A stretch of 64,000 bases of DNA, from positions 187,189-251,188 of the forward strand of contig JAGVWE010000004.1 in the NCBI GenBank assembly GCA_018304425.1. Reading direction: 5' to 3'. Source of the stretch: Candidatus Iainarchaeum sp. GTDB taxonomy: Archaea > Iainarchaeota > Iainarchaeia > Iainarchaeales > UBA10219. The notes below the pieces were generated by a model. The model saw only the letters and a program-made list of their open reading frames with translations. It ran no database searches and was not told where the DNA came from. Position numbers and translations under genes: made by a program. This document shows positions 1-64,000 of this stretch, one piece after another (the first letter of the stretch is position 1; the number at the start of each line of letters is the position of its first letter).

Positions 1-404
1 AGCCGCGCGATGACGAGCCCTGCCGCCGTGTAGTAGACGAAGTAGCCGACCACGAGGCTTGCGTAGAAGCCCGTGGGGTAAACCCTGCTCGTGTAAATGA
101 TGTAGGCTTCGGGTACCGCGGCAATGAACCACACCAGGAGGCCCAGCTTCCGGCCTTTCTCCACCCAGTTGCCTTGGAACCTCTGCCCCACCGCGTCGTA
201 GACCATGGCGGCGACCAAGCCCATGACGAAGGGATGCAGCCAGAACAGGGTCATCAAGGGGTCTTTGAGGTCGCGGATGGAGCCGAGTTCCGTCCACTTG
301 TAGGGAAACACCAGCTGGATGAGCGCTTCAAAGGCGAATGAAAGCACGAGGATGACGAGCCCGGCCGCGAGGCCCGCCAACAGGGTCCGCTTGTTCAAGC
401 ACAT
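1..404 (-). CDS. Integral membrane protein, truncated by window edge
   Basis: The minus-strand frame is open from an ATG at 404 to the left edge, so only about 134 N-terminal residues are present. The translation begins MCLNKRTLLAGLAAGLV and shows about four hydrophobic stretches alternating with short polar loops, which fits a small polytopic membrane protein. I do not recognise the family. It lies just outside the 66-bp repeat that bounds the neighbouring island, so it is probably part of the ancestral chromosome flank. It is absent from the supplied ORF track, presumably because it runs off the window. Confidence 0.6.
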   Translation of the reverse strand, partial: MCLNKRTLLAGLAAGLVILVLSFAFEALIQLVFPYKWTELGSIRDLKDPLMTLFWLHPFVMGLVAAMVYDAVGQRFQGNWVEKGRKLGLLVWFIAAVPEAYIIYTSRVYPTGFYASLVVGYFVYYTAAGLVIAR

Positions 405-450
405 GCCAAGACTAAGGAGTTAACTGCAATAAAAACGTTTCGCCGGGCGG

Positions 451-516
451 TTAGGGGGCACGTTTTTAGTCCCGTGGCCCCCAAAGAGAAAGAAAAATCC
501 CGCCTCCCGGATTTGC
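451..516. repeat. 66-bp direct repeat, distal copy with tRNA-Tyr 3' end (att-like)
   Basis: This copy matches 3334-3399 at 65 of 66 positions; the one mismatch is c473 against t3356. Positions 498-516 repeat the last 19 nt of tRNA-Tyr, and the rest repeats the T-rich stretch and hairpin downstream of that tRNA. A detached tRNA 3' end at the far side of a gene island is the usual footprint of integration into a tRNA gene. Confidence 0.75.
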
Positions 517-556
517 TGGTTCTAGCTTACTTGGAGTATTTGTAGCAGGAAGGTCG

Positions 557-817
557 CTAATATGCCTGGTCGTGGTGCGTGTAGTCTTCGAGTACCACGG
601 CCTTCCGGCTTTCGGCGATGGTATAAGTTAAAACGAAGGAACCGTAGATATGTACACGTCGCAGGTGCTGTAACGGCGCATGCAATGGCTTGAACCGGTG
701 CGGGTCTTCAAGGATTTGCCGGATTTTCTTCTGCAGGGCCGCATACTGTATCGGATCCCTTTTCGCCATTTTCGCGATTATTTTGTCCAAGCGCTTGCTC
801 GACTCGAGGAAATACAT
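557..817 (-). CDS. RelE/ParE-family toxin
   Basis: This 86-residue basic protein has the RelE/ParE-fold pattern: an N-terminal helix pair (SKRLDKIIAKMAKRDP), a middle strand section (LRRVHIYGSFVLTYTI) and a C-terminal DYTHHDQAY tail like the YafQ/RelE mRNA interferases. Family members cleave ribosome-bound mRNA or poison gyrase. I cannot tell which applies here. The ATG lies 1 nt after the stop of the upstream DUF2683-like gene, so the two form a tightly coupled antitoxin-toxin operon. The pair sits inside the tRNA-Tyr-bounded island. Confidence 0.75.
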   Translation of the reverse strand: MYFLESSKRLDKIIAKMAKRDPIQYAALQKKIRQILEDPHRFKPLHAPLQHLRRVHIYGSFVLTYTIAESRKAVVLEDYTHHDQAY

Positions 818-818
818 G

Positions 819-1058
819 TCATTTCCTCATGGACGCGAACCACGCTTCGACATCTGGCACCCGGTATTTTTTCTCCTTCTGGTACCGCTTGAGCTTCTCG
901 ACGTATTCGGGCTTGAAAGGCCGCTCCAAGACCTCATACTCGTATTCTTCGACGAGCTTCTCGATGGCCTGGCTCTTGTCCCTCAAATCGTATTTGGCCT
1001 TCACTAGGTTGATGACCCGGTTGGCCCGCTTGCTGATGGAAATGATGGCCTGCACCAT
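819..1058 (-). CDS. DUF2683-type antitoxin
   Basis: This 79-residue protein begins MVQAIISISKRANRVINLVKAKY, followed by DLRDKSQAIEKLVEEYE. That is the short ribbon-helix-helix-like pattern of archaeal DUF2683 proteins, which commonly precede RelE-type toxins. The DNA-binding N-terminus would repress the operon, and the charged C-terminus (FKPEYVEKLKRYQKEKKYRV) would wrap the toxin. A tandem GTATTAATA-type sequence just upstream of the start (about 1070-1102) is both a plausible TATA element and a possible operator, because it repeats three times (gtattaata, gtgttaata, gtattaata). Confidence 0.75.
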   Translation of the reverse strand: MVQAIISISKRANRVINLVKAKYDLRDKSQAIEKLVEEYEYEVLERPFKPEYVEKLKRYQKEKKYRVPDVEAWFASMRK

Positions 1059-1065
1059 GCAAAAT

Positions 1066-1102
1066 CACCCGTATTAATATGGTGTTAATACGGTATTAAT
1101 AA
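1066..1102 (-). promoter_or_regulatory. Tandem 'tattaata' repeats upstream of the toxin-antitoxin operon
   Basis: Three near-identical copies of gtattaata/ggtgttaatac lie immediately upstream of the antitoxin start. They could serve as the promoter TATA region and as operator half-sites for autoregulation. This role is inferred from position and repetition only. Confidence 0.4.
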
Positions 1103-1113
1103 GAGTTTCGGCT

Positions 1114-1587
1114 CTACAAAAGGCGCGCCAATTGGATGACGTCCACATAGCCGGTTTTTTGCTTGCAGTGCTTTCGGAGCCTTCCCTCTCGCTTGAACCC
1201 GAACTTCCGGTAGAACCAGTGGGCTTTCCGGTTGTCGGCTTCGGCCCGCAACTGTACGCGCTTGATTCCCTGTCTGCGGGCCCGCGCCAGGAAGAACCGC
1301 ATGAGCCTGCTGCCGAGGCCCTTGCGGTGGAGGCAGGGCCGCACCGCGAACGCGCTGATGTTTACCACGTGACGGCACTTTCCGACTTCGCGGAGGTAGC
1401 CGCCATAGGCCAGGACTTTGCCCGTTTCCTCGACTACCCACATTTCTTTTTCCTTCATCAGCCGCTTCCACAGCTTCTTGAAGGCCGGCAACGGCATCCA
1501 GTCGAAGTGCATGAACGGTTCGACGTCGGGATGATAGTAGATTTCGTAGACGCTGGCTGCATCCGAGGATTTGGCGCGGCGGATCAT
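1114..1587 (-). CDS. GNAT-family N-acetyltransferase
   Basis: This 157-residue protein has the GNAT core. The acetyl-CoA binding motif is visible as VRPCLHRKGLGSRLMRFF (the Q/RxxGxG/A type, here RKGLGS), followed by RVQLRAEADNRKAHWFYRKFGFKREG, the conserved C-terminal strand-helix. The substrate cannot be read from sequence. The start codon overlaps the stop of the upstream methyltransferase in an ATGA, so the two are probably co-translated. It belongs to the cargo of the tRNA-Tyr island. Confidence 0.8.
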   Translation of the reverse strand: MIRRAKSSDAASVYEIYYHPDVEPFMHFDWMPLPAFKKLWKRLMKEKEMWVVEETGKVLAYGGYLREVGKCRHVVNISAFAVRPCLHRKGLGSRLMRFFLARARRQGIKRVQLRAEADNRKAHWFYRKFGFKREGRLRKHCKQKTGYVDVIQLARLL

Positions 1588-2324
1588 CCACGAACCCCAA
1601 CCCGTCCTTTCTCGGCCGCCGTTCCGCCCTTCCTGAATACCAGCAGGTTTTCGGCCACTTCGAGGGGAAGGGGGTCCCTAACCCCGTGTTCTTGGAGGGC
1701 GGCCTGGAAGTCTCCGGCGATGTTCTCGGTCGTGGCTTCATCCAGTTCGAACCCGTTTTCCTTGAACAGCCGAATCCATTCCGTCCCAGGTTTTTCGTTG
1801 CAGTGGTAGAAATAGCTTTTTGGGCCGCCGTAGGGGGAGCTGAAGACCACCGTGTCGGAGCTGCGGGTAACCGTTTCGAGGAGCGTTCGGGTGGCCCGGT
1901 TGGGGATGTGTTCCGCCACTTCCGAGCAAATGGCTAAATCGAATTTTTTCCCCAGTTCCAGCGGCTTCCGCAAATCGTGTTCAATCATCTTTTCCGGTGG
2001 AATCAGCGCCAGTTTGACCGCCGCCCTGCTGCCGTCCACGCCCAGGATTTCCCGGCCGCGTTCCTGGAAGCAATGCAGGTAGGTTCCGATGCCGCAGCCG
2101 ATGTCCACCACGCTGTGCGGGTCGAGGTGTTTCACGAGGACATCGGCGAATAGTTTTGGCGCCGTATGGCGGCGTTCCTCGAACCGCAGGTAAGAGGTGG
2201 AGAAGAACTTTTCGTCGTACAACGCGTCCACCTGTTCCTTGAATGGGGCGAGGAGGATGGTTTTCAGCCGCCACAACTTGTAGCGCCCCCATCCAAGGAG
2301 CGTCTCAAGGCGTTTTCCTGTCAT
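1584..2324 (-). CDS. SAM-dependent class I methyltransferase
   Basis: The motif I SAM-binding loop is visible as VVDIGCGIGTYLHCF, then ILGVDGSRAAV for motif II and LAICSEVAEHIPN for the post-motif region typical of Methyltransf_11/23 proteins. The protein is about 246 residues from the chosen ATG at 2324 (MTGKRLETLL). The ORF-track start at 2441 would run into the upstream Fic gene and adds 39 non-conserved residues. The target could be a small molecule, lipid or protein and is not predictable. It overlaps the GNAT gene by 4 nt. Confidence 0.8.
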   Translation of the reverse strand: MTGKRLETLLGWGRYKLWRLKTILLAPFKEQVDALYDEKFFSTSYLRFEERRHTAPKLFADVLVKHLDPHSVVDIGCGIGTYLHCFQERGREILGVDGSRAAVKLALIPPEKMIEHDLRKPLELGKKFDLAICSEVAEHIPNRATRTLLETVTRSSDTVVFSSPYGGPKSYFYHCNEKPGTEWIRLFKENGFELDEATTENIAGDFQAALQEHGVRDPLPLEVAENLLVFRKGGTAAEKGRVGVRG

Positions 2325-2373
2325 TCTACTCCCAGTTGGTTGGACTTTTTCGGCATGGGCCGGTAGCGGGTGG

Positions 2374-3297
2374 TTAGTTGTTTTTGGTCTTGCGTTCACG
2401 GTTTTCGCCTTCCAACAGGAAGTCCTTGTACTGGTTTCCATACACGTTATACAGGTATTTGAGGAATGGTTTCTCCTTTTTCTTCGCGTCGACTTCCCTG
2501 AGCACCAGGTAATACAGCATTTTCTCGGCGTCGAAGATGTTCAGCAGCGGATAACCGTTTCTGAAGAGCGCGTGGTTCATCAGGAGCCTGGAGAGGCGCC
2601 CGTTGCCGTCCATGAAGGGATGGATTTTCACGAATTTCAGGTGCACGAGCCCGGCCAATTCAAACGGGTGCAGGAGGTTTTCGGCTTCCCTGAGCCAGGA
2701 GAAGAACCGCACCATTTCGCTCGGCACCTTTTCCGGGGGCGGGGGCCGGTAATTTCCGACGATGTTTTGCCCTTTCCGTATCCGGCCGGCTTCCGGATGG
2801 ACCCCCCGCATCTGGAGGGCGTGCAGTCTCAGCACGAGGTCTTGGTCGATGATTCCCTTGTAATCGAAGAGGAAGTCGATGCATTCCTTCATGTTCTTGA
2901 CTTCCTGCACGTCGCGCTTCGTGTGTTCCGCTTTGGGTTTTTTGCCTTCCAGCACGCCCTTCGTGTCCTCGTAACTCAGCGAGTTGCCTTCGATGGCGTT
3001 GGTGTTGTAGACGAAGCCGACCATGCGTTCTTTCTCGGTCTTCCACAGGCTTTTCCCGATTTTGTGTTTCGCCGCATAGGCGGCCTTGATGCGGTCGACG
3101 ATTTTCATTTGCTTGGCCGTCATCAGCCGCCGGACCGGCTGGACCAGCGAAAGTTCTTTCTCGGCCAGCGCAAGATTCGAGAGGTCAGCTCCGACGTATT
3201 TCCGGATTTTCTTCCACTTGCCCGGCGACACGCGAATATTCCGGGAGAGGTAGAAATATTCCTTGCCTCCTATCCTCTTCTTCTCGACGTAGGCCAT
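2374..3297 (-). CDS. Fic-domain protein (AMPylator type) with N-terminal inhibitory motif
   Basis: The catalytic Fic loop is canonical: HPFMDGNGRLSR matches HPFx(D/E)GN(G/K)RxxR. About 110 residues upstream is TNAIEGN, the (S/T)xxxE(G/N) inhibitory helix of class II Fic proteins, whose Glu blocks the ATP gamma-phosphate site. The protein is therefore probably auto-inhibited and transfers AMP or another nucleotide to hydroxyl side chains. I chose ATG 3297 (MAYVEKK); the track start at 3315 adds six residues. A TATA-like aaatttaaaaa lies just upstream. It is the promoter-proximal gene of the island, reading away from tRNA-Tyr. Confidence 0.85.
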   Translation of the reverse strand: MAYVEKKRIGGKEYFYLSRNIRVSPGKWKKIRKYVGADLSNLALAEKELSLVQPVRRLMTAKQMKIVDRIKAAYAAKHKIGKSLWKTEKERMVGFVYNTNAIEGNSLSYEDTKGVLEGKKPKAEHTKRDVQEVKNMKECIDFLFDYKGIIDQDLVLRLHALQMRGVHPEAGRIRKGQNIVGNYRPPPPEKVPSEMVRFFSWLREAENLLHPFELAGLVHLKFVKIHPFMDGNGRLSRLLMNHALFRNGYPLLNIFDAEKMLYYLVLREVDAKKKEKPFLKYLYNVYGNQYKDFLLEGENRERKTKNN

Positions 3298-3333
3298 ACA
3301 ACAATTAGGGAGCACAAAATTTAAAAACCTATT

Positions 3334-3399
3334 TTAGGGGGCACGTTTTTAGTCCTGTGGCCCCCAAAGAGAAAGAAAAATCCCGCCTCCCGGATTTGC
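3334..3399. repeat. 66-bp direct repeat, tRNA-proximal copy (att-like)
   Basis: This copy overlaps the 3' end of the intact tRNA-Tyr (19 nt) and its T-rich 3' flank. It is near-identical to 451-516. Together the two copies bound about 2.8 kb carrying the toxin-antitoxin, GNAT, methyltransferase and Fic genes. No integrase gene lies between them. Confidence 0.75.
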
Positions 3400-3505
3400 A
3401 CCGGGGATCTTCTGGTCGCTGCCTCGTCTCCACGCGCTGGACCCGCTTTTACGCGGGTGTCCAACAGTCTACAGCCAGACGCGTTAGCTACTACGCTAAG
3501 GCGGG
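3381..3505 (-). tRNA. tRNA-Tyr (GTA) with 52-nt intron
   Basis: The acceptor stem CCCGCCT/AGGCGGG has the C1-G72 pair diagnostic of archaeal tRNA-Tyr. The D-stem is GCGT/ACGC, the anticodon stem TCTGG/CCAGA, the loop CTGTAG plus A38, and the T-arm CCCGG-TGCAAAT-CCGGG. The intron occupies 3417-3468, between positions 37 and 38, the canonical archaeal site. The mature length is 73 nt. A T-rich run (TTTTTCTTTCTCTTT) directly follows the 3' end and would act as terminator. The 3' 19 nt recur at 498-516. Confidence 0.92.
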
Positions 3506-3595
3506 ATACGCCTTGGCTTGCCCTGAATGGGCTCGCCTACCCAAATAGGTTGGGCATCCTTTTTATTCTTTGCCTTTTAGGGCCTGCCCCGGGCC

Positions 3596-4345
3596 TTACA
3601 AGACCGAAATAAGCAGGTAGAACGCGCCAAAGCCCACGCACCACCAGCCGAAGTTGATGCGTTCCGCGAACTTGAGGAGCACGCCAATCGAGGCATAGCC
3701 CACCGTGAAGGAGGCGAGCACGCCGAGCCAGATGTTGGGGTCGGGGACGAAGCCCTCCGCAGCCCCGAAGAGGACTTCGGCTGCTGCCACGGTGGGGATG
3801 CTCAGCAGGAAGCTCAGGCGAAAGGCCTGCTCGGGCTTGAAGCCCTCCAACAAGAGCACGCTGGTCGTGGTGCCGCTGCGGCTGATGCCTGGCAGCACGG
3901 AAAAGCCCTGTGCCAGTCCCAGCAGGACCGCGTTTTTCTTGGTGAAGAAGCCGTGCCTTCCCAGGTGCGCGAACAATTCCAGCAACCCCGTGGCCACCAA
4001 GAAGAAGCCGATGACCGGCATGACCAGGCGGGTGTTCAACGCAAGTTTTTTCAGCAATAGGAGGCTGGGCACCGCCGTGACTCCCGTGGCCAGCAGGGTG
4101 ACGAAGAGGAACCGCGCAAGCTTGGGATCCTTCCAGGCGAGCAGTTCCCTGATTTCGTGGCGGAAGTAAACCGTGGCCGCGGCCAGCGTGCCCACGTGGA
4201 GGAACAGCGAGTGGCTGACGGATTCCTGGACGGTTAAGCCGAAGACCCGCATGGCCAGCACCATGACCTGGCCCTGGCTGCTGATGGGCAGCCACTCGGT
4301 GATGCCTTGGATGACTCCCAAGACCAGGGACTGGAACAGGTCCAT
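3596..4345 (-). CDS. uppP: Undecaprenyl/polyprenyl-diphosphatase (UppP/BacA family)
   Basis: This 249-residue polytopic membrane protein carries the two BacA signatures: QGITEWLPISSQGQ near the N-terminus and PGISRSGTT in the middle, with about eight hydrophobic segments. Family members dephosphorylate polyprenyl diphosphate to recycle the lipid carrier for glycan assembly. In an archaeon the substrate would be a dolichyl-type carrier. The usual SSxGH is SSQGQ here, a substitution of the His position. A PAP2 phosphatase lies two genes away, possibly acting on similar lipids. Confidence 0.88.
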   Translation of the reverse strand: MDLFQSLVLGVIQGITEWLPISSQGQVMVLAMRVFGLTVQESVSHSLFLHVGTLAAATVYFRHEIRELLAWKDPKLARFLFVTLLATGVTAVPSLLLLKKLALNTRLVMPVIGFFLVATGLLELFAHLGRHGFFTKKNAVLLGLAQGFSVLPGISRSGTTTSVLLLEGFKPEQAFRLSFLLSIPTVAAAEVLFGAAEGFVPDPNIWLGVLASFTVGYASIGVLLKFAERINFGWWCVGFGAFYLLISVL

Positions 4346-4425
4346 GCCATGTTAGTGTGGCCACCCCTATAAATGGCTTTTCCTCTGCCTTTAAATTCAC
4401 GTAATGCCTTAATTTAGGGGATTGC

Positions 4426-5307
4426 ATGGCTTTGACTTCGCTGGTGGCCAAGACCTTCAAGGAGGCCAAGATGGTCACGGGCCTGGCCAAGAACACCCTG
4501 GTCTTCAAGCTCAAGCGCAGGGCGCTCCGCAAGCGGTTCCGGTTCGGCAAAATCGAGACCATCGTGGTCGACATGGATGGCACGCTGTTCGAAAGCGATG
4601 CCGGCAAGGAAGCCTTGAACCTCACCTTTTCCGACCTCGTCGAAGAAGGCATTCCCAGGGGAGAACTCATCTACAACCTCATCATGCGCCGCATCTCCCA
4701 CGGCATTTACTCGATTGAGGACGCCATCATCAACGGCAACAAGCTCCTCGCCGGCAAGGGCTTCAAGCGAAGCGACTTCCGGAAGGTCTTGGAGATGTGC
4801 AAGCCCGGCCTCCGCCTGCAATTGATTCAGGCCTTGAAGGAACTCAAGAAGCGGACCAACGCGAAACTCGTCTTAGCTACGTTATCCAGCGTGGAATTCG
4901 GCCAGGACCTCAATGACTTCCTGCGCCGGAAGCATGGCTTCAAATTCGACGGCATCATCGGCTCGAGCCTGGTCTTCGACCGGCAGAACCGCATCACGGG
5001 CCTCCGCGAAATCATCGGAACCCGCAACCGCGTCATCGGCAGCATCCGCGTGCGGACCAAGCTGAAGGCCCTGCGCGACCTCTTCCGTGAGCGGGGCTGG
5101 CGGTTTGACTTGAACACCGCCTTGTTGATTACGGATGGCTACGGCGACATCGACCTGGCCAAGGACATGAAGACCGTGCTCATCAAGCCCAGGCGCATGA
5201 TGAACGTGGCCCAGAAGGTCTCGCAGAAGCTGCGGCTCGCCGACCTCATCGTAAAAGACGACTGCGGCCTGAAAGAGCGGCTCCTGGCCCTCATCGGCGG
5301 GCGATGA
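4426..5307 (+). CDS. HAD-superfamily hydrolase
   Basis: The HAD nucleophile motif is DMDGTLFESDAG, near residue 50. Motif II is in the LVLATLSS region, and a C-terminal DGYGDIDLAKDMKTVLIKP segment supplies the motif IV aspartates and the release loop. At 293 residues it has a basic N-terminal extension of about 40 residues (RRALRKRFRFGK) and an alpha-helical cap inserted after motif I. The substrate is not predictable. The gene converges on the PAP2 gene with a 17-nt overlap at their 3' ends. Confidence 0.75.
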   Translation: MALTSLVAKTFKEAKMVTGLAKNTLVFKLKRRALRKRFRFGKIETIVVDMDGTLFESDAGKEALNLTFSDLVEEGIPRGELIYNLIMRRISHGIYSIEDAIINGNKLLAGKGFKRSDFRKVLEMCKPGLRLQLIQALKELKKRTNAKLVLATLSSVEFGQDLNDFLRRKHGFKFDGIIGSSLVFDRQNRITGLREIIGTRNRVIGSIRVRTKLKALRDLFRERGWRFDLNTALLITDGYGDIDLAKDMKTVLIKPRRMMNVAQKVSQKLRLADLIVKDDCGLKERLLALIGGR

Positions 5308-6190
5308 GCAGGCCCCGTTTCACGAACAATTCCTCGTAGCCCAGGGGCCACAACAGGGTCGTCCAGATCCCGGCCAAAAAGTAGAGGATGTAGCTCGCAT
5401 TCGGGGTCACCCACGCGAACCGGTAGACGTAGATGGGCGCGAGCAAGGCGAGCAAACCCGCGTACCCGATGGCTTCCTTCCAGTAGAGGTGCCTTCGCTT
5501 GACCACGAACTTTTCCATGCGCAGTTCCTTGGACGCGAAGAACCCCACGTAAAAGCCAAGCAACGCCGAGATGAGGGGGATGTAGTCCATGAACGCCAGG
5601 GCCAGCATGGCCAGCACGACCACGATGATCAACGCGACCTCGTCGCCCAACTGGGTGAGCCTGAAATGCTTGTGACGCCACACGTTTTCCACGTGGCGAT
5701 TGGCTTTGCCCATCAGCCAGCCCAGTGCAAGGCCCCCGATGACGTCCGTGGGATAGTGCACGCCCAGGTACACCCTTGAAACCGCTACCCCGATTACCAG
5801 CACCGCCAGCAAGGCCTTGAGCGCCGGAAAATAGGGGGCAAGGTGCGCGTACATGGCGGCGGCCAGGCTTGCATGCCCGCTTGGAAACGAGGGGGTCACA
5901 AACTTGTCGTGTTCGAGTACTTCCAGCCAGGGAAGGCTGGGCCGCGGCCGGCCCACCATGAATTTGAGGATGCCGGTTGCGACCAGCGTGAACAACACGG
6001 TGTTGACCAGGAAAAACCCCCGCGACTCCCGGCCAGACCAGTAAATGCCGGCAATGAGGAGCAGCCACACCAGGGGGTCGCCGGCCAGCGTCCAAGCCGT
6101 GAACAAGAGGTTCAGTCCCGGGGCGTGCAGGGCTTGAACGCCGTTGACAATGGCTTCATCCAGCCCCAAGACACCCAACTGCAGGCTCAT
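5291..6190 (-). CDS. PAP2-family membrane phosphatase
   Basis: The three PAP2 motifs are present: KFMVGRPRP, PSFPSGHASL, and SRVYLGVHYPTDVIGG with the catalytic His. The 299-residue protein has about eight hydrophobic segments, with extra C-terminal membrane helices beyond the core. It probably hydrolyses a lipid phosphate or diphosphate at the membrane surface. With the nearby UppP-like enzyme it could serve lipid-carrier recycling. Its 3' end overlaps the convergent HAD gene. Confidence 0.85.
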   Translation of the reverse strand: MSLQLGVLGLDEAIVNGVQALHAPGLNLLFTAWTLAGDPLVWLLLIAGIYWSGRESRGFFLVNTVLFTLVATGILKFMVGRPRPSLPWLEVLEHDKFVTPSFPSGHASLAAAMYAHLAPYFPALKALLAVLVIGVAVSRVYLGVHYPTDVIGGLALGWLMGKANRHVENVWRHKHFRLTQLGDEVALIIVVVLAMLALAFMDYIPLISALLGFYVGFFASKELRMEKFVVKRRHLYWKEAIGYAGLLALLAPIYVYRFAWVTPNASYILYFLAGIWTTLLWPLGYEELFVKRGLLIARR

Positions 6191-6269
6191 GACACGCTAT
6201 TTAAGGGCAAAACCTCGATATAAACCTTTAGGCCTGGCAAAAACGTCTCATACCTCGCATGGGACAACC

Positions 6270-6719
6270 CTAGACCTTGCTCTTCATGACCCTTTTCATG
6301 CCCGGGATCTCAATCGAGGAATAGTCAATCATCAGCTTGCATTCCTTGAACGCCTTGCGCAAGGCATACACCTTGCAGAAGTCAAACAACTCGCCTCGCT
6401 CGTTCTTCTGGAGCTTGGGCAGCTCCGTAATCTCGTTGATGACCGCCGAGACCTTGCGCCCGTTGACGGCCGCGAGCACGCCGGCGAGGTCGGCCTCGGT
6501 CTTGCCCGGCTTTATCTCTTCTTTCAGCGCGGCGTCCAGCTTGTCCAAGGCCACGCACTTGCGCAGGTTCTCCTCGACCTTCTTGTCGATGCCCGTGCCC
6601 AGGCTCGCGAGGAACTCCATGACCGTGCGGGGCTCCATGCCCGGTTCGACCTTCAGCTTCTTCACCGAAACCCAGTCCTCGTAGTTCGCCACGAATTGAA
6701 TGAACTTCTCGTCCGCCAT
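6270..6719 (-). CDS. DUF2666-like archaeal protein of unknown function
   Basis: From ATG 6719 (MADEKFIQFVANYEDWVSVK) the protein has 149 residues. The FVANYEDWVSVKKLKV opening and a helical remainder resemble archaeal DUF2666 proteins from memory, with moderate certainty. It has no signal peptide, membrane segment or recognisable catalytic motif. The track start five codons upstream (MGGER) overlaps a purine-rich ggaggcgaacgc, which makes a good ribosome-binding site for the downstream ATG, so I chose the latter. Confidence 0.55.
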   Translation of the reverse strand: MADEKFIQFVANYEDWVSVKKLKVEPGMEPRTVMEFLASLGTGIDKKVEENLRKCVALDKLDAALKEEIKPGKTEADLAGVLAAVNGRKVSAVINEITELPKLQKNERGELFDFCKVYALRKAFKECKLMIDYSSIEIPGMKRVMKSKV

Positions 6720-6830
6720 GCGTTCGCCTCCCAAAAAACGGCTCCCAATAGCTTACTTCAAGCAGGTATTTAATTGTTTGGCTACCACCAGAAGCCTTGC
6801 TTTTGCTGGTGGGAAAAAACGCCGTCGGCT

Positions 6831-7841
6831 TCACTTCACGTGCGCCTGCACCAGCTCGACGCCCGCCTCTTGGAGGATGCGTTTCGCGGTCTCCGAAACC
6901 GCGTACTCCACGTTGTACACCACTTTCGCAATGCCCGCGTTGATGGCCATCTTCGCGCACTGCAGGCAGGGGCTCATCGTAGTGTAAAGGGTGGAACCCT
7001 TCAATTCCACGCCATGGTAGGAGGCCTGCACGATGGCGTTTTCCTCGGCATGCGAGCACACGCATTCCTCGAGATTCGTTCCCGACTTGGCGAAGCTGTT
7101 GCACCGCGGGCAGCCGCCCTCGTTGCAGTTGCGCACGCCGCGCGGGGTGCCATTGTAGCCCGTGGAGATAAGCCGCTTGTCTTTCACGATGACCGCGCCT
7201 ATCTTCCGCTTCACGCAGTTGCTTCGGCTCGAGACCTCCCGCGCGATGTGGATGAAGTACTCGTCCCAGCTCGGCCGCTCGAAGTTCTGTGGTAGCCCTG
7301 CAATCGTCGCGTCGGCATTCTTGTACAAGTGTTCGAGGCTGCCGTCGTTCACGACCTCCACGTCGGCCATCCCCCGCAAAGCATCCAGTTGCTGTGCGCT
7401 CGCATCCGCATTCCGTGCCTCCCGTTCCTCGGCTTTCCTGAACTCGGCCAGCGTCTTCGAGTCCCCGGTCCGCTTGCGGTCCAGCGCGCGCTTGAACCGC
7501 ACTTCGGTCGGCGCCTCAATCCACAGCAAGTGGAAGTTGCCCGCCGCCTTCAAGGCCGAAACCTCGGCCGGGTTGCGGATGCTGTCAATCACCCAGTTCG
7601 AGTCCTTCTTGAGGCGCGGCAGGATGCGTTCCGCGAGCACGGCCGGGCCGAATTTCTCGCGCAGTTCGTTGCCCAAGCCAATCATGGCATCGCGGCTCTC
7701 CGACTGGCCGCGGGCCTTCAACTCGTCGCGGATGACGTCGGAAAGCGAGGCATAGCCGAAGCTCTTGGCCTTCAAGTGCTCGGCCACCGTGCCCTTCCCC
7801 GCGCAATTCCTGCCCGTTAAACCGATGAGCATCGTATCCAC
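6831..7841 (-). CDS. P-loop nucleotide kinase-like / dCMP deaminase fusion
   Basis: The N-terminal half (about 1-180) has Walker A LTGRNCAGKGT and an adenylate/dephospho-CoA-kinase-like layout including DSIRNPAEV. The C-terminal half (about 190-330) is a zinc cytidine/deoxycytidylate deaminase with HAEENAIVQ and PCLQCAK, plus an extra Cys/His-rich insert (CNEGGCPRC) typical of dCMP deaminases. It probably converts dCMP to dUMP for thymidylate supply, with the kinase-like domain as regulator or nucleotide binder. The same domain order is known in yeast Dcd1-type enzymes and in the antiphage deaminases AvcD/DcdV, so a defence role is an alternative. Confidence 0.8.
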   Translation of the reverse strand: MDTMLIGLTGRNCAGKGTVAEHLKAKSFGYASLSDVIRDELKARGQSESRDAMIGLGNELREKFGPAVLAERILPRLKKDSNWVIDSIRNPAEVSALKAAGNFHLLWIEAPTEVRFKRALDRKRTGDSKTLAEFRKAEEREARNADASAQQLDALRGMADVEVVNDGSLEHLYKNADATIAGLPQNFERPSWDEYFIHIAREVSSRSNCVKRKIGAVIVKDKRLISTGYNGTPRGVRNCNEGGCPRCNSFAKSGTNLEECVCSHAEENAIVQASYHGVELKGSTLYTTMSPCLQCAKMAINAGIAKVVYNVEYAVSETAKRILQEAGVELVQAHVK

Positions 7842-7903
7842 CTATTTCCGCCCCAAGCAGTTTTAAAGCCAATCCATTCCTTGCCATCAAGCCGAGGGGC
7901 AAC

Positions 7904-7912
7904 CTTTAAATT
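7904..7912 (+). promoter_or_regulatory. TATA box of the trp operon
   Basis: ctttaaatt lies about 28 nt upstream of ATG 7936. This spacing puts the transcription start at or just before the leader ATG, as at several apparently leaderless genes in this window. Confidence 0.6.
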
Positions 7913-7935
7913 CTCGTCGGTTGTAAGTTAACTGT

Positions 7936-7980
7936 ATGCACGCGCCAAGAAGGGATTTACTTTGGCACCCGTTCCACTGA
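7936..7980 (+). CDS. trp leader ORF 1 (MHAPRRDLLWHPFH), putative Trp-sensing peptide
   Basis: This 14-codon ORF is the first one downstream of the trp TATA box and probably starts at or near the 5' end of the mRNA. It contains a single Trp codon, TGG 7963-7965, preceded by Arg-Arg-Asp-Leu-Leu (AGA AGG GAT TTA CTT), and stops at 7978-7980. A +1 slip at CTT-TGG leads into a frame that is open until the second copy of the motif at 8048. The same codon string with a His codon heads the his leader. Function as a regulatory uORF is inferred from these coincidences. There is no Shine-Dalgarno sequence, consistent with leaderless initiation. Confidence 0.6.
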   Translation: MHAPRRDLLWHPFH

Positions 7981-8077
7981 TTTAACCAGCGTGCGCACTG
8001 GCAAGGCCAGTTTTTCCCCCGGCTTTTTCAAAAAGGCTGCTAACTTTAGAAGGAATCTACTTTGGCTCCGGCCTTGA
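7964..8077 (+). other. trp leader segment 2, open frame entered by +1 shift and ending RRNLLWLRP
   Basis: Read from GGC 7964, this frame is open for 33 codons to CTT 8060-8062. It then meets the second Trp codon, TGG 8063-8065, and stops at TGA 8075-8077. The end repeats the leader motif as AGA AGG AAT CTA CTT TGG. The two TGG codons are exactly 100 nt apart, which gives the one-base phase difference between frames. A second +1 slip at this TGG yields GGC TCC GGC in the trpD frame. A GTG at 7991 could alternatively start this frame on its own. Confidence 0.5.
7986..8015 (+). terminator. Candidate trp attenuator: competing hairpins and U5 tract
   Basis: actggc (7997-8002) and gccagt (8006-8011) form a 6-bp stem with a 3-nt loop followed by ttttt, a terminator-like element. 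Upstream ccag (7986-7989) can instead pair with ctgg (7998-8001), which excludes the terminator stem. A ribosome that finishes leader ORF 1 at 7980 would cover ccag and favour the terminator. A ribosome stalled at TGG 7963, or one translating through the region, would prevent it. The structure was read by eye and not energy-computed. Confidence 0.5.
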
Positions 8078-9119
8078 ATCGCCTTTAAAGTCAGCCCTCA
8101 GCCAAGCCATTGACGGAAAGCTCTCCCCCACCGCCCTCGGAGAAGGCCTCCGCCAAATCCTCTCCGGCCAGGCCACGGACGCGCAAACCGCTTGCCTGCT
8201 CACCTGCCTCCGCCTGCAAGGCCTCGAAGCCCCCCAGCTGGTGGCAGCGGTCTTGGCCCTCCAGGAATTCATGCACGCCATCCACCCCAACGGCGACCAG
8301 CCCCTCTTGGACATCGTGGGCACGGGCGGCGACCAAGCCGGCACCTTCAACGTCTCCACGGCCTCGATGTTCGCCGCCGCAGGCGCGGGTTGCCGGGTCG
8401 CGAAACACGGCAACCGGGGTTTCACTTCCAAGACGGGCGCAGCCGACGTCCTCGAAAAACTCGGCGTCAACATCGGGCTCTCGCCAGCCGCCAGCGCGCG
8501 GTTATTGGAAGAAACCGGAGCCTGTTTCCTGTTTGCGCCCACTTTCCACCCCGCCCTGGCTTATGTAGCAGGCGTGCGGCGGGAGCTGGGCTTCCGCACG
8601 CTCTTCAACCTCCTGGGGCCCCTTGCCAACCCAGCCAACGCTTCCACGCGGCTCGTTGGCGCCAATTCCCCGGAGAACGCGCGCGTGCTCGCGAAAGCCC
8701 TGCAACGCCTGGGCCTCGCACACTGCCTCGTCGTCCACGGCTCCCAGGGCACGGCCTCCCGCGCTCCCGGCCTCGACGAGCTCTCCACGCTCGGCAAAAA
8801 CCTCTGCATCGAAGTCAAGGGCAAGGCCTCCAAGGAATTCTTCTTGCGGCCCGCGGAGTTCGGCTTCAAGCCCGCTGCACTCGCCGACCTGCAAGTCCAC
8901 TCCGTCGACGAAAGCGCGGCCGCCGTTCTGTCCGTCCTCCGCGGCGAAGCCGGCGCCAAGCGCGACGTCGTCCTCTTCAACGCCGGCGCGGCCATCCACG
9001 TCAACGGCCTCGCGGGTTCCATCGCCGAAGGCATGGCCCTTGCCCGCGGCTCCATTGACTCCGGCCAGGCCCTCGAAAAACTCGAACAACTGAAGGTGAA
9101 ATCGAATGCACTTGCTTGA
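8064..9119 (+). CDS. trpD: Anthranilate phosphoribosyltransferase (start supplied by frameshift or non-canonical)
   Basis: TrpD transfers the phosphoribosyl of PRPP to anthranilate. The glycine-rich PRPP loop is LLDIVGTGGDQAGTFNVST, followed by KHGNRGFTSKTGAADVLEKLG and the RELGFRTLFNLLGPLANP segment. The track start (GTG 8241) cuts off a clear N-terminal helical domain (SALSQAIDGKLSPT...RLQG), which continues in frame upstream. From the in-frame stop at 7983 to 8241 there is no ATG, GTG or TTG. The frame is entered exactly by a +1 shift at TGG 8063, so 8064 is given as the first base of the frame, not as a start codon. The alternative is TTG 8062 with a good ribosome-binding site (agaagga) plus one missing base around 8084-8089. 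Confidence 0.85.
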   Translation, partial: GSGLESPLKSALSQAIDGKLSPTALGEGLRQILSGQATDAQTACLLTCLRLQGLEAPQLVAAVLALQEFMHAIHPNGDQPLLDIVGTGGDQAGTFNVSTASMFAAAGAGCRVAKHGNRGFTSKTGAADVLEKLGVNIGLSPAASARLLEETGACFLFAPTFHPALAYVAGVRRELGFRTLFNLLGPLANPANASTRLVGANSPENARVLAKALQRLGLAHCLVVHGSQGTASRAPGLDELSTLGKNLCIEVKGKASKEFFLRPAEFGFKPAALADLQVHSVDESAAAVLSVLRGEAGAKRDVVLFNAGAAIHVNGLAGSIAEGMALARGSIDSGQALEKLEQLKVKSNALA

Positions 9120-9891
9120 CGAAATCCTCGCCACCAAGGAACTCGAAGTCAAGGCCATGAAGAAGGCGGCCTTCCGCGAGCTCCCGCTCCCACGGGGAAC
9201 CTTCCGCTTGCAGGAAGCCCTCGCCCGCCGCGGGAGGCTGGGCCTGGTCGCGGAGTTCAAGCGTCGCAGCCCGGCCGCAGGGGGCCCGACCACCGAAGCA
9301 CCCGATTTACCGTCAGCCATGCAAGCCTATGCCCAGTGCGCGGACGCGGTTTCCGTGCTCGTCGACCAGCCGTTTTTCGGCGCGCAACCGGATGACCTCG
9401 AGCAAGCCGTGCAACGCACGCCCCTGCCCGTGCTCGCAAAAGACTTCGTCCTCGCCAAGCCCCAACTGGATGCCTTCCACTTCCGGGGAGCGAGCGCCAC
9501 CCTGCTCATCGGGAGCATCCTCGGCAAACGCCATTTACAGGGCTTATACGCCTATTCCGTGGAACTCGGCCTGGATGCCCTGGTCGAAGTCCACTCCGCC
9601 GAAGAACTCGGCGTGGCCCTGGACCTGAACGCCCAACTCATCGGCGTCAACAACCGCGACCTGCGCTCGTTCAAGGTGGACCTGGCCACCACCCGGCGCG
9701 TGCTTGACTCGGCTTCCCCCAACGACTTGCGCGGTAAAATCATCGTCTCCGAGTCCGGCTATTCCTCGCTCGATGACCTCCACCGCGCCTACGCGGACGA
9801 GCGCGTGAACGCGGTCCTGGTCGGCACCTCGCTGATGGAGAACCCCAAGCTCTGCTTTGCGTTCCGCAGGCACTTCGGAGGAAAAACATGA
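9106..9891 (+). CDS. trpC: Indole-3-glycerol-phosphate synthase
   Basis: This 261-residue TIM-barrel enzyme closes the indole ring of CdRP. Visible signatures are [13 protein letters not shown] near residue 50 (catalytic Lys), LAKDFVL (second catalytic Lys), [20 protein letters not shown] and VSESGYSS. Its ATG overlaps the end of trpD by 14 nt and its own end overlaps trpB by 4 nt, giving tight translational coupling. No TrpF domain is fused and no separate trpF was found in the window. Confidence 0.93.
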
Positions 9892-11069
9892 AAGCGAAAG
9901 GATACTTCGGCGAGTTCGGCGGTTCGTTTGTCGCGGAAACCCTCCTGCAGCCCCTCAGGGAACTTGGGCAGGCCTTCGAGTCGGCAAAGCGCTCGAAGCC
10001 CTTCCAGCGCGAACTCGATTCCCTGCTCCGCGACTATGCAGGCAGACCCACCGCGTTGACCTACTGCTCAACCCTCTCGCGCCGGCTCGGCTTCAAGGTC
10101 TACCTCAAACGCGAAGACCTGCTGCACACGGGGGCACACAAGCTCAACAACGCGTTGGGCCAGGCGCTCCTCGCGCGGACCATGAAAAAAAAGCGGCTCA
10201 TCGCCGAAACCGGGGCCGGCCAACACGGAGTGGCGACGGCAGTCGCCGCCGCGCGGCTCGGCTTGAAGGCAGAGGTCTACATGGGCACGGTCGACATGGA
10301 GCGCCAAAAACCGAACGTGCAACGCATGCGCCTCTGCGGCGCGGAAGTGAGGCCCGTGCCCTCCGGCTCGAAAACCCTCAAAGACGCCATTAACGAGGCT
10401 TTACGCGATTGGTCTGCCTCGTTCGAGGACACCCATTACCTGCTTGGCTCGGTGCTGGGCCCGCACCCCTTCCCCTCGATGGTCGCACATTTCCAGTCCG
10501 TCATCGGGCGCGAAGCCCGTAGGCAATTGCTCAAAACCGAGGGCAGGCTGCCCGACCAGGTCATTGCCTGCGTGGGCGGAGGCAGCAACTCCATCGGGGT
10601 CTTCCAGGCGTTCCTCGGCGAGCCATCGGTGAAGTTGACGGGAGTGGAGGCCGGCGGCCACGGAATCCGGTCCGGCCTGCACGCGGCCCGGTTTGCGGGA
10701 ACGCCCGATGCAGGGGTTGGAGTCGTGCACGGCACGCGCACCTTCGTCTTGCAGGACGCCTTTGGCCAGATCAAGAACACGCACTCGGTTTCCGCGGGCC
10801 TCGACTACCCCGCGGTGGGGCCCATGCATGCGCGGCTCCGCGCCGATGGCCGCGTGGAATACGTCTCGGCCACGGACCCGGAAGCCCTGAAGGCGTTCAC
10901 GTTGTTGTCGGAAGCCGAGGGAATCATTCCCGCCCTTGAAAGCGCGCACGCCCTCGCCCACCTCTCCAGGCTCAAGGGCAAGCTGAAACGGGACGCGATT
11001 GTTTTGGTCAACCTCTCGGGGCGCGGCGACAAGGACCTGGACACGGCCTGCAAGGAGTTGAACCTATGA
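9888..11069 (+). CDS. trpB: Tryptophan synthase beta chain
   Basis: This 393-residue PLP enzyme condenses indole with serine. The PLP lysine lies in [13 protein letters not shown], the Glu catalytic segment in [11 protein letters not shown], the phosphate-binding loop is GGGSNSIG, and the C-terminal [12 protein letters not shown] is typical of the TrpB1 type that pairs with TrpA. The start overlaps trpC by 4 nt (ATGA) and the end overlaps trpA by 4 nt. Confidence 0.95.
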
Positions 11070-11878
11070 CCCCGGCTTCCATCGGGCAAACCCTTGCACG
11101 CCTCCGCGCGGAAAAAAAGCGTGCCTTCCTGCCCTTCCTGGTAGCAGGGCATCCCTCGTACGAGGAGTCCATGCGGTTGGCGCTGGCGGTCGCCGACCAC
11201 GCCGATGTCCTGGAACTCGGCCTGCCCTTTTCCGACCCCATCGCGGACGGTAAAACCATCCAAAAAGCCAGTTCCCTGGCCATAAAGCGGGGGATGGACA
11301 CGGAAACCTATTTCGGTTTCGTCTCCGAATTCACCCGGAAAACCAGGGGCCAGGTTCCCGTCCTCTGCATGACCTACTACAACCTCGTCCACCGGCTCGG
11401 CGTGCACGCCTTCACCGGGCGCGCGGCGGCTTCGGGCGTGAGCGGCTTGATAGTGGTGGACCTGCCCTTGGAGGAGTCGACCGCGCTGCAACGCGCGTGC
11501 GCGTTGAACGGCCTCGACCTGGTGCTGCTGGTCTCGCCCTCGACTCCCCCCGCGCGCGCCAGGAAAATAGCGGAAGCCTCGCGGGGCTTTGTCTACCTGG
11601 TTTCCTCGGTGGGAGTCACGGGCGCCAAGAAAAAGGTTTCCAGGCAAGCCCTTCGACTCATCCGCCGCGTGAAAAAAACCTGCAAGGGAAAACCCCTGTG
11701 CGTGGGCTTCGGCGTGAGCAACGCCGGGCAAGCGGCAACGCTTGCGCGCGCTGGCGCGGACGGCGTCATCGTGGGCTCGGCCCTGATTGACAAGGTAGGG
11801 GAGAAAAACTTTTCCGCGTCGCTGGCGCGCGTGCGCGCCCTCGCCGCATCCATCTCGGGAGGCTTGAAACATGTTTGA
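11066..11878 (+). CDS. trpA: Tryptophan synthase alpha chain
   Basis: This 270-residue TIM barrel cleaves indole-3-glycerol phosphate. The catalytic Glu and Asp lie in [18 protein letters not shown], and [15 protein letters not shown] and [10 protein letters not shown] match the conserved barrel strands, the latter being the phosphate-binding end. The start overlaps trpB by 4 nt, and the end overlaps trpE by 8 nt. Confidence 0.95.
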
Positions 11879-13472
11879 GGATTCGCTGGCGGTCCTGCGG
11901 CAGGCCAAGCCCGGTTCCCTGGTGCCCTTCGTGCACACCGTGGACCGCGTGCTGGACGTGCCCGACTATTTTTCGAAGCTCTCCGACTTTGGGAGAAAAC
12001 CCGGCAGCGTCTTGTTCGAGTCCGCGGAAGTGGTTTCAGGGTACGGCGAGCACAGCCTCGGGTTCGCCGAGCCCATCCTCCGGGCTTCCTTCGCCGACCC
12101 CGAACTGCGGATAACCGCCTTAAGCCCCCAAGGCGAGCGGTTCCTGGCCTTCGTGGGCGAGAAACCCTTCTCGTTCGTCGAAGGACTGGAGTTCTCAGCC
12201 AAGCAAGTAAAAGGCATCATTCCCCGCAAGGCGTTCAAGGGTTCGGAGGACGAAAAGTTCGCCGAGAAAACCCCCTTGGACGCGCTCCGCGTCCTGGCCT
12301 TCACCTTCAAGCCCACACTCCAGCCCTTCAAGTGCTCGGGCGGCCTGTTCGGGCTGTTCTCCCACGACTTCATCGACCGCTTCGAGGAACTGCCGCCCCT
12401 GGCGGAAAGGCCGGAACCCGACTACGAGTTCTACTTCGCGGATTCCCTGTTCTTCGTCGAACACCAGAAGAACAAAACCCACTTCATCGCCAACGCGTTG
12501 GTTTCGGACGATGACTCCGATGAGCAGGAAGCCTATTGCCGTGCCCGCCTCGACGCCTTGCTCGACAAGTTCAGCGACGCGCGTCCCCTAACGCCGCGGT
12601 TCGCGCCCAAACAGGCAGGCCCAGGCAACGAATCCATTTCGGAGAAAAGCTTTTTCGCAGGCGTCAAGGAAATCAACGAAAACATCCTGGCCGGCAACGT
12701 CTTCCAAGCCGTCTTGAGCGCGGAAACAAGCCTCGACTTCAACGCCGTCCCCCTCGACGCCTACAAGGCGCTGCGCGCAACCAATCCCTCGCCGTACATG
12801 TTCTTTTTCGGCCTCGAGCGCGGCCAACTCCTGGCGGCCTCGCCGGAGATGGGGTACCGCGTGGACGGGAACGGCAATGGCCAGCGGTTCCTGGAAGTGC
12901 GGCCCATCGCCGGCACGCGGCCGCGCGGCCAAGACCCGGAAGAGGACGCCCGCCTCGAAGCCGAGCTCCTGACGGACTCCAAGGAACTCGCCGAGCACGC
13001 CATGCTCGTGGACCTGGCGCGCAACGACGTGGCCCGGGCTTCGGTTCCCGGCACGCGGCAGGTCTCGAAGCCGTTCACGGTCGAAAAGTACTCCCACGTC
13101 CAGCACCTCGTGTCCACCGTCCGCGGCCAGCTGCGACCGGAACTGGATGCCCTCCACTGTTACCCCGTGTGCATGAACCCGGGAACCCTGACAGGGGCCC
13201 CAAAACCAGAGGCCATGAAGCTCCTGCGCAGGCTGGAGAAAAAGGGCAGGGGCTTCTATGGGGGCCTGGCCTGTTACCTCACCCCAGCGGGCGTGCTGGA
13301 CTCGGCCATCGTCATCCGCGCCATCCGCCTCCTGGACGGCAAGGCGCGGTTGCAGGCAGGCGCCGGAATTGTTTTGGACTCGCGGCCCGGAGACGAGTTC
13401 GCGGAAGTCCAGGCAAAACTGGCGGCCTGCCGGGAAGCAGTCAAGAAATCGGGGGGCGTGCTGCTTGACTGA
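11871..13472 (+). CDS. trpE: Anthranilate synthase component I
   Basis: This 533-residue chorismate-binding enzyme has the core motifs ASPEMGYRV, EVRPIAGTRPRG, LVDLARND, VQHLVSTV and LTGAPKPEAMKLL. Near the N-terminus, SVLFESAEV corresponds to the L(L/F)ES element that binds feedback tryptophan in other TrpE proteins, so allosteric inhibition by Trp is likely. It uses ammonia from the TrpG subunit encoded next. Its placement late in the operon (D-C-B-A-E-G) resembles archaeal trp operons more than bacterial ones. Confidence 0.94.
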   Translation: MFEDSLAVLRQAKPGSLVPFVHTVDRVLDVPDYFSKLSDFGRKPGSVLFESAEVVSGYGEHSLGFAEPILRASFADPELRITALSPQGERFLAFVGEKPFSFVEGLEFSAKQVKGIIPRKAFKGSEDEKFAEKTPLDALRVLAFTFKPTLQPFKCSGGLFGLFSHDFIDRFEELPPLAERPEPDYEFYFADSLFFVEHQKNKTHFIANALVSDDDSDEQEAYCRARLDALLDKFSDARPLTPRFAPKQAGPGNESISEKSFFAGVKEINENILAGNVFQAVLSAETSLDFNAVPLDAYKALRATNPSPYMFFFGLERGQLLAASPEMGYRVDGNGNGQRFLEVRPIAGTRPRGQDPEEDARLEAELLTDSKELAEHAMLVDLARNDVARASVPGTRQVSKPFTVEKYSHVQHLVSTVRGQLRPELDALHCYPVCMNPGTLTGAPKPEAMKLLRRLEKKGRGFYGGLACYLTPAGVLDSAIVIRAIRLLDGKARLQAGAGIVLDSRPGDEFAEVQAKLAACREAVKKSGGVLLD

Positions 13473-13485
13473 AACAGGCAAGGGC

Positions 13486-14085
13486 TTGAAGGCCTTGTTG
13501 ATTGACAACTTCGACTCGTTTTCCTACAACCTGGTGGACGAGTTCCGGAAGCGCGGCGTCGAGTTGGTCGTGTACCGGAACACGGTTTCCATCGCCGAAC
13601 TCCTGGAACTCGAAAAGCGGTTCCCATTCTCGCTCGTCATCCTCTCCCCTGGCCCGGCAAGTCCAAGGGAGGCCAACAACCTGATTCCCATCCTCCAGCG
13701 GTTCGCCGGCTCCAAGGTCTTGTTCGGGGTCTGCCTGGGCCACCAAGCCATTGCCGAGGCCTTTGGGGGAACGGTTTCCAGGGTCGCGCCCGTGCACGGC
13801 AAGCCCAGCCCGGTCGAGGTCAAGGCCTCCAAGCTGTTCGAGGGCCTGCCCCCGGTTTTGCGCGTGGCCCGCTACCACTCGCTGGCCGCCACCAAGCTGC
13901 CGGCCTGCCTCCACGAGACCGCGCGCACTCCGGATGGGGTCAACATGGCGTTGGAGCACGCCACGCTGCCGGTCTACGGCGTGCAGTTCCACCCGGAAAG
14001 CATTTTGACTCCGTTGGGTGGCCGCATCATCGACCGGGTCCTGGCCATCGCAGCAGAAAGGAGGGTTCTGCCTGCGCCTTTATAA
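13486..14085 (+). CDS. trpG: Anthranilate synthase component II (glutamine amidotransferase)
   Basis: This class I glutamine amidotransferase opens KALLIDNFDSFSYNLVDEF. The nucleophile Cys is in FGVCLGHQAIAEAFGG and the His-Glu pair in VQFHPESILT. I chose TTG 13486, which gives the usual N-terminus, over the track ATG (13258) that lies deep in trpE; TTG 13465 is also possible. It provides NH3 to TrpE. The stop overlaps a TATA box for the next operon. Confidence 0.9.
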   Translation: MKALLIDNFDSFSYNLVDEFRKRGVELVVYRNTVSIAELLELEKRFPFSLVILSPGPASPREANNLIPILQRFAGSKVLFGVCLGHQAIAEAFGGTVSRVAPVHGKPSPVEVKASKLFEGLPPVLRVARYHSLAATKLPACLHETARTPDGVNMALEHATLPVYGVQFHPESILTPLGGRIIDRVLAIAAERRVLPAPL

Positions 14086-14087
14086 AT
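14079..14087 (+). promoter_or_regulatory. TATA box upstream of the aromatic leader peptide
   Basis: tttataaat overlaps the trpG stop codon. A start site about 26 nt downstream (around 14109) would place the strong GGAGGTGAT in the 5' UTR of the leader peptide. A second TATA-like cttaaatag at 14107-14115 would give a nearly leaderless transcript instead. Confidence 0.55.
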
Positions 14088-14139
14088 CGGCAAACCAGGG
14101 GAAACGCTTAAATAGTTCCTGTACTGGAGGTGATATAGT

Positions 14140-14235
14140 ATGGAGCAATCGTTTGTCTGCCTGAACGCTGTTGCAGTTCCTTCTTTAGTCGGCAGACTGT
14201 TTGCTTCCTTGGTTGGATTCTATTATTTTTGGTAA
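14140..14235 (+). CDS. Aromatic operon leader peptide ending Phe-Tyr-Tyr-Phe-Trp
   Basis: This is a 31-codon ORF too short for the track. It is preceded by GGAGGTGAT (14126-14134), a near-perfect anti-16S match with 5-nt spacing, so it should be efficiently translated. It ends in TTC TAT TAT TTT TGG TAA: five consecutive aromatic codons immediately before the stop, covering Phe, Tyr and Trp, the end products fed by the operon that follows. A ribosome starved for any aromatic aminoacyl-tRNA would stall at the very end and uncover or mask the downstream hairpins. A regulatory leader peptide is the simplest reading. Confidence 0.8.
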   Translation: MEQSFVCLNAVAVPSLVGRLFASLVGFYYFW

Positions 14236-14237
14236 CG

Positions 14238-14330
14238 GGCTCTCCCTAAGCCTCGCCTAGGCTGCTTTCTCGGAGAGCCTTTCCTCAATCCCAGCCTCGG
14301 CTACCCTCTTCTTGGAAGCGGATTTTTTTT
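14238..14330 (+). promoter_or_regulatory. Attenuator-like region with alternative hairpins and T8 tract
   Basis: ggctctcc (14238-14245) pairs perfectly with ggagagcc (14272-14279), enclosing agcct/aggct (14249-14253/14259-14263). The same aggct can pair with agcct at 14276-14280 or 14293-14297, and ggagag (14272-14277) can pair with ctcttc (14306-14311), so several mutually exclusive folds exist. Eight T residues at 14323-14330 lie just before the pheA ribosome-binding site; U-tracts alone can terminate archaeal RNA polymerase. A stalled ribosome on FYYFW would cover 14238-14245. Confidence 0.6.
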
Positions 14331-14341
14331 GGTGATAAGAC

Positions 14342-15400
14342 ATGCAATTGGAAGTTGAACGCAGGAAAATCGACGCAATCGACGAAAAAATCGCCGCGCT
14401 CGTTTCAGAGCGCCTCCAGGCAGCCAAGCGAATCGGCGTCCTCAAAGGCGGGAACGCCGTCCTCGTGCCCGGACGCGAGCACGCCATCCTGGACGCGCTT
14501 GCTTCTAGCCATCCCACCCTTCCCCGCAAGGCCTTCGAAGGCGTCTTCCACGAGCTCTTCGCCGCCTCCCGCGCCGCCCAGAAGCCCTTGCAGGTCGCGG
14601 TGCTGGGGCCGGCAACCAGTTACTCGCACCAGGCCGCGGCCAAGCGCTTCGGCTCCCTCCCGGAATTCGCGTTCCAGTCCTCGATTCCCGAGGTCTTCCT
14701 GGCCGTCGAAAAGGGCCTGGCCGACTACGGCGTTGTTCCCATCGAGAATTCCTCGGACGGCGCGGTCAACGCGACCTTCAACATGTTCCTGAAGTCCCAT
14801 GCAGGCATCGTGGCCGAGATAAACCTGGACATCGACCATTGCCTGGCCGGCAAGGTGCCGCTCTCCGCGGTCAAGAAGGTGTTCTCGCACCCCCAGGCCC
14901 TGGCCCAGTGCGCGCACTGGCTGGCCAGCCGGTTGCCGCACGCCGAACTCCTGGAAGCGGCCTCGACTTCCGATGCCGCGGAGAAGGCCCTGGTCTACCA
15001 CAGCAGCGCGGCGGTTTGCTCGGAGTTCGCGGCCCGGCACGCGGGCCTCGACGTCCTGGCTTCTTCCATCGCCGACGAAGCCCTGAACCGCACCCGGTTT
15101 TTAGTCATCGGCAATATTGAGGCCCGGCCCTTGCCCGGTGGCAGGGACAAGACCAGCCTCATCTTCAGTGTCCCGCACAAGCCCGGCGCGCTCGTCGAAG
15201 CCTTGAAGGTCTTCCAGGCGCATGGCCTCAACATCACCAAGATTTGGAGCCGGCCCACCTTGATCCAGAAGGACGCCTACGAGTTCTTCGTGGACTTCCA
15301 GGGGTTCGTCGGCGACAAAAAAGTGGAGCAGGCACTCGACGAGCTCCGCGTACCCTGTGGTTTCGTCAAGGTGCTTGGCTCGTTCCCGGAGGAGGACTGA
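14342..15400 (+). CDS. pheA: Chorismate mutase / prephenate dehydratase (P-protein)
   Basis: This 352-residue protein has three domains: an AroQ chorismate mutase (about 1-85, with RRKIDAIDEKIAALVSERL), prephenate dehydratase (about 90-270, with VPIENSSDGAVNATFN and the catalytic NRTRFLVIG), and a C-terminal ACT domain. It turns chorismate into phenylpyruvate. In the ACT domain the Phe-binding ESRP motif reads WSRP (NITKIWSRPT), so feedback inhibition may be altered. ATG 14342 follows ggtgat just after the T8 tract. Confidence 0.94.
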   Translation: MQLEVERRKIDAIDEKIAALVSERLQAAKRIGVLKGGNAVLVPGREHAILDALASSHPTLPRKAFEGVFHELFAASRAAQKPLQVAVLGPATSYSHQAAAKRFGSLPEFAFQSSIPEVFLAVEKGLADYGVVPIENSSDGAVNATFNMFLKSHAGIVAEINLDIDHCLAGKVPLSAVKKVFSHPQALAQCAHWLASRLPHAELLEAASTSDAAEKALVYHSSAAVCSEFAARHAGLDVLASSIADEALNRTRFLVIGNIEARPLPGGRDKTSLIFSVPHKPGALVEALKVFQAHGLNITKIWSRPTLIQKDAYEFFVDFQGFVGDKKVEQALDELRVPCGFVKVLGSFPEED

Positions 15401-15401
15401 C

Positions 15402-16415
15402 ATGATCATCAAGCTCAAGGCAAGCGCGTCCAAGGAAGCCATCCAGCAGGTCATCGACTTCGTGCGAGCCCATGGCCTCGACGTGGATGCGTCGCTTGGA
15501 AAGGAAGTGACCCTGGTGGGCGTCATCGGCGACACGCGGCAGCTCCCCAAGCAGGCCCTGGAGTTCCTGCCGGCCGTGGAAAAACTCATCCCCATCCTCA
15601 AGGACTACAAGCTGGCCTCGCGGGAATTCCACCCGGAAAACACCGTGGTCAAGGTCAACGGCCTGAAAATCGGCGGTGAACAGTTAGTTATTATGGCCGG
15701 GCCCTGCGCCATCGAAGGCGAGGAACAACTCCTGGAAGCCGCGCACGCCGTGAAAGAAGCCGGGGCCCACGTCCTGCGTGCCTCGGCCTTCAAGCCTAGG
15801 ACGTCGCCCTACGACTTCCAGGGCATGGGTGAGGAGGGCCTCAAGCTCCTGCGCAAGGCCAAGCAAGCCACCGGGCTCGTCACGGAGACCGAGGTCCTGG
15901 ACGTGCGGGATGTAGAGCTCGTGGCCAAGTACGTGGACATCCTGCGCGTGGGCGCGCGCAACATGCAGAACTTCGACTTGCTCCGGGAAGTCGGCAAAAT
16001 CGACAAGCCCGTCATCCTCAAGAACGGCATCTCCTCGACCCTCAAGGAGTTCCTGTTGGCGGCCGAGTACATCATGGCGGAAGGCAACCGGAACGTCATC
16101 CTGTGTTCGAGGGGCATCCGGACCTTTGAGACCCTGACGCGGTTCACCTTGGACGTGAACACGATTCCCCTCTTGCACAAGGAAAGCCATTTGCCGGTCA
16201 TCGTGGACCCAAGCCATGCCGCGGGCATCCGGGAACTCGTGCAGCCGATGTCCCGTGCCGCGGTCGCGGCCGGCGCGGACGGCCTGCTCGTCGAAGTGCA
16301 TAGCCACCCGGAAAAGGCGTTGTGCGATGGCAAGCAAGCCCTGCTCCCCTCCGATTTCAGGCAATTGATGTCGGACCTGCGGAAAATTGCGCCCATCGTG
16401 GGGAGAACAATGTAG
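15402..16415 (+). CDS. aroF: 3-deoxy-7-phosphoheptulonate (DAHP) synthase, type I-beta
   Basis: An N-terminal ferredoxin-like regulatory domain (about 1-70, MIIKLKASASKEA) precedes the barrel, as in Thermotoga-type DAHP synthases. Core motifs are MAGPCAIEGEEQ, FKPRTSPYDFQG, VGARNMQNFDLL, LKNGISSTLKEF and VDPSHAAG. It condenses PEP and erythrose 4-phosphate in the first shikimate step. I chose ATG 15402; the track start lies inside pheA. Its presence shows that the classical DAHP route is used rather than the archaeal DKFP route. Confidence 0.93.
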   Translation: MIIKLKASASKEAIQQVIDFVRAHGLDVDASLGKEVTLVGVIGDTRQLPKQALEFLPAVEKLIPILKDYKLASREFHPENTVVKVNGLKIGGEQLVIMAGPCAIEGEEQLLEAAHAVKEAGAHVLRASAFKPRTSPYDFQGMGEEGLKLLRKAKQATGLVTETEVLDVRDVELVAKYVDILRVGARNMQNFDLLREVGKIDKPVILKNGISSTLKEFLLAAEYIMAEGNRNVILCSRGIRTFETLTRFTLDVNTIPLLHKESHLPVIVDPSHAAGIRELVQPMSRAAVAAGADGLLVEVHSHPEKALCDGKQALLPSDFRQLMSDLRKIAPIVGRTM

Positions 16416-16424
16416 GCGGAACCC

Positions 16425-17690
16425 ATGGACCTGAAAATCAACCCCATCCAGGAAGTCAACGCCGTGCTCGAGGCGGTTCCCTCCAAGGCGGAGACTCTAC
16501 GCGCCCTTTTCTGCGCGTCCCTAGCCGACGGCGTCTCGCGCATCCAAAAGCCTTTAATCGCCGAAGACCAGTTTCTCTGCCTCAAGGCCCTGGAAGCCCT
16601 GGGCGTGCATTCCACGGTCAAGGCCTCCGCGCTGCGCGTGCAGGGCCTGGGCGGCCGCTTCCAGGTTCCCGAGGACAAGCTCTTCTTGGGCAACTCCGGT
16701 TTCGGCCTCCGCTGCCTGACCGCTCTTTCCTGCCTCGTCTCCGAGGGAAGGGTTACCCTCGACGGCTCCAAGGAAATGCGCCGCCGTCCGGTGGCCGAGT
16801 TGCTCGCGGCCTTGAACGCGCAGGGAGTAAAGGCCGCGAGCCTGAAGGCCAACGGTTGTCCACCCGTGCAGGTTGCAGCCGGCCGGCCAGCGGGTGGCAT
16901 CCTTTCCGTTGACTGCAGCCGCAGCAGCCAGTTCCTCTCCGGCCTCCTCTTGCTGGCGCCCTTCGCCGGGCAGGACACGGAACTCGTGCCTTCCGCGAAG
17001 TTCAGTTCCCGGCCCTTCGCCGACCTCACCATCGACTTCCTGCAAAAATTCGGCGTCGCCTGTACAGCCACCGGAAAAAACCTCGTGGTTCCCGCCGGCC
17101 AGCGCTTCAAGAAAACAACACTGCGCGTGGGTGGGGACTTCTCCGGCATGAGCGCGTTGCTGGCCGCGCCCATTCTCACCGGCGGAAAAATCGTCGTCAA
17201 GGGCCTGTGCAAGGATTCCCTGCAGCCTGACCGCTTTATCCTGGACGCGCTCCGCCGGATGGGGGCACAGGTGCATATGACTACAGAAAGCGTCCGCGTG
17301 GAAGCCAACGGCACCCCTCACCCCCTGGAAGCCGACTTCAACGCCTGCCCCGACCTAGTGCCAACCGTGGCCGTCCTGGCCGCCTTTGCTTCCGGTAAAA
17401 GCCGGTTGACGGGCATTGCCCACCTCCAGTTCAAGGAATCCAACCGCCTCAACGCGGTGGCCCGCGAGCTCAAGCGCATGGGCATCACGGCCCGGAAAGG
17501 CAGCGACTCGCTTGAAATCATCGGAGGCAGGCCCCGCGGCGCGACCATCCAAACCTACAACGACCACCGCATCGCCATGGCCTTCGCCCTCGCCGGCCTG
17601 AAAGCCAAGGGCATGAAAATCCTGGGCGCCCACTGCGTCGAAAAAAGCTTTCCCCGCTTCTTCGAGGAACTGGCAAGGGTGGGAAGATGA
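16425..17690 (+). CDS. aroA: 3-phosphoshikimate 1-carboxyvinyltransferase (EPSP synthase)
   Basis: This 421-residue two-domain enzyme joins shikimate-3-phosphate and PEP. Conserved stretches are DGSKEMRRRPVAELLAALN, SSQFLSGLLL, FKESNRLNAVARELKRMG and YNDHRIAMAFALAG. The usual PEP-site GNAGTA(M)RPL is replaced by GNSGFGLRCL, retaining the Arg. It starts 9 nt after the DAHP synthase gene and overlaps aroKB by 4 nt. Confidence 0.92.
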   Translation: MDLKINPIQEVNAVLEAVPSKAETLRALFCASLADGVSRIQKPLIAEDQFLCLKALEALGVHSTVKASALRVQGLGGRFQVPEDKLFLGNSGFGLRCLTALSCLVSEGRVTLDGSKEMRRRPVAELLAALNAQGVKAASLKANGCPPVQVAAGRPAGGILSVDCSRSSQFLSGLLLLAPFAGQDTELVPSAKFSSRPFADLTIDFLQKFGVACTATGKNLVVPAGQRFKKTTLRVGGDFSGMSALLAAPILTGGKIVVKGLCKDSLQPDRFILDALRRMGAQVHMTTESVRVEANGTPHPLEADFNACPDLVPTVAVLAAFASGKSRLTGIAHLQFKESNRLNAVARELKRMGITARKGSDSLEIIGGRPRGATIQTYNDHRIAMAFALAGLKAKGMKILGAHCVEKSFPRFFEELARVGR

Positions 17691-19306
17691 ACCTCGTGTT
17701 GATTGGTTTCCGGGGAACGGGCAAGACCGCCGTCGGCAGGGAAGTCGCGAAGGCGCTCGGTTTTTCCTTTGTCGACACCGACTGCTTGGTTGCGGAGCGT
17801 GCGGGCCGCCTTATCCCGGAAATCTTCGACAAGTTCGGCGAGCCGGGCTTCCGCGAACTCGAAGCCCAGGCCATCGCCTCCCTGGCGGGCGCGGACCACT
17901 CGGTCATTGCCTGTGGCGGCGGCGCGGTCCTGAACCCGGCCAATGTCGCGGCCCTCAAGCGCAACGGCCTCCTGGTGCTCTTGACCGCGGACGCCGATGA
18001 AATCAGCCACCGCATCCAGGGCAGCCAGCGGCCGCGGCTGACTTCCCTTGATGGGCTTGCGGAAGTCAAGCACCTGCTCCGCGAACGCGCGCCCCAATAC
18101 CAGCAGGCAGCCGACCACGTTCTCGACACCACCCGGCTCTCGGTGCCGGAAGCAGTCCAAGGTGTACTTGCCCTAGCCAGGGCTCCAAACCCCGGCAAAA
18201 GCCCTTCCACTGTTTCCGTGCCTGTCCTCGTCGGCACGCGGGACGCCCACGAAATCGTCATTGGCAACAGCGCCTTGGACCGGCTTTCCGCCCTCATTTC
18301 CCAAGCTCAGCCATCGGCCGTGGCCATAGTCTCCGGCACCGGCGTCCCGAAAGCCCCTGTCGCCTGCGTGAAAAAAACCCTGGAAGCCGCGGGCGTGCGC
18401 TGCGTCCTCGCTTCCTTGGATGACCGCGAGGCCAGCAAGCGCCTCTCAACCGTGGAAAAAATTTCGTCCACCCTGCTCGAGCAAGGCCTGGACCGGCACT
18501 CGCTGTTGATAGGCGTGGGCGGCGGCCTCACCTGCGACCTTGCGGGCTTCGTCGCCGCGACCTTCATGCGCGGCATCCCCCACGCCTTGATTCCCACCAC
18601 CCTGCTGGCCATGGTGGACGCGGCCATCGGGGGAAAGACGGGAGTCAACCTCTCCCAGGCCAAGAACGCAATCGGGTGCTTCAAACAGCCCCTGGCGGTT
18701 CTCATCCGGCCCGCGTTCCTGGACACGCTGCCCCCCAGGGAACTCCTCAACGGCTTCGCGGAAGCCGTCAAGCACGGCGTCATCGCCGACCCGGAACTGC
18801 TGGCCTTCATGGACCGGCACGCGGAAAAACTCCTGGCCCTGGACGAGTCTTTACTCGCGGAATTCATTGCCCGCAACGCCCGCATCAAGGCCGGCATCGT
18901 TTCCCTGGACCCCTCCGAGCAGGGCCCACGCAAGGCCCTCAACTTCGGCCACACCCTCGGCCACGCCCTGGAAGCGGAGGCCGGCTTCAAGGGCTTGAGC
19001 CACGGCGAGGCGGTTGCCATCGGGATGGTCTTCGAGGCCCGGCTCTCCCAGCGCCTGGGCGGCCTATCCGCCGTGGAAGCGGCCTCCCTGGAGCACCTGC
19101 TGGAAAAGCTCGGCCTGTCCACCCGCCTCCCGGCCTTGGACTCCGGGAAACTCCTGGCCCGCATGGCCTTCGACAAGAAGAACGAGGCAGGAACCATCCG
19201 CTTCGCGTTGCCGCAAGCCATCGGAAGGATGATGGACCCGGACGGCTCCTACTCGGTGCCCGTGCCCGTGCACGTCCTCCGCTCCCTCTTGGAGGCCCGG
19301 CCATGA
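17687..19306 (+). CDS. aroKB: Shikimate kinase / 3-dehydroquinate synthase fusion
   Basis: Residues about 1-165 are a bacterial-type P-loop shikimate kinase (IGFRGTGKTAVGREVA, DTDCLVAERAG, ACGGGAVLN). Residues about 180-539 are AroB (IGVGGGLTCDLAGFVAATFMRG, TTLLAMVDAAIGGKTG, NFGHTLGHALEAE, HGEAVAIGM). Most archaea use a GHMP-type shikimate kinase, so this gene looks acquired from bacteria; the same fusion is known in Thermotoga. It carries out steps 2 and 5 of the shikimate pathway. Confidence 0.94.
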   Translation: MNLVLIGFRGTGKTAVGREVAKALGFSFVDTDCLVAERAGRLIPEIFDKFGEPGFRELEAQAIASLAGADHSVIACGGGAVLNPANVAALKRNGLLVLLTADADEISHRIQGSQRPRLTSLDGLAEVKHLLRERAPQYQQAADHVLDTTRLSVPEAVQGVLALARAPNPGKSPSTVSVPVLVGTRDAHEIVIGNSALDRLSALISQAQPSAVAIVSGTGVPKAPVACVKKTLEAAGVRCVLASLDDREASKRLSTVEKISSTLLEQGLDRHSLLIGVGGGLTCDLAGFVAATFMRGIPHALIPTTLLAMVDAAIGGKTGVNLSQAKNAIGCFKQPLAVLIRPAFLDTLPPRELLNGFAEAVKHGVIADPELLAFMDRHAEKLLALDESLLAEFIARNARIKAGIVSLDPSEQGPRKALNFGHTLGHALEAEAGFKGLSHGEAVAIGMVFEARLSQRLGGLSAVEAASLEHLLEKLGLSTRLPALDSGKLLARMAFDKKNEAGTIRFALPQAIGRMMDPDGSYSVPVPVHVLRSLLEARP

Positions 19307-20772
19307 AAGTCGTTGTCTCCATTGGTGCCCCGTCAACGCGCGCGGCCCTTCGCCTGATTTCCAGAGCCAACCGGCTCGCGGACTTGATTGAGCTTCGCCT
19401 CGACCTGCTCCCCGCGGAATCCCTCGAAGCGCTCATTCGCGCCTGCCGGAAGCCCGTGCTCGCCACGCTCCGCTCGAAGCGGGAGGGAGGGGAATTCAAT
19501 GGCCGGCCCGCCGCGGTGGAAAGGCGATTGCACCAGGCGCTAAAACGTGGAGTGGAATTCCTCGACGTGGAATTCGCGCTCCCAGCCAAGACGCGGAAGC
19601 GTCTCATGCGGGCGGCAGCCGCGAAGAAAAAAAAGGTCATCCTCTCCAGGCATTTCCCGGCTCGCACGCTTCCCTTGGCCGAACTCATGGCCTTGCTTAA
19701 GCGGATGGCGCGCGTCAAGGGAGTCGAGCACCTCAAGATAGTCACGCGCGCTGATTCCGTCGAAGACAATGGCGTCCTCCTCTCCCTTCACCTCGCCGCC
19801 CACCGGCAAGGCGTTCCCCTCATTGCCCACGCCATGGGCCCGCTGGGAAGGGTTTCCCGGCACCTCGGTCCCTTGATTGGAGCGGACCTCGCCTTCGCCC
19901 GCCTGGAAGGCCAAACGCCCGCGGCGGACGGCCAACCCACTGTAACGGAACTCCGACGGGGAAAGCGTTCCGCCGTGTGCGCCGTCGTCGGCAAACCCAT
20001 CGGGCACAGCCTCAGCCCCGCCTTGCACAACGCGGGCTTCCACGCCCTTGGCATGGACGCGGTCTTCCTCGCGCTCGAAGCAGAGTGCTTGGCGGAAGCC
20101 GTTGGCCTCGCGCGGAAAGGAAACTTCCTGGGTTTGAGCGTTACCCTGCCCTTCAAGGCGGACGCGCTCAACCTCGCCGACCAGGCCGATGCGCTTGCCG
20201 GGAAAATCGGGGCCGCGAACACGCTGGTTTCCCGCGGCGGGAAACTGGTGGCCTTCAACACGGACTGCCCGGCAGCCGTCGAAGCACTTGAAACCGTTGC
20301 ACCGGTGCGCGGCAAAAAAGCCTTGATACTCGGCGCGGGCGGCATGGCGAAAGCCACGGCCATCGGCCTGCGCGTCCACGGCTGTGAAGTCGCTCTTGCC
20401 GCACGCCACCCGGAGAAAGCGCGCAGCTTCTGCCGCGCCCACGGCCTAGCTTTGCGCTCGCTTCGCTCGCTGCACGCGCTTACCTCGCTTGACGTGGATT
20501 TCCTCGTGAACGCCACGCCCCTCGGCATGGAGGGTGCGCCTTTCCCACTGCCCATCCCGGCCCGTTTGCTCCGTGGGCAAACCGTTCTCGACTGCGTCTA
20601 CAACCCCGTGCACACGCCCCTCCTGCGCGCGGCCGAAGCCAGGGGCTGCCGGACGGTTTCCGGCCTTGAGGTTTTTGTCCGGCAAGGCGTCCGGCAATTC
20701 CAGTTATTCACCGGCCGAAAGGCGCCCGTCAAAGCCATGCGGGCCGCGGTGGTGCGGAGGCTGAGAGCATGA
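19303..20772 (+). CDS. aroDE: 3-dehydroquinate dehydratase (type I) / shikimate dehydrogenase fusion
   Basis: The start is ATG 19303 (MKVVVSIGAPST), overlapping aroKB by 4 nt. The 698-residue track ORF begins far inside aroKB. Residues about 1-215 are type I DHQ dehydratase (ELRLDLLP, a Schiff-base Lys region near LKIVTRAD, and VILSRHF). Residues about 220-489 are AroE (VVGKPIGHSLSPALHNAGF, NVTLPFK-like SVTLPFKADAL, NTDCPAAVEAL, ILGAGGMAKA, VNATPLGM). It performs steps 3 and 4 of the pathway. The D-E fusion resembles plant and chlamydial enzymes. Confidence 0.94.
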   Translation: MKVVVSIGAPSTRAALRLISRANRLADLIELRLDLLPAESLEALIRACRKPVLATLRSKREGGEFNGRPAAVERRLHQALKRGVEFLDVEFALPAKTRKRLMRAAAAKKKKVILSRHFPARTLPLAELMALLKRMARVKGVEHLKIVTRADSVEDNGVLLSLHLAAHRQGVPLIAHAMGPLGRVSRHLGPLIGADLAFARLEGQTPAADGQPTVTELRRGKRSAVCAVVGKPIGHSLSPALHNAGFHALGMDAVFLALEAECLAEAVGLARKGNFLGLSVTLPFKADALNLADQADALAGKIGAANTLVSRGGKLVAFNTDCPAAVEALETVAPVRGKKALILGAGGMAKATAIGLRVHGCEVALAARHPEKARSFCRAHGLALRSLRSLHALTSLDVDFLVNATPLGMEGAPFPLPIPARLLRGQTVLDCVYNPVHTPLLRAAEARGCRTVSGLEVFVRQGVRQFQLFTGRKAPVKAMRAAVVRRLRA

Positions 20773-21839
20773 CGGGAAACACGTTCGGCACCCTTTTCAG
20801 AGTCACCTCGTTCGGCGAGAGCCACGGCAAGGCCATTGGCTGCATCATCGACGGCTGCCCCTCCAACCTGGCCCTGTCCGAGGCCGACCTCCAAAAGGAG
20901 CTCGACCGGCGCCGGCCCGGCCAGAGCGGCGTCACTACCGCGCGCAAGGAAAGCGACCGCGTCGAAATCCTTTCAGGGGTCTTCGAAGGAAAAACCCTGG
21001 GCACGCCGATTGCTTTGCTCATCCGCAACGAGGACGCGCGCTCCAAGGACTACGACGCGCTCAAGGAAGTCTTCCGGCCAGGCCACGCGGACTACGCGTA
21101 CCTGCAGAAATTCGGTTTGGTCGACCACCGGGGAGGCGGTCGCAGTTCGGGCCGCGAAACGGCTGCCCGCGTAGCCGCAGGCGCCGTGGCCAAGAAACTC
21201 CTTGCCCTTCAGGGCATCAGGGTTATCGCTTTCACGCGTGCCGTCGCGGGCATCGAAGCCCAGGCAACCGACCTCGCGGCCATCGAGGCCAACCCCGTGC
21301 GCTGTCCCGATCCCGCAGCAGCCAAGCGAATGGAAGAAGCCATCCTTGCAGCCAAGGCAGCCGGGGACTCCCTGGGGGGAATTGTGGAAATCCAGGTGAA
21401 GGGTTGTCCTGCCGGCCTCGGCGAACCGGTCTTTGGCAAGCTCGACGCCGAACTCGCGAAGGCCCTGATGAGCCTCCCGGCCGTCAAGGGCGTTGAAGTG
21501 GGAGCCGGTTTTGCTGCCACGCGCCTCAAGGGCAGCGAGAACAACGATTCCTACACCGCCTCGGAGGACGACCAACCCGTGCCCGCCACCAACCGGGCCG
21601 GCGGCGTCCTCGGCGGCATCAGCTCGGGCGAGGAAATCATTGCACGCATAGCCGTCAAACCGCCTTCCTCGATTGCCCTTCCCCAGAAGACCGTGGACCA
21701 CGCCGGCCGCGAAACGGAGATTGCAATCCAGGGCAGGCACGACCCCTGCCTCTGTCCCCGCGTCGTTCCCGTCGCGGAAGCCATGGCCGCGTTGGTGCTC
21801 GTGGATGCCTTGATGATGCAGAAGGCGAGACAATGGTGA
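20769..21839 (+). CDS. aroC: Chorismate synthase
   Basis: This 356-residue FMN-dependent enzyme is recognised by FGESHGKAIGCIIDGCPSNL at the N-terminus, RRPGQSGVTTARKESDRVEILSGV-type core residues, DHRGGGRSSGRETAARVAAGA and RHDPCLCPRVVPVAEAM. It makes chorismate, the branch point feeding trpE/G and pheA/tyrA. It overlaps both neighbours (4 nt with aroDE, 7 nt with tyrA). Confidence 0.95.
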   Translation: MTGNTFGTLFRVTSFGESHGKAIGCIIDGCPSNLALSEADLQKELDRRRPGQSGVTTARKESDRVEILSGVFEGKTLGTPIALLIRNEDARSKDYDALKEVFRPGHADYAYLQKFGLVDHRGGGRSSGRETAARVAAGAVAKKLLALQGIRVIAFTRAVAGIEAQATDLAAIEANPVRCPDPAAAKRMEEAILAAKAAGDSLGGIVEIQVKGCPAGLGEPVFGKLDAELAKALMSLPAVKGVEVGAGFAATRLKGSENNDSYTASEDDQPVPATNRAGGVLGGISSGEEIIARIAVKPPSSIALPQKTVDHAGRETEIAIQGRHDPCLCPRVVPVAEAMAALVLVDALMMQKARQW

Positions 21840-22576
21840 AGGCAAAGTCCGGACCGGTCGTCGGCATCGTGGGCGGCAAGGGGAAGATGGGCCGCCTGCT
21901 GGCCAAGCTGTTCAAGCGCAGGGGCCTCGAAGTCAGCGTGAGCGATTTGCATACCCGTCTGACAAACGCACGGCTCGTCGAGGCCTGTGACATCGTGTTC
22001 TTTTCCCTGCCCTTCAAGCAAGCCTTGCGCGTCATCCCCCGCATCGCCCCGCTCGCCAACCCCGGCGCCTTGTTGTGCGACCTCACCTCGGTGCAGGAAA
22101 AAACCGTGTCCCTGCTCGCCCGCCACGCCCCGCGCGGGGTCGGCGTTTCAGGCGTGCACCCCATGTTCGGGCCCGATGTCCCCTCCATGAAAGGCCAGCC
22201 GGTTTTCATCTGCCCCGTGCGCGCCAACCCCTGGCTGGGTTTCCTCAAACGCATCTTCAAGGGAGCCGGGCTGCGCCTGCACGTGTTCTCCCCCCGCGAA
22301 CACGACCGACTGACCGCGGTGCTGCAGGCAGGGGTTTACTTGAACGCCCTGGCTTTTGCCGGTCGGCTGGCGGACAACGGCATTTCCCTGCGACAAGCCC
22401 GCCGCCTGGCCACCCCCAATGGCCAGCAACTGCTGGACTTGATGGAGAGCGTGCTGGGCCTGGATGCCTGGCTGGTGCAAAGCATCCTCTTCGGCAACCG
22501 GTTCGTGGAAACGCCTTGGCGGTCGGAACGCGCCTTCGCCAGGGAATTCAAGCGCTTGAAGGAGGCCCTTGCATGA
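21833..22576 (+). CDS. tyrA: Prephenate dehydrogenase
   Basis: This 247-residue NAD(P)-binding protein opens VGIVGGKGKMGRLLAKLFKRRG (GxGxxG). It has CDIVFFSLPFKQA, LLCDLTSVQ and the prephenate-site HPMFGPDVPSMKGQPV. The C-terminal helical dimerisation domain is short. It commits prephenate to tyrosine synthesis. Its coupling with pheA in one operon under the FYYFW leader fits joint Phe/Tyr control. Confidence 0.9.
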   Translation: MVKAKSGPVVGIVGGKGKMGRLLAKLFKRRGLEVSVSDLHTRLTNARLVEACDIVFFSLPFKQALRVIPRIAPLANPGALLCDLTSVQEKTVSLLARHAPRGVGVSGVHPMFGPDVPSMKGQPVFICPVRANPWLGFLKRIFKGAGLRLHVFSPREHDRLTAVLQAGVYLNALAFAGRLADNGISLRQARRLATPNGQQLLDLMESVLGLDAWLVQSILFGNRFVETPWRSERAFAREFKRLKEALA

Positions 22577-23799
22577 CCCAATCGGTCTTCCAGCGCGCCG
22601 GCAAGAAGCTCACCGTGAAAGGCACGAGCGACCGCGTCAACCGCGTCAAGATTTCCCCCATCAAGGAGATGGGTTTGCTTGCGGAAAGCATGCAGGGCGT
22701 GGTCTCGCTGGGCCAGGGAACGCCGTCCTTCCGAACCCCTGCCCACATCGGGGCCTTCGTCGCGCAGAAAATCGCGGAAGGCGCCGTCGACAAGTACATC
22801 ATGGGACCGGGTCTGCCGGACCTGCGCCACGCGATAGCGGACAAGCTCGGCCGCGTCAACCGCATCGACGCAAACCCCGACACCGAGCTCATCGTCACGG
22901 TCGGAGCCAACCAGGCCCTGTGCATGGCCATGCTGGCCCTCGTCAACGAGGGCGAGGAAGTGCTGATGACTTCCCCCAATTACTCGCCGCACCTCGAACA
23001 GGCAGGGGTTGCCGGTGGGAACGTGAAATTCGTGCCCCTGGTCGAGGAAGAGGGCTGGCGCCTGGATGTCGAGGCCTTCGCGCAAGCGATTTCCAGGCAC
23101 ACGAAGCTGGTCGTCCTCAACACGCCCCTCAACCCCACGGGCTCGGTGCTGCCGGAAAGGGACTTGCGTGCCCTCGCCGAGGTCGTCCTCCAGACAGATG
23201 CCTTCGTGCTCACCGATGAAACGTACGAGGACTTCGTCTTCGGAAAAGAAAGGCACTTCAGCCTGGCCTCCATCCCAGCGATGCGGCCCCGCACCCTCTC
23301 GGTGTTCAGCTTCTCGAAGTCCTACGCCATGACCGGCTGGCGCTGTGGTTACGTGCACGCCGAAGAGGGGCTCATCAACCAGCTCCTAAAACTGCACGAT
23401 GCCCTGTGCATCTGTGCTCCCCTCACCGCGCAATACGCCGCCCTCGCTGCCCTCACCGGGCCTCAGGACTGCGTCAGCCACTTCCGCGGCGAAATCGCCC
23501 AGCGTGCCCGTCTCGTCGAAAAACGCATGGCCGAGCTGCCACGCTTTTCCTCCCAGCCCCTGGCCGGGGCCTACTACGCGTTCCCCAGGGTCGCGGGCCT
23601 AAGGGACTCGGTGGGCTACTGTCTGGAGCTTCTCCACGGGGCCAAGGTGGTCACGGTGCCAGGCTCGGCCTTCGGGCCCACGGGAGAAGGGCACATCCGG
23701 TTGAGCTACTGCATGGAAGAAAATGTGATTGACCAAGCCTTCGACCGCATCCAGCAATTCGAGAAAAAACAGGGACACGGGCAGCCATTGCACGGCTAA
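22573..23799 (+). CDS. PLP aminotransferase, class I/II (aromatic or aspartate type)
   Basis: I chose ATG 22573 (MTQSVFQRAG), overlapping tyrA by 4 nt. The 574-residue track ORF begins inside tyrA. The 408-residue fold-type I enzyme has PLP residues in VVLNTPLNPTGSVL, DETYEDFVFG and SFSKSYAMTGWRCGY (Schiff-base Lys), with a C-terminal GHIRLSYCM Arg. As the last gene of the aromatic operon it probably transaminates phenylpyruvate and hydroxyphenylpyruvate, or prephenate. Aspartate specificity cannot be excluded. Confidence 0.88.
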   Translation: MTQSVFQRAGKKLTVKGTSDRVNRVKISPIKEMGLLAESMQGVVSLGQGTPSFRTPAHIGAFVAQKIAEGAVDKYIMGPGLPDLRHAIADKLGRVNRIDANPDTELIVTVGANQALCMAMLALVNEGEEVLMTSPNYSPHLEQAGVAGGNVKFVPLVEEEGWRLDVEAFAQAISRHTKLVVLNTPLNPTGSVLPERDLRALAEVVLQTDAFVLTDETYEDFVFGKERHFSLASIPAMRPRTLSVFSFSKSYAMTGWRCGYVHAEEGLINQLLKLHDALCICAPLTAQYAALAALTGPQDCVSHFRGEIAQRARLVEKRMAELPRFSSQPLAGAYYAFPRVAGLRDSVGYCLELLHGAKVVTVPGSAFGPTGEGHIRLSYCMEENVIDQAFDRIQQFEKKQGHGQPLHG

Positions 23800-23805
23800 G
23801 CAGAA

Positions 23806-23931
23806 CTAGTACTTCGCGAGCTCCCGCAGCAGCGCCATGTTCTCCTGGATGACTTCGCGCGCGGCCTGCAGGACTTCCTTGCGGATTTTCTTGGTGTTCG
23901 CCTTCGAGACGTGTTTCCGGGCCATTGACAT
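23806..23931 (-). CDS. Small basic protein of unknown function
   Basis: This 41-codon ORF is too short for the track: MSMARKHVSKANTKKIRKE... ending LRELAKY. It is strongly basic at the N-terminus and predicted helical. A TATA box (TATAAATAG, about 23949-23957 on the minus strand) lies 25-28 nt upstream of the two candidate ATGs at 23931 and 23925, which suits leaderless expression. It converges on the aminotransferase gene with a 6-nt gap. I do not recognise it. Confidence 0.55.
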   Translation of the reverse strand: MSMARKHVSKANTKKIRKEVLQAAREVIQENMALLRELAKY

Positions 23932-23957
23932 AATCATCCCCCGCCCGCTATTTATAC

Positions 23958-24515
23958 CTATGGTTTTACGTCCACGAACCCGTGCAGCCAGTCGTAGACC
24001 TGGTCGGCGGAGAGCTTTCCCTGCGCGATGTTCAACAGCGTGTCCACGGCGTCCTTGAGCCGGTAGGCCTTCAGCCGCAGGCCGTTCAACCGAAGGAACA
24101 GCGTTGCCACGACGAAGCCCGTCCGCTTGTTCCCGTCAAGGAACGGGTGCTTGGAGATGATTTCCCCCAGCAAATACGTGGCAATGCGCAGCAACCGCTC
24201 CTGCCTGGAAACGTCCCTTTCGAGGGTTTGCTCATAGAATTCCAGGTTGCTCAGCACCATTGCCAGGAGGTTGGGCTGCACTAGGCCGAAGTTCTCGATG
24301 CCTTCCTGCATGAGGGCGAAGACCTGCGCGTCCTTGAGGCTGCTGAACACTTGCACGCCATGGTTTTCCCCGGCCGAAATGAACCCCACCAGGATGTGGA
24401 TGGCCTCGCATTCCTCCAGCTTGAGGTAAACCCTGCCGCCGCTGGTCGCCTGCCGGCGGAAGAGGCCATTGAAGGTCTGCATGTGTTTGCGGATGGTTTC
24501 CAGGTCGAAGCGCAT
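23958..24515 (-). CDS. Fic/Doc-family protein
   Basis: This 185-residue protein has the Doc-like active loop HPFLDGNKRTGF and a GFISAGENHGVQVFSSL upstream segment. Doc-type members phosphorylate EF-Tu, and others AMPylate targets. The Lys in GNK favours the Doc/kinase-like subclass. No adjacent Phd antitoxin is recognisable; the small basic gene downstream is not Phd-like. A possible TATA (gaatatttattt) lies just upstream. Confidence 0.8.
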   Translation of the reverse strand: MRFDLETIRKHMQTFNGLFRRQATSGGRVYLKLEECEAIHILVGFISAGENHGVQVFSSLKDAQVFALMQEGIENFGLVQPNLLAMVLSNLEFYEQTLERDVSRQERLLRIATYLLGEIISKHPFLDGNKRTGFVVATLFLRLNGLRLKAYRLKDAVDTLLNIAQGKLSADQVYDWLHGFVDVKP

Positions 24516-24591
24516 AAGATGCTCCAGGGAATATTTATTTGTGCCTTAACTTTAATTAAGGGGGACGGGGGAAGGTGGCTTGGCTAAGAAA

Positions 24592-25503
24592 CTATGCTTT
24601 GGGTTTCCGGAAGGAGCGAGGAACCCTTCGTGGCCGCCCATACCGATTACCATACCTTTTGAGTATTTTTAGATAGTCAGTTTTTCTTTGCCCTTCCCTT
24701 AACTCCGATTGCCACGTTCGCTTGAAAGGGAACCAGTGCTCTACCAAATAACGTGTATTTTTCCCGGTAATACCCAGGGAAGCAAGCGCTTCCCCCTGGT
24801 GGGTGGCAAGGTTTAATACATGGGTAGCCCCAAAAAAAGCTGCATCTGGTTTTTCGCGCCGGAGCCGGGTCAAAAAGCCTTTTTCCCTTAAATGCTCGTA
24901 AGAGTAGTAAAATTTTCCGCGCCACCTTTTGAGAAAGAGCCGATCTTTTGCGGGAAGTCCCGTACGCTGGCTTTCTAATAGCTTGTCTGCTTTCATCCCT
25001 GTTGGTTCTACTCTATCATTGTATCTTAGTGCAATGGCCGATTCCATTGGCACCACCTTAACTCCTCTAATTTCAGCGGCTTTAATTAGCTTTGGGAAAA
25101 GAAAAGTTTTGTAGTTTTCAACTATTTCTTCGAACATGCCGAACCTTTCCTTTAAAGAGGTTAGGCTCTTTCTTTTCATTTTGTTCATTCGAATGATCGG
25201 TTCAGCCTCGCGGGGAAACAATTCCAAGAGTCTCTCGTCGCGTTTCTCTCGTGCCACCTGAACTTCTTCGAGAAGTCTGAGTTTACTAGGCAAGTCCTGG
25301 ACCATTCTTTGAACTGGTTCAAGAGAACTTATTTCCGCAGTTTTCCGCCAGTCTTTGAGCCGTCGGGGAGTCATTTCAAGTCCAAGCACGCTCCCCGGCT
25401 GCATTCCTTCAACTATTTTCAGGGCTTGGTGCACAACCCAGTTTGGAACCGGGTTCCGTGGGTTTCCATGGTGTACGCCAACGAGAAGGGTCATTTTTTC
25501 CAC
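24592..25503 (-). CDS. TraB/ChaN-like protein of unknown function
   Basis: This 303-residue soluble, basic protein opens MTLLVGVHHGNPRN. It has VLGLEMTPRR near residue 40, VVPMESAIALRYND in the middle and AAFFGATHVLNL near residue 225. The paired His motifs and central Glu match the TraB/ChaN/EreA-like metal-dependent superfamily, though this assignment is by eye. Codon use and base composition are noticeably more AT-rich than in the neighbours, suggesting recent acquisition. It lies between a Fic/Doc gene and tRNA-Thr. Confidence 0.5.
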   Translation of the reverse strand: MEKMTLLVGVHHGNPRNPVPNWVVHQALKIVEGMQPGSVLGLEMTPRRLKDWRKTAEISSLEPVQRMVQDLPSKLRLLEEVQVAREKRDERLLELFPREAEPIIRMNKMKRKSLTSLKERFGMFEEIVENYKTFLFPKLIKAAEIRGVKVVPMESAIALRYNDRVEPTGMKADKLLESQRTGLPAKDRLFLKRWRGKFYYSYEHLREKGFLTRLRREKPDAAFFGATHVLNLATHQGEALASLGITGKNTRYLVEHWFPFKRTWQSELREGQRKTDYLKILKRYGNRYGRPRRVPRSFRKPKA

Positions 25504-25507
25504 CTAA

Positions 25508-25629
25508 AGCCTCCGGCGAGATTTGAACTCGCGACCTGCTGATGGCTTGCGCAACGCACTACCACCCCTTGCGGGGAAGTAGTTACCGCGTTACAAGTCA
25601 GCTGCTCTACCAGGCTGAGCCACGGAGGC
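25508..25629 (-). tRNA. tRNA-Thr (TGT) with 48-nt intron
   Basis: The acceptor is GCCTCCG/CGGAGGC, the D-stem GCTC/GAGC, the anticodon stem GCTGA/TCAGC with loop CTTGTA plus A38, and the T-arm GCGAG-TTCAAAT-CTCGC. The intron occupies 25544-25591 at 37/38 and contains a CCCCGCAAGGGG hairpin. Confidence 0.92.
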
Positions 25630-25724
25630 ATTCAAGGCCTACCAATCTATGGAGGCTAAATGGTTTATAACCGTTGATTGTCGGGTCAGAATGGTATAAA
25701 TACGGCTTAGGACATAAGCCTTTT

Positions 25725-27692
25725 ATGCCAGGGAAGCTTCCCCGCAAGTCAGGGCCTCCGCCACGCGCTGCAGATGAAGCCCGGCGCGTGCTCCTGCGTT
25801 TCGCCCCCTTGGAAGCCGAAACCCTGGACCAGCGCCTGCTCAGGCTCAGAGAATACATCGCCGCCCGCCGGCGCCTGCTGAAGCGGGTGTCCGAGAACAC
25901 GGTTTCCAAGGTCCTCCGAGCAGAACCCTCGATGGCTTTCGCCCGCCGGCTCACGCCCACCCAAGTCATCCGACAAACGTTGGTGCCGTTCGCCCCGAAA
26001 CCCGGTGAATCGGAGGCCGACCGCGCCGCCCGCGTGGCGGGCCTCGTGGAAGCCCGCAAGAAGCTGCAAACGATTTTTGGCGTCCACTACCGCCAAATAG
26101 GGGAGACCATTCGCGGCCATCCGGAACTCTCGTTCGCCCGACGGCCCCACGGCGTCTATTATGGGAAACCTCGCACGAAGCCGAGGTACAAGACCGACTT
26201 CAAGCGCAGAAGCGGAGTGGCCGACCGCGTCCACGAAATCCTGGCGCCCCTCGCGCCGCCCACGCGACCGGAATCTCCCGAGGCGCGCACCGAACGCCTC
26301 GCGCGGGTCAGGGGAGTCATCACGTTTTTGGGCCTTGAATTGGGTGAAAAAGCCGTGGCACGCGAGATAAGCCAATCACCCGCGCTGGCATTCGCCCGTC
26401 TCTACCGCTCCCAATCGGAAGAAATCCGCGACCGCCTGCTCGAGGTCGCTTTCACCAACCCGAGAAAGATTTCCAACGCCTACCGGAAGCTGGTCACGCG
26501 GTTTGGTCTCGTGAACGTCAACACGGTCTTACGCCGTTATCCGGAGACGCGGTTCGCGGCATCCAAAGTCGTCGTAACCAGTCGGACCCATGGCGTGCCA
26601 GGCGGGCAGGTTCTGTCCACCAGACGCAAGTTTGCGTTGCGCACTCCCGCCGACTGGCGCCGCGCCTACCCAGGCATGCCTTCCTTCAAGGGCGAACCCC
26701 TGCCCACCATCCTTCGCATTGGCCGCAGGCTCGCGGCCGTGCGCGACAAGGGTACTGCAGCGGTCTTGGCCCGCGTGCGCCGCCTCGAGGAAACCTATGG
26801 CGCCCAGGCCATCAGCGAAGCCCTCCACGCCTATCCTGCGCTCGAGTCCTTAACGGCGTATTCGGACCAGGCGAGCAAGCACCTTCGTCGCTTCCCCATC
26901 TACCGTCTCACCCCGAGCCAGCGCCAGGACATCGTCCGCTATTACAAGCGCTATAAAAGCGTCCCAAAGCTCGTCTCCTATTTCAAGGACATGGGTGTGA
27001 GACTGCGTGGGCACGAAGTTTCGCTGGTGCTGGAGGTTGCGGGCGTCACCCCGGTTCCACTCGCCGTGCGCCGCCACGAGAAAAAAGTGGCCAGAGAAAC
27101 CGCCAAGGCCGCCAGGACCGCGCAATCCGAGCCGAAGCAAAGGATTCGTCGCAACAATCTGCCAGAGGCCGCGTGCAGGGCACTCGTCGAGGAAAACTTG
27201 CCGAACATTCGCGGGGGCGTGGCGAACGCCTTATGGAGCCTGGTTCGAATCAGGTCGTTTGCCGAGATCCTGCCGGTCATCGTCGAGCGCGTCGTCCGCG
27301 AGCTTCCGTTCGCGCGGCTGCCGGGCGAGCCGCACTTGAGGCCCTACCTCGTGCAGATGGCGAAATTCCAGACGTTCAATCTCGCGAAGGAAGAAGGCTG
27401 GCTCCGAAGAAAAGGCGCGCGGGACGTGGCCTTCGCGCCCGGCGCCGAGGAATCCGTGCCAAGCCACGAGCTTCGGCCTGACCAACTGGTCGAAGTGCCG
27501 GAAGACCTGCGTCCGCATTTCCGCGCCCTCGCCGACAAGTCGGGGCTGGACAAACGTGAGCGCATGGCCTTCAACGCCTTGTCGGAAGGGAAAAACAGCA
27601 ATCAAATCCGCGCCTATTTGGCTTTGCATACCGGCGCGTGGACCCGCATGCGGCGCAGCATCCAGGAAAAAATCGGGCGCCAGCTCGATTAG
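25725..27692 (+). CDS. Helix-repeat, helix-turn-helix protein of unknown function
   Basis: This basic protein has about 655 residues. I chose ATG 25725 because the TATA box tataaatac (25694-25702) lies 27 nt upstream, giving a leaderless start; the track start at 25674 precedes the TATA. The N-terminal half shows about four to five divergent helical modules, each ending in a similar phrase: EPSMAFARR, HPELSFARR, SPALAFARL, YPETRFAAS. A middle segment (LTPSQRQDIVRYYKRYKSV) and the C-terminus (ALSEGKNSNQIRAYLALHTG) look like helix-turn-helix units, the latter similar to sigma region 4 or LuxR-type. It is probably nucleic-acid binding. No known family is recognised. Confidence 0.6.
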   Translation: MPGKLPRKSGPPPRAADEARRVLLRFAPLEAETLDQRLLRLREYIAARRRLLKRVSENTVSKVLRAEPSMAFARRLTPTQVIRQTLVPFAPKPGESEADRAARVAGLVEARKKLQTIFGVHYRQIGETIRGHPELSFARRPHGVYYGKPRTKPRYKTDFKRRSGVADRVHEILAPLAPPTRPESPEARTERLARVRGVITFLGLELGEKAVAREISQSPALAFARLYRSQSEEIRDRLLEVAFTNPRKISNAYRKLVTRFGLVNVNTVLRRYPETRFAASKVVVTSRTHGVPGGQVLSTRRKFALRTPADWRRAYPGMPSFKGEPLPTILRIGRRLAAVRDKGTAAVLARVRRLEETYGAQAISEALHAYPALESLTAYSDQASKHLRRFPIYRLTPSQRQDIVRYYKRYKSVPKLVSYFKDMGVRLRGHEVSLVLEVAGVTPVPLAVRRHEKKVARETAKAARTAQSEPKQRIRRNNLPEAACRALVEENLPNIRGGVANALWSLVRIRSFAEILPVIVERVVRELPFARLPGEPHLRPYLVQMAKFQTFNLAKEEGWLRRKGARDVAFAPGAEESVPSHELRPDQLVEVPEDLRPHFRALADKSGLDKRERMAFNALSEGKNSNQIRAYLALHTGAWTRMRRSIQEKIGRQLD

Positions 27693-27724
27693 CCTTGGCG
27701 ACTCGGACACCCAGAACAAGCCTG

Positions 27725-27970
27725 CTACCCCTCAAGCAGTCTGAAGAATTCCTCGCGCGTCAGTCCGCAGTCCGTCAGGATCCCTTTCAAAGTGCCCAGC
27801 GGCAGGCCGCCGCCATGCAGGGAAACCGTGGTGTGCCGGTACTGGCCCTTATGGTTTCCGGCCAGTTGCACATGGGACCCCTTGCTATAACGCACGGGCA
27901 CTATCCCGATTTTGGCGAGCGCCTTGATCAACTTCTTGGGTTTCACGGGTGGAAGGTGGCCGTTGCTCAT
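27725..27970 (-). CDS. hicA: HicA-like mRNA interferase toxin
   Basis: This 81-residue double-stranded-RNA-binding-like toxin has the helix PKKLIKALAKIGIVPVRYSKGSHVQL, containing the conserved GSH with the catalytic His, followed by HTTVSLHGGGLPLGTLKGIL. HicA cleaves mRNA. It lies 51 nt downstream of the HicB-like gene in the same operon, an antitoxin-first order. Confidence 0.85.
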   Translation of the reverse strand: MSNGHLPPVKPKKLIKALAKIGIVPVRYSKGSHVQLAGNHKGQYRHTTVSLHGGGLPLGTLKGILTDCGLTREEFFRLLEG

Positions 27971-28021
27971 GCAATTCCCTTGTTGGGCAACAAGGTTCAG
28001 CCAACCGAATCAGTGAGCCAT

Positions 28022-28225
28022 CTACTCTTTTTGTCCCAAATGAATGGATAGTGCGTCCGACAAATTCCTGAACGCGTCCCGCATGCTTTTGCCGTAGGTG
28101 TTGATGTGGTACTTGTCGCACCGCACCAAAACGTTTTTGCCCTCTCGCCAGACCTTGACGTCAATCGTTTCCGATTCCTTCCCGTGCTTCATGGAAAGGA
28201 CGCTTGATTGGGTTGTCGTGGTCAT
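28022..28225 (-). CDS. hicB: HicB-like antitoxin
   Basis: This 67-residue partial RNase H-like antitoxin has IDVKVWREGKNVLVRC strands, then TYGKSMRDAFRNLSDALSIHLG, the helix common to HicB proteins. It lacks a C-terminal DNA-binding domain. It precedes hicA and would neutralise it. Confidence 0.75.
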   Translation of the reverse strand: MTTTTQSSVLSMKHGKESETIDVKVWREGKNVLVRCDKYHINTYGKSMRDAFRNLSDALSIHLGQKE

Positions 28226-28279
28226 GTTCTCCCGATACCATTTACCCTTGAAGGACTTAATATAGGTTTGGTTGAAAAA

Positions 28280-28352
28280 TGCCCCGGCCGGGATTTGAAC
28301 CCGGGTCTCCGCCGTGAGAGGGCGGAATCCTTGGCCTCTAGACTACCGAGGC
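28280..28352 (-). tRNA. tRNA-Glu (CTC)
   Basis: This is a 73-nt cloverleaf with acceptor GCCTCGG/CCGGGGC (one G-T pair), anticodon stem CCGCC/GGCGG with loop CTCTCAC, and T-arm CCGGG-TTCAAAT-CCCGG. It has no intron. Confidence 0.92.
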
Positions 28353-28519
28353 AAATGGCTTTTTGACCGACTTTATTTGGGGGGGCGCCTGCCTCTCACC
28401 CTACGCCCTGAGGCCCTACAAAAACGGTCAGGCCAATCCCTTTGGGCTTGCAAGGGTTTTAATGGGTTTCCCTGGCACCCACGCAACCCTTAAATAGGGC
28501 CTCCGAGCCAATTATATCC

Positions 28520-29260
28520 ATGACTACCGGCCTCCACCCCGCCTCTCCGAGATTTCCCCGGCTGGCAGCGGCCGCGAGGACCGCCCGCGAGGTCATGGCA
28601 AAGGGCAAGAGGAAGCGGAATGCGGCCCTACTGGGGACCGCGCTCCTCGGTGGCCTGGTGCTGAGCAAGGTGGCGGCCCGCTCCCCCGCAGAGAAGCTGC
28701 GCGCGAGGGAGATAGAGGTCGCGCAGCAAATCCTGGAGAATCCGCGCTTCCCCGTGCCGCGGAGGGTCTATCTAACCGGGGACGCCAAACTGGATTCCCC
28801 CGGCAACTGCACGGGCTGGGTGCGGAACCTCGCTTCCCGACTGTATGGGCGGAACTATGAGACCGGCAGGAACGCCTTCGTCTTCGCCGAGTGCAACAAG
28901 GTCCTCGAACGCAGGTGGGGTAAAGGGGCGAACGGACAGTATGTCAGGACGGGCTTCACGCAGGCCGAAATCGTCGACCGCATCGCGTCCGGTGTCATCA
29001 AGCCCGGCACCGCCATCGGCACCTATTATGCTGACAGCCCCCACAACCTGGAGGGGGCACCCTACTCGCATGTCGTCATGTACTTGGGCCCGCAACTCGT
29101 GATGGAACCCGTGATGGAGAACGGGAAGGGGGTCCAGCGCATGAGAGTCGTCCACTGGTTCGGCCACAACTTCGTGAAGGGGCCCGCCACGGCTCCCCTC
29201 GAGAGCTTTTTCGCTTCCGGTTCGAGGCTCCAATTCCTTGATATCCTGCGTCCGAAATGA
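28520..29260 (+). CDS. Membrane-anchored NlpC/P60-like cysteine amidase or peptidase
   Basis: This 246-residue protein has one hydrophobic segment (about 38-52, AALLGTALLGGLVLS), probably an anchor. The body has NCTGWVRNLASRLYG, with a candidate nucleophile Cys, and about 130 residues later SHVVMYLG, the His strand typical of NlpC/P60- and CHAP-like papain folds. It would cut an amide or peptide outside the cell. TATA ttaaata (28490-28496) lies 27 nt upstream of the ATG, implying a leaderless mRNA. Confidence 0.6.
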   Translation: MTTGLHPASPRFPRLAAAARTAREVMAKGKRKRNAALLGTALLGGLVLSKVAARSPAEKLRAREIEVAQQILENPRFPVPRRVYLTGDAKLDSPGNCTGWVRNLASRLYGRNYETGRNAFVFAECNKVLERRWGKGANGQYVRTGFTQAEIVDRIASGVIKPGTAIGTYYADSPHNLEGAPYSHVVMYLGPQLVMEPVMENGKGVQRMRVVHWFGHNFVKGPATAPLESFFASGSRLQFLDILRPK

Positions 29261-29266
29261 CGGAAG

Positions 29267-29341
29267 TGCCGTGGGGCAGATTTGAACCGCCGACCCCCAG
29301 ATTATGAGTCTGGTGCTCTAACCAGGCTGAGCTACCACGGC
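29267..29341 (-). tRNA. tRNA-Met (CAT), elongator-type
   Basis: This 75-nt cloverleaf has acceptor GCCGTGG/CCACGGC, anticodon stem CCAGA/TCTGG with loop CTCATAA, and T-arm GGCGG-TTCAAAT-CTGCC. The anticodon stem lacks the three G-C pairs of initiators. A C34-modified tRNA-Ile2 cannot be excluded by sequence alone. Confidence 0.88.
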
Positions 29342-29377
29342 AAAAGAAGTCGCGTAGGGATTTACCGCATAAAACAT

Positions 29378-30073
29378 TTATAAGGCTTTTTCAGGGTGGG
29401 CGAACGCCTTAAGGTGGTCGGCGCGGTCGATCAATCGGATGTGCTTGTCGTGCAAGACCAGTTTGTCGGCGTAGCCGAGGAACAACCCGGTTTCGAGGAC
29501 TCCGGCCAGGTCCTTGGCCTGGAAGTCGAGGTCCTCGTAGGAGTAGAGGTTGTCGACTTTGACGTCCACCAGGTAGTTGCCGGTCTCGGTTTTGAATGGC
29601 GTGCCGTGTTCCAATCGAAGCGAGGCCCTGCCCATGCGTTCGAGTGCGGCCAGGGTCCGCTTCCAGCCGAAGGCCGCGACCTCGAAGGGAATGCTTCCAT
29701 GCAGGCGTTCGACGAGGTGTCGTGCCTCCGCGACCACGAACAATTCGGCCGCGCTCTGGGCAATCATCTTGTCGAGGATGAGCGAGTGCGTGTCGCGTTT
29801 CACGTAGTTCAGGTCCTCGTCGACTTGCGCGGCGAACTCGATGCCTACATCCACTTCATGGTCGTTGAGGGAAACCATGGGCAGATGGCAGGCGGAGGCG
29901 AGGGCGGCCAGCCGCGCCGAGCCCGGAACGAACTTCACGTGGATGCCGCGTTGCTCGGCGGACAACGCGAGCTTTTTCACGAACCTTTCCCCGGCCTCGG
30001 AGGTGCCGATGCTCACGACGTCTCCGTCGTGCACGTACCTGGCGACGAAGTCCTCCATGGATTGCTCGTGCAT
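29378..30073 (-). CDS. rpiA: Ribose-5-phosphate isomerase A, divergent
   Basis: This 231-residue RpiA-like protein has VSIGTSEAGERFVKKLA in place of the GxGST loop, SIPFEVAAFGWKRTLAALERMG, TETGNYLVDVKV, and VLETGLFLGYADKLVL at the C-terminus. The canonical DGADE motif is replaced by a VGIEFAAQVDED-type segment, so catalytic residues have shifted or diverged. It would supply ribose-5-phosphate for PRPP, which both the his and trp pathways consume. Start M1 (30073) or M6 are both possible. Confidence 0.75.
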   Translation of the reverse strand: MHEQSMEDFVARYVHDGDVVSIGTSEAGERFVKKLALSAEQRGIHVKFVPGSARLAALASACHLPMVSLNDHEVDVGIEFAAQVDEDLNYVKRDTHSLILDKMIAQSAAELFVVAEARHLVERLHGSIPFEVAAFGWKRTLAALERMGRASLRLEHGTPFKTETGNYLVDVKVDNLYSYEDLDFQAKDLAGVLETGLFLGYADKLVLHDKHIRLIDRADHLKAFAHPEKAL

Positions 30074-30158
30074 AGGACCATTAATAGGGTTTAACCGTTA
30101 TTTAAGGGTTTCTGGGGCTTTTGGCAAGGTTTTTATGTTCCCACAGCGTAGTCCTATT

Positions 30159-30923
30159 ATGGCCAAGCCCGCGCGTCCCGAAATAAAGAAGCCCAGGCAA
30201 TTCAATGCCTTTGAGCGCTTCATGCTTGGGCGGGCCGTCCGCCGCGCCTTTCCCACCCACAAGGGAAGCGAGTTGCGGAGGAAAGTCGAAGAATACCGCT
30301 CGGATTTTGAAAGCGAAATGGCGCGGGTCCGTTACGTTCCAAAAAAGCGTTTGCGGCCCATGGGTTTCGTGCAGCGGTGGAAAGCCAGGAAGCTCATCGA
30401 CCACATGGAATACCCTTTGCCGGCAGGGGCTCCCGAAGTGGAGAGGGAATTGGTTGCGCGGCGGTTAACGGCTGCCAAGACTTTCCTGCGCAGGCTGGCA
30501 GCGGATCCCCTGACGCGGCGCGCCTTGTTTGATGCATTCCATACGAGCCTCCTGAAAACGATTACCGCTGAGTTGTCAGCGCGTGATTTTCCAACAAAGA
30601 CCTTTGTTGATAGCAAGGAGAGAACCCGGCCCGGTGCCCGGCGGTTCAGGCTTTACTCGAAAGAAAAAAGCGCGGAAGCTGGTGGCAAGCAGAGCCAGCT
30701 TCACTTGTATGCCAGGCCCGTTGAAGGCGGTTACTCGGAGCTGGCCGAGCACGAGTTAACCCATTTGGCCATCTGCATGGAGGCCTTGGAGAACCCCCAC
30801 GGCTTCACCCTGTCGAAACGCCAGTATTCAGCCATCCTGGTGCGGGTGCGGCGGATTTTGGGTGAACACCCCAGCCTTTCAGCCAAAGAATTTTATTCCC
30901 ATTATGCGGAAGTCATGAGGTGA
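30159..30923 (+). CDS. Predicted zinc metallopeptidase-like protein (HELTH), paralog 1
   Basis: This protein has 254 residues from ATG 30159 (MAKPARPEIKKPRQ). A TATA-like tttttatg sits 27 nt upstream, so the track start at 29841, inside rpiA on the other strand, is rejected. The only recognisable motif is AEHELTHLAICMEA, an HExxH zinc signature near residue 195 in a mostly helical basic protein. There is no signal peptide. It is a tandem paralog of the next gene (shared MAKP..PEI.KPR start, YPLPA, LLKT, HE(L/F)xHLAI.ME). The family is not recognised. Confidence 0.6.
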   Translation: MAKPARPEIKKPRQFNAFERFMLGRAVRRAFPTHKGSELRRKVEEYRSDFESEMARVRYVPKKRLRPMGFVQRWKARKLIDHMEYPLPAGAPEVERELVARRLTAAKTFLRRLAADPLTRRALFDAFHTSLLKTITAELSARDFPTKTFVDSKERTRPGARRFRLYSKEKSAEAGGKQSQLHLYARPVEGGYSELAEHELTHLAICMEALENPHGFTLSKRQYSAILVRVRRILGEHPSLSAKEFYSHYAEVMR

Positions 30924-30927
30924 ATGG

Positions 30928-31713
30928 ATGGCCAAACCAAGGCACCCAGAAATATTGAAGCCCAGGCCGCTCACCCGGGCCCAGAGCCGTTTTGTCAGGC
31001 GGCGGGTGCGAAAGGAGACCCCTGGCAGGACGGCGCGCAGTAGAACGAAGGCAGTCCGTGCACGGATTGAAGCAATCGAGCACGATATCGCGAGGCTGCG
31101 GTATATTCCCAAGCCGGTTCTCCTGCCCATGCATGGACTCGCCAGCGAGAAGACCCGAACCCTGATTCGGGAGATGTATTATCCCTTGCCGGCCAATGCA
31201 TCGGCTGAATGCAGGTCGCTGGTCGAGCAACGGCTGTCAGCAGCAAAGCAGTTCCTTTACAAGCAATGGAAAAACCCCTCGCTGTCGCAGGCTTTGTTCA
31301 ATTCCTATTACAGTGGTTTGCTGAAAACACTGGTCACCGAACTCTATTGGCGCAGAGACGTTCTGCAAGACGCGCAATTCACGTTCCTTGAAAGCCCGAT
31401 GATTGGTTCCCGCCGGCGGTTTCCCAGTTATGAGCCGAAGCAGAGGCAATTGGCAGCTATTCTAAAAGGTGGGACGCTGACCCCAAAGCAACACGCCTTG
31501 TATGCTTCGCCCAATGAAACCGGCAGGTCAGAGCTCAGGGAACACGAATTCATGCACTTGGCCATTGGCATGGAGATTTTCAGGCGCCCTGAAAGTTTTG
31601 ACCTCGAAAAAGCCTACAAGCGAGTGGTTGGAAAAGTGAAGCGGATTCTCCGGGAAAAACAAGTCTATTCCCCCGTGGAATTCTACGCTGAATACCAAAA
31701 AACCATGGACTGA
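30928..31713 (+). CDS. Predicted zinc metallopeptidase-like protein (HEFMH), paralog 2
   Basis: This 261-residue paralog of the preceding gene starts 4 nt after its stop. Conserved between the two are ARLRYIPK/ARVRYVPK, YPLPA(N/G)A, AAKQFL/AAKTFL, LLKTLVTEL/LLKTITAEL and the HExxH stretch REHEFMHLAIGMEI. The conservation of HExxHLAI.ME suggests that metal binding matters. Substrate and role are unknown; neither copy has a secretion signal. Confidence 0.6.
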   Translation: MAKPRHPEILKPRPLTRAQSRFVRRRVRKETPGRTARSRTKAVRARIEAIEHDIARLRYIPKPVLLPMHGLASEKTRTLIREMYYPLPANASAECRSLVEQRLSAAKQFLYKQWKNPSLSQALFNSYYSGLLKTLVTELYWRRDVLQDAQFTFLESPMIGSRRRFPSYEPKQRQLAAILKGGTLTPKQHALYASPNETGRSELREHEFMHLAIGMEIFRRPESFDLEKAYKRVVGKVKRILREKQVYSPVEFYAEYQKTMD

Positions 31714-31722
31714 CCACGTTAA

Positions 31723-31794
31723 AGCCCTCCCCGGGAATCGAACCCGGGACCTCGTCCTTACCAAGGACGTGCTCTACCACTGAGCCAGGAGGGC
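31723..31794 (-). tRNA. tRNA-Thr (GGT)
   Basis: This 72-nt cloverleaf has acceptor GCCCTCC/GGAGGGC, anticodon stem CGTCC/GGACG with loop TTGGTAA, and T-arm CCCGG-TTCGATT-CCGGG. It has no intron. Confidence 0.92.
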
Positions 31795-31856
31795 CAATAA
31801 TTCAAACTAATTGCCTCCGCAAAGGGTTTTAAAGCTTGGCTCGCCGCTTCCCGGCT

Positions 31857-32342
31857 TCAGCAGCCTAAGAGGTTTTTTTCGACGTAGATGTCCGTCGTGC
31901 CCCCATGGGCCTGGCTGAACACGCGTTTCACGACCTGGAAGCCTTGCGCGCGGTAGAAGGCAAGCGTTTCCGGTTCGCCGCAGAGGATGAACGCGCGGAC
32001 CTTGGCGGCGTGCCGTTGCCGGAACTCGTGCAAGGCTTTTTCCAGCAACTCGGCGCCGAAGCCCGCCCGCTTTTTTTCGGGCAAGACGAGGAACTGCTCG
32101 ATGGTGCCATGCAATGCGCCCGTCTTGCAGTAAATGAAGCCGGTTACTTTCCGGTGTTCCCTGGCCACGAAGCAAAACCGTTTCTTGCCCGCGAAGTGCT
32201 TGACGTAGTCCAGGGTGATGTGGGCAACCCTTTCCTCGAAGGCGTGCGTGGGCAGCTTGTGGTGGTAAGCCGAAATCCAGGAGACCAGGAAGGTTTCCAG
32301 CACGTCCACGGCATCGCTTTCCTCGAACCGCTTGATGAGCAT
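31857..32342 (-). CDS. GNAT-family N-acetyltransferase
   Basis: This 161-residue GNAT protein has QFLVLPEKKRAGFGAELLEKAL as acetyl-CoA motif A (KKRAGFG), CGEPETLAFYRAQGFQVVKR as the C-terminal strand-helix, and an N-terminal ESDAVDVLETFLVSW helix. It starts at the hisS stop (1-nt overlap), so it is co-transcribed with hisS. Substrate unknown. Confidence 0.8.
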   Translation of the reverse strand: MLIKRFEESDAVDVLETFLVSWISAYHHKLPTHAFEERVAHITLDYVKHFAGKKRFCFVAREHRKVTGFIYCKTGALHGTIEQFLVLPEKKRAGFGAELLEKALHEFRQRHAAKVRAFILCGEPETLAFYRAQGFQVVKRVFSQAHGGTTDIYVEKNLLGC

Positions 32343-33595
32343 TATTTCACCAAATCGTTTACTTTATTCAAGTCGCTTACCTTTAACTTGGTTTCCTTGC
32401 CGCTCGCCAGGTCCTTCAAGGTGAGTTCGCCTGCCGCTAGGTCCTTCTCCCCGACAATCAAGACGAATGGCACGCCCAAGCGGCTCGCGTACGCCAGGTT
32501 CTTGCTGATGCCGCGCCCGCAGAGGTCCATGTCCGTGTTCACGCCCATCCCGCGCAGCCTCTGCGCGAGGTCAACGGCCGGCTTCAACGCGGTTTCCCCG
32601 ATGGGGGCCACGAACACCCGCGTCCGGTTCTGCGCCGGCAACCGGTCTTCGAGGACGTCCAGCAGCCGGTCGACGCCGAAGCTGATACCCGTGGCAGGAC
32701 TCTCTTGCCCTCCATACAGACCGACCAGCTTGTCGTACCTTCCGCCGCCGGCGATGCTCGCCACTCCCGGCACCATGACCTCGAAGACGTTGCCCGTGTA
32801 ATACTCCAGGCCCCGCGCGAGTGAAAGGTCCAACTGCACCTTGCCCTTGCAGCCCTGCGCTTCCAGCATCCCAATCAAGTCCAGCGCTTCCTTTAGGCCT
32901 TCGCTGTCCTTGCCGACCTGCTTCATCGCGCTCGCCGCGTCGTTCTGGCGCACGACTTCCAGGATGTCCGTGGGGATGCCCTTCTCTTTTAGTTCCTTCT
33001 CGACGCCCTTCCACTCGATTTTGTCGGCCTTGTCGAGGCTGCGGAAACAGTCCACGACCTGCTCGGGCTTCACCTTGCACTTCTTCGCGAGTTCCTCGAG
33101 CAGCTTCCGGTTGTTCACCTTCACCTTTGCGTCAAGGCCCAGGCGCTTCACGATTTCGAGCGCACAGGCAATCACTTCGAAGTCCGCGAGCGTGGAGTTT
33201 CCCCCCACCGTGTCCGCATCCGCCTGTGTGAACTCCCGGTAGCGGTTGGCGCCCGGCCGGTCATACCGCCACACCTGCCCGATTGCATAGCGCTTGAAGG
33301 GCTTCGACAGGTCCCGGTTGGTTGCCACTACGCGACCCATTGGCACCGTCAAGTCAAACCGCAATCCGATGTTGCGGTCGCCCTGGTCCTTGAACCAATA
33401 AATTTCCTTGGAAATCTCCTGGCCCCCCGCCCCCTTCTTGGCCAGCAACTCGAGTTCTTCGAGTGCGGGCGTCTGCAGGGGATAGAACCCGTACAACTCG
33501 AACACCTGCCGGCAGGTGTCCTCGATGAACTGCTTCTTCTTCATGCGTTCCGGGAGAAAGTCCCGCGTGCCGCGCACGTTTTGAAAGGTCGTCAT
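32342..33595 (-). CDS. hisS: Histidyl-tRNA synthetase
   Basis: This 417-residue class II synthetase has NVRGTRDFLPE at the start, motif 2 FKRYAIGQVWRYDRPGANRYREFTQADAD, the histidine A-loop LARGLEYYTGNVFEV, motif 3 GISFGVDRLLDVLED, and a C-terminal anticodon-binding domain. An AGGAGGT ribosome-binding site precedes ATG 33595. It sits just downstream of the his operon, separated from hisG by a row of hairpins. Confidence 0.95.
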   Translation of the reverse strand: MTTFQNVRGTRDFLPERMKKKQFIEDTCRQVFELYGFYPLQTPALEELELLAKKGAGGQEISKEIYWFKDQGDRNIGLRFDLTVPMGRVVATNRDLSKPFKRYAIGQVWRYDRPGANRYREFTQADADTVGGNSTLADFEVIACALEIVKRLGLDAKVKVNNRKLLEELAKKCKVKPEQVVDCFRSLDKADKIEWKGVEKELKEKGIPTDILEVVRQNDAASAMKQVGKDSEGLKEALDLIGMLEAQGCKGKVQLDLSLARGLEYYTGNVFEVMVPGVASIAGGGRYDKLVGLYGGQESPATGISFGVDRLLDVLEDRLPAQNRTRVFVAPIGETALKPAVDLAQRLRGMGVNTDMDLCGRGISKNLAYASRLGVPFVLIVGEKDLAAGELTLKDLASGKETKLKVSDLNKVNDLVK

Positions 33596-33646
33596 AACCC
33601 ATACCTCCTAAGTTCCTTGCAGTTTAATAGGTTTTGCCTTCGGGCT

Positions 33647-33741
33647 GTGTCCTGCGCAGCAGGACACGTTTCCCCGAAGACGCGGTCTTCGGGGCCTCGT
33701 CCCCAAGGGGACAAGGTCGCAGGCCTTTTGTCAAAAGGCCT
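33647..33741. repeat. Four consecutive short-loop hairpins between hisG and hisS
   Basis: Perfect inverted repeats occur in a row: 33647-33667 (gtgtcctgc/gcaggacac), 33672-33694 (ccccgaagac/gtcttcgggg), 33699-33712 (gtcccc/ggggac) and 33721-33741 (aggcctttt/aaaaggcct), the last abutting the hisG stop. Three have 9-10 bp stems and 3-nt loops. They may terminate the his transcript, protect its 3' end, or separate hisS expression. Confidence 0.7.
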
Positions 33742-34625
33742 CACGGCACCACCCGGTTGAACTCGAATTCCACCAAGTCCGTGGCCCCCGCCTTCTTGAT
33801 GAGCGGGATAAGGCCCGGCACCGCCTCCCGGTCCACGGCCACGTTCACGGCATAGCCTTCCTCGCCGTAGAGCTTGGCAATGGTGGGTTTTCGCAGGCAG
33901 GGCAGGATTTTCACCAGCTCATCCAGGCGTTCCGCGGACACGTTCATGACCAGCATGGACTTCTTCTTGCCCAACAGCACGCTCTGCAACAGCGTATTGA
34001 TTTCCGCGATTTTAGCGCGCTTGGCCTCGTCCGCCCAGGCTGCCTTGTTCGCGATGAGCCGCGTTGTTGACTCCATGACCGTGTCCAGGATGCAGAGGTT
34101 GTTGGCCTTCAACGAGCTCCCCGTCTCGGTCAACTCCACGATGGCGTCCACCAGCCGCGGGCACTTCGCCTCCGTGGCCCCCCACGAAAACTCGACCGCG
34201 GCGCGCACCCCATTGCGGGCCAGGTATTCCTTTGCCAGGTTCACGTACTCGGTGGCCACGCGCTTTCCCTCCACGTCCTTCACCGACTTGATGCCGGAAT
34301 CACAGGGCGCAGCCAAGACCACGCGCACCTTGCCGAACCCCTGCTTGGAGTACAGCAACTCGCTGACCTCCTCGACCCTCGCTCCGCTCTCCGCAATCCA
34401 GTCCTTGCCCGTGATGCCCGCATCCATGACCCCGTCCTCGACGAACCTGGCCATCTCCTGCGCGCGCACCATCATGACCTCGATGCCCGGGTCGCTGATG
34501 GCCGGAAAGTAGCTTCTTTCCGTGGCCTTGATGCGCAGGCCCGCCGCGTTGAACAACTCGACGGTCGCGTCCTGCAGGCTCCCCTTCGGGATGCCCAACT
34601 TCAATTTCTCCTTCGTTTCGTTCAT
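33741..34625 (-). CDS. hisG: ATP phosphoribosyltransferase (long form)
   Basis: This first-step enzyme of histidine synthesis joins PRPP and ATP. From ATG 34625 ([18 protein letters not shown]) it has 294 residues, with [32 protein letters not shown] and [10 protein letters not shown]. The C-terminal 75-residue ACT-like domain ([17 protein letters not shown]) marks the long, self-sufficient, His-inhibited form, so no HisZ is needed. The start overlaps hisAI by 4 nt; the track start (34676) lies within hisAI. Confidence 0.93.
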
Positions 34626-35614
34626 TTTCTTTCCTCCACCTTGCCAAAAAAGCAACTCCGTTGATTGGTGTGACACGCGTTGCCGGTCTGCTCGACCCGA
34701 AACAACAACGCGTCCGCGTCACAGTCGAAGCGCACTTCCCGCACGCGCTGGAAGTTGCCGCTCGTCTCCCCCTTCGTCCACAGCGCCTTGCGGCTCCGGC
34801 TCCAGTAACAGGCCTTGCCCTCGCGCAGGGTCTTCTCCAGCGAAGCGCGGCTCACATAGGCCAGCATCAGGACCTCGCCGTTGCCCGCATCCTGCACCAC
34901 GGCCGGAATCAAGCCGCGGCCCTTGCCGAAGTCCAGGCGATTGAACGCCAGCGCGTCCTCAACGGAAATCCTTCCCTCGTACAACGCCATGCCCACCACC
35001 GCATCCACGCCCAGCCAGTCCAGGCGCGCCACCTCAGCCAGGGAGGACACCCCACCCGCATAGACCAGCCTGTTCCGGGTCAGCCTGGCCAGCCTTTCCA
35101 CGCGCCCGAAATCAAAGCCCGCCATCCGCCCCTCGACCTCCACAAAGGTGGCCATGAACTCCCCGCAATAGTCCTCCAACTCTGGCAGCAGTTCCTCCGG
35201 AGTCCGCGACGTCGCCTCCTTCCAGCCCTTCACGACGATGCGGCCGTCCTTCGAGTCCAGGGCCGCGACCACTTTCTCCCTTCCCACCACGCCAGCCAGC
35301 TCCGACAGGAAGCCTTTCTCGGCCTTCGACCCGACGATGACCTTCTTCGCCCCGGCCTCCACCAGCGCGACCGCTTTCTCCACCGAGTCGATGCCGCCTC
35401 CCACCCGCGCCCGCACCTTCCAGCACAACGCCTGCACGGTCTCCAGGTTAGAGCCCTCGCGCAACGCGGCATCCAAATCAATGACCTGGACTTCCCGGAA
35501 CCCCTTGAACCGCTCCGCTAAGCCATCCACGTCCGTGGACTCCCACTTCTTCTCGCGGCCGCCCACGAGCTGCACCGCCTTGCCATCCATCAAATCAATC
35601 GCCGGAATGATCAT
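34622..35614 (-). CDS. hisAI: HisA / HisI fusion (ProFAR isomerase / phosphoribosyl-AMP cyclohydrolase)
   Basis: Residues about 1-225 are a HisA barrel: [44 protein letters not shown], and [13 protein letters not shown]. Residues about 232-330 are HisI, the PRA cyclohydrolase, with [35 protein letters not shown] and a [10 protein letters not shown] zinc site. Fusing HisA to HisI is unusual, since HisI is normally alone or fused to HisE. No HisE was found in the window. Because trpF is also missing, the HisA domain could act as a PriA-like dual isomerase, a hypothesis only. Confidence 0.88.
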
Positions 35615-36366
35615 GGTCGCACCTCAACCCTTTTTTCCTTCAAGAACGCTTTCACTTGCCCAATCGTCAACTCCCCAAAATGGAAGACGCTCGCTGCCAG
35701 CACGGCGTCCGCGCCTCCAACGGCAACCGCGTCGTAGAAGTCTTGGAGGCCGCCCGCGCCCCCCGAGGCGATGACGGGAATGCGCGCCCGCACCCCAATC
35801 GCCGCCAGCAACTCCACGTCAAACCCCTGCTTGGTGCCATCGCGGTCCATGGAGGTTACTAGCAGTTCCCCCGCGCCCAGTTCCTCGGCTTGCTTCGCCC
35901 ACTGCACCGCGTCAAGCCCGGTCGCCTGCGAGCCCGCGCGCGAATACATTTCCCACCCTGCTCCCACCCGTTTCGCGTCAATCGCCACGACCACGGCCTG
36001 GCTCCCAAACTCCCGCGCCAACTCGCCAATGAGTTCAGGCCGCTCCACCGCCGCTGAGTTGACCGTGACCCGGTCGGCCCCGGCCAAAAGCAGTTCCCTG
36101 GCCGCTTTAACCGACTTAATGCCGCCGCCCACGGTCAAGGGCACGAAGACGCGCCGGGCCGTCCGCCGAACCAATTCCACCACGGTCTTCCGTTCTTCGA
36201 CCGTGGCCCCGATATCCAGGAAAGCGATTTCGTCCGCGCCCTCCGCATAATATTTTTCCGCCAACTCCACGGGCAAGCCTGCCGGCTGAAGGCATCCGAA
36301 ACGGACTCCTTTCACGACCTTCCCGCCCTTCACGTCCAGGCAGGGGATGATTCTCTTCGCCAACAT
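35611..36366 (-). CDS. hisF: Imidazole glycerol-phosphate synthase cyclase subunit
   Basis: This 251-residue TIM barrel opens [22 protein letters not shown]. It has [30 protein letters not shown], an IDAKRV-type strand, [16 protein letters not shown] with catalytic Asp, and [13 protein letters not shown]. It uses ammonia from HisH to make IGP and AICAR. It overlaps hisAI by 4 nt and lies 4 nt after hisH. Confidence 0.94.
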
Positions 36367-36370
36367 GTTC

Positions 36371-36970
36371 TCACGCTTCCACGAAATTCCTCAACACCTG
36401 CAGCCCCACGGGGCCGCTCTTCTCCGGGTGGAACTGTACGGCCCACACATTTTCGCATTCCACGGCCGAAACGAATGACTCGCCGTACTCGCTCCGCGCC
36501 GCCACGAGGTCGGGCGCGGTCCGCTTCACGGCGAACGAGTTCACGAAGTACGCGTAGGCGCCATCCTCGACGCCCTCGAAGAGCCGCGTCTTCCGCGTCA
36601 AGCGCAACCGGTTCCACCCGATTTGCGGCACCTTCCGCGCAACCGTGAACCGCTCCACCCTTCCCCCCAGCAACCCAAGGCCGCTCGCGTCCAGGCTTTC
36701 CTCGCTCCCCTCGAACAGCAATTGGAACCCCAGGCAGATGCCCAGGAAAGGCGTGCCCTCCCGCACCCGCTCCCTGAGCGCCGCCTCCAAGCCCGTGCGC
36801 CGAAGGGAGGCCAGGGCCGAGCCGAAGTTGCCCACACCGGGGAGCAGGATTTTGTCGGCCCCTGCCAGGTCTTTCGGCCCGGACGCGGTTATGTAGCTTG
36901 CACCCAGCCAGTCCAAGGCATTCCCCAGGCTGCCCAGGTTGCCCGCGCCATAGTCCACGATTCCAATCAC
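36371..36970 (-). CDS. hisH: Imidazole glycerol-phosphate synthase glutamine amidotransferase subunit
   Basis: From GTG 36970 (VIGIVDYGAGNLGSLGNAL) the protein has about 199 residues. The nucleophile Cys is in FLGICLGFQLLFEGSEE, PQIGWNRL is conserved, and the His-Glu dyad is in VQFHPEKSGPVG. The start overlaps the hisB stop (GTGA). The track ORF begins far upstream in hisB and is not used. Confidence 0.93.
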   Translation of the reverse strand: MIGIVDYGAGNLGSLGNALDWLGASYITASGPKDLAGADKILLPGVGNFGSALASLRRTGLEAALRERVREGTPFLGICLGFQLLFEGSEESLDASGLGLLGGRVERFTVARKVPQIGWNRLRLTRKTRLFEGVEDGAYAYFVNSFAVKRTAPDLVAARSEYGESFVSAVECENVWAVQFHPEKSGPVGLQVLRNFVEA

Positions 36971-37572
36971 GTTTTCACCTCCCGCAACCTTCCCTTCGTG
37001 CTCGGCACGCCCCGCATTCTCGCATCCGGCTCGACCGCCATCCGCAAAGCCTTTCCAAACGACTTGAACAGGGCTTCCGCGATGTGGTGCGAGTTCCTTC
37101 CCGCCAACAACCGCAGTTGCAGCGTGCAGCCTAGGTTGGTGGCCAGCGCTTCGAAGAAGTGCTCGACCATCTCCGCACTCAAGTCCCCGACCTTCTTCGC
37201 CGGGAACCCGGCCTCGAACGCGAGCTTTCCCCGCCCGCTCAAGTCCAGCGCGCACAAGGCCAGGCTCTCGTCCATGGGCAGGACGAAAAAGCCATAGCGG
37301 TTGATGCCATTTCGGTCGCCCAGCGCCTGACTCAAGGCCTGGCCCAAGGCGATGCCCGCGTCCTCGACCAAGTGGTGCTCGTCGAACCGGTCCACGCACT
37401 CGGCCTCCAGCTTCACGTCCACGAGGCTCTTCGCGGCCACCTGTTCCAGCATGTGGTCGAAGAAGTCAATCCCCGTTCGCACCGCGAATTTTCCGGTGCC
37501 GTCCAGGTCGACTTCCACGCGCACGCGCGTCTCCTTCGTCTTCCGCTCCACCCTTGCCTTCCTCATCTCCAT
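36967..37572 (-). CDS. hisB: Imidazoleglycerol-phosphate dehydratase
   Basis: This 201-residue monofunctional IGPD has the two metal-binding motifs in DEHHLVEDAGIALGQAL and NSHHIAEALFKSFGKAL, plus an N-terminal RVEVDLDGTGKFAVRTGIDFFDHML. There is no phosphatase domain; histidinol-phosphatase is probably the HAD domain fused to HisC. Start M1 (37572) overlaps the hisC-HAD 3' end, and M3 (37566) is also possible. Confidence 0.93.
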   Translation of the reverse strand: MEMRKARVERKTKETRVRVEVDLDGTGKFAVRTGIDFFDHMLEQVAAKSLVDVKLEAECVDRFDEHHLVEDAGIALGQALSQALGDRNGINRYGFFVLPMDESLALCALDLSGRGKLAFEAGFPAKKVGDLSAEMVEHFFEALATNLGCTLQLRLLAGRNSHHIAEALFKSFGKALRMAVEPDARMRGVPSTKGRLREVKT

Positions 37573-39253
37573 CCCTCCAGCGCCTCATTCACATCCCCAA
37601 AAACCTTTCCCGCTCCGTTCTTTCGGAGCAGTTCCCTCAACTCCCTTCCCTTGTCTTGGGGCGGCAGCACCCCGACCGCGGTCAAGCCCGCCCGCCGGGC
37701 CGCCTGCTGGTCGTCTGGCGTGTCCCCGAAGTAGGCCCCAGCCGCCGCAGGACCTCCTTCAACCCCCACGGGCCTGGCTTGGCCTTTCCGGGAGGCACGT
37801 CCTCCATGCACACGACCTCCGCGAACAAGTCCCGCACCCCAAAGCGTTGCAGCGCAAACTCGGCTTCCGCTCTCGGTCTGCCCGTGAACACCGCCAGCCG
37901 ATACCTTTCAGCCAACCGCTTCAACCCTTCCTTGTCCGCCAGCAGTTTCTCGTTGGCAATCAAGCCGCCAAAGTTTTTGCCGAGGTAAAACCCCTGGAAC
38001 ACTCGCTTCACCGTCGCCAGCTCCGCTTTCTTTCCCTTCCGCTTGGCCAGCTCGCGGCTCAGCTCCCAGTCGCTGTTGTAGCCGCCCTCGTTCTTCAACG
38101 CCTGGATTTCGCCGGCGCTCGCCTTCTTCCCGGTCAACCGTTCCACTGTCAACCGGATGGCCTCGCGGTAGGATTTCCGCACGTCGACGAGCACTCCATC
38201 GATGTCGAAGACGAGCACGGGCTCGGCAAGTACGCCCTTCAGTTCGCGCACGAAGCGTTTCATCTGCTTCCGCGTGCCAATCGTCACCCGACAGCAGCCC
38301 GCCAACAACGGGTAACCGGAGCGGTCGCGCACCAGCACCCCGCGCTCGCGCAGCTTCCGCACCACGAACTTCACCTGCGACCCCAGCCGGAGGATGAAGG
38401 CGTTGGCTTTGCCGAACCGCGCTTCCACACCCAACCGTTTCAGGGCCTTCCGCAGCCAGGCCCGGCTCTTCCCCACTTCCCGGACATAGGCCCGCATGTA
38501 GGCCAGGTCCCCCAAAGCCGCCAGCCCAGCCCGCAAACCGGCTCCGCTGACCGGATACGGCCTTGCAGCGGCCGCCAGCCTTTCGATGACGGGCGCCTGT
38601 GCCAAGGCATAGCCCATGCGCAGCCCCGCCAAGCCGAAGGCCTTGGACAGCGTGCGCAGCACCAGGAGGTTGCCATATTTCCTGAGCATGGGGACCAGGG
38701 TCTCCCCGCCGAACTCGATGTAGGCCTCATCCACCAGCACCAACGCGTTCGGCGCGCGGCGCAGCAGCCGTTCAACCTGCTTGCGCGTGACCGTGGTTCC
38801 CGTCGGGTTGTTGGGCGAGCACACCACGATTGCGGCCGTCCGCGCGTTCACCGCCCCGAGCACGCGCTTGAGCGGGAAAGAAAACCCTGCGTCGTCGTCC
38901 AACAACACTTCCCGCACTTTCAATCCCGCCAGCTTCGCGTACAACTCGAACGGTGAGTACGTCGGAACCGGGAGCACGACTTCGCCGCGCGGCCTCCGGA
39001 TGGCGTCGAAAATCTTGTCGATGGCCTCGTCCGAGCCGTTGAACAGCAGGACGTTCTCCGGCCGCACCTTGCAGTAGGCCGCCACCTTCTCCGCCAGCCG
39101 CCGGCTCTCCGGATAAGCGGCCACCACTTCAGCCGTCAGGCCCCGCAACGCCTTCACCACCTTCGGGCTCGGCCCCACCGTGTTCTCACCGAAGTCCAGT
39201 CGCAGCTTGCCCAGCCTCCCGGCTATGGGCGGAACGTACTTTTCCGCTTCCAT
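37563..39253 (-). CDS. hisC: HisC aminotransferase / HAD phosphatase fusion, with internal frameshift
   Basis: From ATG 39253 (MEAEKYVPPIAGRLG, with GAGGAGAGG upstream), residues about 1-345 are histidinol-phosphate aminotransferase: LLFNGSDEAIDKIF, VVCSPNNPTGTTV, VDEAYIEFGG, LSKAFGLAGLRMGY. From about 350 a HAD domain follows (VLVFDIDGVLVDVRKSY, AVFTGRPRAEAE) and is a strong histidinol-phosphatase candidate. The frame breaks near 37740: the track ORF ends at 37682, while the HAD C-terminus (YFGDTPDDQQAARRAG) lies in the other frame, 37563-37811. One extra G in the GGGG run (CTGGGGCC) restores it. This is either an assembly indel, a real mutation or a -1 site. Confidence 0.8.
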
Positions 39254-39273
39254 GACCTCTCCTCGCATTCCCA

Positions 39274-40551
39274 TCATTTCCGTTTCACCTCGAACCGTTT
39301 CTCCACCGACTTCCTGTGCGCGTCCAGCCCCTCTTCCCGGGCCAGGCACGCGACGGCCGGCCGCAAGGCCTCCAAACCCCTGCGCGACAGCCTTTCCACG
39401 TTCTGGAACCGCATGAACTCAAGCACGCTCAACCCGGACGAGAACCGGGCCGCGCGCCCGGTCGGCAAAACGTGGTTGGTGCCGCTCGCATAGTCTCCGG
39501 CCGCCTTGGGACTCCAAGGCCCCAGGAAAACCGTGCCCGCGTTGACGAGCCCATCCACAAACCGTTGGCCGAAGCCCCAGACCTCGGCGTGCTCGGCCGC
39601 GAAGTCGTTGGCGAACCGCAGGACCTGTGCCTCGTTTTTTGCGAGGACAATCAGCCCGTTTCGTTTCAGCGACTGCCGTGCAACTTGGCCGGTCGCCAGT
39701 TCCCCCAACTGCTGCTTTAACTCCTTTTCCACTTGCCGCGCCAGCTTCCGCGAAGTCGTGACCAGCACGCTGCGCGCGTTGGGCTCGTGCTCGGCGGAAG
39801 CCAAGAGGTCGGCGGCCATCCATTCCGGGTTCCCGCTTTTCGCCAGCACCAGCAGTTCGGTGGGCCCGGCCAGCAAGTCGATGCCGACCTCGCCGTAGAC
39901 GAGCCGCTTGGCCGCCGTGACATACGCGTTTCCCGGCCCGAAAACCTTGTCCACGCGTGGAATGCTTTCCGTGCCGTACGCCATCGCGGCAATGGCTTGC
40001 GCGCCCCCAACCTTGAAGATGCGGTCGGCTCCCGCCAGCAGGCAAGCAGCCACGATCAAGGGATTCGCTTTCCCGTCCTTCCGCGGCGGCGTGCACACGA
40101 TTTTCTCGCGCACGCCCGCCACCTGCGCGGGCACCAGGTTCATCAGCGCGGTCGATGGCAGCGGATATCGCCCGGCAGGGACATAGACCCCGACGCGCTC
40201 GATGGGCCGCACGGTCTGCCCCGCGTATATGCCGTTACCGAAGCCTTTTGCCCAGCTTTTAGGCAGGGCCGCCCGCTGGAAATCCGCGAGGTTCTTCGTC
40301 GCGCACTTCAACGCGCTCCGCTGTTCCTTTGTCAGGCCGCGCAGGGCCGCGCGTTTCTCGGCCGCGCCCACTTCCAGTTCGTTTGCCGATAGCGTGACCC
40401 GGTCGAACCGCCGCGTGAATTCGCGCAGGGCAGCGTCGCCGCGCCTGCGCACGGCCTCGAGTATTTCCCGTGCCGCTGGCTCCGCTGCGCGGTTCGCTTC
40501 CGCTTTCGGTTTCACCAACCGTTCATAGTCCGTTCGCGAAACCCCGGCCAA
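39274..40551 (-). CDS. hisD: Histidinol dehydrogenase
   Basis: This 425-residue enzyme performs the last two oxidations to histidine. Motifs are RRGDAALREFTRRFD, ERVGVYVPAGRYPLPSTALM, VFGPGNAYVTAAKRLVYGEVGIDLLAGPTE, AEHEPNARSVLVT and a TNHVLPTGRAARF zinc/His region. The only conventional start is TTG 40551, without a ribosome-binding site. The frame is open up to 40566, just below an in-frame TAG, and joins the strongly initiated upstream leader ORF by a +1 shift at its His codon CAC 40564-40562. A frameshift-fused N-terminus is therefore plausible. Confidence 0.9.
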   Translation of the reverse strand: MAGVSRTDYERLVKPKAEANRAAEPAAREILEAVRRRGDAALREFTRRFDRVTLSANELEVGAAEKRAALRGLTKEQRSALKCATKNLADFQRAALPKSWAKGFGNGIYAGQTVRPIERVGVYVPAGRYPLPSTALMNLVPAQVAGVREKIVCTPPRKDGKANPLIVAACLLAGADRIFKVGGAQAIAAMAYGTESIPRVDKVFGPGNAYVTAAKRLVYGEVGIDLLAGPTELLVLAKSGNPEWMAADLLASAEHEPNARSVLVTTSRKLARQVEKELKQQLGELATGQVARQSLKRNGLIVLAKNEAQVLRFANDFAAEHAEVWGFGQRFVDGLVNAGTVFLGPWSPKAAGDYASGTNHVLPTGRAARFSSGLSVLEFMRFQNVERLSRRGLEALRPAVACLAREEGLDAHRKSVEKRFEVKRK

Positions 40552-40603
40552 CTCGACCCGGGTGAACTAAACCCCTTCTGTCAGTCTTGCGACTAGTCGT
40601 CAT
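40523..40603 (-). CDS. his leader ORF 2 (RRGLVH), overlapping hisD
   Basis: This 26-codon ORF is too short for the track. It has GGAGGTG (40619-40613) 9 nt before ATG 40603 and reads MTTSRKTDRRGLVHPG... to TGA 40525-40523, overlapping hisD by 29 nt. It contains one His codon, CAC 40564-40562, in AGA AGG GGT TTA GTT CAC C. A +1 slip there (GUU to UUC) continues as ACC CGG GTC GAG TTG in the hisD frame, which has a stop just upstream. The layout mirrors the trp leader with His replacing Trp. The SD may be looped by cccaac/gttggg (40635-40630 and 40611-40606). Confidence 0.6.
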   Translation of the reverse strand: MTTSRKTDRRGLVHPGRVGRGFANGL

Positions 40604-40700
40604 AACCCAACCCACCTCCAAGAGAAGTTGTTGGGCTACCCCCAATGATGGAGTAACCCGTGGTGAACTAACTCAACCCGTTCGGTTGAAGAAAAGAAAG

Positions 40701-40773
40701 GGCCGGTGCGGGGAATTGAACCCCGTTCAGAAGGTCCACAGCCTTCTATCCTAACCGATAGACCACACCAGCC
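40701..40773 (-). tRNA. tRNA-His (GTG), with encoded G-1, in the his operon leader
   Basis: The acceptor GGCTGGTG/CACCGGCC includes the extra G-1:C73 pair specific to tRNA-His. The anticodon stem is GAAGG/CCTTC with loop CTGTGGA, and the T-arm CGGGG-TTCAATT-CCCCG. It lies 150 nt upstream of hisD on the same strand and downstream of the MRRNLLHSRR ORF, so it may be cut from the same transcript. Confidence 0.92.
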
Positions 40774-40805
40774 ATTACGCCTTTTTACAAAAGGTGTGCG
40801 AAAAC

Positions 40806-40827
40806 GTCCCATGCGCGGCATGGGACT
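40806..40827. repeat. GTCCCATG/CATGGGAC hairpin
   Basis: gtcccatg-cgcgg-catgggac is a perfect 8-bp inverted repeat between the his leader ORF 1 and tRNA-His. Related GTCCCA hairpins occur near 6243, 41867 and 42284. Confidence 0.5.
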
Positions 40828-40903
40828 GCCCTCAGTATTGGCTTCGCTAAAAGAGGGACAAGCGCTGAGAATAGTTTCATAGCTAGCCAAGTCAAGTAGG
40901 GCG

Positions 40904-40936
40904 TTATCGCCGGCTATGAAGTAAATTCCTTCTCAT
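40904..40936 (-). CDS. his leader ORF 1 (MRRNLLHSRR), putative His-sensing peptide
   Basis: This 10-codon ORF reads ATG AGA AGG AAT TTA CTT CAT AGC CGG CGA TAA. Codons 2-6 match the second trp leader motif except for one synonymous base, and His (CAT) stands where trp has TGG. A TATA box lies about 38 nt upstream. The CAT codon lies in an 8-bp stem with downstream sequence (40913-40920/40876-40883). A +1 slip at CAT enters a frame that stays open through tRNA-His and ends in ELVHHGLLHHWG at 40636. It is recognised only by comparison with trp. Confidence 0.55.
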   Translation of the reverse strand: MRRNLLHSRR

Positions 40937-40969
40937 AGGTTAATCGCTCACATATCTTCCGTCTGCGGA

Positions 40970-40979
40970 GTTTAAATAG
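40970..40979 (-). promoter_or_regulatory. TATA box for the his leader / tRNA-His transcript
   Basis: CTATTTAAAC read on the minus strand sits about 38 nt upstream of the MRRNLLHSRR ATG and immediately behind the 3' end of the membrane-protein gene 40981-41496. It is the only good TATA between that gene and tRNA-His. Confidence 0.5.
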
Positions 40980-40980
40980 G

Positions 40981-41496
40981 TTATGGTTTGCCTTCCGCAG
41001 CCGCTTGTTCCTGTCTTTCTTGCAGCAGCCGCTGGGCCGCCTGGATGCCGGCCATCAGTTTAACTGGTTCCCTGGCCGTCAACACGAGTTTCTTGAAGTG
41101 CCCGGACTTCTTGTGCACCAACATGGACTGCTTGTGCTGGGAAACGAAGTAAAGCGTGTCTAGGCTCATGCGGACGCCCCACCCGATGTAGAACGGGACG
41201 CGGTCCACGAGTTCCGCCGACGAAATGTCTTGCACCGGCACCCGGTACGAGTAAAACGGCAAACGGATCTCCAATGCCTGCTCGGTGGCCACGAACCGCA
41301 TCAAGTACAACCAATAAAAGGCCAGGACTACCAGGCCCAGCGCGGCCAGGCCCGGCGCCAGTGACTCGATTCCCACGGCCTGCTGGGAGAGATAGTACAA
41401 CAACGCGGCCAACGCCGCGACCAACGCCAACCAGAAGCCCTTGAACGCCCAACCCACCGGCGCCTGCTCCTCGTACAAGACCCGTTCAACGGCCAT
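40981..41496 (-). CDS. Membrane protein with PH-like cytoplasmic domain
   Basis: This 171-residue protein has two adjacent transmembrane helices (about 18-38 and 45-65, FWLALVAALAALLYYL and LAALGLVVLAFYWLYL). They are followed by a beta-rich domain (ATEQALEIRLPFYSYRVPVQDISSAEL) and a final amphipathic helix ending GIQAAQRLLQER. This resembles bacterial PH (YdbS-like) membrane proteins of unknown function. The TATA is attaaatac at about 41519-41527 on the minus strand. Confidence 0.6.
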   Translation of the reverse strand: MAVERVLYEEQAPVGWAFKGFWLALVAALAALLYYLSQQAVGIESLAPGLAALGLVVLAFYWLYLMRFVATEQALEIRLPFYSYRVPVQDISSAELVDRVPFYIGWGVRMSLDTLYFVSQHKQSMLVHKKSGHFKKLVLTAREPVKLMAGIQAAQRLLQERQEQAAAEGKP

Positions 41497-41540
41497 GCCC
41501 TATTCAAGTGCGAACCCGTATTTAATGGTTTTCGCGCAGC

Positions 41541-41727
41541 CTTTTTGGCTTCGCCAAAAAGCCTGGGGGAAAACGCTTCCTGCCTTGCAGGAGACAGGCG
41601 AACCAGCGAAGGCACGGCAGAAGCCGGAGAAAAAGGAAAGTGCACGGGGCAGGATCCGAACAGCCTTTTTACAAAAGGCTGGCGAAAACGTCCGAATGCA
41701 ACCCCTTCTCGCTTCGCTCGAAGGGGT
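41541..41727. repeat. Hairpin-rich spacer with a stray tRNA-Leu 3' fragment
   Basis: No gene is seen between 41528 and 41731. The spacer holds ctttttggc-ttc-gccaaaaag (41541-41561), cagcctttt-tac-aaaaggctg (41661-41681) and accccttc/gaaggggt (41701-41727). Positions 41641-41660 (tgcacggggcaggatccgaa) repeat the 3' end of tRNA-Leu (41732-41751) with one mismatch, 91 bp away and in the same orientation. Confidence 0.6.
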
Positions 41728-41731
41728 GGAA

Positions 41732-41815
41732 TGCACGGGGCAGGATTCGAACCTGCGAAGGCACTAAGCCACTGGCCCCTGAAGCCAGCACGTTTGGCCG
41801 CTTCGTTACCCGTGC
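41732..41815 (-). tRNA. tRNA-Leu (CAG)
   Basis: This 84-nt class II tRNA has a long variable arm (TGGCTTAGTGCCTTC). The acceptor is GCACGGG/CCCGTGC, the anticodon stem CTGGC/GCCAG with loop TTCAGGG, and the T-arm GCAGG-TTCGAAT-CCTGC. Its 3' 20 nt recur at 41641. Confidence 0.92.
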
Positions 41816-42056
41816 AGCTGACGAAGCGTCAGCTGGCACCGCATACGTCGTCCCATCTCGCTGCTGCTCGATGGGACATAAATATGCCGTGCTTTGCCTG
41901 CTTCAAACCTAAGAGGCTGGGAAAGGGTTTTTATGGCTTGCCATTGAAGAAAGGCAGTGGCATACGTGGTATGCCACCTTTTCCCAGGGCTTCGTTGTCC
42001 ACTTCGTGGACGACGCCACCAAAAGCGAAGCTTTTGATGGTTGTAAAAAGCCCTAG

Positions 42057-42130
42057 CGACCCCGTTGGGATTTGAACCCAAGCCTAGAGCTCCGGAGGCT
42101 CTTATGCAATCCAGACTACACTACGGGGCC
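42057..42130 (-). tRNA. tRNA-Arg (CCG)
   Basis: This 74-nt cloverleaf has acceptor GGCCCCG/CGGGGTC (one G-T pair), anticodon stem AGAGC/GCTCT with loop CTCCGGA, and T-arm TTGGG-TTCAAAT-CCCAA. Confidence 0.9.
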
Positions 42131-42151
42131 AACCCCTTTTGCCGGGGCAAG

Positions 42152-42225
42152 CGCACCCACAGGGATTTGAACCCTGGCCGGCAGCTCCGCAAGCTGCTAT
42201 GCTATCCTGGCTACACTATGGGTGC
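42152..42225 (-). tRNA. tRNA-Arg (GCG)
   Basis: This 74-nt cloverleaf has acceptor GCACCCA/TGGGTGC, anticodon stem GCAGC/GCTGC with loop TTGCGGA, and T-arm CAGGG-TTCAAAT-CCCTG. It lies 21 bp upstream of tRNA-Arg(CCG) on the same strand, probably co-transcribed. Confidence 0.92.
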
Positions 42226-42335
42226 AACGATACAGATTAACGGAGGGGGCTTTTTTAAAACCACTCCTAGGCGGAATATTTATGTCCCACCACAGGTGGG
42301 ACGACATAGGGCGTCCAGCCGCCACCTTCGTCCGG

Positions 42336-43412
42336 CTAAATCCAGCCCTGGCCCCCGCCTTTCCGTTCTTCCGGGGGAGCGGGCTCTTCGTCGTAGGCCG
42401 TTACCCGGTTGCTGTTCAGCAACAACTGGGTGTACGCGAACTTGAGGGCCTTGTCCAATAAGACCGTGTAAATGATGAGCAGCGGCTTGAAAACGAATTT
42501 TGTGAGCAAGTAGAACATGCTCGTGAAGACGAAGGCCACGACGAACCAAAAGTTTTTCTCGATGACTGCGAAGAGGGGCACCCGGGCTTTCAGGGTGGCG
42601 AACGCGCTCTGTTTTTCGGCTTCGCTGGGTTCCACGGGTTTCTTGGCTTTCAGCCTTTCAACGACTTCCTGTCGGTAGGCCTTGGAGCCGAGTTCGAGTT
42701 TCTTGGCCTGCACTTTTTTGGCGAACGCCGCAACCCTCGGGTCCAGGCTTTCCCCGAGTTTCTGGTATTCCTCGGTTTCCAGGAGGCCGTCCAAGAGCAT
42801 GCGCTGGTTGATGATGACAAGGCTCGCGTTTTCTTCCACCAATGCCCGGGTGCCGGCGCCGACCAGGGAGTTGGAGACCACAGCGGACTCGAAGTCGTTC
42901 AGGTAGGTGGCGGGGTTTCCGTTCACTGCCAGGGCAATGGAGGCGAACACGCCGAAGCTGATGAGCAGCGCCACGTAGCCGTATCCCGCGGTGATGGCTT
43001 TCACCAACGCGTTCCCCTTCACCGTGGACAAATACCAGTAAACGATTTCAATGAAGAGGAAGACGCTCAAGGCGTAGAACGTCAGCGGCCAGGCGAAGTC
43101 CACGAGGTTCTTGAACAGGAAGAGGGCGGCAAACCCTCCGAGCACCAGTCCCACGGCGGAGGCCAGGTGCATGTTCTCCTTTTCCTTGACCTCCGAAAAA
43201 GAGGCCACCAGGGCCAGTGTGAGGGGAAACAATAGGAGAAACGCGTAGAAGGGGAGCGACAGCACCTTGTCGAGGTTTTCTCCCAGCTTGCCGAGCATCA
43301 CGATTTCGGAGAGCTTCACGCCGGAAGCGTTGAGGGAAAACATCCACGCGAAAACCGTCAACGCAATCAAGGCAGCCAAGACAAGGGTTTCCGCGTCCAC
43401 CTTTAATGCCAT
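42336..43412 (-). CDS. Polytopic membrane protein of unknown function
   Basis: This 358-residue protein has about six transmembrane helices: five in the first 165 residues (LVLAALIALTVFAWMF, FYAFLLLFPLTLALVA and others) and one or two near 290-330 (FWFVVAFVFTSMFYLL). A charged soluble loop of about 120 residues (LLETEEYQKLGESLDP) lies between them. No family is recognised. Its stop precedes a GTCCCACC/GGTGGGAC hairpin (42285-42303) that may end the transcript. It starts 4 nt after map. Confidence 0.55.
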   Translation of the reverse strand: MALKVDAETLVLAALIALTVFAWMFSLNASGVKLSEIVMLGKLGENLDKVLSLPFYAFLLLFPLTLALVASFSEVKEKENMHLASAVGLVLGGFAALFLFKNLVDFAWPLTFYALSVFLFIEIVYWYLSTVKGNALVKAITAGYGYVALLISFGVFASIALAVNGNPATYLNDFESAVVSNSLVGAGTRALVEENASLVIINQRMLLDGLLETEEYQKLGESLDPRVAAFAKKVQAKKLELGSKAYRQEVVERLKAKKPVEPSEAEKQSAFATLKARVPLFAVIEKNFWFVVAFVFTSMFYLLTKFVFKPLLIIYTVLLDKALKFAYTQLLLNSNRVTAYDEEPAPPEERKGGGQGWI

Positions 43413-43416
43413 GGGC

Positions 43417-44319
43417 TTACACCAGCACTATTACGTCGTTGTCCTTTAATATCATGCAGGTTTCGGCCTGTGCCACCATGGCGCCCTTTTGCTCCAGCAA
43501 AACCGGGTAGGGCCGGATGCAGCCCTTGAGCAGGAGCTCCCGCAAGCCCATCCTCCGCTTGAAGTCCGGCAACTTCAACTCGTTGTGGGCATACCGTTCG
43601 CTCCAGGGCAGGGTCTTGTACTTGCCGGCAATGAATTCCATGATTTTCCGGGCTTCCGGGTTCCGGATGGGCCTCGGCTCCTGCAAGCCATAGATTTCGC
43701 AGGCGCTTCCCTCGTGGATGAGCCCGCGGCCATTGGTTGCAAAGGGTTCAATGGCAATCGCCATGCCTTCCACGAGTTTCCTGGACTGCTTCAAGCCCAC
43801 GTTGGGCATGCTGGGATTGGAGTGCGTGGTCCACTGCTCGAGGCCGTGCCCGCACAGGTTCTGCACGGGCTTGAAGCCATACCCCTTAATCGTGTCCTCG
43901 ATGGCTTGCCCGATTTTCCCGACCTCCGCGCCAACCCTTACCCCGGCAATGGCGTTCTCCAAGGCCCTTTCGCTGGCCTCCAAGAGCTTCCCCCATTCCC
44001 CGGAAAAGTCCAGGGAAAAAGCCGCGTCCGCGATGTAGCCCTGGACTTGCACGCCCAAGTCCACCTTGATCAAGTCCCCTTCCCCGACCACCCGTTCATC
44101 GTCCACGCAGGGACTGTAATGGGCGGCTTCATCGTTTACGGACAGGTTAGCCGGGAAGGCCGGCCCAGCTTCTTTGTCTATATCAGTGATTTCCTTCTCC
44201 AGGCATTCAGCGATATCAAGCAGTTTAGCGCCTGGCTTAACCATTTTTCTGGCCTTTTTCTGCAATTCATGCAGTATTTTGCCTGCCCTCACGTAGTTTT
44301 TCGCAATGGTTTCATCCAT
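43417..44319 (-). CDS. map: Methionine aminopeptidase, type II
   Basis: This 300-residue type II MetAP is of the archaeal/eukaryotic class, shown by the inserted helical subdomain. Metal ligands lie in KVDLGVQVQGYIADAAFSLDF (two Asp), CGHGLEQWTTH (His), IEPFATNG (Glu) and a final QAETCMIL (Glu). I chose ATG 44319 (MDETIAKNYVRAGKIL) over the track start six codons upstream. It removes initiator Met from nascent proteins. Confidence 0.94.
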   Translation of the reverse strand: MDETIAKNYVRAGKILHELQKKARKMVKPGAKLLDIAECLEKEITDIDKEAGPAFPANLSVNDEAAHYSPCVDDERVVGEGDLIKVDLGVQVQGYIADAAFSLDFSGEWGKLLEASERALENAIAGVRVGAEVGKIGQAIEDTIKGYGFKPVQNLCGHGLEQWTTHSNPSMPNVGLKQSRKLVEGMAIAIEPFATNGRGLIHEGSACEIYGLQEPRPIRNPEARKIMEFIAGKYKTLPWSERYAHNELKLPDFKRRMGLRELLLKGCIRPYPVLLEQKGAMVAQAETCMILKDNDVIVLV

Positions 44320-44516
44320 CCAACATCCCACCAACAAAGTTCCCCAAAAGCTTAAAACCCCATGCCTTCGCCTAATGGATGCGTTTAATCAGCCAAACGG
44401 CCGCCAACAACCCCCGGAAAGCAAGCCCGGGCACCGGCCGGCACGCTCAAAGTCGTTGGCGTTCCTTGGCCGGGGTTTCCCCCCAACCAGGTTATGTAGC
44501 GTGTTGTTTCGCCCGC

Positions 44517-46946
44517 TCACGTGAACGCCCCCAACGAGGACTGCTTGCCGCCATGCACCAAGTCCTGCTCACTGTACCCCAGTTCCCGCATGATTTTGAT
44601 GACCGCCGGCACGACCTGGTTGTTGATGTAATACTCCGCGTCATAGTCTCCTTCCCGCACGAACTCCGCGAGCTCGGCTTTCTCGGAAATGGTTTTCCCC
44701 GACTTCGTGATGATGAATTCAAGCACCGAGCCGACCCCGATGTCCTTGCCCCGCTTGATGGCCTTCTCCGCGGCCGCCACATGCGGCGCCACCTGCTCGT
44801 ACTTTCCCACCGTGCGCCGCAACATCGTGTACATGAAGAGCTCCTCCTTCGGCACCCTTCCCTGCTTCAACCGCTCGATGGTCTCACGCACGACCTTCAC
44901 GGCCTTGTCCGGCTTCCCCTCCTTCAACACGGCCTCGATGACGCGCTTCTGCGTTTCCTTCGCAATCTGCGCCCAGTCTCTCCTCACGTACTCGAAGCCC
45001 ACGATGGTCAGGTTGCCCTCGAAGTCCATCAACGCATACTTCTTCTTCGCGGCACCGCCCTCCTTCTTCGTCACGAAGATGCCGCGCCGGTAATAGCCCT
45101 CGAACTCCAACTCCATGACGCCCGGCAACGCCTCGTTCACTTTTTTTGCGAATTTCTTTACGTCGTCTTCGCTTTTTTCCCGCGGCAAAATCAAAAATGC
45201 GCTGTCCGAATCGGCATATAGCGGCGTAAAACCATCGTTTTCGGCGGCTTGCAGCACTTCGTGCACATAGTGCCGGCCCCACGCGGTAACCGCCGTAGCG
45301 CACTCCCGCGAATACCAGCGGAACCGCGCATAGCCCAGCACGCCATAAAAAGAGTTCAACAAAATCTTCAGCGCCCACTGCCTGGCATACAGCACCTTGT
45401 ACTCGGTGGTATCTTTAGCCACCGCTTTCATTTGCTTTTGGATTTCAATGCGCTTGTTCAGGATGTCCTCCAAGAGGCTCGAGAAAAAGCCCTGTCGCTT
45501 GTCGCAAAACCAGTCTCCCGTCGGCGCCTTGTGCTTGTCAAGCCCCTTGCAGCAGGCGCAGTTCAGGGTGTCAGGCGAAATGTGGTGCGAGACAATGATG
45601 CTTGGATACATGGAGCGGAAGTCCAGCACCGCGATGTTCTCGTGCAGGCCCGGCACCGGGCTCTTGACGTAGCCGCCCTCGAAGCTCTTCTCCGCCCGCG
45701 CCTCGACCTCTTCTTCCCGGGGCTTGTTGGGAATCAACAGGTTGTTCCGGTAACTCTTGTCAATCAAGAGGTACTCGACGAGGATGCCGGTGCTGCTGCG
45801 GCTCACGTCGAACGCGGTCTGCTTGGTGAGCTTCGCCATCTCCACGGTCAACGGCAGGTAATCCCGTGCAATCCTCAAAGTATACGCCGCGTCCGCCAGA
45901 TTGTAGTCCGCGACCCGCTCCAGGCCCTTGCCGGAGTCCCAGGCCTGGTTGATTTCCTCCGGCTTGACCTTCTCCTTTTCCTCGCCATACAAGGCCTTCG
46001 CCACGGCCTCCAAGTCGAACTTGACGAGGTCCAGGACGCCCAGCCGCGCCAGCAACCGCACGATTTGGAAGGCGTCGACGTGCTGCCTTCCCCGCACCTT
46101 GACGGCCTTGTCCATGCCCTTCTGCCGGACCACGGGCTCACTGCCATCCGCGTTGACGTCGAACTTCAATCCCAGCCGCTGGCACCGCTCCTTCAGGTAC
46201 GGGAAGTCAAACGAGTCCCCATTGTACGTGACCACGATGTCCGGGTCCTTTTCCTTTATCTTGTCCACTAGGGCCTGGACCATGCCGCGTTCGTCGTCGA
46301 ACACCGTGACGTAATCGCGCTTGACTTTCTTCCCGAAAGTGAACACGTGCTGCTCGTCCGCGTCCGCGTAGGAAATCATGACAATGGCATCCCGTTTGGG
46401 GTCGGAAAACCGTCCCGGTGACAGGGTTTCCAGGTCAAAGCAGCACACCCGGAGCCGTTTCACGGCCTCGTCGCGTTCCCGGTCGCAGGCCACGCGCAAC
46501 GCCCTGTTTTCGGCATCCGCTTCCACCACGGCATAGCCCATGGGCTCCAGGCCCTTGTCAATCACGTAGCGCTTGGCGAACGGGATGTCGTACTCGCGGG
46601 TTTCCTTGACGCCGGCTGCCTTCCGTATCTCGCCGCGCACGAACGTCAGGTCCGAGGTGTTCTTGAAGGAGACCTTCAACGCGTTCCCGGCATTGGCTTT
46701 CTCCACGGCCTCGGCCTTCAAGAGCCTGACTTTCCGGTTGGCGTCCTGCCACTCCATGCCCTCCAACTCTTTCTTCCGCTTGGCCGCGTCATCGCAGAGC
46801 ACGTAAAAGTAGGGCCGGAAGTCCGGGTCGGTAAAGCACTCAATGCCTTTCCCGGTGCGCAAGAAGAGGCGGATGCAGGCCAGCCCCTGCTCGTCCTGGG
46901 TGGAGTCGATGTCGAGCAACAGCCCGGAAACCTTTCTCACGGCCAT
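44517..46946 (-). CDS. polB: Family B DNA polymerase
   Basis: This archaeal replicative PolB has 809 residues. The 3'-5' exonuclease shows Exo I FDLETLSPG and Exo II YNGDSFDFPYL. Polymerase motifs are A DFRSMYPSIIVSHHISPDT, B KILLNSFYGVLGY and C YADSDSAFL, where YGDTDS is more usual. A GGYVKSPVPGLHENI region and the thumb follow. I chose ATG 46946 (MAVRKVSGLLLDID). No intein is present. The C-terminal QSSLGAF tail looks like a PIP-type PCNA-binding motif. Confidence 0.95.
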   Translation of the reverse strand: MAVRKVSGLLLDIDSTQDEQGLACIRLFLRTGKGIECFTDPDFRPYFYVLCDDAAKRKKELEGMEWQDANRKVRLLKAEAVEKANAGNALKVSFKNTSDLTFVRGEIRKAAGVKETREYDIPFAKRYVIDKGLEPMGYAVVEADAENRALRVACDRERDEAVKRLRVCCFDLETLSPGRFSDPKRDAIVMISYADADEQHVFTFGKKVKRDYVTVFDDERGMVQALVDKIKEKDPDIVVTYNGDSFDFPYLKERCQRLGLKFDVNADGSEPVVRQKGMDKAVKVRGRQHVDAFQIVRLLARLGVLDLVKFDLEAVAKALYGEEKEKVKPEEINQAWDSGKGLERVADYNLADAAYTLRIARDYLPLTVEMAKLTKQTAFDVSRSSTGILVEYLLIDKSYRNNLLIPNKPREEEVEARAEKSFEGGYVKSPVPGLHENIAVLDFRSMYPSIIVSHHISPDTLNCACCKGLDKHKAPTGDWFCDKRQGFFSSLLEDILNKRIEIQKQMKAVAKDTTEYKVLYARQWALKILLNSFYGVLGYARFRWYSRECATAVTAWGRHYVHEVLQAAENDGFTPLYADSDSAFLILPREKSEDDVKKFAKKVNEALPGVMELEFEGYYRRGIFVTKKEGGAAKKKYALMDFEGNLTIVGFEYVRRDWAQIAKETQKRVIEAVLKEGKPDKAVKVVRETIERLKQGRVPKEELFMYTMLRRTVGKYEQVAPHVAAAEKAIKRGKDIGVGSVLEFIITKSGKTISEKAELAEFVREGDYDAEYYINNQVVPAVIKIMRELGYSEQDLVHGGKQSSLGAFT

Positions 46947-46966
46947 ACCCAGCCATGAACCCAAAA

Positions 46967-47264
46967 AGGCTTTTAAGATAGCTTTTTAACCGCCTAGGCA
47001 CATTCAGTCTCTTACGGGCAAGACACGCAACGAGTTTCCATTGAACGCGGTTCCACCAGGCCAGTTCTCCAAACGCCGCAAGGCCGCCTTGAATCGCGCC
47101 ATGAAAAGTGGCAATGACTCTTGGCATGGAGAGCCGCGGCGTCCTCCGGTTGACTTGCCGGTATGCTTGCAATGCGGGCTTAGCCCTTTGGGAACACCCG
47201 TCTTTTCCGCTGCCAAACCCCGCAAACCTTTTAATTAACCTCGGCCCTAATGTAACCGGTTTCC
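46967..47264. other. Intergenic region upstream of polB and the coiled-coil gene
   Basis: This is about 300 bp between divergent genes. It contains TATA-like elements for polB (gcttttaagatagctttttaac, about 46969-46990) and for the plus-strand gene (cttttaattaacc, about 47228-47240). Between them no convincing protein-coding ORF is seen. Two short ORFs (47041-47238 plus, 47004-47225 minus) have no recognisable features. A stable RNA cannot be excluded, but I see no known signature. Confidence 0.4.
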
Positions 47265-47786
47265 ATGCCCACCCGCGAGCAACGACTGGCACAACGACAA
47301 GGCCCTTCCGGCTCCGCCCCCTCGCAGGGCGTCCCCCGCGGCCTCAACCCCCCGGTCTTTGACTCCGTTTCCCGGGACATCCGCGCCCTCAACTCCAGCA
47401 TCCTCATCATCACCCAGAAAATGAAGTTCCTGGTGCGCAACGAAAAAATCCTGGGCCGCAACGTGCTCGTGCTCAACAAGAAACTCAAGTCCCTCGAAGA
47501 CCACAGCGGGGCGGGAGCCAGCGTGGGCGGCGCTTCCACCCTCGAAATGCAGGGCATGGCCGACCGGTTCTCCACCGAGCTCTCGCGCCTCAACGAACGC
47601 CTCGCCTACCTCGAAAACGAGTTGCAGCGCGTCAAGGACACCTACGCCAAACTCGAACCGGTCCAGGAAATGAAGTACGTGGTCGACAGCATCAACCCCC
47701 TCGAGTTCGTCACTTACGCGGGCCTCGACAAGATCCTCGAAGAACGCCTCAACGCGCTCAAACAAAAAGCCGAAAAAAGGGTTTGA
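47265..47786 (+). CDS. Coiled-coil protein of unknown function
   Basis: This 173-residue protein has a low-complexity start and then long heptad-rich helices (NSSILIITQKMKFLVRNEKIL and ELSRLNERLAYLENELQRVK). It ends with EPVQEMKYVVDSINPLEFVTYAGLDKILEERL, faintly like archaellum accessory FlaD/E C-termini. It has no signal peptide. It converges on a degenerate HerA-like gene; their 3' ends are 1 nt apart. Function unknown. Confidence 0.55.
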   Translation: MPTREQRLAQRQGPSGSAPSQGVPRGLNPPVFDSVSRDIRALNSSILIITQKMKFLVRNEKILGRNVLVLNKKLKSLEDHSGAGASVGGASTLEMQGMADRFSTELSRLNERLAYLENELQRVKDTYAKLEPVQEMKYVVDSINPLEFVTYAGLDKILEERLNALKQKAEKRV

Positions 47787-47787
47787 C

Positions 47788-49335
47788 TCATCGCTCGCCG
47801 CACCGGCTCAGGCCCGGCCGCAACAGCACGCGGTAATTCTTCCGGCCCCGGAGGTTCAGGCCACAATCATCGCCTGCCACGATTTCCGCTCTCGCCTCCA
47901 CGTACTGGGCATACCCGGGTTTCAAGTCCATCTCCTTGTCCGCGCTCACGGCCACCCCGACTCCGTAGTCCGGCAGCTTCAAGAGGAGCTGCGTGATTTC
48001 GCCTGCAAGCGGGTCCGCGTTGCCGCGTTCCAGGAATTCCCTGGCCTCAGGCAACGCCACCCAGGCCCGCAACCCCGCACTCTCGCCCCGTGCCCGGTAG
48101 GCTTCCATCAGGCCCTTGAGCACGTTGTGCACCACCCAGGCCCTGGCCCGGTCATCCAGGCCCTGCAAGTGGATGAGGCTGGTCCGACCAACGGCCTTCA
48201 ACCAGTTCTTCGCGATTTCCTCGAAGTCGTTGGAGCCCACGAACAAGCCCTTGTACCGCGAGTCAATCACGGCCAGCACCCGCACCGCGTGATTGATTTT
48301 GGCTTCCGACAGCTTGTCGCTTGCCGCAAACGTTTTCACGCGCAAAATAAGGTCATCCAGGTTCTTGAGCTTGGCCCCGGCCGCGGCCAGCTTGACCAGG
48401 TCCTTGACCTCCTGTTCCACGACTCCAAAGGAGTCCAGCAAGTGATTCGAGTCCAACAGGTTGAGGTCCACGAAAAGGTTTTCAAGGGGCTTGAAGTGCC
48501 GGATTGGAAAGCCCATGGGCTCGGCTTCCCCTGAATCCGTTTTTCCGGCCGAGGCCATAGCCGAGGCCCCCATGGCCCCCGCGTCCTTGGCGGGTTCCGC
48601 GAGGCCGTCAAACTCCTGGCCCTCCGCGAACACCACGGCCGGCAGGTTGGACAACAAGGCGGACTCCAACAGCAAGTGGAGCACGTGCCTCCGCTCTCCC
48701 GGCTTTCCCCCCACTACCAGGGTCCGCGCAAAGAATTCCAGGGGCTCGGTTACCGGCAACCCGTTCATGGTGCGGCCCAGCCGCGCCTCGGCCTTGCCCT
48801 GCACGGCCACGGATTCCTCGCGGCCGGGCGCGGAATTTGAGGCAAGCAAGGGCACCATGAGTGGCTGGGAGAAGAAAACCCGTTGCACGCCGGCTTCGGC
48901 CTGGTGGAGTTCCACGAGCTTCAAGTCATAGCCTTTCGCGACGTCTTTCACGGTTTGCGCGGCCGCCGCCAGCCCCTGCAGGGCCTCGTCGAGGTCGCGC
49001 ACGAACTCCTCTTCCTTCCAAGGCACGTACACCGGTTGGGAGGCCAGCAACAGGAACTTCAGGGTCTGCCCCTGGCTTCCAGCCTGTCCGCGGTCGTGGC
49101 GCGCGACCACCAGGGCTTCGAGGGGAAGCTTGTAGAGGAAGTCCTCGGTGTCTCCGTCCGCGTGGAAGGCCTGGTACAAGTCCGCGACCGCGCCCACGAC
49201 CCGCTCGCCCTGTTTTTCGTAGACCAGGACCAGCAACACGCTCTGGGGATTCGAGTAGACCTCGATTTCATGGCCTTGGAGGGAGCCGTTGAACAACCGC
49301 TCCCACGGCCCATCCCGTAACTGGAATAACTGCAT
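47788..49335 (-). CDS. Protein resembling a degenerate HerA/VirB4-type ATPase
   Basis: This 515-residue soluble protein has LEFFARTLVVGGKPGERRHVLHLLLESALLSNLPAVVFAEGQ, placed like the Walker A and adjoining strand of HerA-like ATPases, but without the GKS/T lysine-serine pair. A segment resembling the HerA middle follows (FPIRHFKPLENLFVDLNLLDS), then an ATPase-like VVHNVLKGLMEAYRARGESAGLRAWVALPEAREF, where Walker B acidic residues are also weak. It is probably catalytically dead, or my family call is wrong. It shares a divergent AT-rich promoter with 49416-49901. Confidence 0.4.
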   Translation of the reverse strand: MQLFQLRDGPWERLFNGSLQGHEIEVYSNPQSVLLVLVYEKQGERVVGAVADLYQAFHADGDTEDFLYKLPLEALVVARHDRGQAGSQGQTLKFLLLASQPVYVPWKEEEFVRDLDEALQGLAAAAQTVKDVAKGYDLKLVELHQAEAGVQRVFFSQPLMVPLLASNSAPGREESVAVQGKAEARLGRTMNGLPVTEPLEFFARTLVVGGKPGERRHVLHLLLESALLSNLPAVVFAEGQEFDGLAEPAKDAGAMGASAMASAGKTDSGEAEPMGFPIRHFKPLENLFVDLNLLDSNHLLDSFGVVEQEVKDLVKLAAAGAKLKNLDDLILRVKTFAASDKLSEAKINHAVRVLAVIDSRYKGLFVGSNDFEEIAKNWLKAVGRTSLIHLQGLDDRARAWVVHNVLKGLMEAYRARGESAGLRAWVALPEAREFLERGNADPLAGEITQLLLKLPDYGVGVAVSADKEMDLKPGYAQYVEARAEIVAGDDCGLNLRGRKNYRVLLRPGLSRCGER

Positions 49336-49415
49336 TCCCGGAACCCAGCCAATATATAGGCTTTATGTATTTATATATGTTTAATCATCCTTATACTGCC
49401 ATTTTGGTGCATTCC

Positions 49416-49901
49416 ATGGTTGACGCGCAAGTCGTGCAGGAAACCGTCAAGCGCATGCTGGACTCGGGCATCGACGTTCCAACCATCCGGCAGACCCTGG
49501 CCGACATCGGCTTAAGCGAAGCCGAAATCCAGCGCGTGCTGTCCCAAGCCAATGCTCCCGCCACAGCCCAACCCCAGGCGCCAGCCGAGCCCTCTCCGGA
49601 GAGCGTGCGGGATTCCCTGCTCGACGACCGCGAAGAAGAGGAGTTGCGGGAGACGACCGCGCACGCGGCCCTCGAAGAACAGGGCCTGAAACTCGATGAC
49701 CTGCACGGCAAAGTCGATTTGTTGCACGAGAAACTGGCTTCGCCTTCCCTTTCCCAGTCCGCCTTGGAAGCGCGCCTCAACCAGTTCGAGAAAGACCTCG
49801 GAGAGTTGAAGGCAGGCAGCAGGGCCCTGCAGGACCTGCTCAAAAAAATCCTGGAAACCAACCGCGAAACCCTGGCCCGGCTCGAACAACAAAAGAAATA
49901 A
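49416..49901 (+). CDS. UBA-like plus coiled-coil protein of unknown function
   Basis: From ATG 49416 (MVDAQVVQETVKRMLDSGID) there are 161 residues. The first 45 form a three-helix unit (VPTIRQTLADIGLSEAEIQRVL) seen in several archaeal membrane-associated proteins. A Pro/Ala/Gln linker and a long coiled coil (LHGKVDLLHEKLASPSLSQ to ETNRETLARLEQQKK) follow. No catalytic motif. The start lies 20-25 nt from ttatact, and an AT-rich tract (aatatatagg...tttatatatg) separates it from the divergent HerA-like gene. Confidence 0.55.
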   Translation: MVDAQVVQETVKRMLDSGIDVPTIRQTLADIGLSEAEIQRVLSQANAPATAQPQAPAEPSPESVRDSLLDDREEEELRETTAHAALEEQGLKLDDLHGKVDLLHEKLASPSLSQSALEARLNQFEKDLGELKAGSRALQDLLKKILETNRETLARLEQQKK

Positions 49902-49950
49902 GTTTTAGGGGGATGCCAGGCAACCTTCCCATGGTTGTCGCTTGAGCGCC

Positions 49951-50787
49951 TTACTTGGCTGCCCCCAATGGTTCCTCGTCCGCGGGCTGTCTTTCGGTAG
50001 GCAAACCCGTCGTCGGCCCCTGCGGGCCCACGCCGCCAGGAGAAGGTTCTTCTCCGCCTTCTGTGATAGGCCCGGTTGGCCCTGGTCCTCCCGAGCTGGG
50101 TAAGGACCCCCCTGCGCCGCCGCATTCACATTTTCCGGGGTCGTCAAACCCTGACGCTAAACTATATGCACATTGTTTTCCAGCCGTCGCACAAGTATGC
50201 GTGTTACAAATCTGCACTCCTTTGAGTGCCTTAGCCCCTGCCCCCTTTTCTGCCCCTTCATTAAGAATTTTCTGTTTGTCTGCGGGGCTGAATGCACAAC
50301 CAGCATTGGGATTGCCGGAAGTGTTTGGGCCAGTCGGTGCATTTCCGCCGGACACGGGGGCTCCACCGCCTGACGGCGTGCTTGGCCCTGTAGGGCCTTG
50401 GCTGCCGCTTGACGGCGGGGTTCCTATCGGCGTGCAAACACAGTCATACGTGCACTCGACATGCACCTGGGTGTTGTGTGGGTTGCATACTGCCATTGTA
50501 AGCTCATAATTATCTGGCTTGCAATACTCGGTTGCCGTGTCCTTGCAGTTTAACTCTGCGTTTCTCTTGCATGCGGTGGTGTCGTTTTCTTCACTTATCC
50601 TTTTCTCTTCTGCCTCGCAGGCAGCCTCCCGTTGCTCAGGCGCTGTTCCAGGCGGCACTTTTACGGGCACCTCCCCAAAAGTTGACCTGCCTGTTTCAGT
50701 TGCCTTTCCTGCGATGGGCAAATTGCAGCCCGCCAACACAATCAAGGCGCTTAAGGCAAGAAGCAAGGCAAACCGGTTGAATTTCAT
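49951..50787 (-). CDS. Secreted lipoprotein, Cys-rich with Gly-Pro-Thr repeats
   Basis: This 278-residue protein has a signal peptide ending in a lipobox (LSALIVLAGC), so Cys21 would be lipidated and the protein tethered outside the membrane. The mature part alternates Cys-rich segments (CVCTPIG, CKRNAELNCK) with low-complexity GPTGPSTPSGG and GPGPTGPITEGG linkers. It is a relative of 54451-55878, judging by the nearly identical signal peptide. Function unknown; structural cell-surface role inferred. Confidence 0.65.
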   Translation of the reverse strand: MKFNRFALLLALSALIVLAGCNLPIAGKATETGRSTFGEVPVKVPPGTAPEQREAACEAEEKRISEENDTTACKRNAELNCKDTATEYCKPDNYELTMAVCNPHNTQVHVECTYDCVCTPIGTPPSSGSQGPTGPSTPSGGGAPVSGGNAPTGPNTSGNPNAGCAFSPADKQKILNEGAEKGAGAKALKGVQICNTHTCATAGKQCAYSLASGFDDPGKCECGGAGGSLPSSGGPGPTGPITEGGEEPSPGGVGPQGPTTGLPTERQPADEEPLGAAK

Positions 50788-50823
50788 TAGCGGTCCTCAT
50801 ACCCATACTGTTCGTCGAACTAT

Positions 50824-51393
50824 TTAAAGCCGTGGGTCAGTGGCTTCCGTGCCCCTCGCCATGCCCGCCGCCGTGCGCCCCATGGGCGTCCCCGTGCCCT
50901 GCTCCCCCGCCTTCGGCCGCGGCCTCGGCTGCAGTTCCCCTTCGTGGCCGTGCACGTGCCCCATGTGGAACACTCTTTCCACCAGCCACTTCATGAGCCG
51001 GGTCGAGCCCGTGATGACGCGGCTGCCTAGGTACTTGCTCGTGTTCCTGTGCGTGTCATCCGCGTAGGGTTGCGCGGGGTTCATCTCGGTCGCGCCCTGC
51101 TTGCGGTTCCACCAGTATTCCGCGGTCTTGCCGCCAACGGCCTTCACCATGTCCGGCAACAATTCCGGGTCCGGGTGACTGCCATGCGCGCCCTCGAAGG
51201 CCGCGTATTCCCGTTCCACGTCTTCGCCCAGGCCATGGGCAAGGCCGCCCGTCGTCCTTCCCACGCGGTTCAGGACCGTGCCCAGCAAGCCGAAGGCCAG
51301 GACCGCGCCCAGCAGGGCCGCGACCCACAGGAAGTCAAGGTAGGTGGCAACCACGATGGCGAAGGCAATCAAGGAGAAGTGCAGGGGTCGCAT
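50824..51393 (-). CDS. Membrane protein with N-terminal helix pair
   Basis: This 189-residue protein has two hydrophobic helices at 6-45 (FSLIAFAIVVATYLDFLWVAALLGAVLAF), then a soluble polar tail including HMGHVHGHEGE, a His-rich stretch that could bind metal. It is the 3'-most gene of a run of small membrane proteins (50824-52017) with 2-4 nt gaps, so it is probably one operon. The family is not recognised. Confidence 0.5.
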   Translation of the reverse strand: MRPLHFSLIAFAIVVATYLDFLWVAALLGAVLAFGLLGTVLNRVGRTTGGLAHGLGEDVEREYAAFEGAHGSHPDPELLPDMVKAVGGKTAEYWWNRKQGATEMNPAQPYADDTHRNTSKYLGSRVITGSTRLMKWLVERVFHMGHVHGHEGELQPRPRPKAGEQGTGTPMGRTAAGMARGTEATDPRL

Positions 51394-51395
51394 GG

Positions 51396-51752
51396 TTACC
51401 CGCCCAGCCCGCCGAGGCCGCCGTAGCCACCCATGCCTCCCATGCCGCCCAGCATGTCGCCGTAGCCCATGTCCGGGGGATACATTTCGGGCTGCTGTTC
51501 TTTTTCCTTCAGGCCCAGGGCCAGGGAGACCACGATGAGGCCGAAGACGATGACCGGCCAGTAGGCGTTGATGTCCGCCGTCTTGGAGACGAAGTACAGC
51601 ACGCCGGCCGAAACCAGTATCATGAGGGCCATGGTCATGCTGCGCATGCCGAGGACAACGATGGCGATGACCGCGAATATCAGCCAGTTCTCGCCGAACT
51701 GGAAGGCCAGCATCAAGAGCATGAGGGCCACGAGGAAGGTGAAAGTGTCCAT
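51396..51752 (-). CDS. Small membrane protein with Gly/Met-rich tail
   Basis: This 118-residue protein has four hydrophobic segments in the first 85 residues (FLVALMLLMLAFQFGENWLIFAVIAIVVLG, MALMILVSAGVLYFV, WPVIVFGLIVVSLALGL). It ends in a flexible tail (MLGGMGGMGGYGGLGGLGG). It starts 4 nt after the next upstream gene. Unknown function. Confidence 0.5.
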   Translation of the reverse strand: MDTFTFLVALMLLMLAFQFGENWLIFAVIAIVVLGMRSMTMALMILVSAGVLYFVSKTADINAYWPVIVFGLIVVSLALGLKEKEQQPEMYPPDMGYGDMLGGMGGMGGYGGLGGLGG

Positions 51753-51756
51753 GGTC

Positions 51757-52017
51757 TCAGCCCTTGAATATCTGGACTTTTTCGAACAAGTCCTTGCCGA
51801 AGGTCGTGAACAGGAACAGCAGCACCGTCAGCCACACCAGTTCGCGGTAGGAGTAAACGGTCAAATAGGTGACGAGGAACGCGAACAACACGGCGAGCTT
51901 GGCGCTGCCCAGGGTTCCCTTGGCCCAGCTCAGCAGCCAGATGAAGAAGAACAGGATTAAGGCAATCTCGAGGTTTTCAAACAACCCGCCCCAGTAACTC
52001 AACAGAAACCCGGTCAT
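51757..52017 (-). CDS. Small membrane protein, paralog-like to 53148-53624
   Basis: This 86-residue protein has three transmembrane helices (IALILFFFIWLLSWAKGTLG, LAVLFAFLVTYLTVYSY, LVWLTVLLFLFTTFG). The LSWAKGTLGSAKL phrase and spacing match VSWARMHLGKSAL in 53148-53624, suggesting a shared origin and a duplicated gene block on either side of the VapBC pair. Unknown function. Confidence 0.5.
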   Translation of the reverse strand: MTGFLLSYWGGLFENLEIALILFFFIWLLSWAKGTLGSAKLAVLFAFLVTYLTVYSYRELVWLTVLLFLFTTFGKDLFEKVQIFKG

Positions 52018-52051
52018 GTCATGCCCCTGTAATTGATAGGTTTGTCGGCCT

Positions 52052-52492
52052 TTAAATTACTTTGCCTGCCGTTTTCAGGGTGGCTATTATCTCGGCCGTA
52101 TCCAGCACAACTATCTTGCTTTGTCTCTTCAGGGCTTTGTCCTGGGACCACAGGGGGCATTGCTTGGCAAGTGCCAGCGCCATGTAAGGGACATCATTCG
52201 GGTCAGGGCTTAGTTTGTGCGCCTCTTCCGCGTACTGGGCATATTCGTTTTTCGGGATTTCCACGATTTTTGCCGCTTCAAAGATGTCCTCCATCTTCTT
52301 CGCTACAGCCGCTTTTTGCGTCTTGAGCCTGGTAGCTATTTCGCCCATGTATTTACGCAACTCGATCTTGGTGAATTCCGGAGTAAGAAGTTGGATGCCG
52401 ATGGCTTTGAGCAAGGCCTTCCGGGTGCCAGAATCCGCAAGCGTTGCCGCAATAAAGACGTTTGCGTCCACGACCAGCGTTTTCGGCAACAA
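52052..52492 (-). CDS. PIN-domain toxin (VapC-like)
   Basis: This 146-residue PIN domain has the first acidic residue in VVDANVFIAATL, middle acids in TKIELRKYMGE, and DPNDVPYMALALA plus WSQDKAL for the C-terminal acidic cluster. It is a predicted Mg-dependent RNase. It lies 13 nt downstream of the antitoxin-like gene, in the usual VapB-VapC order. Confidence 0.85.
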   Translation of the reverse strand: MLPKTLVVDANVFIAATLADSGTRKALLKAIGIQLLTPEFTKIELRKYMGEIATRLKTQKAAVAKKMEDIFEAAKIVEIPKNEYAQYAEEAHKLSPDPNDVPYMALALAKQCPLWSQDKALKRQSKIVVLDTAEIIATLKTAGKVI

Positions 52493-52505
52493 GAGAACTC
52501 CACCC

Positions 52506-52748
52506 TCAAACCCTGATACCGTGCCTTCGAGCCACTCCAGCTTTTATTTTCCGCCCGATTTCAATGACGTCTTCCTCAGTCAGGGAACTATGCTTCGTCA
52601 ACTCATCGAGTTCCTGCAAGAGTTTCAACCGCTTTATTCGGTCTTCAAGCAGGCACCGGGTTTCCTCGCTCCAGTTCACGCCGCGGATCCCGTGCATTTC
52701 CTTTTTCAGCGACGCCGGGATGGCCAGGGTCAGCGTAGTTTTGTTCAA
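52506..52748 (-). CDS. VapB-like antitoxin
   Basis: This 80-residue protein has a ribbon-helix-helix-like N-terminus (TTLTLAIPASLKKEMHGIRGVNWSEETRCLLEDRI) and a charged C-terminus (LTEEDVIEIGRKIKAG) that would bind VapC. A tatagtgcgtttagtgtatt sequence just upstream contains a repeated tagtg element that may be the operator. Confidence 0.75.
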   Translation of the reverse strand: MNKTTLTLAIPASLKKEMHGIRGVNWSEETRCLLEDRIKRLKLLQELDELTKHSSLTEEDVIEIGRKIKAGVARRHGIRV

Positions 52749-52802
52749 GCGAACACCTCCACACTAATTATAGTGCGTTTAGTGTATTTAAGCTTTTGGC
52801 CC

Positions 52803-53135
52803 TCATTGCCCCGTCGCGGGGTTCCGCAGCCTGGTGCCGATGCCCCAGATTACCACGGAGAACACCTGGATGCTCAGCAGCAACTGGAACATGTAGGCGG
52901 AGGCGAAGACGAAGAACCACTTGAACACCAGGAAGTAGATGAGGATGGCCGCGATGACGATGGTCAGCGGCCCGTCTCCCAGGTAGCCGCGCACCGTGGT
53001 GTAAAGCATGAAGATGCTGATGACCTGGAAGATGATCTTGGCTTCGGGGATGAGTTCCATGATTAGGGGGGGAAGGACGATGATGAGCGGCACCGCGATG
53101 GCAATGAACAGCACGATGTTTCCTTTTTCGTTCAT
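52803..53135 (-). CDS. Small membrane protein
   Basis: This 110-residue protein is almost entirely hydrophobic, with four helices (IVLFIAIAVPLIIVLPPLIMELIP, IIFQVISIFMLYTTV, LTIVIAAILIYFLVFKWFFVF, MFQLLLSIQVFSVVIWGIG). It sits 12 nt downstream of 53148-53624 in the same direction. Unknown function; probably part of the same membrane assembly. Confidence 0.5.
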   Translation of the reverse strand: MNEKGNIVLFIAIAVPLIIVLPPLIMELIPEAKIIFQVISIFMLYTTVRGYLGDGPLTIVIAAILIYFLVFKWFFVFASAYMFQLLLSIQVFSVVIWGIGTRLRNPATGQ

Positions 53136-53147
53136 GGTTTTCCCTCT

Positions 53148-53624
53148 TTATCCTGGCATCATGGGCGGTGGCCGCGGCCTCGCCCCCAAGCCGGGGTGCG
53201 GGTGCCTCATGCCGTGCATGCGTTCCATGACGTCTTTCCCGGAGTCCACCGGGCTTCCCTGTTCTTCCTGGCCCTGCTGGGGCATTCCCTGGCTCTGGGT
53301 GACGAAGAAGAAGTCGATGATGATGGAGGCAAAGCCCAGCATGAACAGCATGTACAGCAGGTAAACGCCGCCGAACAATGCCCACAAATCGCTGAAAAAC
53401 ACGAAGTAACAGAAGCCCGCAATCAGGATGTAGGACAGTGCGCTCTTCCCCAGGTGCATGCGCGCCCACGAGACGATGGTCAGCAGAATGAATATCTTGA
53501 GGACGAAGTTGGCGTCCGCGAACATTTCCCCCAGGAAGCCAAGGAACGTCAGCATGCTACCTACAAAGCGCGAAGAGGTTAATAGCCTTCCCCGTTGCCC
53601 AACCCACACCAACCAATTACCCAT
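53148..53624 (-). CDS. Membrane protein with Pro/Gly/Met-rich tail
   Basis: This protein has 158 residues from 53624; ATG 53555 (MLTFLGFLGEMF) is an alternative giving a more typical start. There are three hydrophobic helices (ANFVLKIFILLTIVSWA, ALSYILIAGFCYFVFF, LWALFGGVYLLYMLFMLGFASIIIDFFF), then a disordered tail (HPHPGLGARPRPPPMMPG). It is paralog-like to 51757-52017. Unknown function. Confidence 0.5.
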   Translation of the reverse strand: MGNWLVWVGQRGRLLTSSRFVGSMLTFLGFLGEMFADANFVLKIFILLTIVSWARMHLGKSALSYILIAGFCYFVFFSDLWALFGGVYLLYMLFMLGFASIIIDFFFVTQSQGMPQQGQEEQGSPVDSGKDVMERMHGMRHPHPGLGARPRPPPMMPG

Positions 53625-53677
53625 TATTTCGGCAATCGACGAATAATTATATAAGCTGGTTGCGATCCATTCCCTGC

Positions 53678-54097
53678 ATGCAGCGGGTTTACCTGGACTC
53701 GAATGTATTTATTGCCGTCATCCGCGGGGACATGGGGAAACCGTTTAGGTTGATGTATCAGTTTTCCATGGATTTTTTGGTTCATTGCCAAGGGCGTTTC
53801 GAGGTCATTCTCTCCGATGTGACGTTAAAAGAAATCCGGTGTCATGCTTACTCTTCCCCGGAGGAAGCCTTGGCTTTGTTTGCAGAACACGGCATTCGGG
53901 TGACGCTGGTTGGTCCCGATGAATCCAACAAACGCAGGGCCAAGGAAATAGAATTGCTGGGCGTTCATTATCCGGATAGCCTGCACGTCGCATTGGCTTT
54001 GAGGTGGCAAGCCTGTGCGATTGTTACCTGGAACGTCAAGGACTTCGAGCCGGTACGCCACCTGATTGACGTGCGGGAACCGGCGGGTTTTGGTTGA
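53678..54097 (+). CDS. PIN-domain nuclease
   Basis: From ATG 53678 (MQRVYLDSNVFIAVIRGD) there are 139 residues. TATA ttatataag lies about 29 nt upstream, so the track start at 53660 is rejected. Acidic residues lie in LDSNVFIAV, LSDVTLKEI, YPDSLHVALAL and TWNVKDFE, the PIN p-quartet. It is probably an RNase toxin. The nearby RHH gene is on the opposite strand, converging with a 2-nt gap, so they do not form a standard operon. Confidence 0.82.
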   Translation: MQRVYLDSNVFIAVIRGDMGKPFRLMYQFSMDFLVHCQGRFEVILSDVTLKEIRCHAYSSPEEALALFAEHGIRVTLVGPDESNKRRAKEIELLGVHYPDSLHVALALRWQACAIVTWNVKDFEPVRHLIDVREPAGFG

Positions 54098-54099
54098 TT

Positions 54100-54375
54100 C
54101 TATAGCAGGCCTTTTTCCCGTAAGAGTTCGTCCGCCAACTGGGCTCGTTCTTCCCGGGTTGGAAACCGCCCGGTGAAGCCCCGTGCCCTGGCTTTTTCGG
54201 CCAGCTTTTGGAAGTCCCGCCGCATCCGCTCCCGCCGAACGGCCAGGACTTTTTCCCTGACCGCGTCCCGCACGAAGTCGTTGCGCGAGCTGTGCAGGCC
54301 CTCTGATTTCACGCATGCGTCGACTTCTTTGACCAGCTTGGGCTCCAGGGTGATGCAATACTGTTTCATGGCCAT
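54100..54375 (-). CDS. Ribbon-helix-helix (CopG-like) protein
   Basis: This 91-residue protein has MKQYCITLEPKLVKEVDACVKSEGLHSSRNDFVRDAVREKVL, a clear RHH/MetJ-Arc fold. The basic helix and C-terminal helix (TREERAQLADELLREKGLL) look antitoxin-like. It converges with a PIN gene. It could be its antitoxin in trans orientation or an independent regulator. M3 (54369) is an alternative start. Confidence 0.7.
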   Translation of the reverse strand: MAMKQYCITLEPKLVKEVDACVKSEGLHSSRNDFVRDAVREKVLAVRRERMRRDFQKLAEKARARGFTGRFPTREERAQLADELLREKGLL

Positions 54376-54450
54376 GATATTGATTACGGTATTGGTTTAT
54401 TTAAGCGTTTTGGTTGGCTGGCCGAAAGACAGGGGTTCCGGGGAAGCCGT

Positions 54451-55878
54451 TTACCGGTAGCGGTTGGGGCCGCGTTCTTGGCTCCAGTAGTCGGGTTGTG
54501 CGTAGGCCGGGAACCCGGTGCCAGTGCCTTGGGTGCTTGTGCCCGTCGTTCCCGTGCCGGTCCATTCGTTGTCCGCGCCCGTGCCTGGCACGCTGCCGGT
54601 TGGTTGCTCGCCGCTTGGAATCGTGGTGGTTTCGGTTCCGTCGAGGGTGGGGTTATCGGTTGTCGCGGAACCCGTGCCGGTTTGGTTCACGGCCTGCACG
54701 CCGCCGGGCCCGCATCCCTCTCCCGGTTCACCTGGTTCCCAGTTCACGCAGGTGTTTCCGGGCTGCTCAGGTGAAACGGATTGGTTTTGGGCGGTGCTGC
54801 CGGGGCAGAAGCATTTTTTTTCGGAGTCCCAGTCACAGTGGTCCTTCTTGTTGGAGCAGAACTTTTCTTTGCAGACGTCTCTGGCCAGTTGGTCGAGTGT
54901 TTTGCTTGGGTTCTTGGGCACTCTCTGTGCCACTTCGCGGTCGTCATCCTCGGTCCACTTGCAACCATCCCCCGTGGTCGGCCCGCCACCCCCGCCTCCT
55001 CCTCCAGTCGTTGGCGGGCTTCCTCCGGTGCTTCCCGTGGGTTTGGGGATGCAGGCACAATAGTCTGCTGTTCCCTTGCCACACGTTCCCTTGCCGCCAT
55101 CGCACTCGCCGGCTTGGCCGCACTGCGTCCAATACAGGGCCGCATCATTTTTTCCTTGGCCGGCAGCGGCCTTCGTCGAGCAATCAACGTCTGCCTGGGT
55201 CGCCTGGTTGGCGCCACTGCCGTCGCGGGGTGCTTCGCCGGCTTGGGTTCCTTCGTCCTCGCCGCAGGGCACGCAGTTCTTGTTCAGTATTTTGCACTTG
55301 CCCTCGCCCTCGCAGGTGCCGCAGGCCGTCTCATAAGCCGCCTGCCACTCCGTTGGGTTCTTTTTCTTGCTCTGGTGGGATTGCACCAAGGCCGCATCCG
55401 CCGCTTTCTTCGCGTCCGCATTGCATTCGTTGCTTGAAGTGGTCGGGCCACCTGCAGCTCCGCCTCCTCCGGAATCGGGGCTGCCCCCGCCAACTGAGGT
55501 GGTGCCCGAATAGCACACACAGGAATAGTCATAGGTTACGACCCCATAATACTTCGAAAACCCCCTTTTCACTTCATATCCTGTTACCTTTACGGTGGCT
55601 TTCCCGGAATTGCAGGCCTCCGCCTTGCAAAAAGCCGCGCACCGCGTGTCGGCGGCGGTCTGGGCTTCGACCGCGCAACCTTTCGCGGCAGCGTCCTTTT
55701 CCTCCTGGCTTGGCGCTCCGAACATTCCAAAGGAACCGCATTCCTTCTTTACCCCATCTTCATTTTCTTTCGCACAGACCACCGATTCACCGGCAAACCC
55801 AGTCGAGGGAAGGGTGCAACCAGCCAGCACGATTAAGGCGCTAATGGCTAAAATGAGCAGTAATTGGCGTGTTTTCAT
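54451..55878 (-). CDS. Large Cys-rich secreted lipoprotein
   Basis: This 475-residue protein has lipobox LAISALIVLAGC, so it is a membrane-anchored exoprotein. The mature region has several Cys-rich modules (CGTCEGEGKCKILNKNCVPCGE, CGQAGECDGGKGTCGKG) separated by Gly/Pro/Thr linkers (SPPTTGGGGGGGGPTTG). A low-complexity Thr/Gly/Pro C-terminus may be a glycosylated stalk. Relative of 49951-50787. It lies 49 nt downstream of the giant surface protein. Confidence 0.65.
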   Translation of the reverse strand: MKTRQLLLILAISALIVLAGCTLPSTGFAGESVVCAKENEDGVKKECGSFGMFGAPSQEEKDAAAKGCAVEAQTAADTRCAAFCKAEACNSGKATVKVTGYEVKRGFSKYYGVVTYDYSCVCYSGTTSVGGGSPDSGGGGAAGGPTTSSNECNADAKKAADAALVQSHQSKKKNPTEWQAAYETACGTCEGEGKCKILNKNCVPCGEDEGTQAGEAPRDGSGANQATQADVDCSTKAAAGQGKNDAALYWTQCGQAGECDGGKGTCGKGTADYCACIPKPTGSTGGSPPTTGGGGGGGGPTTGDGCKWTEDDDREVAQRVPKNPSKTLDQLARDVCKEKFCSNKKDHCDWDSEKKCFCPGSTAQNQSVSPEQPGNTCVNWEPGEPGEGCGPGGVQAVNQTGTGSATTDNPTLDGTETTTIPSGEQPTGSVPGTGADNEWTGTGTTGTSTQGTGTGFPAYAQPDYWSQERGPNRYR

Positions 55879-55927
55879 CGAGTCACCATCTTGGTTTTTG
55901 TCATATGATATGTCTTCATTGGCCTAT

Positions 55928-58900
55928 TTAACTGTTTCCCTGGATTGCCGTGGAACCCGTTCTTGGCGGACTGCTTGCCGAGTAGCCAATGCAGGTCTTT
56001 CCGGCTTCCAGCTTCTGCGTGAAGTCGTGGATGCTTTGCTTGGCCCCTGCTTGCTTGTAGATGCGGGTGGGGTCCCAGAAGAAGCTGACGCTGGTTCCCT
56101 CTTCCCGGGCGCAGAGCAGCTGGCGTTTAACCAGGCTAAACACGTCCTCCACCGAGTTGATGTAATCGCTGGTCGCCCTTCCCGGCCGGTTGTATTGCAT
56201 GCTGCTGATGCCCTGCAGTTTCACCACGGCACCGTACTCGTCTGCCGTGAGGAAGTTCAGGGAACCCTTGGGTTCTTCGGCCCGCAACACCGCGCTCATG
56301 TGCCTGGGCGTGTAGATAATGGTGCGCAAGTCCACTTTGCCAGCATAATCCGCCTTTGACCAGTCCACGGTGTACGCGTTCTGGAAGTTGAACAAGCGGT
56401 CTTTCTGGGTCGCAGACCTATCCGGTTTGTGGAAGAAAGCCTCGGTGACGAGTTGGCCGTCGAAGTTCAGGCAAGCCCCCGCGCCGCTCCACTCCGTCAA
56501 GCTCGTGCCCGTGTTCACCGGCAACTCCTTGTCAGACAAGAGGTAGAACGCCCCAAACGGTTCGGTGCTTATCTCCTTCTTGTTCATCTCCAGCACCACG
56601 GGCGTGGCATAACTGGGCGCCATCGTCATCTTCACGGCGCCCTCTCCCTGGGTCTCCATGCGCAACACGATGCCCTTGAATTGCGGCGACGTGTTGATGG
56701 TCTTGATGTCTTTTTCGATGGACGTGAAAATCTTGTTCATGGGGTTGGAGCCCGCATCCGGGTAGCTCGTCAAGGCCACGGCACCGTTGTCAATCCGGAC
56801 CGTTTCCGTGGGGTTGAGGTTCACGAAGGAAACCCCGTAGCCCTGCCGGTCAAACCGGTCCTTTTTGAGGCCCACGAGACCGTCAAAGGGCAGCCGGTAG
56901 AACATGGAGTTCGGCACCGGGTCGGCCACCCGGTACAGGGAAACGCTCATCTTGCCTTTGACGTTGCCTTGGTCGTCGAAGAACCGCCAGTCGTTCGTGA
57001 ACAGGGGGCCCAGTTCGACTTCGTATATGCCGGCCTGAATGGTGTTCACGTTGTTTTCGAATCGGCGGGTGAAGAACAGCTTGTTTTGCTGCAGGTAAAG
57101 CTGGTTGAACCCGTACTTCTTGTTGCCGGGCGCGGTTCCCAGGCTATGGAAAGCCGTGTCAGCGTCGGCAAAGGCCACGTTCGTGTAATACTCGCCGAAG
57201 TCCTTGATGAAGTCCTCGGAATAGCCGTCGGCCATGAGCATGGCGTTGAACTTGGTCAACTGGTTGAGGGCCTGGACATTGGGCACGCGGGCAGTCCAGT
57301 TGACGGACGAATCCGCCTTGATGAACCGGTTGATGGTGGACTCCCCATACGTTGTCTCCGTGCTCCGCGGCGTGCCGCACCCCGTTTTCTGCTCGATCTC
57401 GCTGGGCTGCGGGTTGAGGTTCACCCTGAACGCGAACGCCACCGAAGCCGAGTCAATCGAGGCAGCCGAGGACGAAGTGACTTCCGCCACCGCCGTGTAG
57501 ATGCCGTCCGCGAGGTCGGCCATGATGCACTCGCCGGTCTTCGAGTTCACGCCCGCGAGGTTGCTGATGCCCGCCAAGGCAATGGTGCAGGTTTTCAGGC
57601 CTCCCGCCGTCCCGTTCATGCGCACCGAAACGCTGGCATCCGCAGGCGCCGTGCCGTTGTTCGTGGCAGTCACCTGGACGGTCATGTCGTCGCCGTTCTG
57701 GGTGCCGATGATGCTGCTTGCGCCCACGCTTCCGGCATCCACCGTATGCAGTGCGTTGTCCGTATTGAACTGGGTGGTCACCTTGCCGGTTTCATCCGTT
57801 GAGGGGCACGTGAACTGGTAGTTGTTGGCCTTGAGGAATTCATCAAACGCCTCCAGCCTTTTGACTATGGCGATGTTCAATTGCGTGGCGTCGCAGTAGA
57901 TGCCATTGGCATTGTCCGCGTTGCAGGAGTCCGCCTGGATGGCGTCCGAGCCGTTCCAGTTCCAGTTCAGCCTGGTTTTGGGCAAGGCTCCCGGCCCGTT
58001 CACGCCCAAGGAGGTGCCTGCATTGCACGCAAACGTGTCAAAGTCGAGTCTCGGTATCTCGAGTTTCTCGGTTTGGGTGATGAAGCGCACGTGGATGGGC
58101 TCCCGGTACTCGCCGTCGCTGGCTTCCACGCAGGCGCCCTGGTTGGTTGGAGCCCCTATCCAGTAGCCCGCGAACTCCCCGTTATCGCACGTAACGGCCG
58201 CTTTTCCCGCATGCAGGGGGTCCCCGTGGTGGTGGATCTTGGTCAAAATGGTGGCAATCGCGTACGTCGGCTTTTCGTCCAAGATGCCGAGGTTCTGGAA
58301 GTTGACGCCCACGGTTTGAGTGGAATTCTTTGAACCGCAGTCCAGGCAGTCCGCAATGGCGAGGTTGAACATCCCGACCAGTTTTTCCTTGTCCAGGATG
58401 ACGCTTTGCGCGTCGGGTGGGAGATAGATGGCCGCGCCCTTCTTTCCGACCCCGTTAAGGTTGATGACGTAGTCCGGCAGGGTATGCGTGTCCGTGGTAT
58501 CATGGCAGTCCTCGTCGAAGACGCCGAATATCGCCAGGACCACGGCCACGACTACGGCAACGATGATTCCAATGAGGGGCACCGCCCCAGCAATCACGAC
58601 AAGGGCACCCACCACGACTCCCGCGGCAATGGATTTCCCAACCCCTGACTTGGAGGACTCGTCCCACGCGCACATGTCGGCTGTTACGGCTACGTCTTCC
58701 CTCAGCTTGAAGTTCTTGAGGATGGCCGAGTCGGTTTGGCCGGGCGGCGTGTAGAACGTGTACTTGTCGAAGTCCAGGTAGCCGTCGGACTCGACAATCA
58801 CCTTGTACTCTGCTATCTGCCGCCAGCCTCCGCCGGCCGGGCGCGCGTACACGGGAACACCGTAGTAGCCTGGCACGGTTTTCTTCGTCACGAGGACGTC

Positions 58901-61900
58901 ATACGTTTTATCGGGCTTGGCGTTCGAAATCTCGAAGGGCTCGAGGTTGATGCCGCCCTCGCTGGCGCCGCCGCGGCAGTCGTCGTGGTCGCAGAACTTA
59001 AAGTCGACGTCCACGTTGCCGCAGGCCTTGGTGTCCACCTGGAACTTTTCGTTGCCGTCCTCGTCTCCCCGCTTGATGCGCACCCCGTTCTGGGAGTCCG
59101 GCGTGAACTTGACGCACTGGTCGAGGTTCGTAATCAGGAGCTCGCCGTCCACCTTGCTCGTGCCCACCGACACCGGGCCGGTGTCGGACAAGACTTCCGC
59201 GTCCAGGATGACCGAGAACTTGGCGGTCTTGCCGAGCACGCTGGCGTCCGGCAGGGGCGTGAAAGTAAGGCTTCCCACGTACTCCTTGTCGGCCGGCACG
59301 GTCTCGAACAGCTTGGTCTGCCGGTTGGACTGCACCAGCATGGTGGGCGCGGCTCCCGCCGAGGTGTCGTTTAACGTGATTTCCACGTAGCCAACGATGT
59401 CTCCCTGCCACACCATCATGGCAGTCAAGTTGTTCAACCCCATGGGGGTTCCGTCTTTCGTGACGCAGTTGTTTTTGACCACGATTTCCTTGACCAGCTT
59501 GCTGGTGAAAGTCGTGTCCTTCCAGGCATTGGGCTGCACGGTCAGGCAATTGGCTATCTTCGGCTTTTCCGCCAAGCCGATGTCCACCTTCAAGGGCACC
59601 GAGTAAACGTAGGTCGCGGTGCGGCTCTCGTTGCTCAACTCGATGTAGAGGCTGCCCTCCACGCTCGTCTTTTCCTTCAACAGCTTGGCCAACGCGGAGA
59701 CCGTGGCCTTGACGTTCAGGCTCTTCGTCGTGTTTTCCTCGAGCCAGAAGGGCTGCACCGTGTACTGGTTCAGGTAGTTCTGCATCTTCTGCAGGTCGAG
59801 GAGGCCCCGGAACTTGTCTCCCTTGACCAGGAGCTTGGAGATGTAGAGTTTCTGGGGCACTTTGCTGGTAATCTTCAGCTCGGCGTCGCGCTCGTTGTTG
59901 GTCGTCAGCCCCAGGGAATAGGTGAGGGTGGCGGGCGAGAAGTCCACGGGCTTGTCGCTGATTTCCAGGGCAACCGCTTCGCCCATGAACCCGCGTTTCT
60001 CGACTTCCACCGTGAGCTTCGTGCCCGGCGGGGAAGCAGGGAAGACGAATTCAACGGTTCCCTTGGGCCCCGTGGTCTTAATCTGCACGGTTTCCGCGAG
60101 GTCGGGCGTGCGGCGCCGCAACCGCACCAGCGCACCGTCGGTGTCAAAGCCCGAGTTCTCGCCACCCGCATAGGTTATGTGGACAATGACCCGGGTCTCG
60201 ATGTAGGCCGGGATAACATCCTGGTCCAAGTCGATTTTCAGCTGCTGCTCGGAGAAAATCGTGAACGCCGTCAACCGGTTGAAGGCCTCCCTCCCGCTGG
60301 AGACCATCAGTTGCTGTACGTTGGTCTGCCCTTGCTTGCGGGCCTCGACTTCGAGCTGGGTCTTGGCGGTCTTGCTTTGCGTGAACCGCCCCAAGCCGAT
60401 GGGCGGCAACTCGAACCGTTGCCCGGTCTCGCTGAAGGGCGTGGAGTCCGCGTTGACGACCGTGTACTTGTCGATGACCAGGCGGTCATCCATTTTGAGG
60501 CCGTCCTGCGTGACCCTTATCCGGAGGTTGGCGTTGTCGTGGACGGTGGGCGAGTCATTCGTGACCGTGCTCTCGAACCGGTACTTCTGGAAGACCCGCA
60601 ACTGGAAGGGCTCCTTCAAGTACACGTCGTCAATGGGGTCGAACACTTTCTCGCTGTAGCAGAAGCCGTTGGCGCAGGACTCGGCCTGGCCGACATTAAA
60701 GGTCTTATCGTAGCTGTTGGCATACAATTCCTTCTTGTCCGCGGTTTCCTTCCTATCCCCCAACGTCGAGTCCACGGGGTCGCGGAGGAACTTGCCCTGC
60801 AATTCCTCGGCTTGGATGCGGTAACTCAAGGGGAGGGCCGCGCCTGCCTGGGCTTCCTGCCTCACCTTCAGCTCCACGTCCACGTTGTAGATGCCGGGCT
60901 GCATGCCCTTATTATCCATCCACGAGACCTCGGCCCACTTCGCGTCCCCGTTCGTCAACAGGGCCCGGTCGTTGCCGGCCGGCGGGTTCCAGGTCGTGCC
61001 CCGGATGATGCTGGTAGTCGGGATGTTCAGGTTGTTGACGAACCAGGCATCCTTTTCCACGGCGTTCTCGGAGCCCGTGCGCAGGAAAAACGTCAAGGCC
61101 TTCAACGTCGAAGCACTCGGTACCTGCACGTAGAACCGCACCTTGTACCTTTCCCCGGGCACCATGGCCTTGACCTTGGTGTTGGTCTTGTCGAACAAGC
61201 CCTCGAACACGATTTTGGGTTCCCTGCCCTCGATTTTTTCGACCAGCAGGGCGTTGAATTCGATGGTCTGGTCGGGGAACACTTGTTCCACCCTGGAAGT
61301 CCAGGAAGTCCTCCCCGTCTTCGAAACCCGGGCGTACACCGCTGTATCGGCCTTTGTCGGGTGAGTGGCAACGCCCTTGTCGTCCGCGGAAAGCGTGCCC
61401 AGTTTGGTGCCCGCGGCATTGAACACTTCCACGTCCACGAAGGGCACGCCCTGCCCGTCCGCGTCCCTGGCGTTGACTTTCAGGGTGCCGAAGCCGATTT
61501 TCATGTCAATGGTGAACTTCGTTATTTGCTTGACCAGCAGTTCCTGTTCCGGGCTCTTGCCCGTGGCGGGGAACTTCTGCGCGTACGCGAGATACTTGCC
61601 GGGCTTCAAGCCCTTGAATCGGACTAGGCCCTTGTCGTCAGTCGATGGCGCGCCACAGGCCTCGCAAATGAACTTGGTCAGCGCGTAATACATGTTGACC
61701 TTGGCGTTGACCACCGGCTGCTTTTCCTCGTCCTGCACCAGCACCTCGACCTGCCCCGAGTTCTCGGGCGTCAGCTTTTCCAGCTTTACCTCGACGTTCA
61801 AGGGCTGGGCCTTCGAGGCGTTGCTCGCGTCAACCGCCACGTCCGCCGAGGAAAGGTAGTCGTCGTGGTAGGCTTCCACGAAGTACTTGCCCTTTTCCTC

Positions 61901-63055
61901 CAAGCTGAAGGTAACCTGGCTCTTGCCTTGTTCCACGGCCTGCGAGCCAATCGCTTCCCCGGTCTCCCGCTTGAGGGTCACCTTGGCCGCCGTCACGGCG
62001 TTCCCCGAAACCTTGTCCAAGACCTTGACGTTGATGACGGCCTGGACTTCCTTGGTCAGGGTCACGTCAACGGTCTTGGTCTGGTCCGCGTAGACCACGA
62101 ACTTGTCGGACTGCGCGTTCGCATACGCCCCCGAAGTATCCGTTACCACCACGTAATAGGTGCCGGGCGTCGTCTTGAAGGCCTTCTCGCCGTAACTCGT
62201 GAAACCCTGGTCCACGGAAACCCCCACCGCGTCCCTCAACTCGACCTGGGTGCCGTCCAAAGCCGGGTTCAACCGCACCAGGATTCCTCCCTCCCGGACA
62301 ACGGCCTGCTGCAAGTGCAATACGCCCGAGCCGTCGTCGACAAACGAGTCCGAGGAAATGCCGCTGCCCTCCACGTTCACGAGCACGCTGCCACAGCCGT
62401 CCGGCGGCACATAGGACAGCGTTCCATTGGTCACCGTGTAAGTGTCCTGCAGGAAGCTCACTCCCAGGTTCGAGCAACTCAGCCGCACCGTCAAGGGCTT
62501 CAAAATCTTTTGCCCCGAGGCATCCGTGAAGGAAATGCTTTTGCCCAGCGCTTCCGGCCCCAGGCCCCCATTCCCGGTTCCCCCCGCTTTTTCGGCCAAG
62601 GCCAGCCGTTGCTCGGCCGTGTCCTTGCCGAAGACAAACGACTTCTGCACGCCTTCAAAGCCGTCCCTGGTGACTATCAAGGCCACCTGGCTGCCCTCCG
62701 GCAACTCAATGGATACCGCGCCCTGCGAGTCCGTGGTCAACGTGAACGTGTCCGCGTCCGCGGTCAAGGAAACCGAGGCATTGCCCAACGGGTTGCCGGC
62801 CGCGTCCGTGACCTGCAGGCTCAAAACGGTTTTGGGCCCCAATGGGGGCGGCGTGAGGCCCGGCTGCAACAAGAAGAACGCGCCCACCGCGCCGACAACC
62901 AGCAGCAGGACCAGCAACAGGAAGCTGGGCATGACCTGGTCGATGGGGTCCACGACCTTGTAAATCGGGATGACCTTGTTGAGGCCGTCCAGTACCTTGT
63001 AATAACCGTCTTCCAGGGAATAATAAAAGTCTTTGAGGTTCTGGCCCAAGCCCAT
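55928..63055 (-). CDS. Giant membrane-anchored cell-surface protein (2375 aa)
   Basis: A short cytoplasmic N-terminus and one transmembrane helix (about 43-63, VMPSFLLLVLLLVVGAVGAFFLL) are followed by at least four CnaB/carboxypeptidase-regulatory-like beta-sandwich repeats (for example VTDAAGNPLGNASVSL, VLVQDEEKQPVVNAKVNM, VNARDADGQGVPFVDVEV). Further beta-rich domains follow. Near 1472-1510 a long hydrophobic stretch (GVVVGALVVIAGAVPLIGII) could be a hairpin of two helices. The last 400 residues form a domain shared with the next upstream gene. It is probably an exported adhesin or coat component. The gene starts 12 nt after the stop of the paralog. Confidence 0.7.
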   Translation of the reverse strand: MGLGQNLKDFYYSLEDGYYKVLDGLNKVIPIYKVVDPIDQVMPSFLLLVLLLVVGAVGAFFLLQPGLTPPPLGPKTVLSLQVTDAAGNPLGNASVSLTADADTFTLTTDSQGAVSIELPEGSQVALIVTRDGFEGVQKSFVFGKDTAEQRLALAEKAGGTGNGGLGPEALGKSISFTDASGQKILKPLTVRLSCSNLGVSFLQDTYTVTNGTLSYVPPDGCGSVLVNVEGSGISSDSFVDDGSGVLHLQQAVVREGGILVRLNPALDGTQVELRDAVGVSVDQGFTSYGEKAFKTTPGTYYVVVTDTSGAYANAQSDKFVVYADQTKTVDVTLTKEVQAVINVKVLDKVSGNAVTAAKVTLKRETGEAIGSQAVEQGKSQVTFSLEEKGKYFVEAYHDDYLSSADVAVDASNASKAQPLNVEVKLEKLTPENSGQVEVLVQDEEKQPVVNAKVNMYYALTKFICEACGAPSTDDKGLVRFKGLKPGKYLAYAQKFPATGKSPEQELLVKQITKFTIDMKIGFGTLKVNARDADGQGVPFVDVEVFNAAGTKLGTLSADDKGVATHPTKADTAVYARVSKTGRTSWTSRVEQVFPDQTIEFNALLVEKIEGREPKIVFEGLFDKTNTKVKAMVPGERYKVRFYVQVPSASTLKALTFFLRTGSENAVEKDAWFVNNLNIPTTSIIRGTTWNPPAGNDRALLTNGDAKWAEVSWMDNKGMQPGIYNVDVELKVRQEAQAGAALPLSYRIQAEELQGKFLRDPVDSTLGDRKETADKKELYANSYDKTFNVGQAESCANGFCYSEKVFDPIDDVYLKEPFQLRVFQKYRFESTVTNDSPTVHDNANLRIRVTQDGLKMDDRLVIDKYTVVNADSTPFSETGQRFELPPIGLGRFTQSKTAKTQLEVEARKQGQTNVQQLMVSSGREAFNRLTAFTIFSEQQLKIDLDQDVIPAYIETRVIVHITYAGGENSGFDTDGALVRLRRRTPDLAETVQIKTTGPKGTVEFVFPASPPGTKLTVEVEKRGFMGEAVALEISDKPVDFSPATLTYSLGLTTNNERDAELKITSKVPQKLYISKLLVKGDKFRGLLDLQKMQNYLNQYTVQPFWLEENTTKSLNVKATVSALAKLLKEKTSVEGSLYIELSNESRTATYVYSVPLKVDIGLAEKPKIANCLTVQPNAWKDTTFTSKLVKEIVVKNNCVTKDGTPMGLNNLTAMMVWQGDIVGYVEITLNDTSAGAAPTMLVQSNRQTKLFETVPADKEYVGSLTFTPLPDASVLGKTAKFSVILDAEVLSDTGPVSVGTSKVDGELLITNLDQCVKFTPDSQNGVRIKRGDEDGNEKFQVDTKACGNVDVDFKFCDHDDCRGGASEGGINLEPFEISNAKPDKTYDVLVTKKTVPGYYGVPVYARPAGGGWRQIAEYKVIVESDGYLDFDKYTFYTPPGQTDSAILKNFKLREDVAVTADMCAWDESSKSGVGKSIAAGVVVGALVVIAGAVPLIGIIVAVVVAVVLAIFGVFDEDCHDTTDTHTLPDYVINLNGVGKKGAAIYLPPDAQSVILDKEKLVGMFNLAIADCLDCGSKNSTQTVGVNFQNLGILDEKPTYAIATILTKIHHHGDPLHAGKAAVTCDNGEFAGYWIGAPTNQGACVEASDGEYREPIHVRFITQTEKLEIPRLDFDTFACNAGTSLGVNGPGALPKTRLNWNWNGSDAIQADSCNADNANGIYCDATQLNIAIVKRLEAFDEFLKANNYQFTCPSTDETGKVTTQFNTDNALHTVDAGSVGASSIIGTQNGDDMTVQVTATNNGTAPADASVSVRMNGTAGGLKTCTIALAGISNLAGVNSKTGECIMADLADGIYTAVAEVTSSSAASIDSASVAFAFRVNLNPQPSEIEQKTGCGTPRSTETTYGESTINRFIKADSSVNWTARVPNVQALNQLTKFNAMLMADGYSEDFIKDFGEYYTNVAFADADTAFHSLGTAPGNKKYGFNQLYLQQNKLFFTRRFENNVNTIQAGIYEVELGPLFTNDWRFFDDQGNVKGKMSVSLYRVADPVPNSMFYRLPFDGLVGLKKDRFDRQGYGVSFVNLNPTETVRIDNGAVALTSYPDAGSNPMNKIFTSIEKDIKTINTSPQFKGIVLRMETQGEGAVKMTMAPSYATPVVLEMNKKEISTEPFGAFYLLSDKELPVNTGTSLTEWSGAGACLNFDGQLVTEAFFHKPDRSATQKDRLFNFQNAYTVDWSKADYAGKVDLRTIIYTPRHMSAVLRAEEPKGSLNFLTADEYGAVVKLQGISSMQYNRPGRATSDYINSVEDVFSLVKRQLLCAREEGTSVSFFWDPTRIYKQAGAKQSIHDFTQKLEAGKTCIGYSASSPPRTGSTAIQGNS

Positions 63056-63067
63056 GTCGTTCTACTC

Positions 63068-64000
63068 CTACTTTGACTCGATGCATGCCTTTTCAGGCGT
63101 GGTGGCCGTCGTAATCGCCAATTCCTCGGCTTTCATGAAGTCCGTGTCCGAGACCTTCTTGGGGTTCCACCAGAAGTCCGCCCGGGCATCCGTGCCCGAA
63201 ATGCAGACGAACTGTTTTGCCACCAGCTTCAAGACGTCTCCAATGCTTTCCACCTGGTGCCCGTCCAGCAAGCTGCTTACCTCAGGGACACCGTAGAGGA
63301 GGGCATCGCTTCCCCCGCCTGCCTGGGCAATGAATGATGCCTTGTCGTTGCCCACGTTCAAGTGGATTTTGCTTTCCTGGTTCTGGGGCGTATAGTAAAT
63401 GGTCTTCAGGTAGACGTTGCCGTAGTCCAGGGGCTTGCAGAACTCGAAGCCATAGCTGGTCGCGGCGATTTCCCCGCCCAACAACGCGCACTTGGTTTCC
63501 AGGCCGTGCTGGTCCGGCGTCTCGTAGAACGCTTCAATCATTCTCCTATCGTCGAAGCTCGAACAACTATAGCCTATGCCGTTCCACTTCGAGGAAACCG
63601 GGCCCAGGTTGGCGGCGTTGCCCCCGATGGCGAGGCTGTAGAACGCCCAGGCCTCGTCGTTGCGGTTGGTCATCTTCAGGATGAGGGGCGTGGCCTTGCT
63701 GGGGCTGTAGGTTATCTGGTTGATGGCTCCCCGGCTCACTTCGAGGATGGTGCCCCTTCGGTCGACGTTGAGGCGCTTGAAGTCATTGGACTTGTCGAAG
63801 ACCTCGATGACTCCGTTCTGCACCGGCGTGCTGCCCGGGATTTCCACGGTGTGAACGGCTTCCTCGGCCGGGTTCGCGTTCACCTTGATGCGGTCACCCT
63901 TGTAATTGACTCCATAGCCTACCCTCCCGTTGCTGACCCCGATGGGGCCATCGAAGGGCAGGTGGTAGAAGGGGCTGTCGGGTTCGGGGCTGTCCAAGCG
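63068..64000 (-). CDS. Surface protein with C-terminal domain shared with 55928-63055, truncated at window edge
   Basis: The frame runs off the right edge; about 310 C-terminal residues are present. It parallels the C-terminus of the giant protein downstream: FYHLPFDGPIGV against FYRLPFDGLVGL, LRTIIYTP against LKTIIYTP, and VAKQFVCIS...DFWWNPKKV against VKRQLLCAR...FFWDPTRI. It is therefore a tandem paralog, and the two are probably co-transcribed (12-nt gap). Start codon and N-terminal anchor lie outside the window. Confidence 0.65.
   Translation of the reverse strand, partial: RLDSPEPDSPFYHLPFDGPIGVSNGRVGYGVNYKGDRIKVNANPAEEAVHTVEIPGSTPVQNGVIEVFDKSNDFKRLNVDRRGTILEVSRGAINQITYSPSKATPLILKMTNRNDEAWAFYSLAIGGNAANLGPVSSKWNGIGYSCSSFDDRRMIEAFYETPDQHGLETKCALLGGEIAATSYGFEFCKPLDYGNVYLKTIYYTPQNQESKIHLNVGNDKASFIAQAGGGSDALLYGVPEVSSLLDGHQVESIGDVLKLVAKQFVCISGTDARADFWWNPKKVSDTDFMKAEELAITTATTPEKACIESK

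What the first reader, a model, noticed from the sequence alone, without database searches (positions are those of the whole stretch)
14126..14235. Leader peptide ending Phe-Tyr-Tyr-Phe-Trp before the aromatic amino-acid operon
A 31-codon ORF with a near-perfect SD (GGAGGTGAT) ends in five consecutive aromatic codons directly before its stop. The next genes are pheA, DAHP synthase, the shikimate genes, tyrA and an aminotransferase. All three aromatic amino acids are represented, fitting multivalent feedback on the common pathway. Leader-peptide attenuation is classical in bacteria; I know of no established archaeal case. The ORF is absent from the ORF track and from typical annotation.
Basis: partly seen in the sequence, partly recalled or inferred. 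Interest (0 to 1): 0.88.

Follow-up and report, generated by a model that had tools for sequence, protein, structure and literature searches.

The report
Archaeal aromatic amino-acid leader peptide
Just before its genes for making phenylalanine, tyrosine and tryptophan, this archaeon carries a tiny gene whose last five codons are all aromatic, and matching tiny genes sit before the same genes in 17 relatives and nearly all Archaeoglobales, which suggests that archaea sense amino acids by ribosome stalling, a control known so far from bacteria.

Summary
Confirmed. Window 14140-14235 encodes MEQSFVCLNAVAVPSLVGRLFASLVGFYYFW*, the only ORF in the 64 kb ending in five aromatic codons, 106 nt before the eight-gene pheA-aro-tyrA operon. 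Seventeen other genomes of the same archaeal order have a short aromatic-rich ORF directly before an aromatic operon (e.g. ...SFYFYFWFFK*). So do 27 of 28 Archaeoglobales loci before ADH synthase (e.g. ...FGYWFSF*), probably including Archaeoglobus fulgidus. Forty other Halobacteriota upstream regions have none. In 40 of 44 leaders a TATA box is centred 23-29 nt before the ATG, so the mRNA is probably leaderless; the window's Shine-Dalgarno is not conserved. Post-stop RNA is structured in the window's order (combined z -5.8). In Archaeoglobales the start region pairs with the aromatic codons through compensatory changes. Best reading: a ribosome stalled for lack of charged Phe-, Tyr- or Trp-tRNA switches the operon on, most likely by preventing premature termination. 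That output step is inferred; no expression data were available. No archaeal case was found in the papers searched. A second leader class, RR(D/N)LL-X with X = Trp, His, Pro or Cys, was found in passing.

The parts
14107..14114 (+). TATA box CTTAAATA, with BRE-like GAAA at 14101-14104; predicted promoter of the leader transcript
   Evidence: centre 29 nt before the ATG; 40 of 44 leaders have a TATA-like box centred 23-29 nt before the ATG, 29 of them at 25-26; at least 7/8 match at 23-31 nt in 33 of 44, base-shuffle mean 1.6, maximum 6
14126..14134 (+). SD-like GGAGGTGAT; possibly incidental
   Evidence: sequence; SD-like motif in the last 20 nt upstream in only 3 of 44 leaders
14140..14235 (+). 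Leader ORF MEQSFVCLNAVAVPSLVGRLFASLVGFYYFW*
   Evidence: equivalents in 17 other genomes of the order and in Archaeoglobales
14155..14161 (+). 5' arm GTCTGCC of an ORF-internal stem
   Evidence: fold; pairs with 14191-14197
14191..14197 (+). 3' arm GGCAGAC of the ORF-internal stem
   Evidence: fold
14218..14232 (+). Control codons Phe-Tyr-Tyr-Phe-Trp
14238..14245 (+). 5' arm of post-stop hairpin A (GGCTCTCC)
   Evidence: preferred when no ribosome covers 14239 or beyond
14272..14279 (+). 3' arm of hairpin A (GGAGAGCC)
14255..14264 (+). 5' arm of alternative hairpin B (GCCTAGGCTG)
   Evidence: mutually exclusive with A, predicted when a ribosome sits at Phe30, Trp31 or the stop
14292..14301 (+). 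3' arm of alternative hairpin B (CAGCCTCGGC)
14323..14330 (+). U8 tract, candidate archaeal termination or FttA site; not conserved
   Evidence: sequence; relatives
14331..14336 (+). SD of pheA, GGTGAT; paired in fold A (with the stretch around 14288-14294)
14342..15400 (+). pheA, chorismate mutase-prephenate dehydratase, first gene of the controlled operon
15402..23799 (+). Rest of operon: aroF, aroA, aroKB, aroDE, aroC, tyrA, aminotransferase

Best explanation
The ORF is a regulatory leader peptide gene that measures the supply of charged Phe-, Tyr- and Trp-tRNA. Transcription starts at or within a few nucleotides of the ATG, and a ribosome initiates on the nearly leaderless 5' end (inferred from TATA spacing). 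With enough aromatic amino acids it runs through the aromatic codons and leaves at the stop, the post-stop hairpin forms, and the operon is shut down, most likely because RNA polymerase loses its trailing ribosome and terminates before pheA (inferred). With too little, the ribosome stalls on the last aromatic codons and covers the 5' arm of the post-stop hairpin. In the window this lets an alternative hairpin form (predicted by folding), and transcription continues into the operon. Shown here: the ORF, its conserved position and codon bias, the promoter spacing, the conserved structure. Inferred: translation, stalling, and termination as the output.
For: Same arrangement in 18 genomes of the order although pheA, where compared, is only 33-52% identical and the first gene differs: pheA, transaldolase, ADH synthase, DAHP synthase, EPSP synthase or aspartate kinase-like. 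27 of 28 Archaeoglobales loci before ADH synthase. Background rate in the same kind of DNA about 0.002 per 250 nt; none in 40 control upstream regions. TATA centred 23-29 nt before the ATG in 40 of 44. Post-stop 60 nt more stable than shuffles, Stouffer z -5.8 over 18, while the following stretch gives +1.1. Archaeoglobales ORF stem 95.5% paired, 4 pairs with compensatory changes, slid controls 20-53%. Window: masking up to 14239 or further flips the predicted fold from A (-31.2) to B. All three aromatic amino acids are represented in many leaders, matching a common-pathway operon.
Against: No RNA, ribosome or growth data. Folding of the whole window leader is unremarkable (z -0.79; 0.10 for 14230-14335). 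The A/B switch is a prediction for one sequence and is not shown to be conserved. No conserved U-tract terminator. A complete genome of the order with a transaldolase-pheA-trp super-operon (G013) has no clear equivalent, nor do G002, G023, G020 and G072. The SD seen in the window is at odds with strictly leaderless initiation. Stalls at the first three aromatic codons would not reach hairpin A by the assumed footprint.
Confidence: 0.77

Rival explanations
1. Same sensor, translational output: the stalled ribosome changes RNA structure so that the Shine-Dalgarno of the first gene opens (translational attenuation, as in erm leaders). In the window the pheA SD GGUGAU is paired in fold A.
For:: fold A pairs the pheA SD, fold B breaks that pairing. 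In Archaeoglobales a conserved GGAGGUG plus A/G/U-UG lies just after the leader stop, and in L202-L205 and L209 ADH synthase itself starts there.
Against: In many relatives the post-stop hairpin does not touch the first gene's SD. Control of only the first gene of an eight-gene operon would be weak without polarity.
Confidence: 0.25
2. Nascent-peptide arrest: the peptide itself, or free amino acid bound to the ribosome, halts the ribosome as in TnaC, rather than lack of charged tRNA.
For: The run sits at the very C-terminus, as arrest motifs often do, and a serine- and aromatic-rich C-terminus recurs in Archaeoglobales.
Against: C-terminal sequences vary freely in order and composition (FYYFW, SFYFYFWFFK, YWYFYFFE, IFFSYYFYG) with only aromatic content kept, which fits codon counting better than a peptide motif.
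Confidence: 0.08
3. A functional small membrane or signalling protein co-expressed with the operon.
For: Hydrophobic C-terminus; conserved gene neighbourhood.
Against: No conserved length (24-44 aa in the order) and a drifting N-terminal half; in the pair G060/G061 the last 10 codons carry 3 synonymous and 1 amino-acid change while the rest carry mostly amino-acid changes.
Confidence: 0.04
4. Chance ORF in a U-rich upstream region; control is by a DNA-binding regulator such as TrpY or Tar, known in other archaea.
For: Known archaeal regulation of these genes is by transcription factors (PMC6737238).
Against: Shuffle and background rates, absence in 40 controls, recurrence in two lineages with the same start spacing.
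Confidence: 0.03

Closest known systems
Bacterial trp, pheA and his leader-peptide transcription attenuators (Enterobacteria, Actinobacteria)
   Same: Short ORF rich in codons of the regulated amino acids just before the operon; structured RNA after the control codons; ORF-internal hairpin; in the window, mutually exclusive hairpins.
   Different: Archaeal TATA promoter and apparently leaderless start; all three aromatic amino acids mixed; no conserved hairpin plus U-tract terminator; in Archaeoglobales the start region pairs with the control codons themselves.
TnaC and other Rho-gated leaders (E. coli tna)
   Same: A ribosome parked at the end of a leader ORF could hide the entry site of a termination factor; archaeal FttA prefers U-rich RNA about 30-36 nt behind the 3' end (PMC11616081), and aromatic codons are U-rich.
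   Different: TnaC stalls with abundant free Trp at the stop codon; here lack of charged tRNA is the likely signal. FttA involvement is untested.
Tar (TK0271) and TrpY transcription regulators of archaeal aromatic operons
   Same: Same target genes.
   Different: DNA-binding proteins; the Tar paper does not mention leader peptides or attenuation.
T-box riboswitch
   Same: Senses tRNA charging in front of amino-acid genes.
   Different: No Rfam match at 14126-14341; the sensor here is an ORF.

Membership tests
Classical leader-peptide attenuation | Short ORF with clustered codons for the regulated amino acid directly before the operon | tested here: met
Classical leader-peptide attenuation | Match between codons and pathway conserved in relatives | tested here: met
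   18 genomes of the order and 27 of 28 Archaeoglobales loci
Classical leader-peptide attenuation | Mutually exclusive RNA hairpins gated by ribosome position | tested here: inconclusive
   Predicted in the window; post-stop structure conserved; alternation not shown to be conserved (f8 group, weak: only 4 sequences)
Classical leader-peptide attenuation | Intrinsic terminator: hairpin followed by U-tract before the first gene | tested here: not met
   Clear in G070 only; the window's U8 is 43 nt beyond hairpin A; G041, G060, G061 and G017 lack U-runs of 5 or more
Classical leader-peptide attenuation | Leader ORF translated from a Shine-Dalgarno | tested here: not met
   SD-like motif in 3 of 44 (the window is one of the three); TATA spacing predicts leaderless mRNA
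Classical leader-peptide attenuation | Premature 3' ends that depend on amino-acid supply | not testable with these tools
   Needs RNA data
T-box riboswitch | Match to T-box covariance model | tested here: not met
   One search lists only tRNAs in the window
TnaC-like arrest peptide | Conserved arrest peptide sequence | tested here: not met
   No shared C-terminal motif beyond aromatic content
TrpY/Tar operator control | Operator site for the regulator at the promoter | not tested
   No operator scan was made

The most novel reading that the evidence does not exclude
Archaea have their own form of leader-peptide attenuation: leaderless leader ORFs whose U-rich aromatic codons double as the loading site of the archaeal terminator FttA, so that a stalled ribosome both senses starvation and physically hides the terminator's binding site. 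In this archaeal order it is one of two leader classes, the other being RR(D/N)LL-X ORFs with an internal SD-like AGAAGG nine bases before a single specifier codon for Trp, His, Pro or Cys.
Probability: 0.25. Interest if true: 0.96.

Novelty: new variant of a known kind. Interest (0 to 1): 0.9.

Why it matters
Leader-peptide attenuation is a textbook bacterial control. A system present in two archaeal lineages, probably including the cultured Archaeoglobus fulgidus, would extend it to a second domain, with leaderless initiation and without a conserved intrinsic terminator. It would give a natural, testable read-out of transcription-translation coupling and FttA termination in archaea, and may explain how archaea without Tar or TrpY control these genes. 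It also means that some short archaeal ORFs missing from annotation are regulatory.

Tried and rejected
Bacterial-style terminator at U8: rejected as general because the U-run is not conserved. SD-led translation: disfavoured. A genome-wide pattern scan for three Phe/Tyr codons, Trp and stop was uninformative; hit counts were close to the reversed-pattern control in many genomes. Consensus folding of the Archaeoglobales leader (A1) gave only a weak 7-pair structure after the stop (-2.1 kcal/mol), because the ORF stem is shifted by indels; aligning the two arms by codon resolved it. A first alignment of the f8 post-stop regions (A3) used wrong coordinates for two members and was replaced by A4. 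The first scan of Archaeoglobales read the wrong strand for half the loci; corrected. Leader search upstream of ADH synthase-like genes in 40 other Halobacteriota: none; some of those hits may be the aldolase paralogue, so this is only a partial negative. A single-residue cluster scan of the window gave no other candidate of that type.

Full report
What is there. Window 14140-14235 is a 31-codon ORF, ATG to TAA, ending TTC TAT TAT TTT TGG. It is the only ORF of 10-50 codons in the window with at least 5 aromatics in its last 8 codons, on either strand and with any of three start codons; 1 of 20,000 dinucleotide shuffles of 14086-14341 ends an ORF in five aromatic codons. It lies 106 nt before pheA, the first of eight genes of the shikimate, phenylalanine and tyrosine pathway. 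The trp genes lie just upstream on the same strand; trpD and trpC were checked by profile, trpB, A, E and G were named from their sequences and their similarity to one another across loci.

Relatives in the same order. The window genome stands alone in its family; its phylum holds 87 genomes here. Its archaeal nature is inferred from its promoters and a family-B DNA polymerase; the tools give it no name. Upstream of the aromatic operons of 17 other genomes I found a short ORF ending in, or rich in, aromatic codons: G015 MNSAVLIQESVFLAKVKSAISFYFYFWFFK, G041 MQAIAIREKTVFSICDSLAQYFCVYFFW, G067 ...FAFYFYFFFFK, G027 ...YSFSAYSYFYFW, G007 ...KYFAYWYFYFFE, G056 ...AFWYFYFFE, G060/G061 ...GSYFAYWYFA/V, G039 ...SNWYFFYFE, G012 ...TIFFSYYFYG, G017 ...IPYFFFYW, G014 ...AWFFNFFFFY, and less extreme ones in G030, G052, G006, G070 and G028. 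The first gene after the leader varies (pheA, transaldolase, ADH synthase, DAHP synthase, EPSP synthase), so the leader tracks the operon start, not one gene. In several genomes aro and trp genes form one long cluster behind one leader, which fits the mixture of Phe, Tyr and Trp codons. The background rate of such ORFs in the same loci is 8 in 1.03 Mb of strand, about 0.002 per 250 nt.

A second lineage. A named contig, Archaeoglobaceae archaeon SKYB32 (L045), carries MASVTLNKSCDFYLFYFSC before aroB'-aroD-tyrA/pheA. Searching its order and reading the proper strand, 27 of 28 loci with ADH synthase have an aromatic-rich leader 22-98 nt upstream of it, e.g. MPAKPMQTYAYFFDFRFSWSYRFSY. L186 (MHGVAKTRVFGFYFRFSFGYWFSF) lies on a single contig of 2,178,400 bases, which I recall as the length of the Archaeoglobus fulgidus chromosome, so I infer that species. 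Forty upstream regions of ADH synthase-like genes from other Halobacteriota have none.

Start. In 40 of 44 leaders with upstream sequence the best TATA-like box is centred 23-29 nt before the ATG, 29 of them at 25-26; matches of 7/8 or better at 23-31 nt occur in 33 of 44 against a shuffle mean of 1.6 and maximum of 6. That is the distance from an archaeal TATA box to the transcription start (established knowledge), so these mRNAs probably begin at the leader ATG. The window's SD is one of only three SD-like motifs among the 44.

RNA structure. The first 60 nt after the leader stop are more stable than shuffles across the 18 members of the order (Stouffer z -5.8), while the rest of the spacer is not (+1.1). 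In the window, hairpin A (14238-14245 with 14272-14279) and hairpin B (14255-14264 with 14292-14301) exclude each other and are nearly equal in energy (-31.2 and -29.7); a ribosome whose edge reaches 14239 or beyond, that is stalled at Phe30, Trp31 or the stop, makes B the predicted fold. This matches the logic of bacterial attenuation but is one sequence and one energy model. Full-length folds of the window leader are not unusual. In Archaeoglobales the leader's start region pairs with its aromatic codons (CCAGCUAAACC with GGUUUAGCUGG; AUAGCCAAAGC with GCUUUGGCUAU): 95.5% of cells paired, four pairs with compensatory changes, against 20-53% for slid controls. The arms were chosen by eye from eight sequences, so these controls favour them somewhat. 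Synonymous-codon resampling, which does not depend on that choice, gives combined z -3.9 for Archaeoglobales and -2.4 for the window's order; related sequences are not independent, so these combined values overstate significance.

Mechanism. I commit to: charged aromatic tRNA is sensed by ribosome progress on a leaderless leader ORF, and ribosome position decides whether the operon is expressed (about 0.9 for the sensor). For the output I prefer premature transcription termination (about 0.6) over opening of the first gene's SD (about 0.25). Archaeal termination needs U-rich RNA and FttA, whose terminator spans the last 36 nt of RNA with U-rich RNA at -30 to -36, and coupling to a ribosome has been proposed to exclude FttA (PMC11616081; PMC8116511). 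Aromatic codons are U-rich, so a stalled ribosome would cover a potential FttA site. This last idea is speculation.

Known or new. Literature searches found no archaeal leader-peptide attenuator; known archaeal control of these genes is by Tar and TrpY (PMC6737238). The uORF4u paper states generally that uORFs attenuate in archaea, without an example in its text as searched. The library lacks most subscription journals, so prior work may exist. I rate it a new variant of a known kind.

A second class seen in passing. The trp and his operons of the window are preceded by another element, AGAAGGRATYTACTT followed by a codon for the operon's amino acid, inside short ORFs such as MHAPRRDLLWHPFH (7936-7980) and MRRNLLHSRR (40936-40904, minus strand). 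Across the order the same element has TGG before tRNA-Trp and trpE, CAY before tRNA-His and hisS, CCA before two tRNA-Pro and proB, and in the window genome TGC/TGT beside cysS; hisS, proB and cysS were recognised from sequence, not by profile. The two Arg codons do not vary in these ORFs while the specifier codon varies synonymously; the search pattern itself favours constant Arg codons. AGAAGG resembles an SD placed nine bases before the specifier codon, which might hold the ribosome there. This deserves its own study.

Noticed in passing
window 7936-7980 (+), 8048-8062 (+), 40936-40904 (-), 40579-40565 (-); L283, L111, L116, L119, L311-L315, L319, L320, L324, L326, L327: Second leader class: short ORFs with RR(D/N)LL-X (AGAAGGRATYTACTT plus codon), where X is Trp, His, Pro or Cys and matches the next tRNA gene and the next enzyme gene (trpE, hisS or his operon, proB) or, for Cys, the neighbouring divergent cysS. 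In the window genome it comes as two copies per locus.
   Followed up: partly
window 8030-8241 (+): trpD has no ATG, GTG or TTG in frame between the upstream stop and 8241, though its N-terminus is clearly encoded upstream; the second AGAAGG copy overlaps its presumed start. A non-standard start or recoding is possible.
   Followed up: no
window 25508-25629 (-): tRNA gene of 122 nt found by Rfam but missed by ARAGORN, apparently with an intron.
   Followed up: no
L181-L197, between leader stop and ADH synthase: Archaeoglobales: conserved GGAGGTG then A/T/G-TG just after the leader stop, starting a second out-of-frame short ORF that overlaps the ADH synthase start in many species.
   Followed up: partly
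L110, about 8720-8840 (+), G013: Upstream of the transaldolase-pheA-trp super-operon of a complete genome without a clear aromatic leader: two interleaved inverted repeats (TGTTGAATAC/GTATTCAACA and GCCCCGC/GCGGGGC) and a 7-codon TTG ORF LDFFFCF.
   Followed up: no
window about 7996-8016 (+): Hairpin ACTGGC-AAG-GCCAGT followed by a T-run between the two trp leader elements, resembling an intrinsic terminator.
   Followed up: no

What the first reader, a model, noticed from the sequence alone, without database searches (positions are those of the whole stretch)
40904..40936. MRRNLLHSRR at the head of the his leader mirrors the trp leader with His in place of Trp
ATG AGA AGG AAT TTA CTT CAT is followed shortly by a stop. 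In trp leader 2 the same string is AGA AGG AAT CTA CTT TGG, and in trp leader 1 it is AGA AGG GAT TTA CTT TGG. Only the sensor codon changes, matching the end product of each operon. The similarity is at nucleotide level over about 15 nt in two loci 33 kb apart that share no coding homology. It would be a dedicated sensing cassette 'RRxLL-[sensor codon]'.
Basis: seen in the sequence. Interest (0 to 1): 0.9.

Follow-up and report, generated by a model that had tools for sequence, protein, structure and literature searches.

The report
Starvation-triggered frameshift switches amino-acid operons
In a group of uncultured archaea, short leader genes appear to test whether one amino acid (histidine, tryptophan, proline or cysteine) is scarce by making the ribosome slip one base forward at a codon for it, and only the slipped ribosome reads on towards the genes that make, charge or manage that amino acid.

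Summary
In detail: AGAAGG-RRT-YTA-STT followed by a His or Trp codon occurs at 40933-40919 (-) and at 7948 and 8048 (+), far above chance. A fourth copy (CAC) lies at the start of hisD and two more (TGC, TGT) lie beside cysS; these are the only exact copies in the genome. Relatives (Diapherotrites/Iainarchaeota) carry the same element before tRNA-His/hisS, his genes, tRNA-Trp/trpE and tRNA-Pro/proB/proC/proS. In 45 context-matched sites the sensor codon always fits the operon. The new point is the reading frame. Frame 0 stops 2-17 codons after the element, while the +1 frame is the longest at 41 of 45 sites (frame 0 at none). The +1 frame leads into genes with no start codon of their own (trpD here; trpE, hisG, hisE and a racemase in relatives), or through tRNA-His to a stop overlapping the hisS start. 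Tandem copies are spaced so that one +1 shift leads into the next copy. I conclude that this is a programmed +1 frameshift site (Shine-Dalgarno-like tract, P-site CUU/GUU, hungry sensor codon in the A site), an RF2-like switch re-used to sense amino acids. The dependence on starvation is inferred. A 2016 review says no example of functional hungry-codon frameshifting was known.

The parts
7905..7910 (+). TATA box (TTTAAA), about 26 nt before the trp leader ATG; the mRNA is probably leaderless or nearly so
   Evidence: read from sequence; inference from archaeal promoter spacing
7936..7980 (+). trp leader 1, frame 0: MHAPRRDLLWHPFH*
7948..7965 (+). frameshift site 1: AGAAGG GAT TTA CTT + hungry codon TGG
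7964..8077 (+). +1 frame after site 1 (37 codons), which contains site 2 in frame
8048..8065 (+). frameshift site 2: AGAAGG AAT CTA CTT + hungry codon TGG
8064..9119 (+). trpD (351 codons) in the +1 frame after site 2; no ATG/GTG/TTG in this frame from the upstream stop to codon 59, inside the N-terminal domain
   Evidence: TIGR01245 E=1.9e-103 from residue 20; Glycos_trans_3N 18-69; start scan
40971..40978 (-). TATA box (TATTTAAA) of the his leader
40904..40936 (-). his leader A, frame 0: MRRNLLHSRR* (the finding)
40916..40933 (-). frameshift site A: AGAAGG AAT TTA CTT + hungry codon CAT
40636..40917 (-). +1 frame after site A: 93 codons, open through the whole tRNA-His gene
40700..40772 (-). 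tRNA-His (GTG), between leader A and hisD
40523..40603 (-). his leader B, frame 0: MTTSRKTDRRGLVHPGRVGRGFANGL*, preceded by GGAGGTG
40562..40579 (-). frameshift site B: AGAAGG GGT TTA GTT + hungry codon CAC; carries TAG in the hisD frame
39274..40563 (-). hisD (429 codons) in the +1 frame after site B
   Evidence: TIGR00069 E=3.8e-148 from residue 32; a TTG at codon 4 remains a possible start

Best explanation
The element is a programmed +1 ribosomal frameshift site that senses a shortage of one aminoacyl-tRNA. A short leader ORF brings the ribosome to AGAAGG/AGUGA/GGUGA-NNA-CUU(or GUU)-X. The purine tract can pair with the 3' end of 16S rRNA and would hold the ribosome with CUU/GUU in the P site and the sensor codon X (His, Trp, Pro or Cys; always starting with a pyrimidine) in the A site. 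If the cognate aa-tRNA is plentiful, X is read and translation ends a few codons later. If it is scarce, the empty A site lets the P-site tRNA slip one base forward (CUU to UUY) and the ribosome continues in the +1 frame. In one layout this frame is the biosynthetic gene itself, which has no start codon of its own. In another the ribosome meets a second copy in frame and is tested again. In a third it runs through the tRNA gene and stops at the start codon of hisS or another his gene, where it can re-initiate. Shown by sequence: the element, the match of codon to operon, the frame architecture, the missing start codons and its recurrence across families. Inferred: that slippage occurs, that it rises on starvation, and the SD and P-site roles.
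For: 1. 45 sites with a matching gene or tRNA downstream (34 CAY, 9 TGG, 2 CCA): 0 cross-matches; the longest downstream frame is +1 in 41, +2 in 4 and frame 0 in 0. This is about 1e-15 for independent sites; relatives are not independent, but the sites come from several families of the order. 2. All nine tandem copy pairs not separated by an independent start are spaced 3n+1 with no stop between (28 to 391 nt). A +1 shift at copy 1 reads copy 2 in frame, and a second +1 reads trpD, the HTH gene, hisG or hisE. 3. Genes reached have no usable start: trpD (first start at codon 59, inside Glycos_trans_3N), trpE L115 (codon 76; profile match from residue 12-14), hisE L046 (66), racemase L066 (34; Pfam from 12), hisG L045 (18). 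GUU-type sites carry TAG in the gene frame, which rules out reading in from upstream. 4. Where tRNA-His separates leader and hisS, the +1 ORF ends within 20 nt of the hisS ATG in 12 of 19 sites, often as a 4-nt ATGA overlap. In trp locus L067, after two tiers, the +1 ORF ends in ATGA at trpE. 5. 16S ends GGATCACCTCC. The tract pairs with it at -4 kcal/mol or better in 98% of copies against 17% of random stretches; third-tier copies have GGUGA, a perfect complement of UCACC. 6. CUU with a following pyrimidine is the conserved RF2 shift site, and a slow A-site codon favours +1 shifting (PMC5009743).
Against: No expression, proteome or starvation data exist. P-site GUU (13 of 57 copies) cannot re-pair well in the +1 frame by simple slippage. 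The SD test is partly circular because the search pattern fixed AGG/AGT or GGTG. AGUGA-type copies contain GTG in the +1 frame, so for them initiation at GTG is an alternative; for hisD here, trpE L194 and the HTH gene a TTG lies within 5 codons after the shift. In several trp loci (L061, L062, L063, L175) the +1 ORF is only 30-51 codons and ends before tRNA-Trp. The window's his leader A +1 ORF ends before leader B rather than entering it. The +1 spacer shows no third-position excess of substitutions, so its peptide is not conserved, only its openness.
Confidence: 0.87

Rival explanations
1. Ordinary leader-peptide attenuation: the ribosome stalls in frame 0 at the sensor codon and changes downstream RNA folding or transcription termination; no frameshift takes place.
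For: Short leader ORFs with a matching codon just after a promoter; hairpin and T-run sequences between leader and genes. Archaeal transcription and translation are coupled (general knowledge).
Against: It does not explain why the +1 frame is open at 41 of 45 sites, why tandem copies are 3n+1 apart, why the +1 ORF ends at the hisS start, or how trpD, trpE, hisG and hisE without start codons are made. Only one sensor codon is used instead of a run. The trp leader folds no better than shuffles (z=+1.1).
Confidence: 0.06
2. The downstream genes start at GTG, TTG or a non-canonical codon inside or just after the element, by re-initiation after the short leader; the shared frame is a by-product of start-site spacing.
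For: AGTGATTTACTT contains GTG in the +1 frame (VIYF...); hisD, the HTH gene and trpE L194 have a TTG within 5 codons.
Against: AGGGAT and AGGAAT copies have no start codon there; trpD, trpE L115, hisE L046, racemase L066 have none for 34-76 codons although homology begins at about residue 12-20 in trpD, trpE and the racemase. It does not explain the CUU/GUU or the matching sensor codon, nor open +1 frames that lead to a second copy.
Confidence: 0.05
3. A structured RNA that binds the uncharged tRNA directly (T-box-like), with the codon as specifier.
For: A fixed sequence followed by a variable codon that matches the operon; leaders often carry the cognate tRNA gene.
Against: No Rfam match in the window other than tRNAs, no strong fold. 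The element is inside an ORF in a fixed frame, with tandem copies in 3n+1 register, which an RNA receptor would not need.
Confidence: 0.02

Closest known systems
Programmed +1 frameshifting of bacterial release factor 2 (prfB)
   Same: Short frame-0 ORF, internal Shine-Dalgarno-like tract a few nt before P-site CUU, slow A-site codon, gene proper in the +1 frame, autoregulation by what is scarce (PMC5009743).
   Different: The A site holds a sense codon for His, Trp, Pro or Cys instead of the stop UGA; found in archaea; GUU also used; tandem copies in series; downstream genes are amino-acid enzymes, tRNAs and tRNA ligases; often acts through re-initiation at the next gene.
Hungry-codon frameshifting (Gallant and colleagues) and Ty1 CUU-AGG-C
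   Same: A slow sense codon in the A site promotes a shift from the preceding codon (PMC5009743).
   Different: Known as a starvation error or in a retroelement with a rare codon; the 2016 review states that no example of functional starvation-specific trans-frame products is known. Here it would be an evolved sensor with the codon matched to the operon.
Leader-peptide attenuation (trpL, hisL, pheL)
   Same: Leader ORF whose regulatory codon matches the operon's amino acid.
   Different: One codon instead of a run, no evident terminator/antiterminator pair, and the read-out is a change of reading frame. pheL frameshifting is considered incidental.
T-box riboswitch
   Same: Codon-like specifier matched to biosynthesis or aaRS genes.
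   Different: No T-box match; it is translated and sits in archaea, not bacteria.

Membership tests
prfB-type +1 programmed frameshift cassette | Short frame-0 ORF followed by the functional gene in the +1 frame with no start of its own | tested here: met
   trpD in the window; trpE L115, hisG L045, hisE L046/L084, racemase L066
prfB-type +1 programmed frameshift cassette | P-site CUU followed by a pyrimidine | tested here: met
   44 of 57 copies CUU, 13 GUU; base after it C or T, although part of the set was searched with Y. In the scan that left this base free, sites with an amino-acid context all had C or T
prfB-type +1 programmed frameshift cassette | Internal Shine-Dalgarno sequence upstream of the shift codon | tested here: inconclusive
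   tract complementary to 16S 3' end at 98% of copies vs 17% random, but the search pattern fixed part of it
prfB-type +1 programmed frameshift cassette | A-site stop codon UGA read by RF2 | tested here: not met
   A-site codon is a sense codon CAY, TGG, CCA or TGY
Leader-peptide transcription attenuation | Leader ORF with regulatory codons for the operon's amino acid | tested here: met
   45 context-matched sites, 0 cross-matches
Leader-peptide transcription attenuation | Mutually exclusive terminator and antiterminator hairpins | tested here: inconclusive
   trp leader folds no better than shuffles, z=+1.1; archaeal terminators could be missed
Leader-peptide transcription attenuation | Only frame 0 matters | tested here: not met
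   +1 frame is the open one in 41 of 45 sites and carries the genes
T-box riboswitch | Rfam T-box covariance model | tested here: not met
   only tRNAs found in the window at gathering threshold
Hungry-codon-dependent switch | Frameshift rises when the cognate aa-tRNA is limiting | not testable with these tools
   needs a reporter or ribosome profiling

The most novel reading that the evidence does not exclude
Amino-acid starvation is sensed by evolved hungry-codon +1 frameshifting. A modular site (SD-like tract, NNA-CUU/GUU, sensor codon) is placed singly or in series before tRNA, tRNA-ligase and biosynthetic genes of Diapherotrites/Iainarchaeota, so that full-length enzymes or re-initiation at the next gene require ribosomes that slipped at a codon for the scarce amino acid; tandem copies act as a multi-step AND gate.
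Probability: 0.85. Interest if true: 0.97.

Novelty: categorically new. Interest (0 to 1): 0.95.

Why it matters
If true, it is a natural use of hungry-codon frameshifting, a phenomenon studied as an error of starved cells for which a 2016 review says no functional example was known (PMC5009743). It would also be a translation-based amino-acid sensor in archaea, built by putting a sense codon where RF2 mRNA has its stop codon. It explains genes that look broken or start-less in these genomes, which annotation pipelines are likely to truncate or call pseudogenes. The site is tiny, modular and re-addressable by one codon, so it can be tested directly in laboratory strains and could serve as a synthetic sensor.

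Tried and rejected
Operator for a DNA-binding protein: rejected, because the element sits in a fixed frame of an ORF and the following codon tracks the operon. Reading frame B (EGIYF) as a conserved N-terminus of the downstream proteins: rejected, because GUU-type copies carry TAG in that frame and no start lies upstream. Peptide motif RRxLL: rejected, since the residues before the sensor vary (SDLL, ERDLL, GDSL, GELV) while NNA-STT stays. Hits AGGGATTTACTTCATCAC in family f10 (L064, L109, L110, L198-L201): rejected as false positives; their complement reads as a C/D-box guide RNA (GTGATGA...CTGA...GTGATGA...CTGA). Other hits with an open frame 0 (L181, L185, L186, L187) lie inside genes and are chance. 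Strong RNA fold as stimulator in the trp leader: not seen. Selection on the +1 spacer peptide: not seen. Literature searches found no report of this system, but the library holds open-access papers only.

Full report
OBSERVATION. On the minus strand 40936-40904 reads ATG AGA AGG AAT TTA CTT CAT AGC CGG CGA TAA, MRRNLLHSRR*, about 35 nt downstream of a TATTTAAA box. AGAAGGRAYYTACTT is found exactly at 7948 and 8048 (+) and 40919 (-). With two mismatches the window has 4 hits against 0.25 expected. The fourth is AGAAGGGGTTTAGTT followed by CAC at the start of hisD. In the whole genome (1.48 Mb, 7 contigs) the relaxed pattern has six hits and no reversed-control hits. The other two are 28 nt apart on another contig, followed by TGC and TGT, upstream of a small winged-helix-like gene (weak MarR_2 match) and divergent from a gene I read as cysteinyl-tRNA synthetase from its translation. 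So the six copies are followed by W, W, H, H, C, C.

CONTEXT. Downstream of the finding lie tRNA-His (40772-40700) and hisD (TIGR00069). Downstream of the trp copies lies trpD (TIGR01245). The genome belongs to Diapherotrites/Iainarchaeota: an exact search of 85,462 prokaryote genomes for ATGAGAAGGRATTTASTTCAY hit only six contigs, four titled Diapherotrites or Candidatus ainarchaeum and two titled 'archaeon', one of them the complete genome GW2011_AR10. In the 75 held genomes of the order, related elements occur before tRNA-His/hisS, his genes, tRNA-Trp/trpE-G-D, tRNA-Pro/proB/proS (L068) and proC/proS (L190). The variable part is upstream: AGAAGG, GAAAGG, AAAAGT, AATAGT or GGTGA in place of AGAAGG, while NNA-STT and the sensor stay.

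FRAME TEST. In each context-matched site frame 0 meets a stop 2-17 codons after the element. I selected sites by the element plus a matching gene or tRNA downstream, without regard to frame. There are 45 sites: 34 CAY with His genes or tRNA-His, 9 TGG with trp genes, 2 CCA with pro genes, and no cross-matches. The longest downstream frame is +1 in 41, +2 in 4 and frame 0 in none. For independent sites chance would be about 1e-15; relatedness weakens this number, but the sites come from several families of the order.

TANDEM COPIES. In the window the trp leader starts at ATG 7936 and reads MHAPRRDLLW...*. A +1 shift at the first CTT gives GTRSTDLTSVRTGKASFSPGFFKKAANFRRNLL, so the second copy is in frame; a second +1 shift gives GSGLESPLKSALSQAIDGK..., which is TrpD. 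The Cys locus has the same layout: MQESRNASLSFPRRDLL, +1, ASPIRRDLV, +1, HTH protein. L045 leads in two steps to HisG, and L046 and L084 to HisE. All nine such pairs are 3n+1 apart and open between (28-391 nt). In several his operons the second +1 frame ends in or near an ATGA overlap with a third leader whose element is GGTGATTCACTTCAT, GGTGAGCTACTTCAC or GGTGGTTCACTTCAC, and the +1 frame of this, in the cases traced (L172, L202), is HisG. The exception is the window's his pair (354 nt apart), where copy B has its own ATG and GGAGGTG.

GENES WITHOUT START CODONS. In the +1 frame trpD has no ATG, GTG or TTG from the upstream stop to codon 59, inside its N-terminal domain (residues 18-69). trpE of L115 has none to codon 76 although the TrpE profile begins at residue 12-14; hisE of L046 none to 66; the racemase of L066 none to 34; hisG of L045 none to 18. 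GUU-type copies carry TAG in the gene frame within the element, so no upstream start could serve. For hisD in the window, trpE of L194 and the HTH gene a TTG lies within five codons, so these alone would not prove the case.

LEADERS WITH A tRNA GENE. Before hisS the +1 ORF runs through the tRNA-His gene and ends within 20 nt of the hisS ATG in 12 of 19 sites, four of them with a 4-nt ATGA overlap; apart from one +2 frame (L079) the other frames do not end there. In family f8 the distance from element to tRNA varies (129 to 213 nt) but is a multiple of three in six loci measured, and 97% of aligned spacer columns keep the codon phase. Substitutions are equal at the three codon positions (0.28, 0.30, 0.31), so the +1 peptide is not conserved; only passage of the ribosome seems to matter. 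Two hisS leaders carry a LAGLIDADG endonuclease ORF within the +1 frame.

MECHANISM. The 16S rRNA ends in GGATCACCTCC. The tract before NNA-STT can pair with it (partly circular), and GGUGA of the third-tier copies pairs perfectly. CUU followed by a pyrimidine is the RF2 shift site, helped by an upstream SD, and a slow A-site codon promotes +1 shifting (PMC5009743). The sensors seen (CAY, TGG, CCA, TGY) all start with a pyrimidine, which CUU-to-UUY re-pairing needs. The simplest model is that scarcity of the charged tRNA empties the A site, the P-site tRNA slips forward, and the ribosome goes on in +1 into the gene, into the next checkpoint, or to re-initiation at the next start. The slip itself and its dependence on starvation are inferred.

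NOVELTY. The 2016 review says of starvation-specific functional frameshift products that no examples are known. In a 2021 review of archaeal recoding, 'hungry codon' occurs only in the reference list and tryptophan, histidine and DPANN are not mentioned. The nearest relative in working principle is the RF2 cassette; the A-site stop codon that defines it is not met here. I rate the sensing principle as new, built from known parts.

LIMITS. The genomes are mostly metagenome assemblies; recurrence in independent assemblies makes sequencing error unlikely. The Cys case rests on one locus and a neighbouring gene. GUU in the P site, the trp leaders with a short +1 ORF before tRNA-Trp, and the lone racemase with a Trp sensor are not fully explained.

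Noticed in passing
L109, L110, L198-L201, L064 (family f10 genomes), minus strand of the hits: Apparent C/D-box guide RNAs (GTGATGA-AGTAAATCCCTG-CTGA-...-GTGATGA-TTTAATCCAACT-CTGA) whose D' guide is complementary to CAGGGATTTACT, the core of the frameshift element. Target unknown; possibly coincidence, possibly methylation of an RNA with that sequence.
   Followed up: partly
L055 1764-2828 (-), L102 304-1502 (-): LAGLIDADG homing endonuclease ORFs lying between his leader and hisS, just upstream of tRNA-His and in the +1 frame of the leader, so their translation would also depend on the shift.
   Followed up: partly
L066 97-771 (-), L153 754-1500 (-): Asp/Glu racemase family genes placed behind the element, once with a Trp codon alone and once with a His codon inside a his operon; the metabolic reason is unclear.
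   Followed up: partly
L061, L063, L175 downstream of the TGG leader: The +1 ORF ends in a Trp-rich tail (YAWHWL*, YAWRWL*, FWAWRLP*) before a tRNA-Trp gene (intron-containing in L062, L063 and apparently L175) and trpE; looks like another sensing step of unknown type.
   Followed up: partly
L075 7895-8221 (+): Small winged-helix protein behind two Cys-codon shift sites, divergent from cysS: candidate cysteine-starvation regulator.
   Followed up: partly
L213 (= G006 contig 31): CAT leader with a 72-codon +1 ORF but no recognised His gene or tRNA within reach; context not resolved.
   Followed up: no
window 25508-25629 (-): tRNA gene with a large insertion (122 nt), found by Rfam and missed by ARAGORN; probably an intron-containing tRNA.
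   Followed up: no
window 55928-63055 (-): 2375-codon ORF, very large for this genome; not examined.
   Followed up: no
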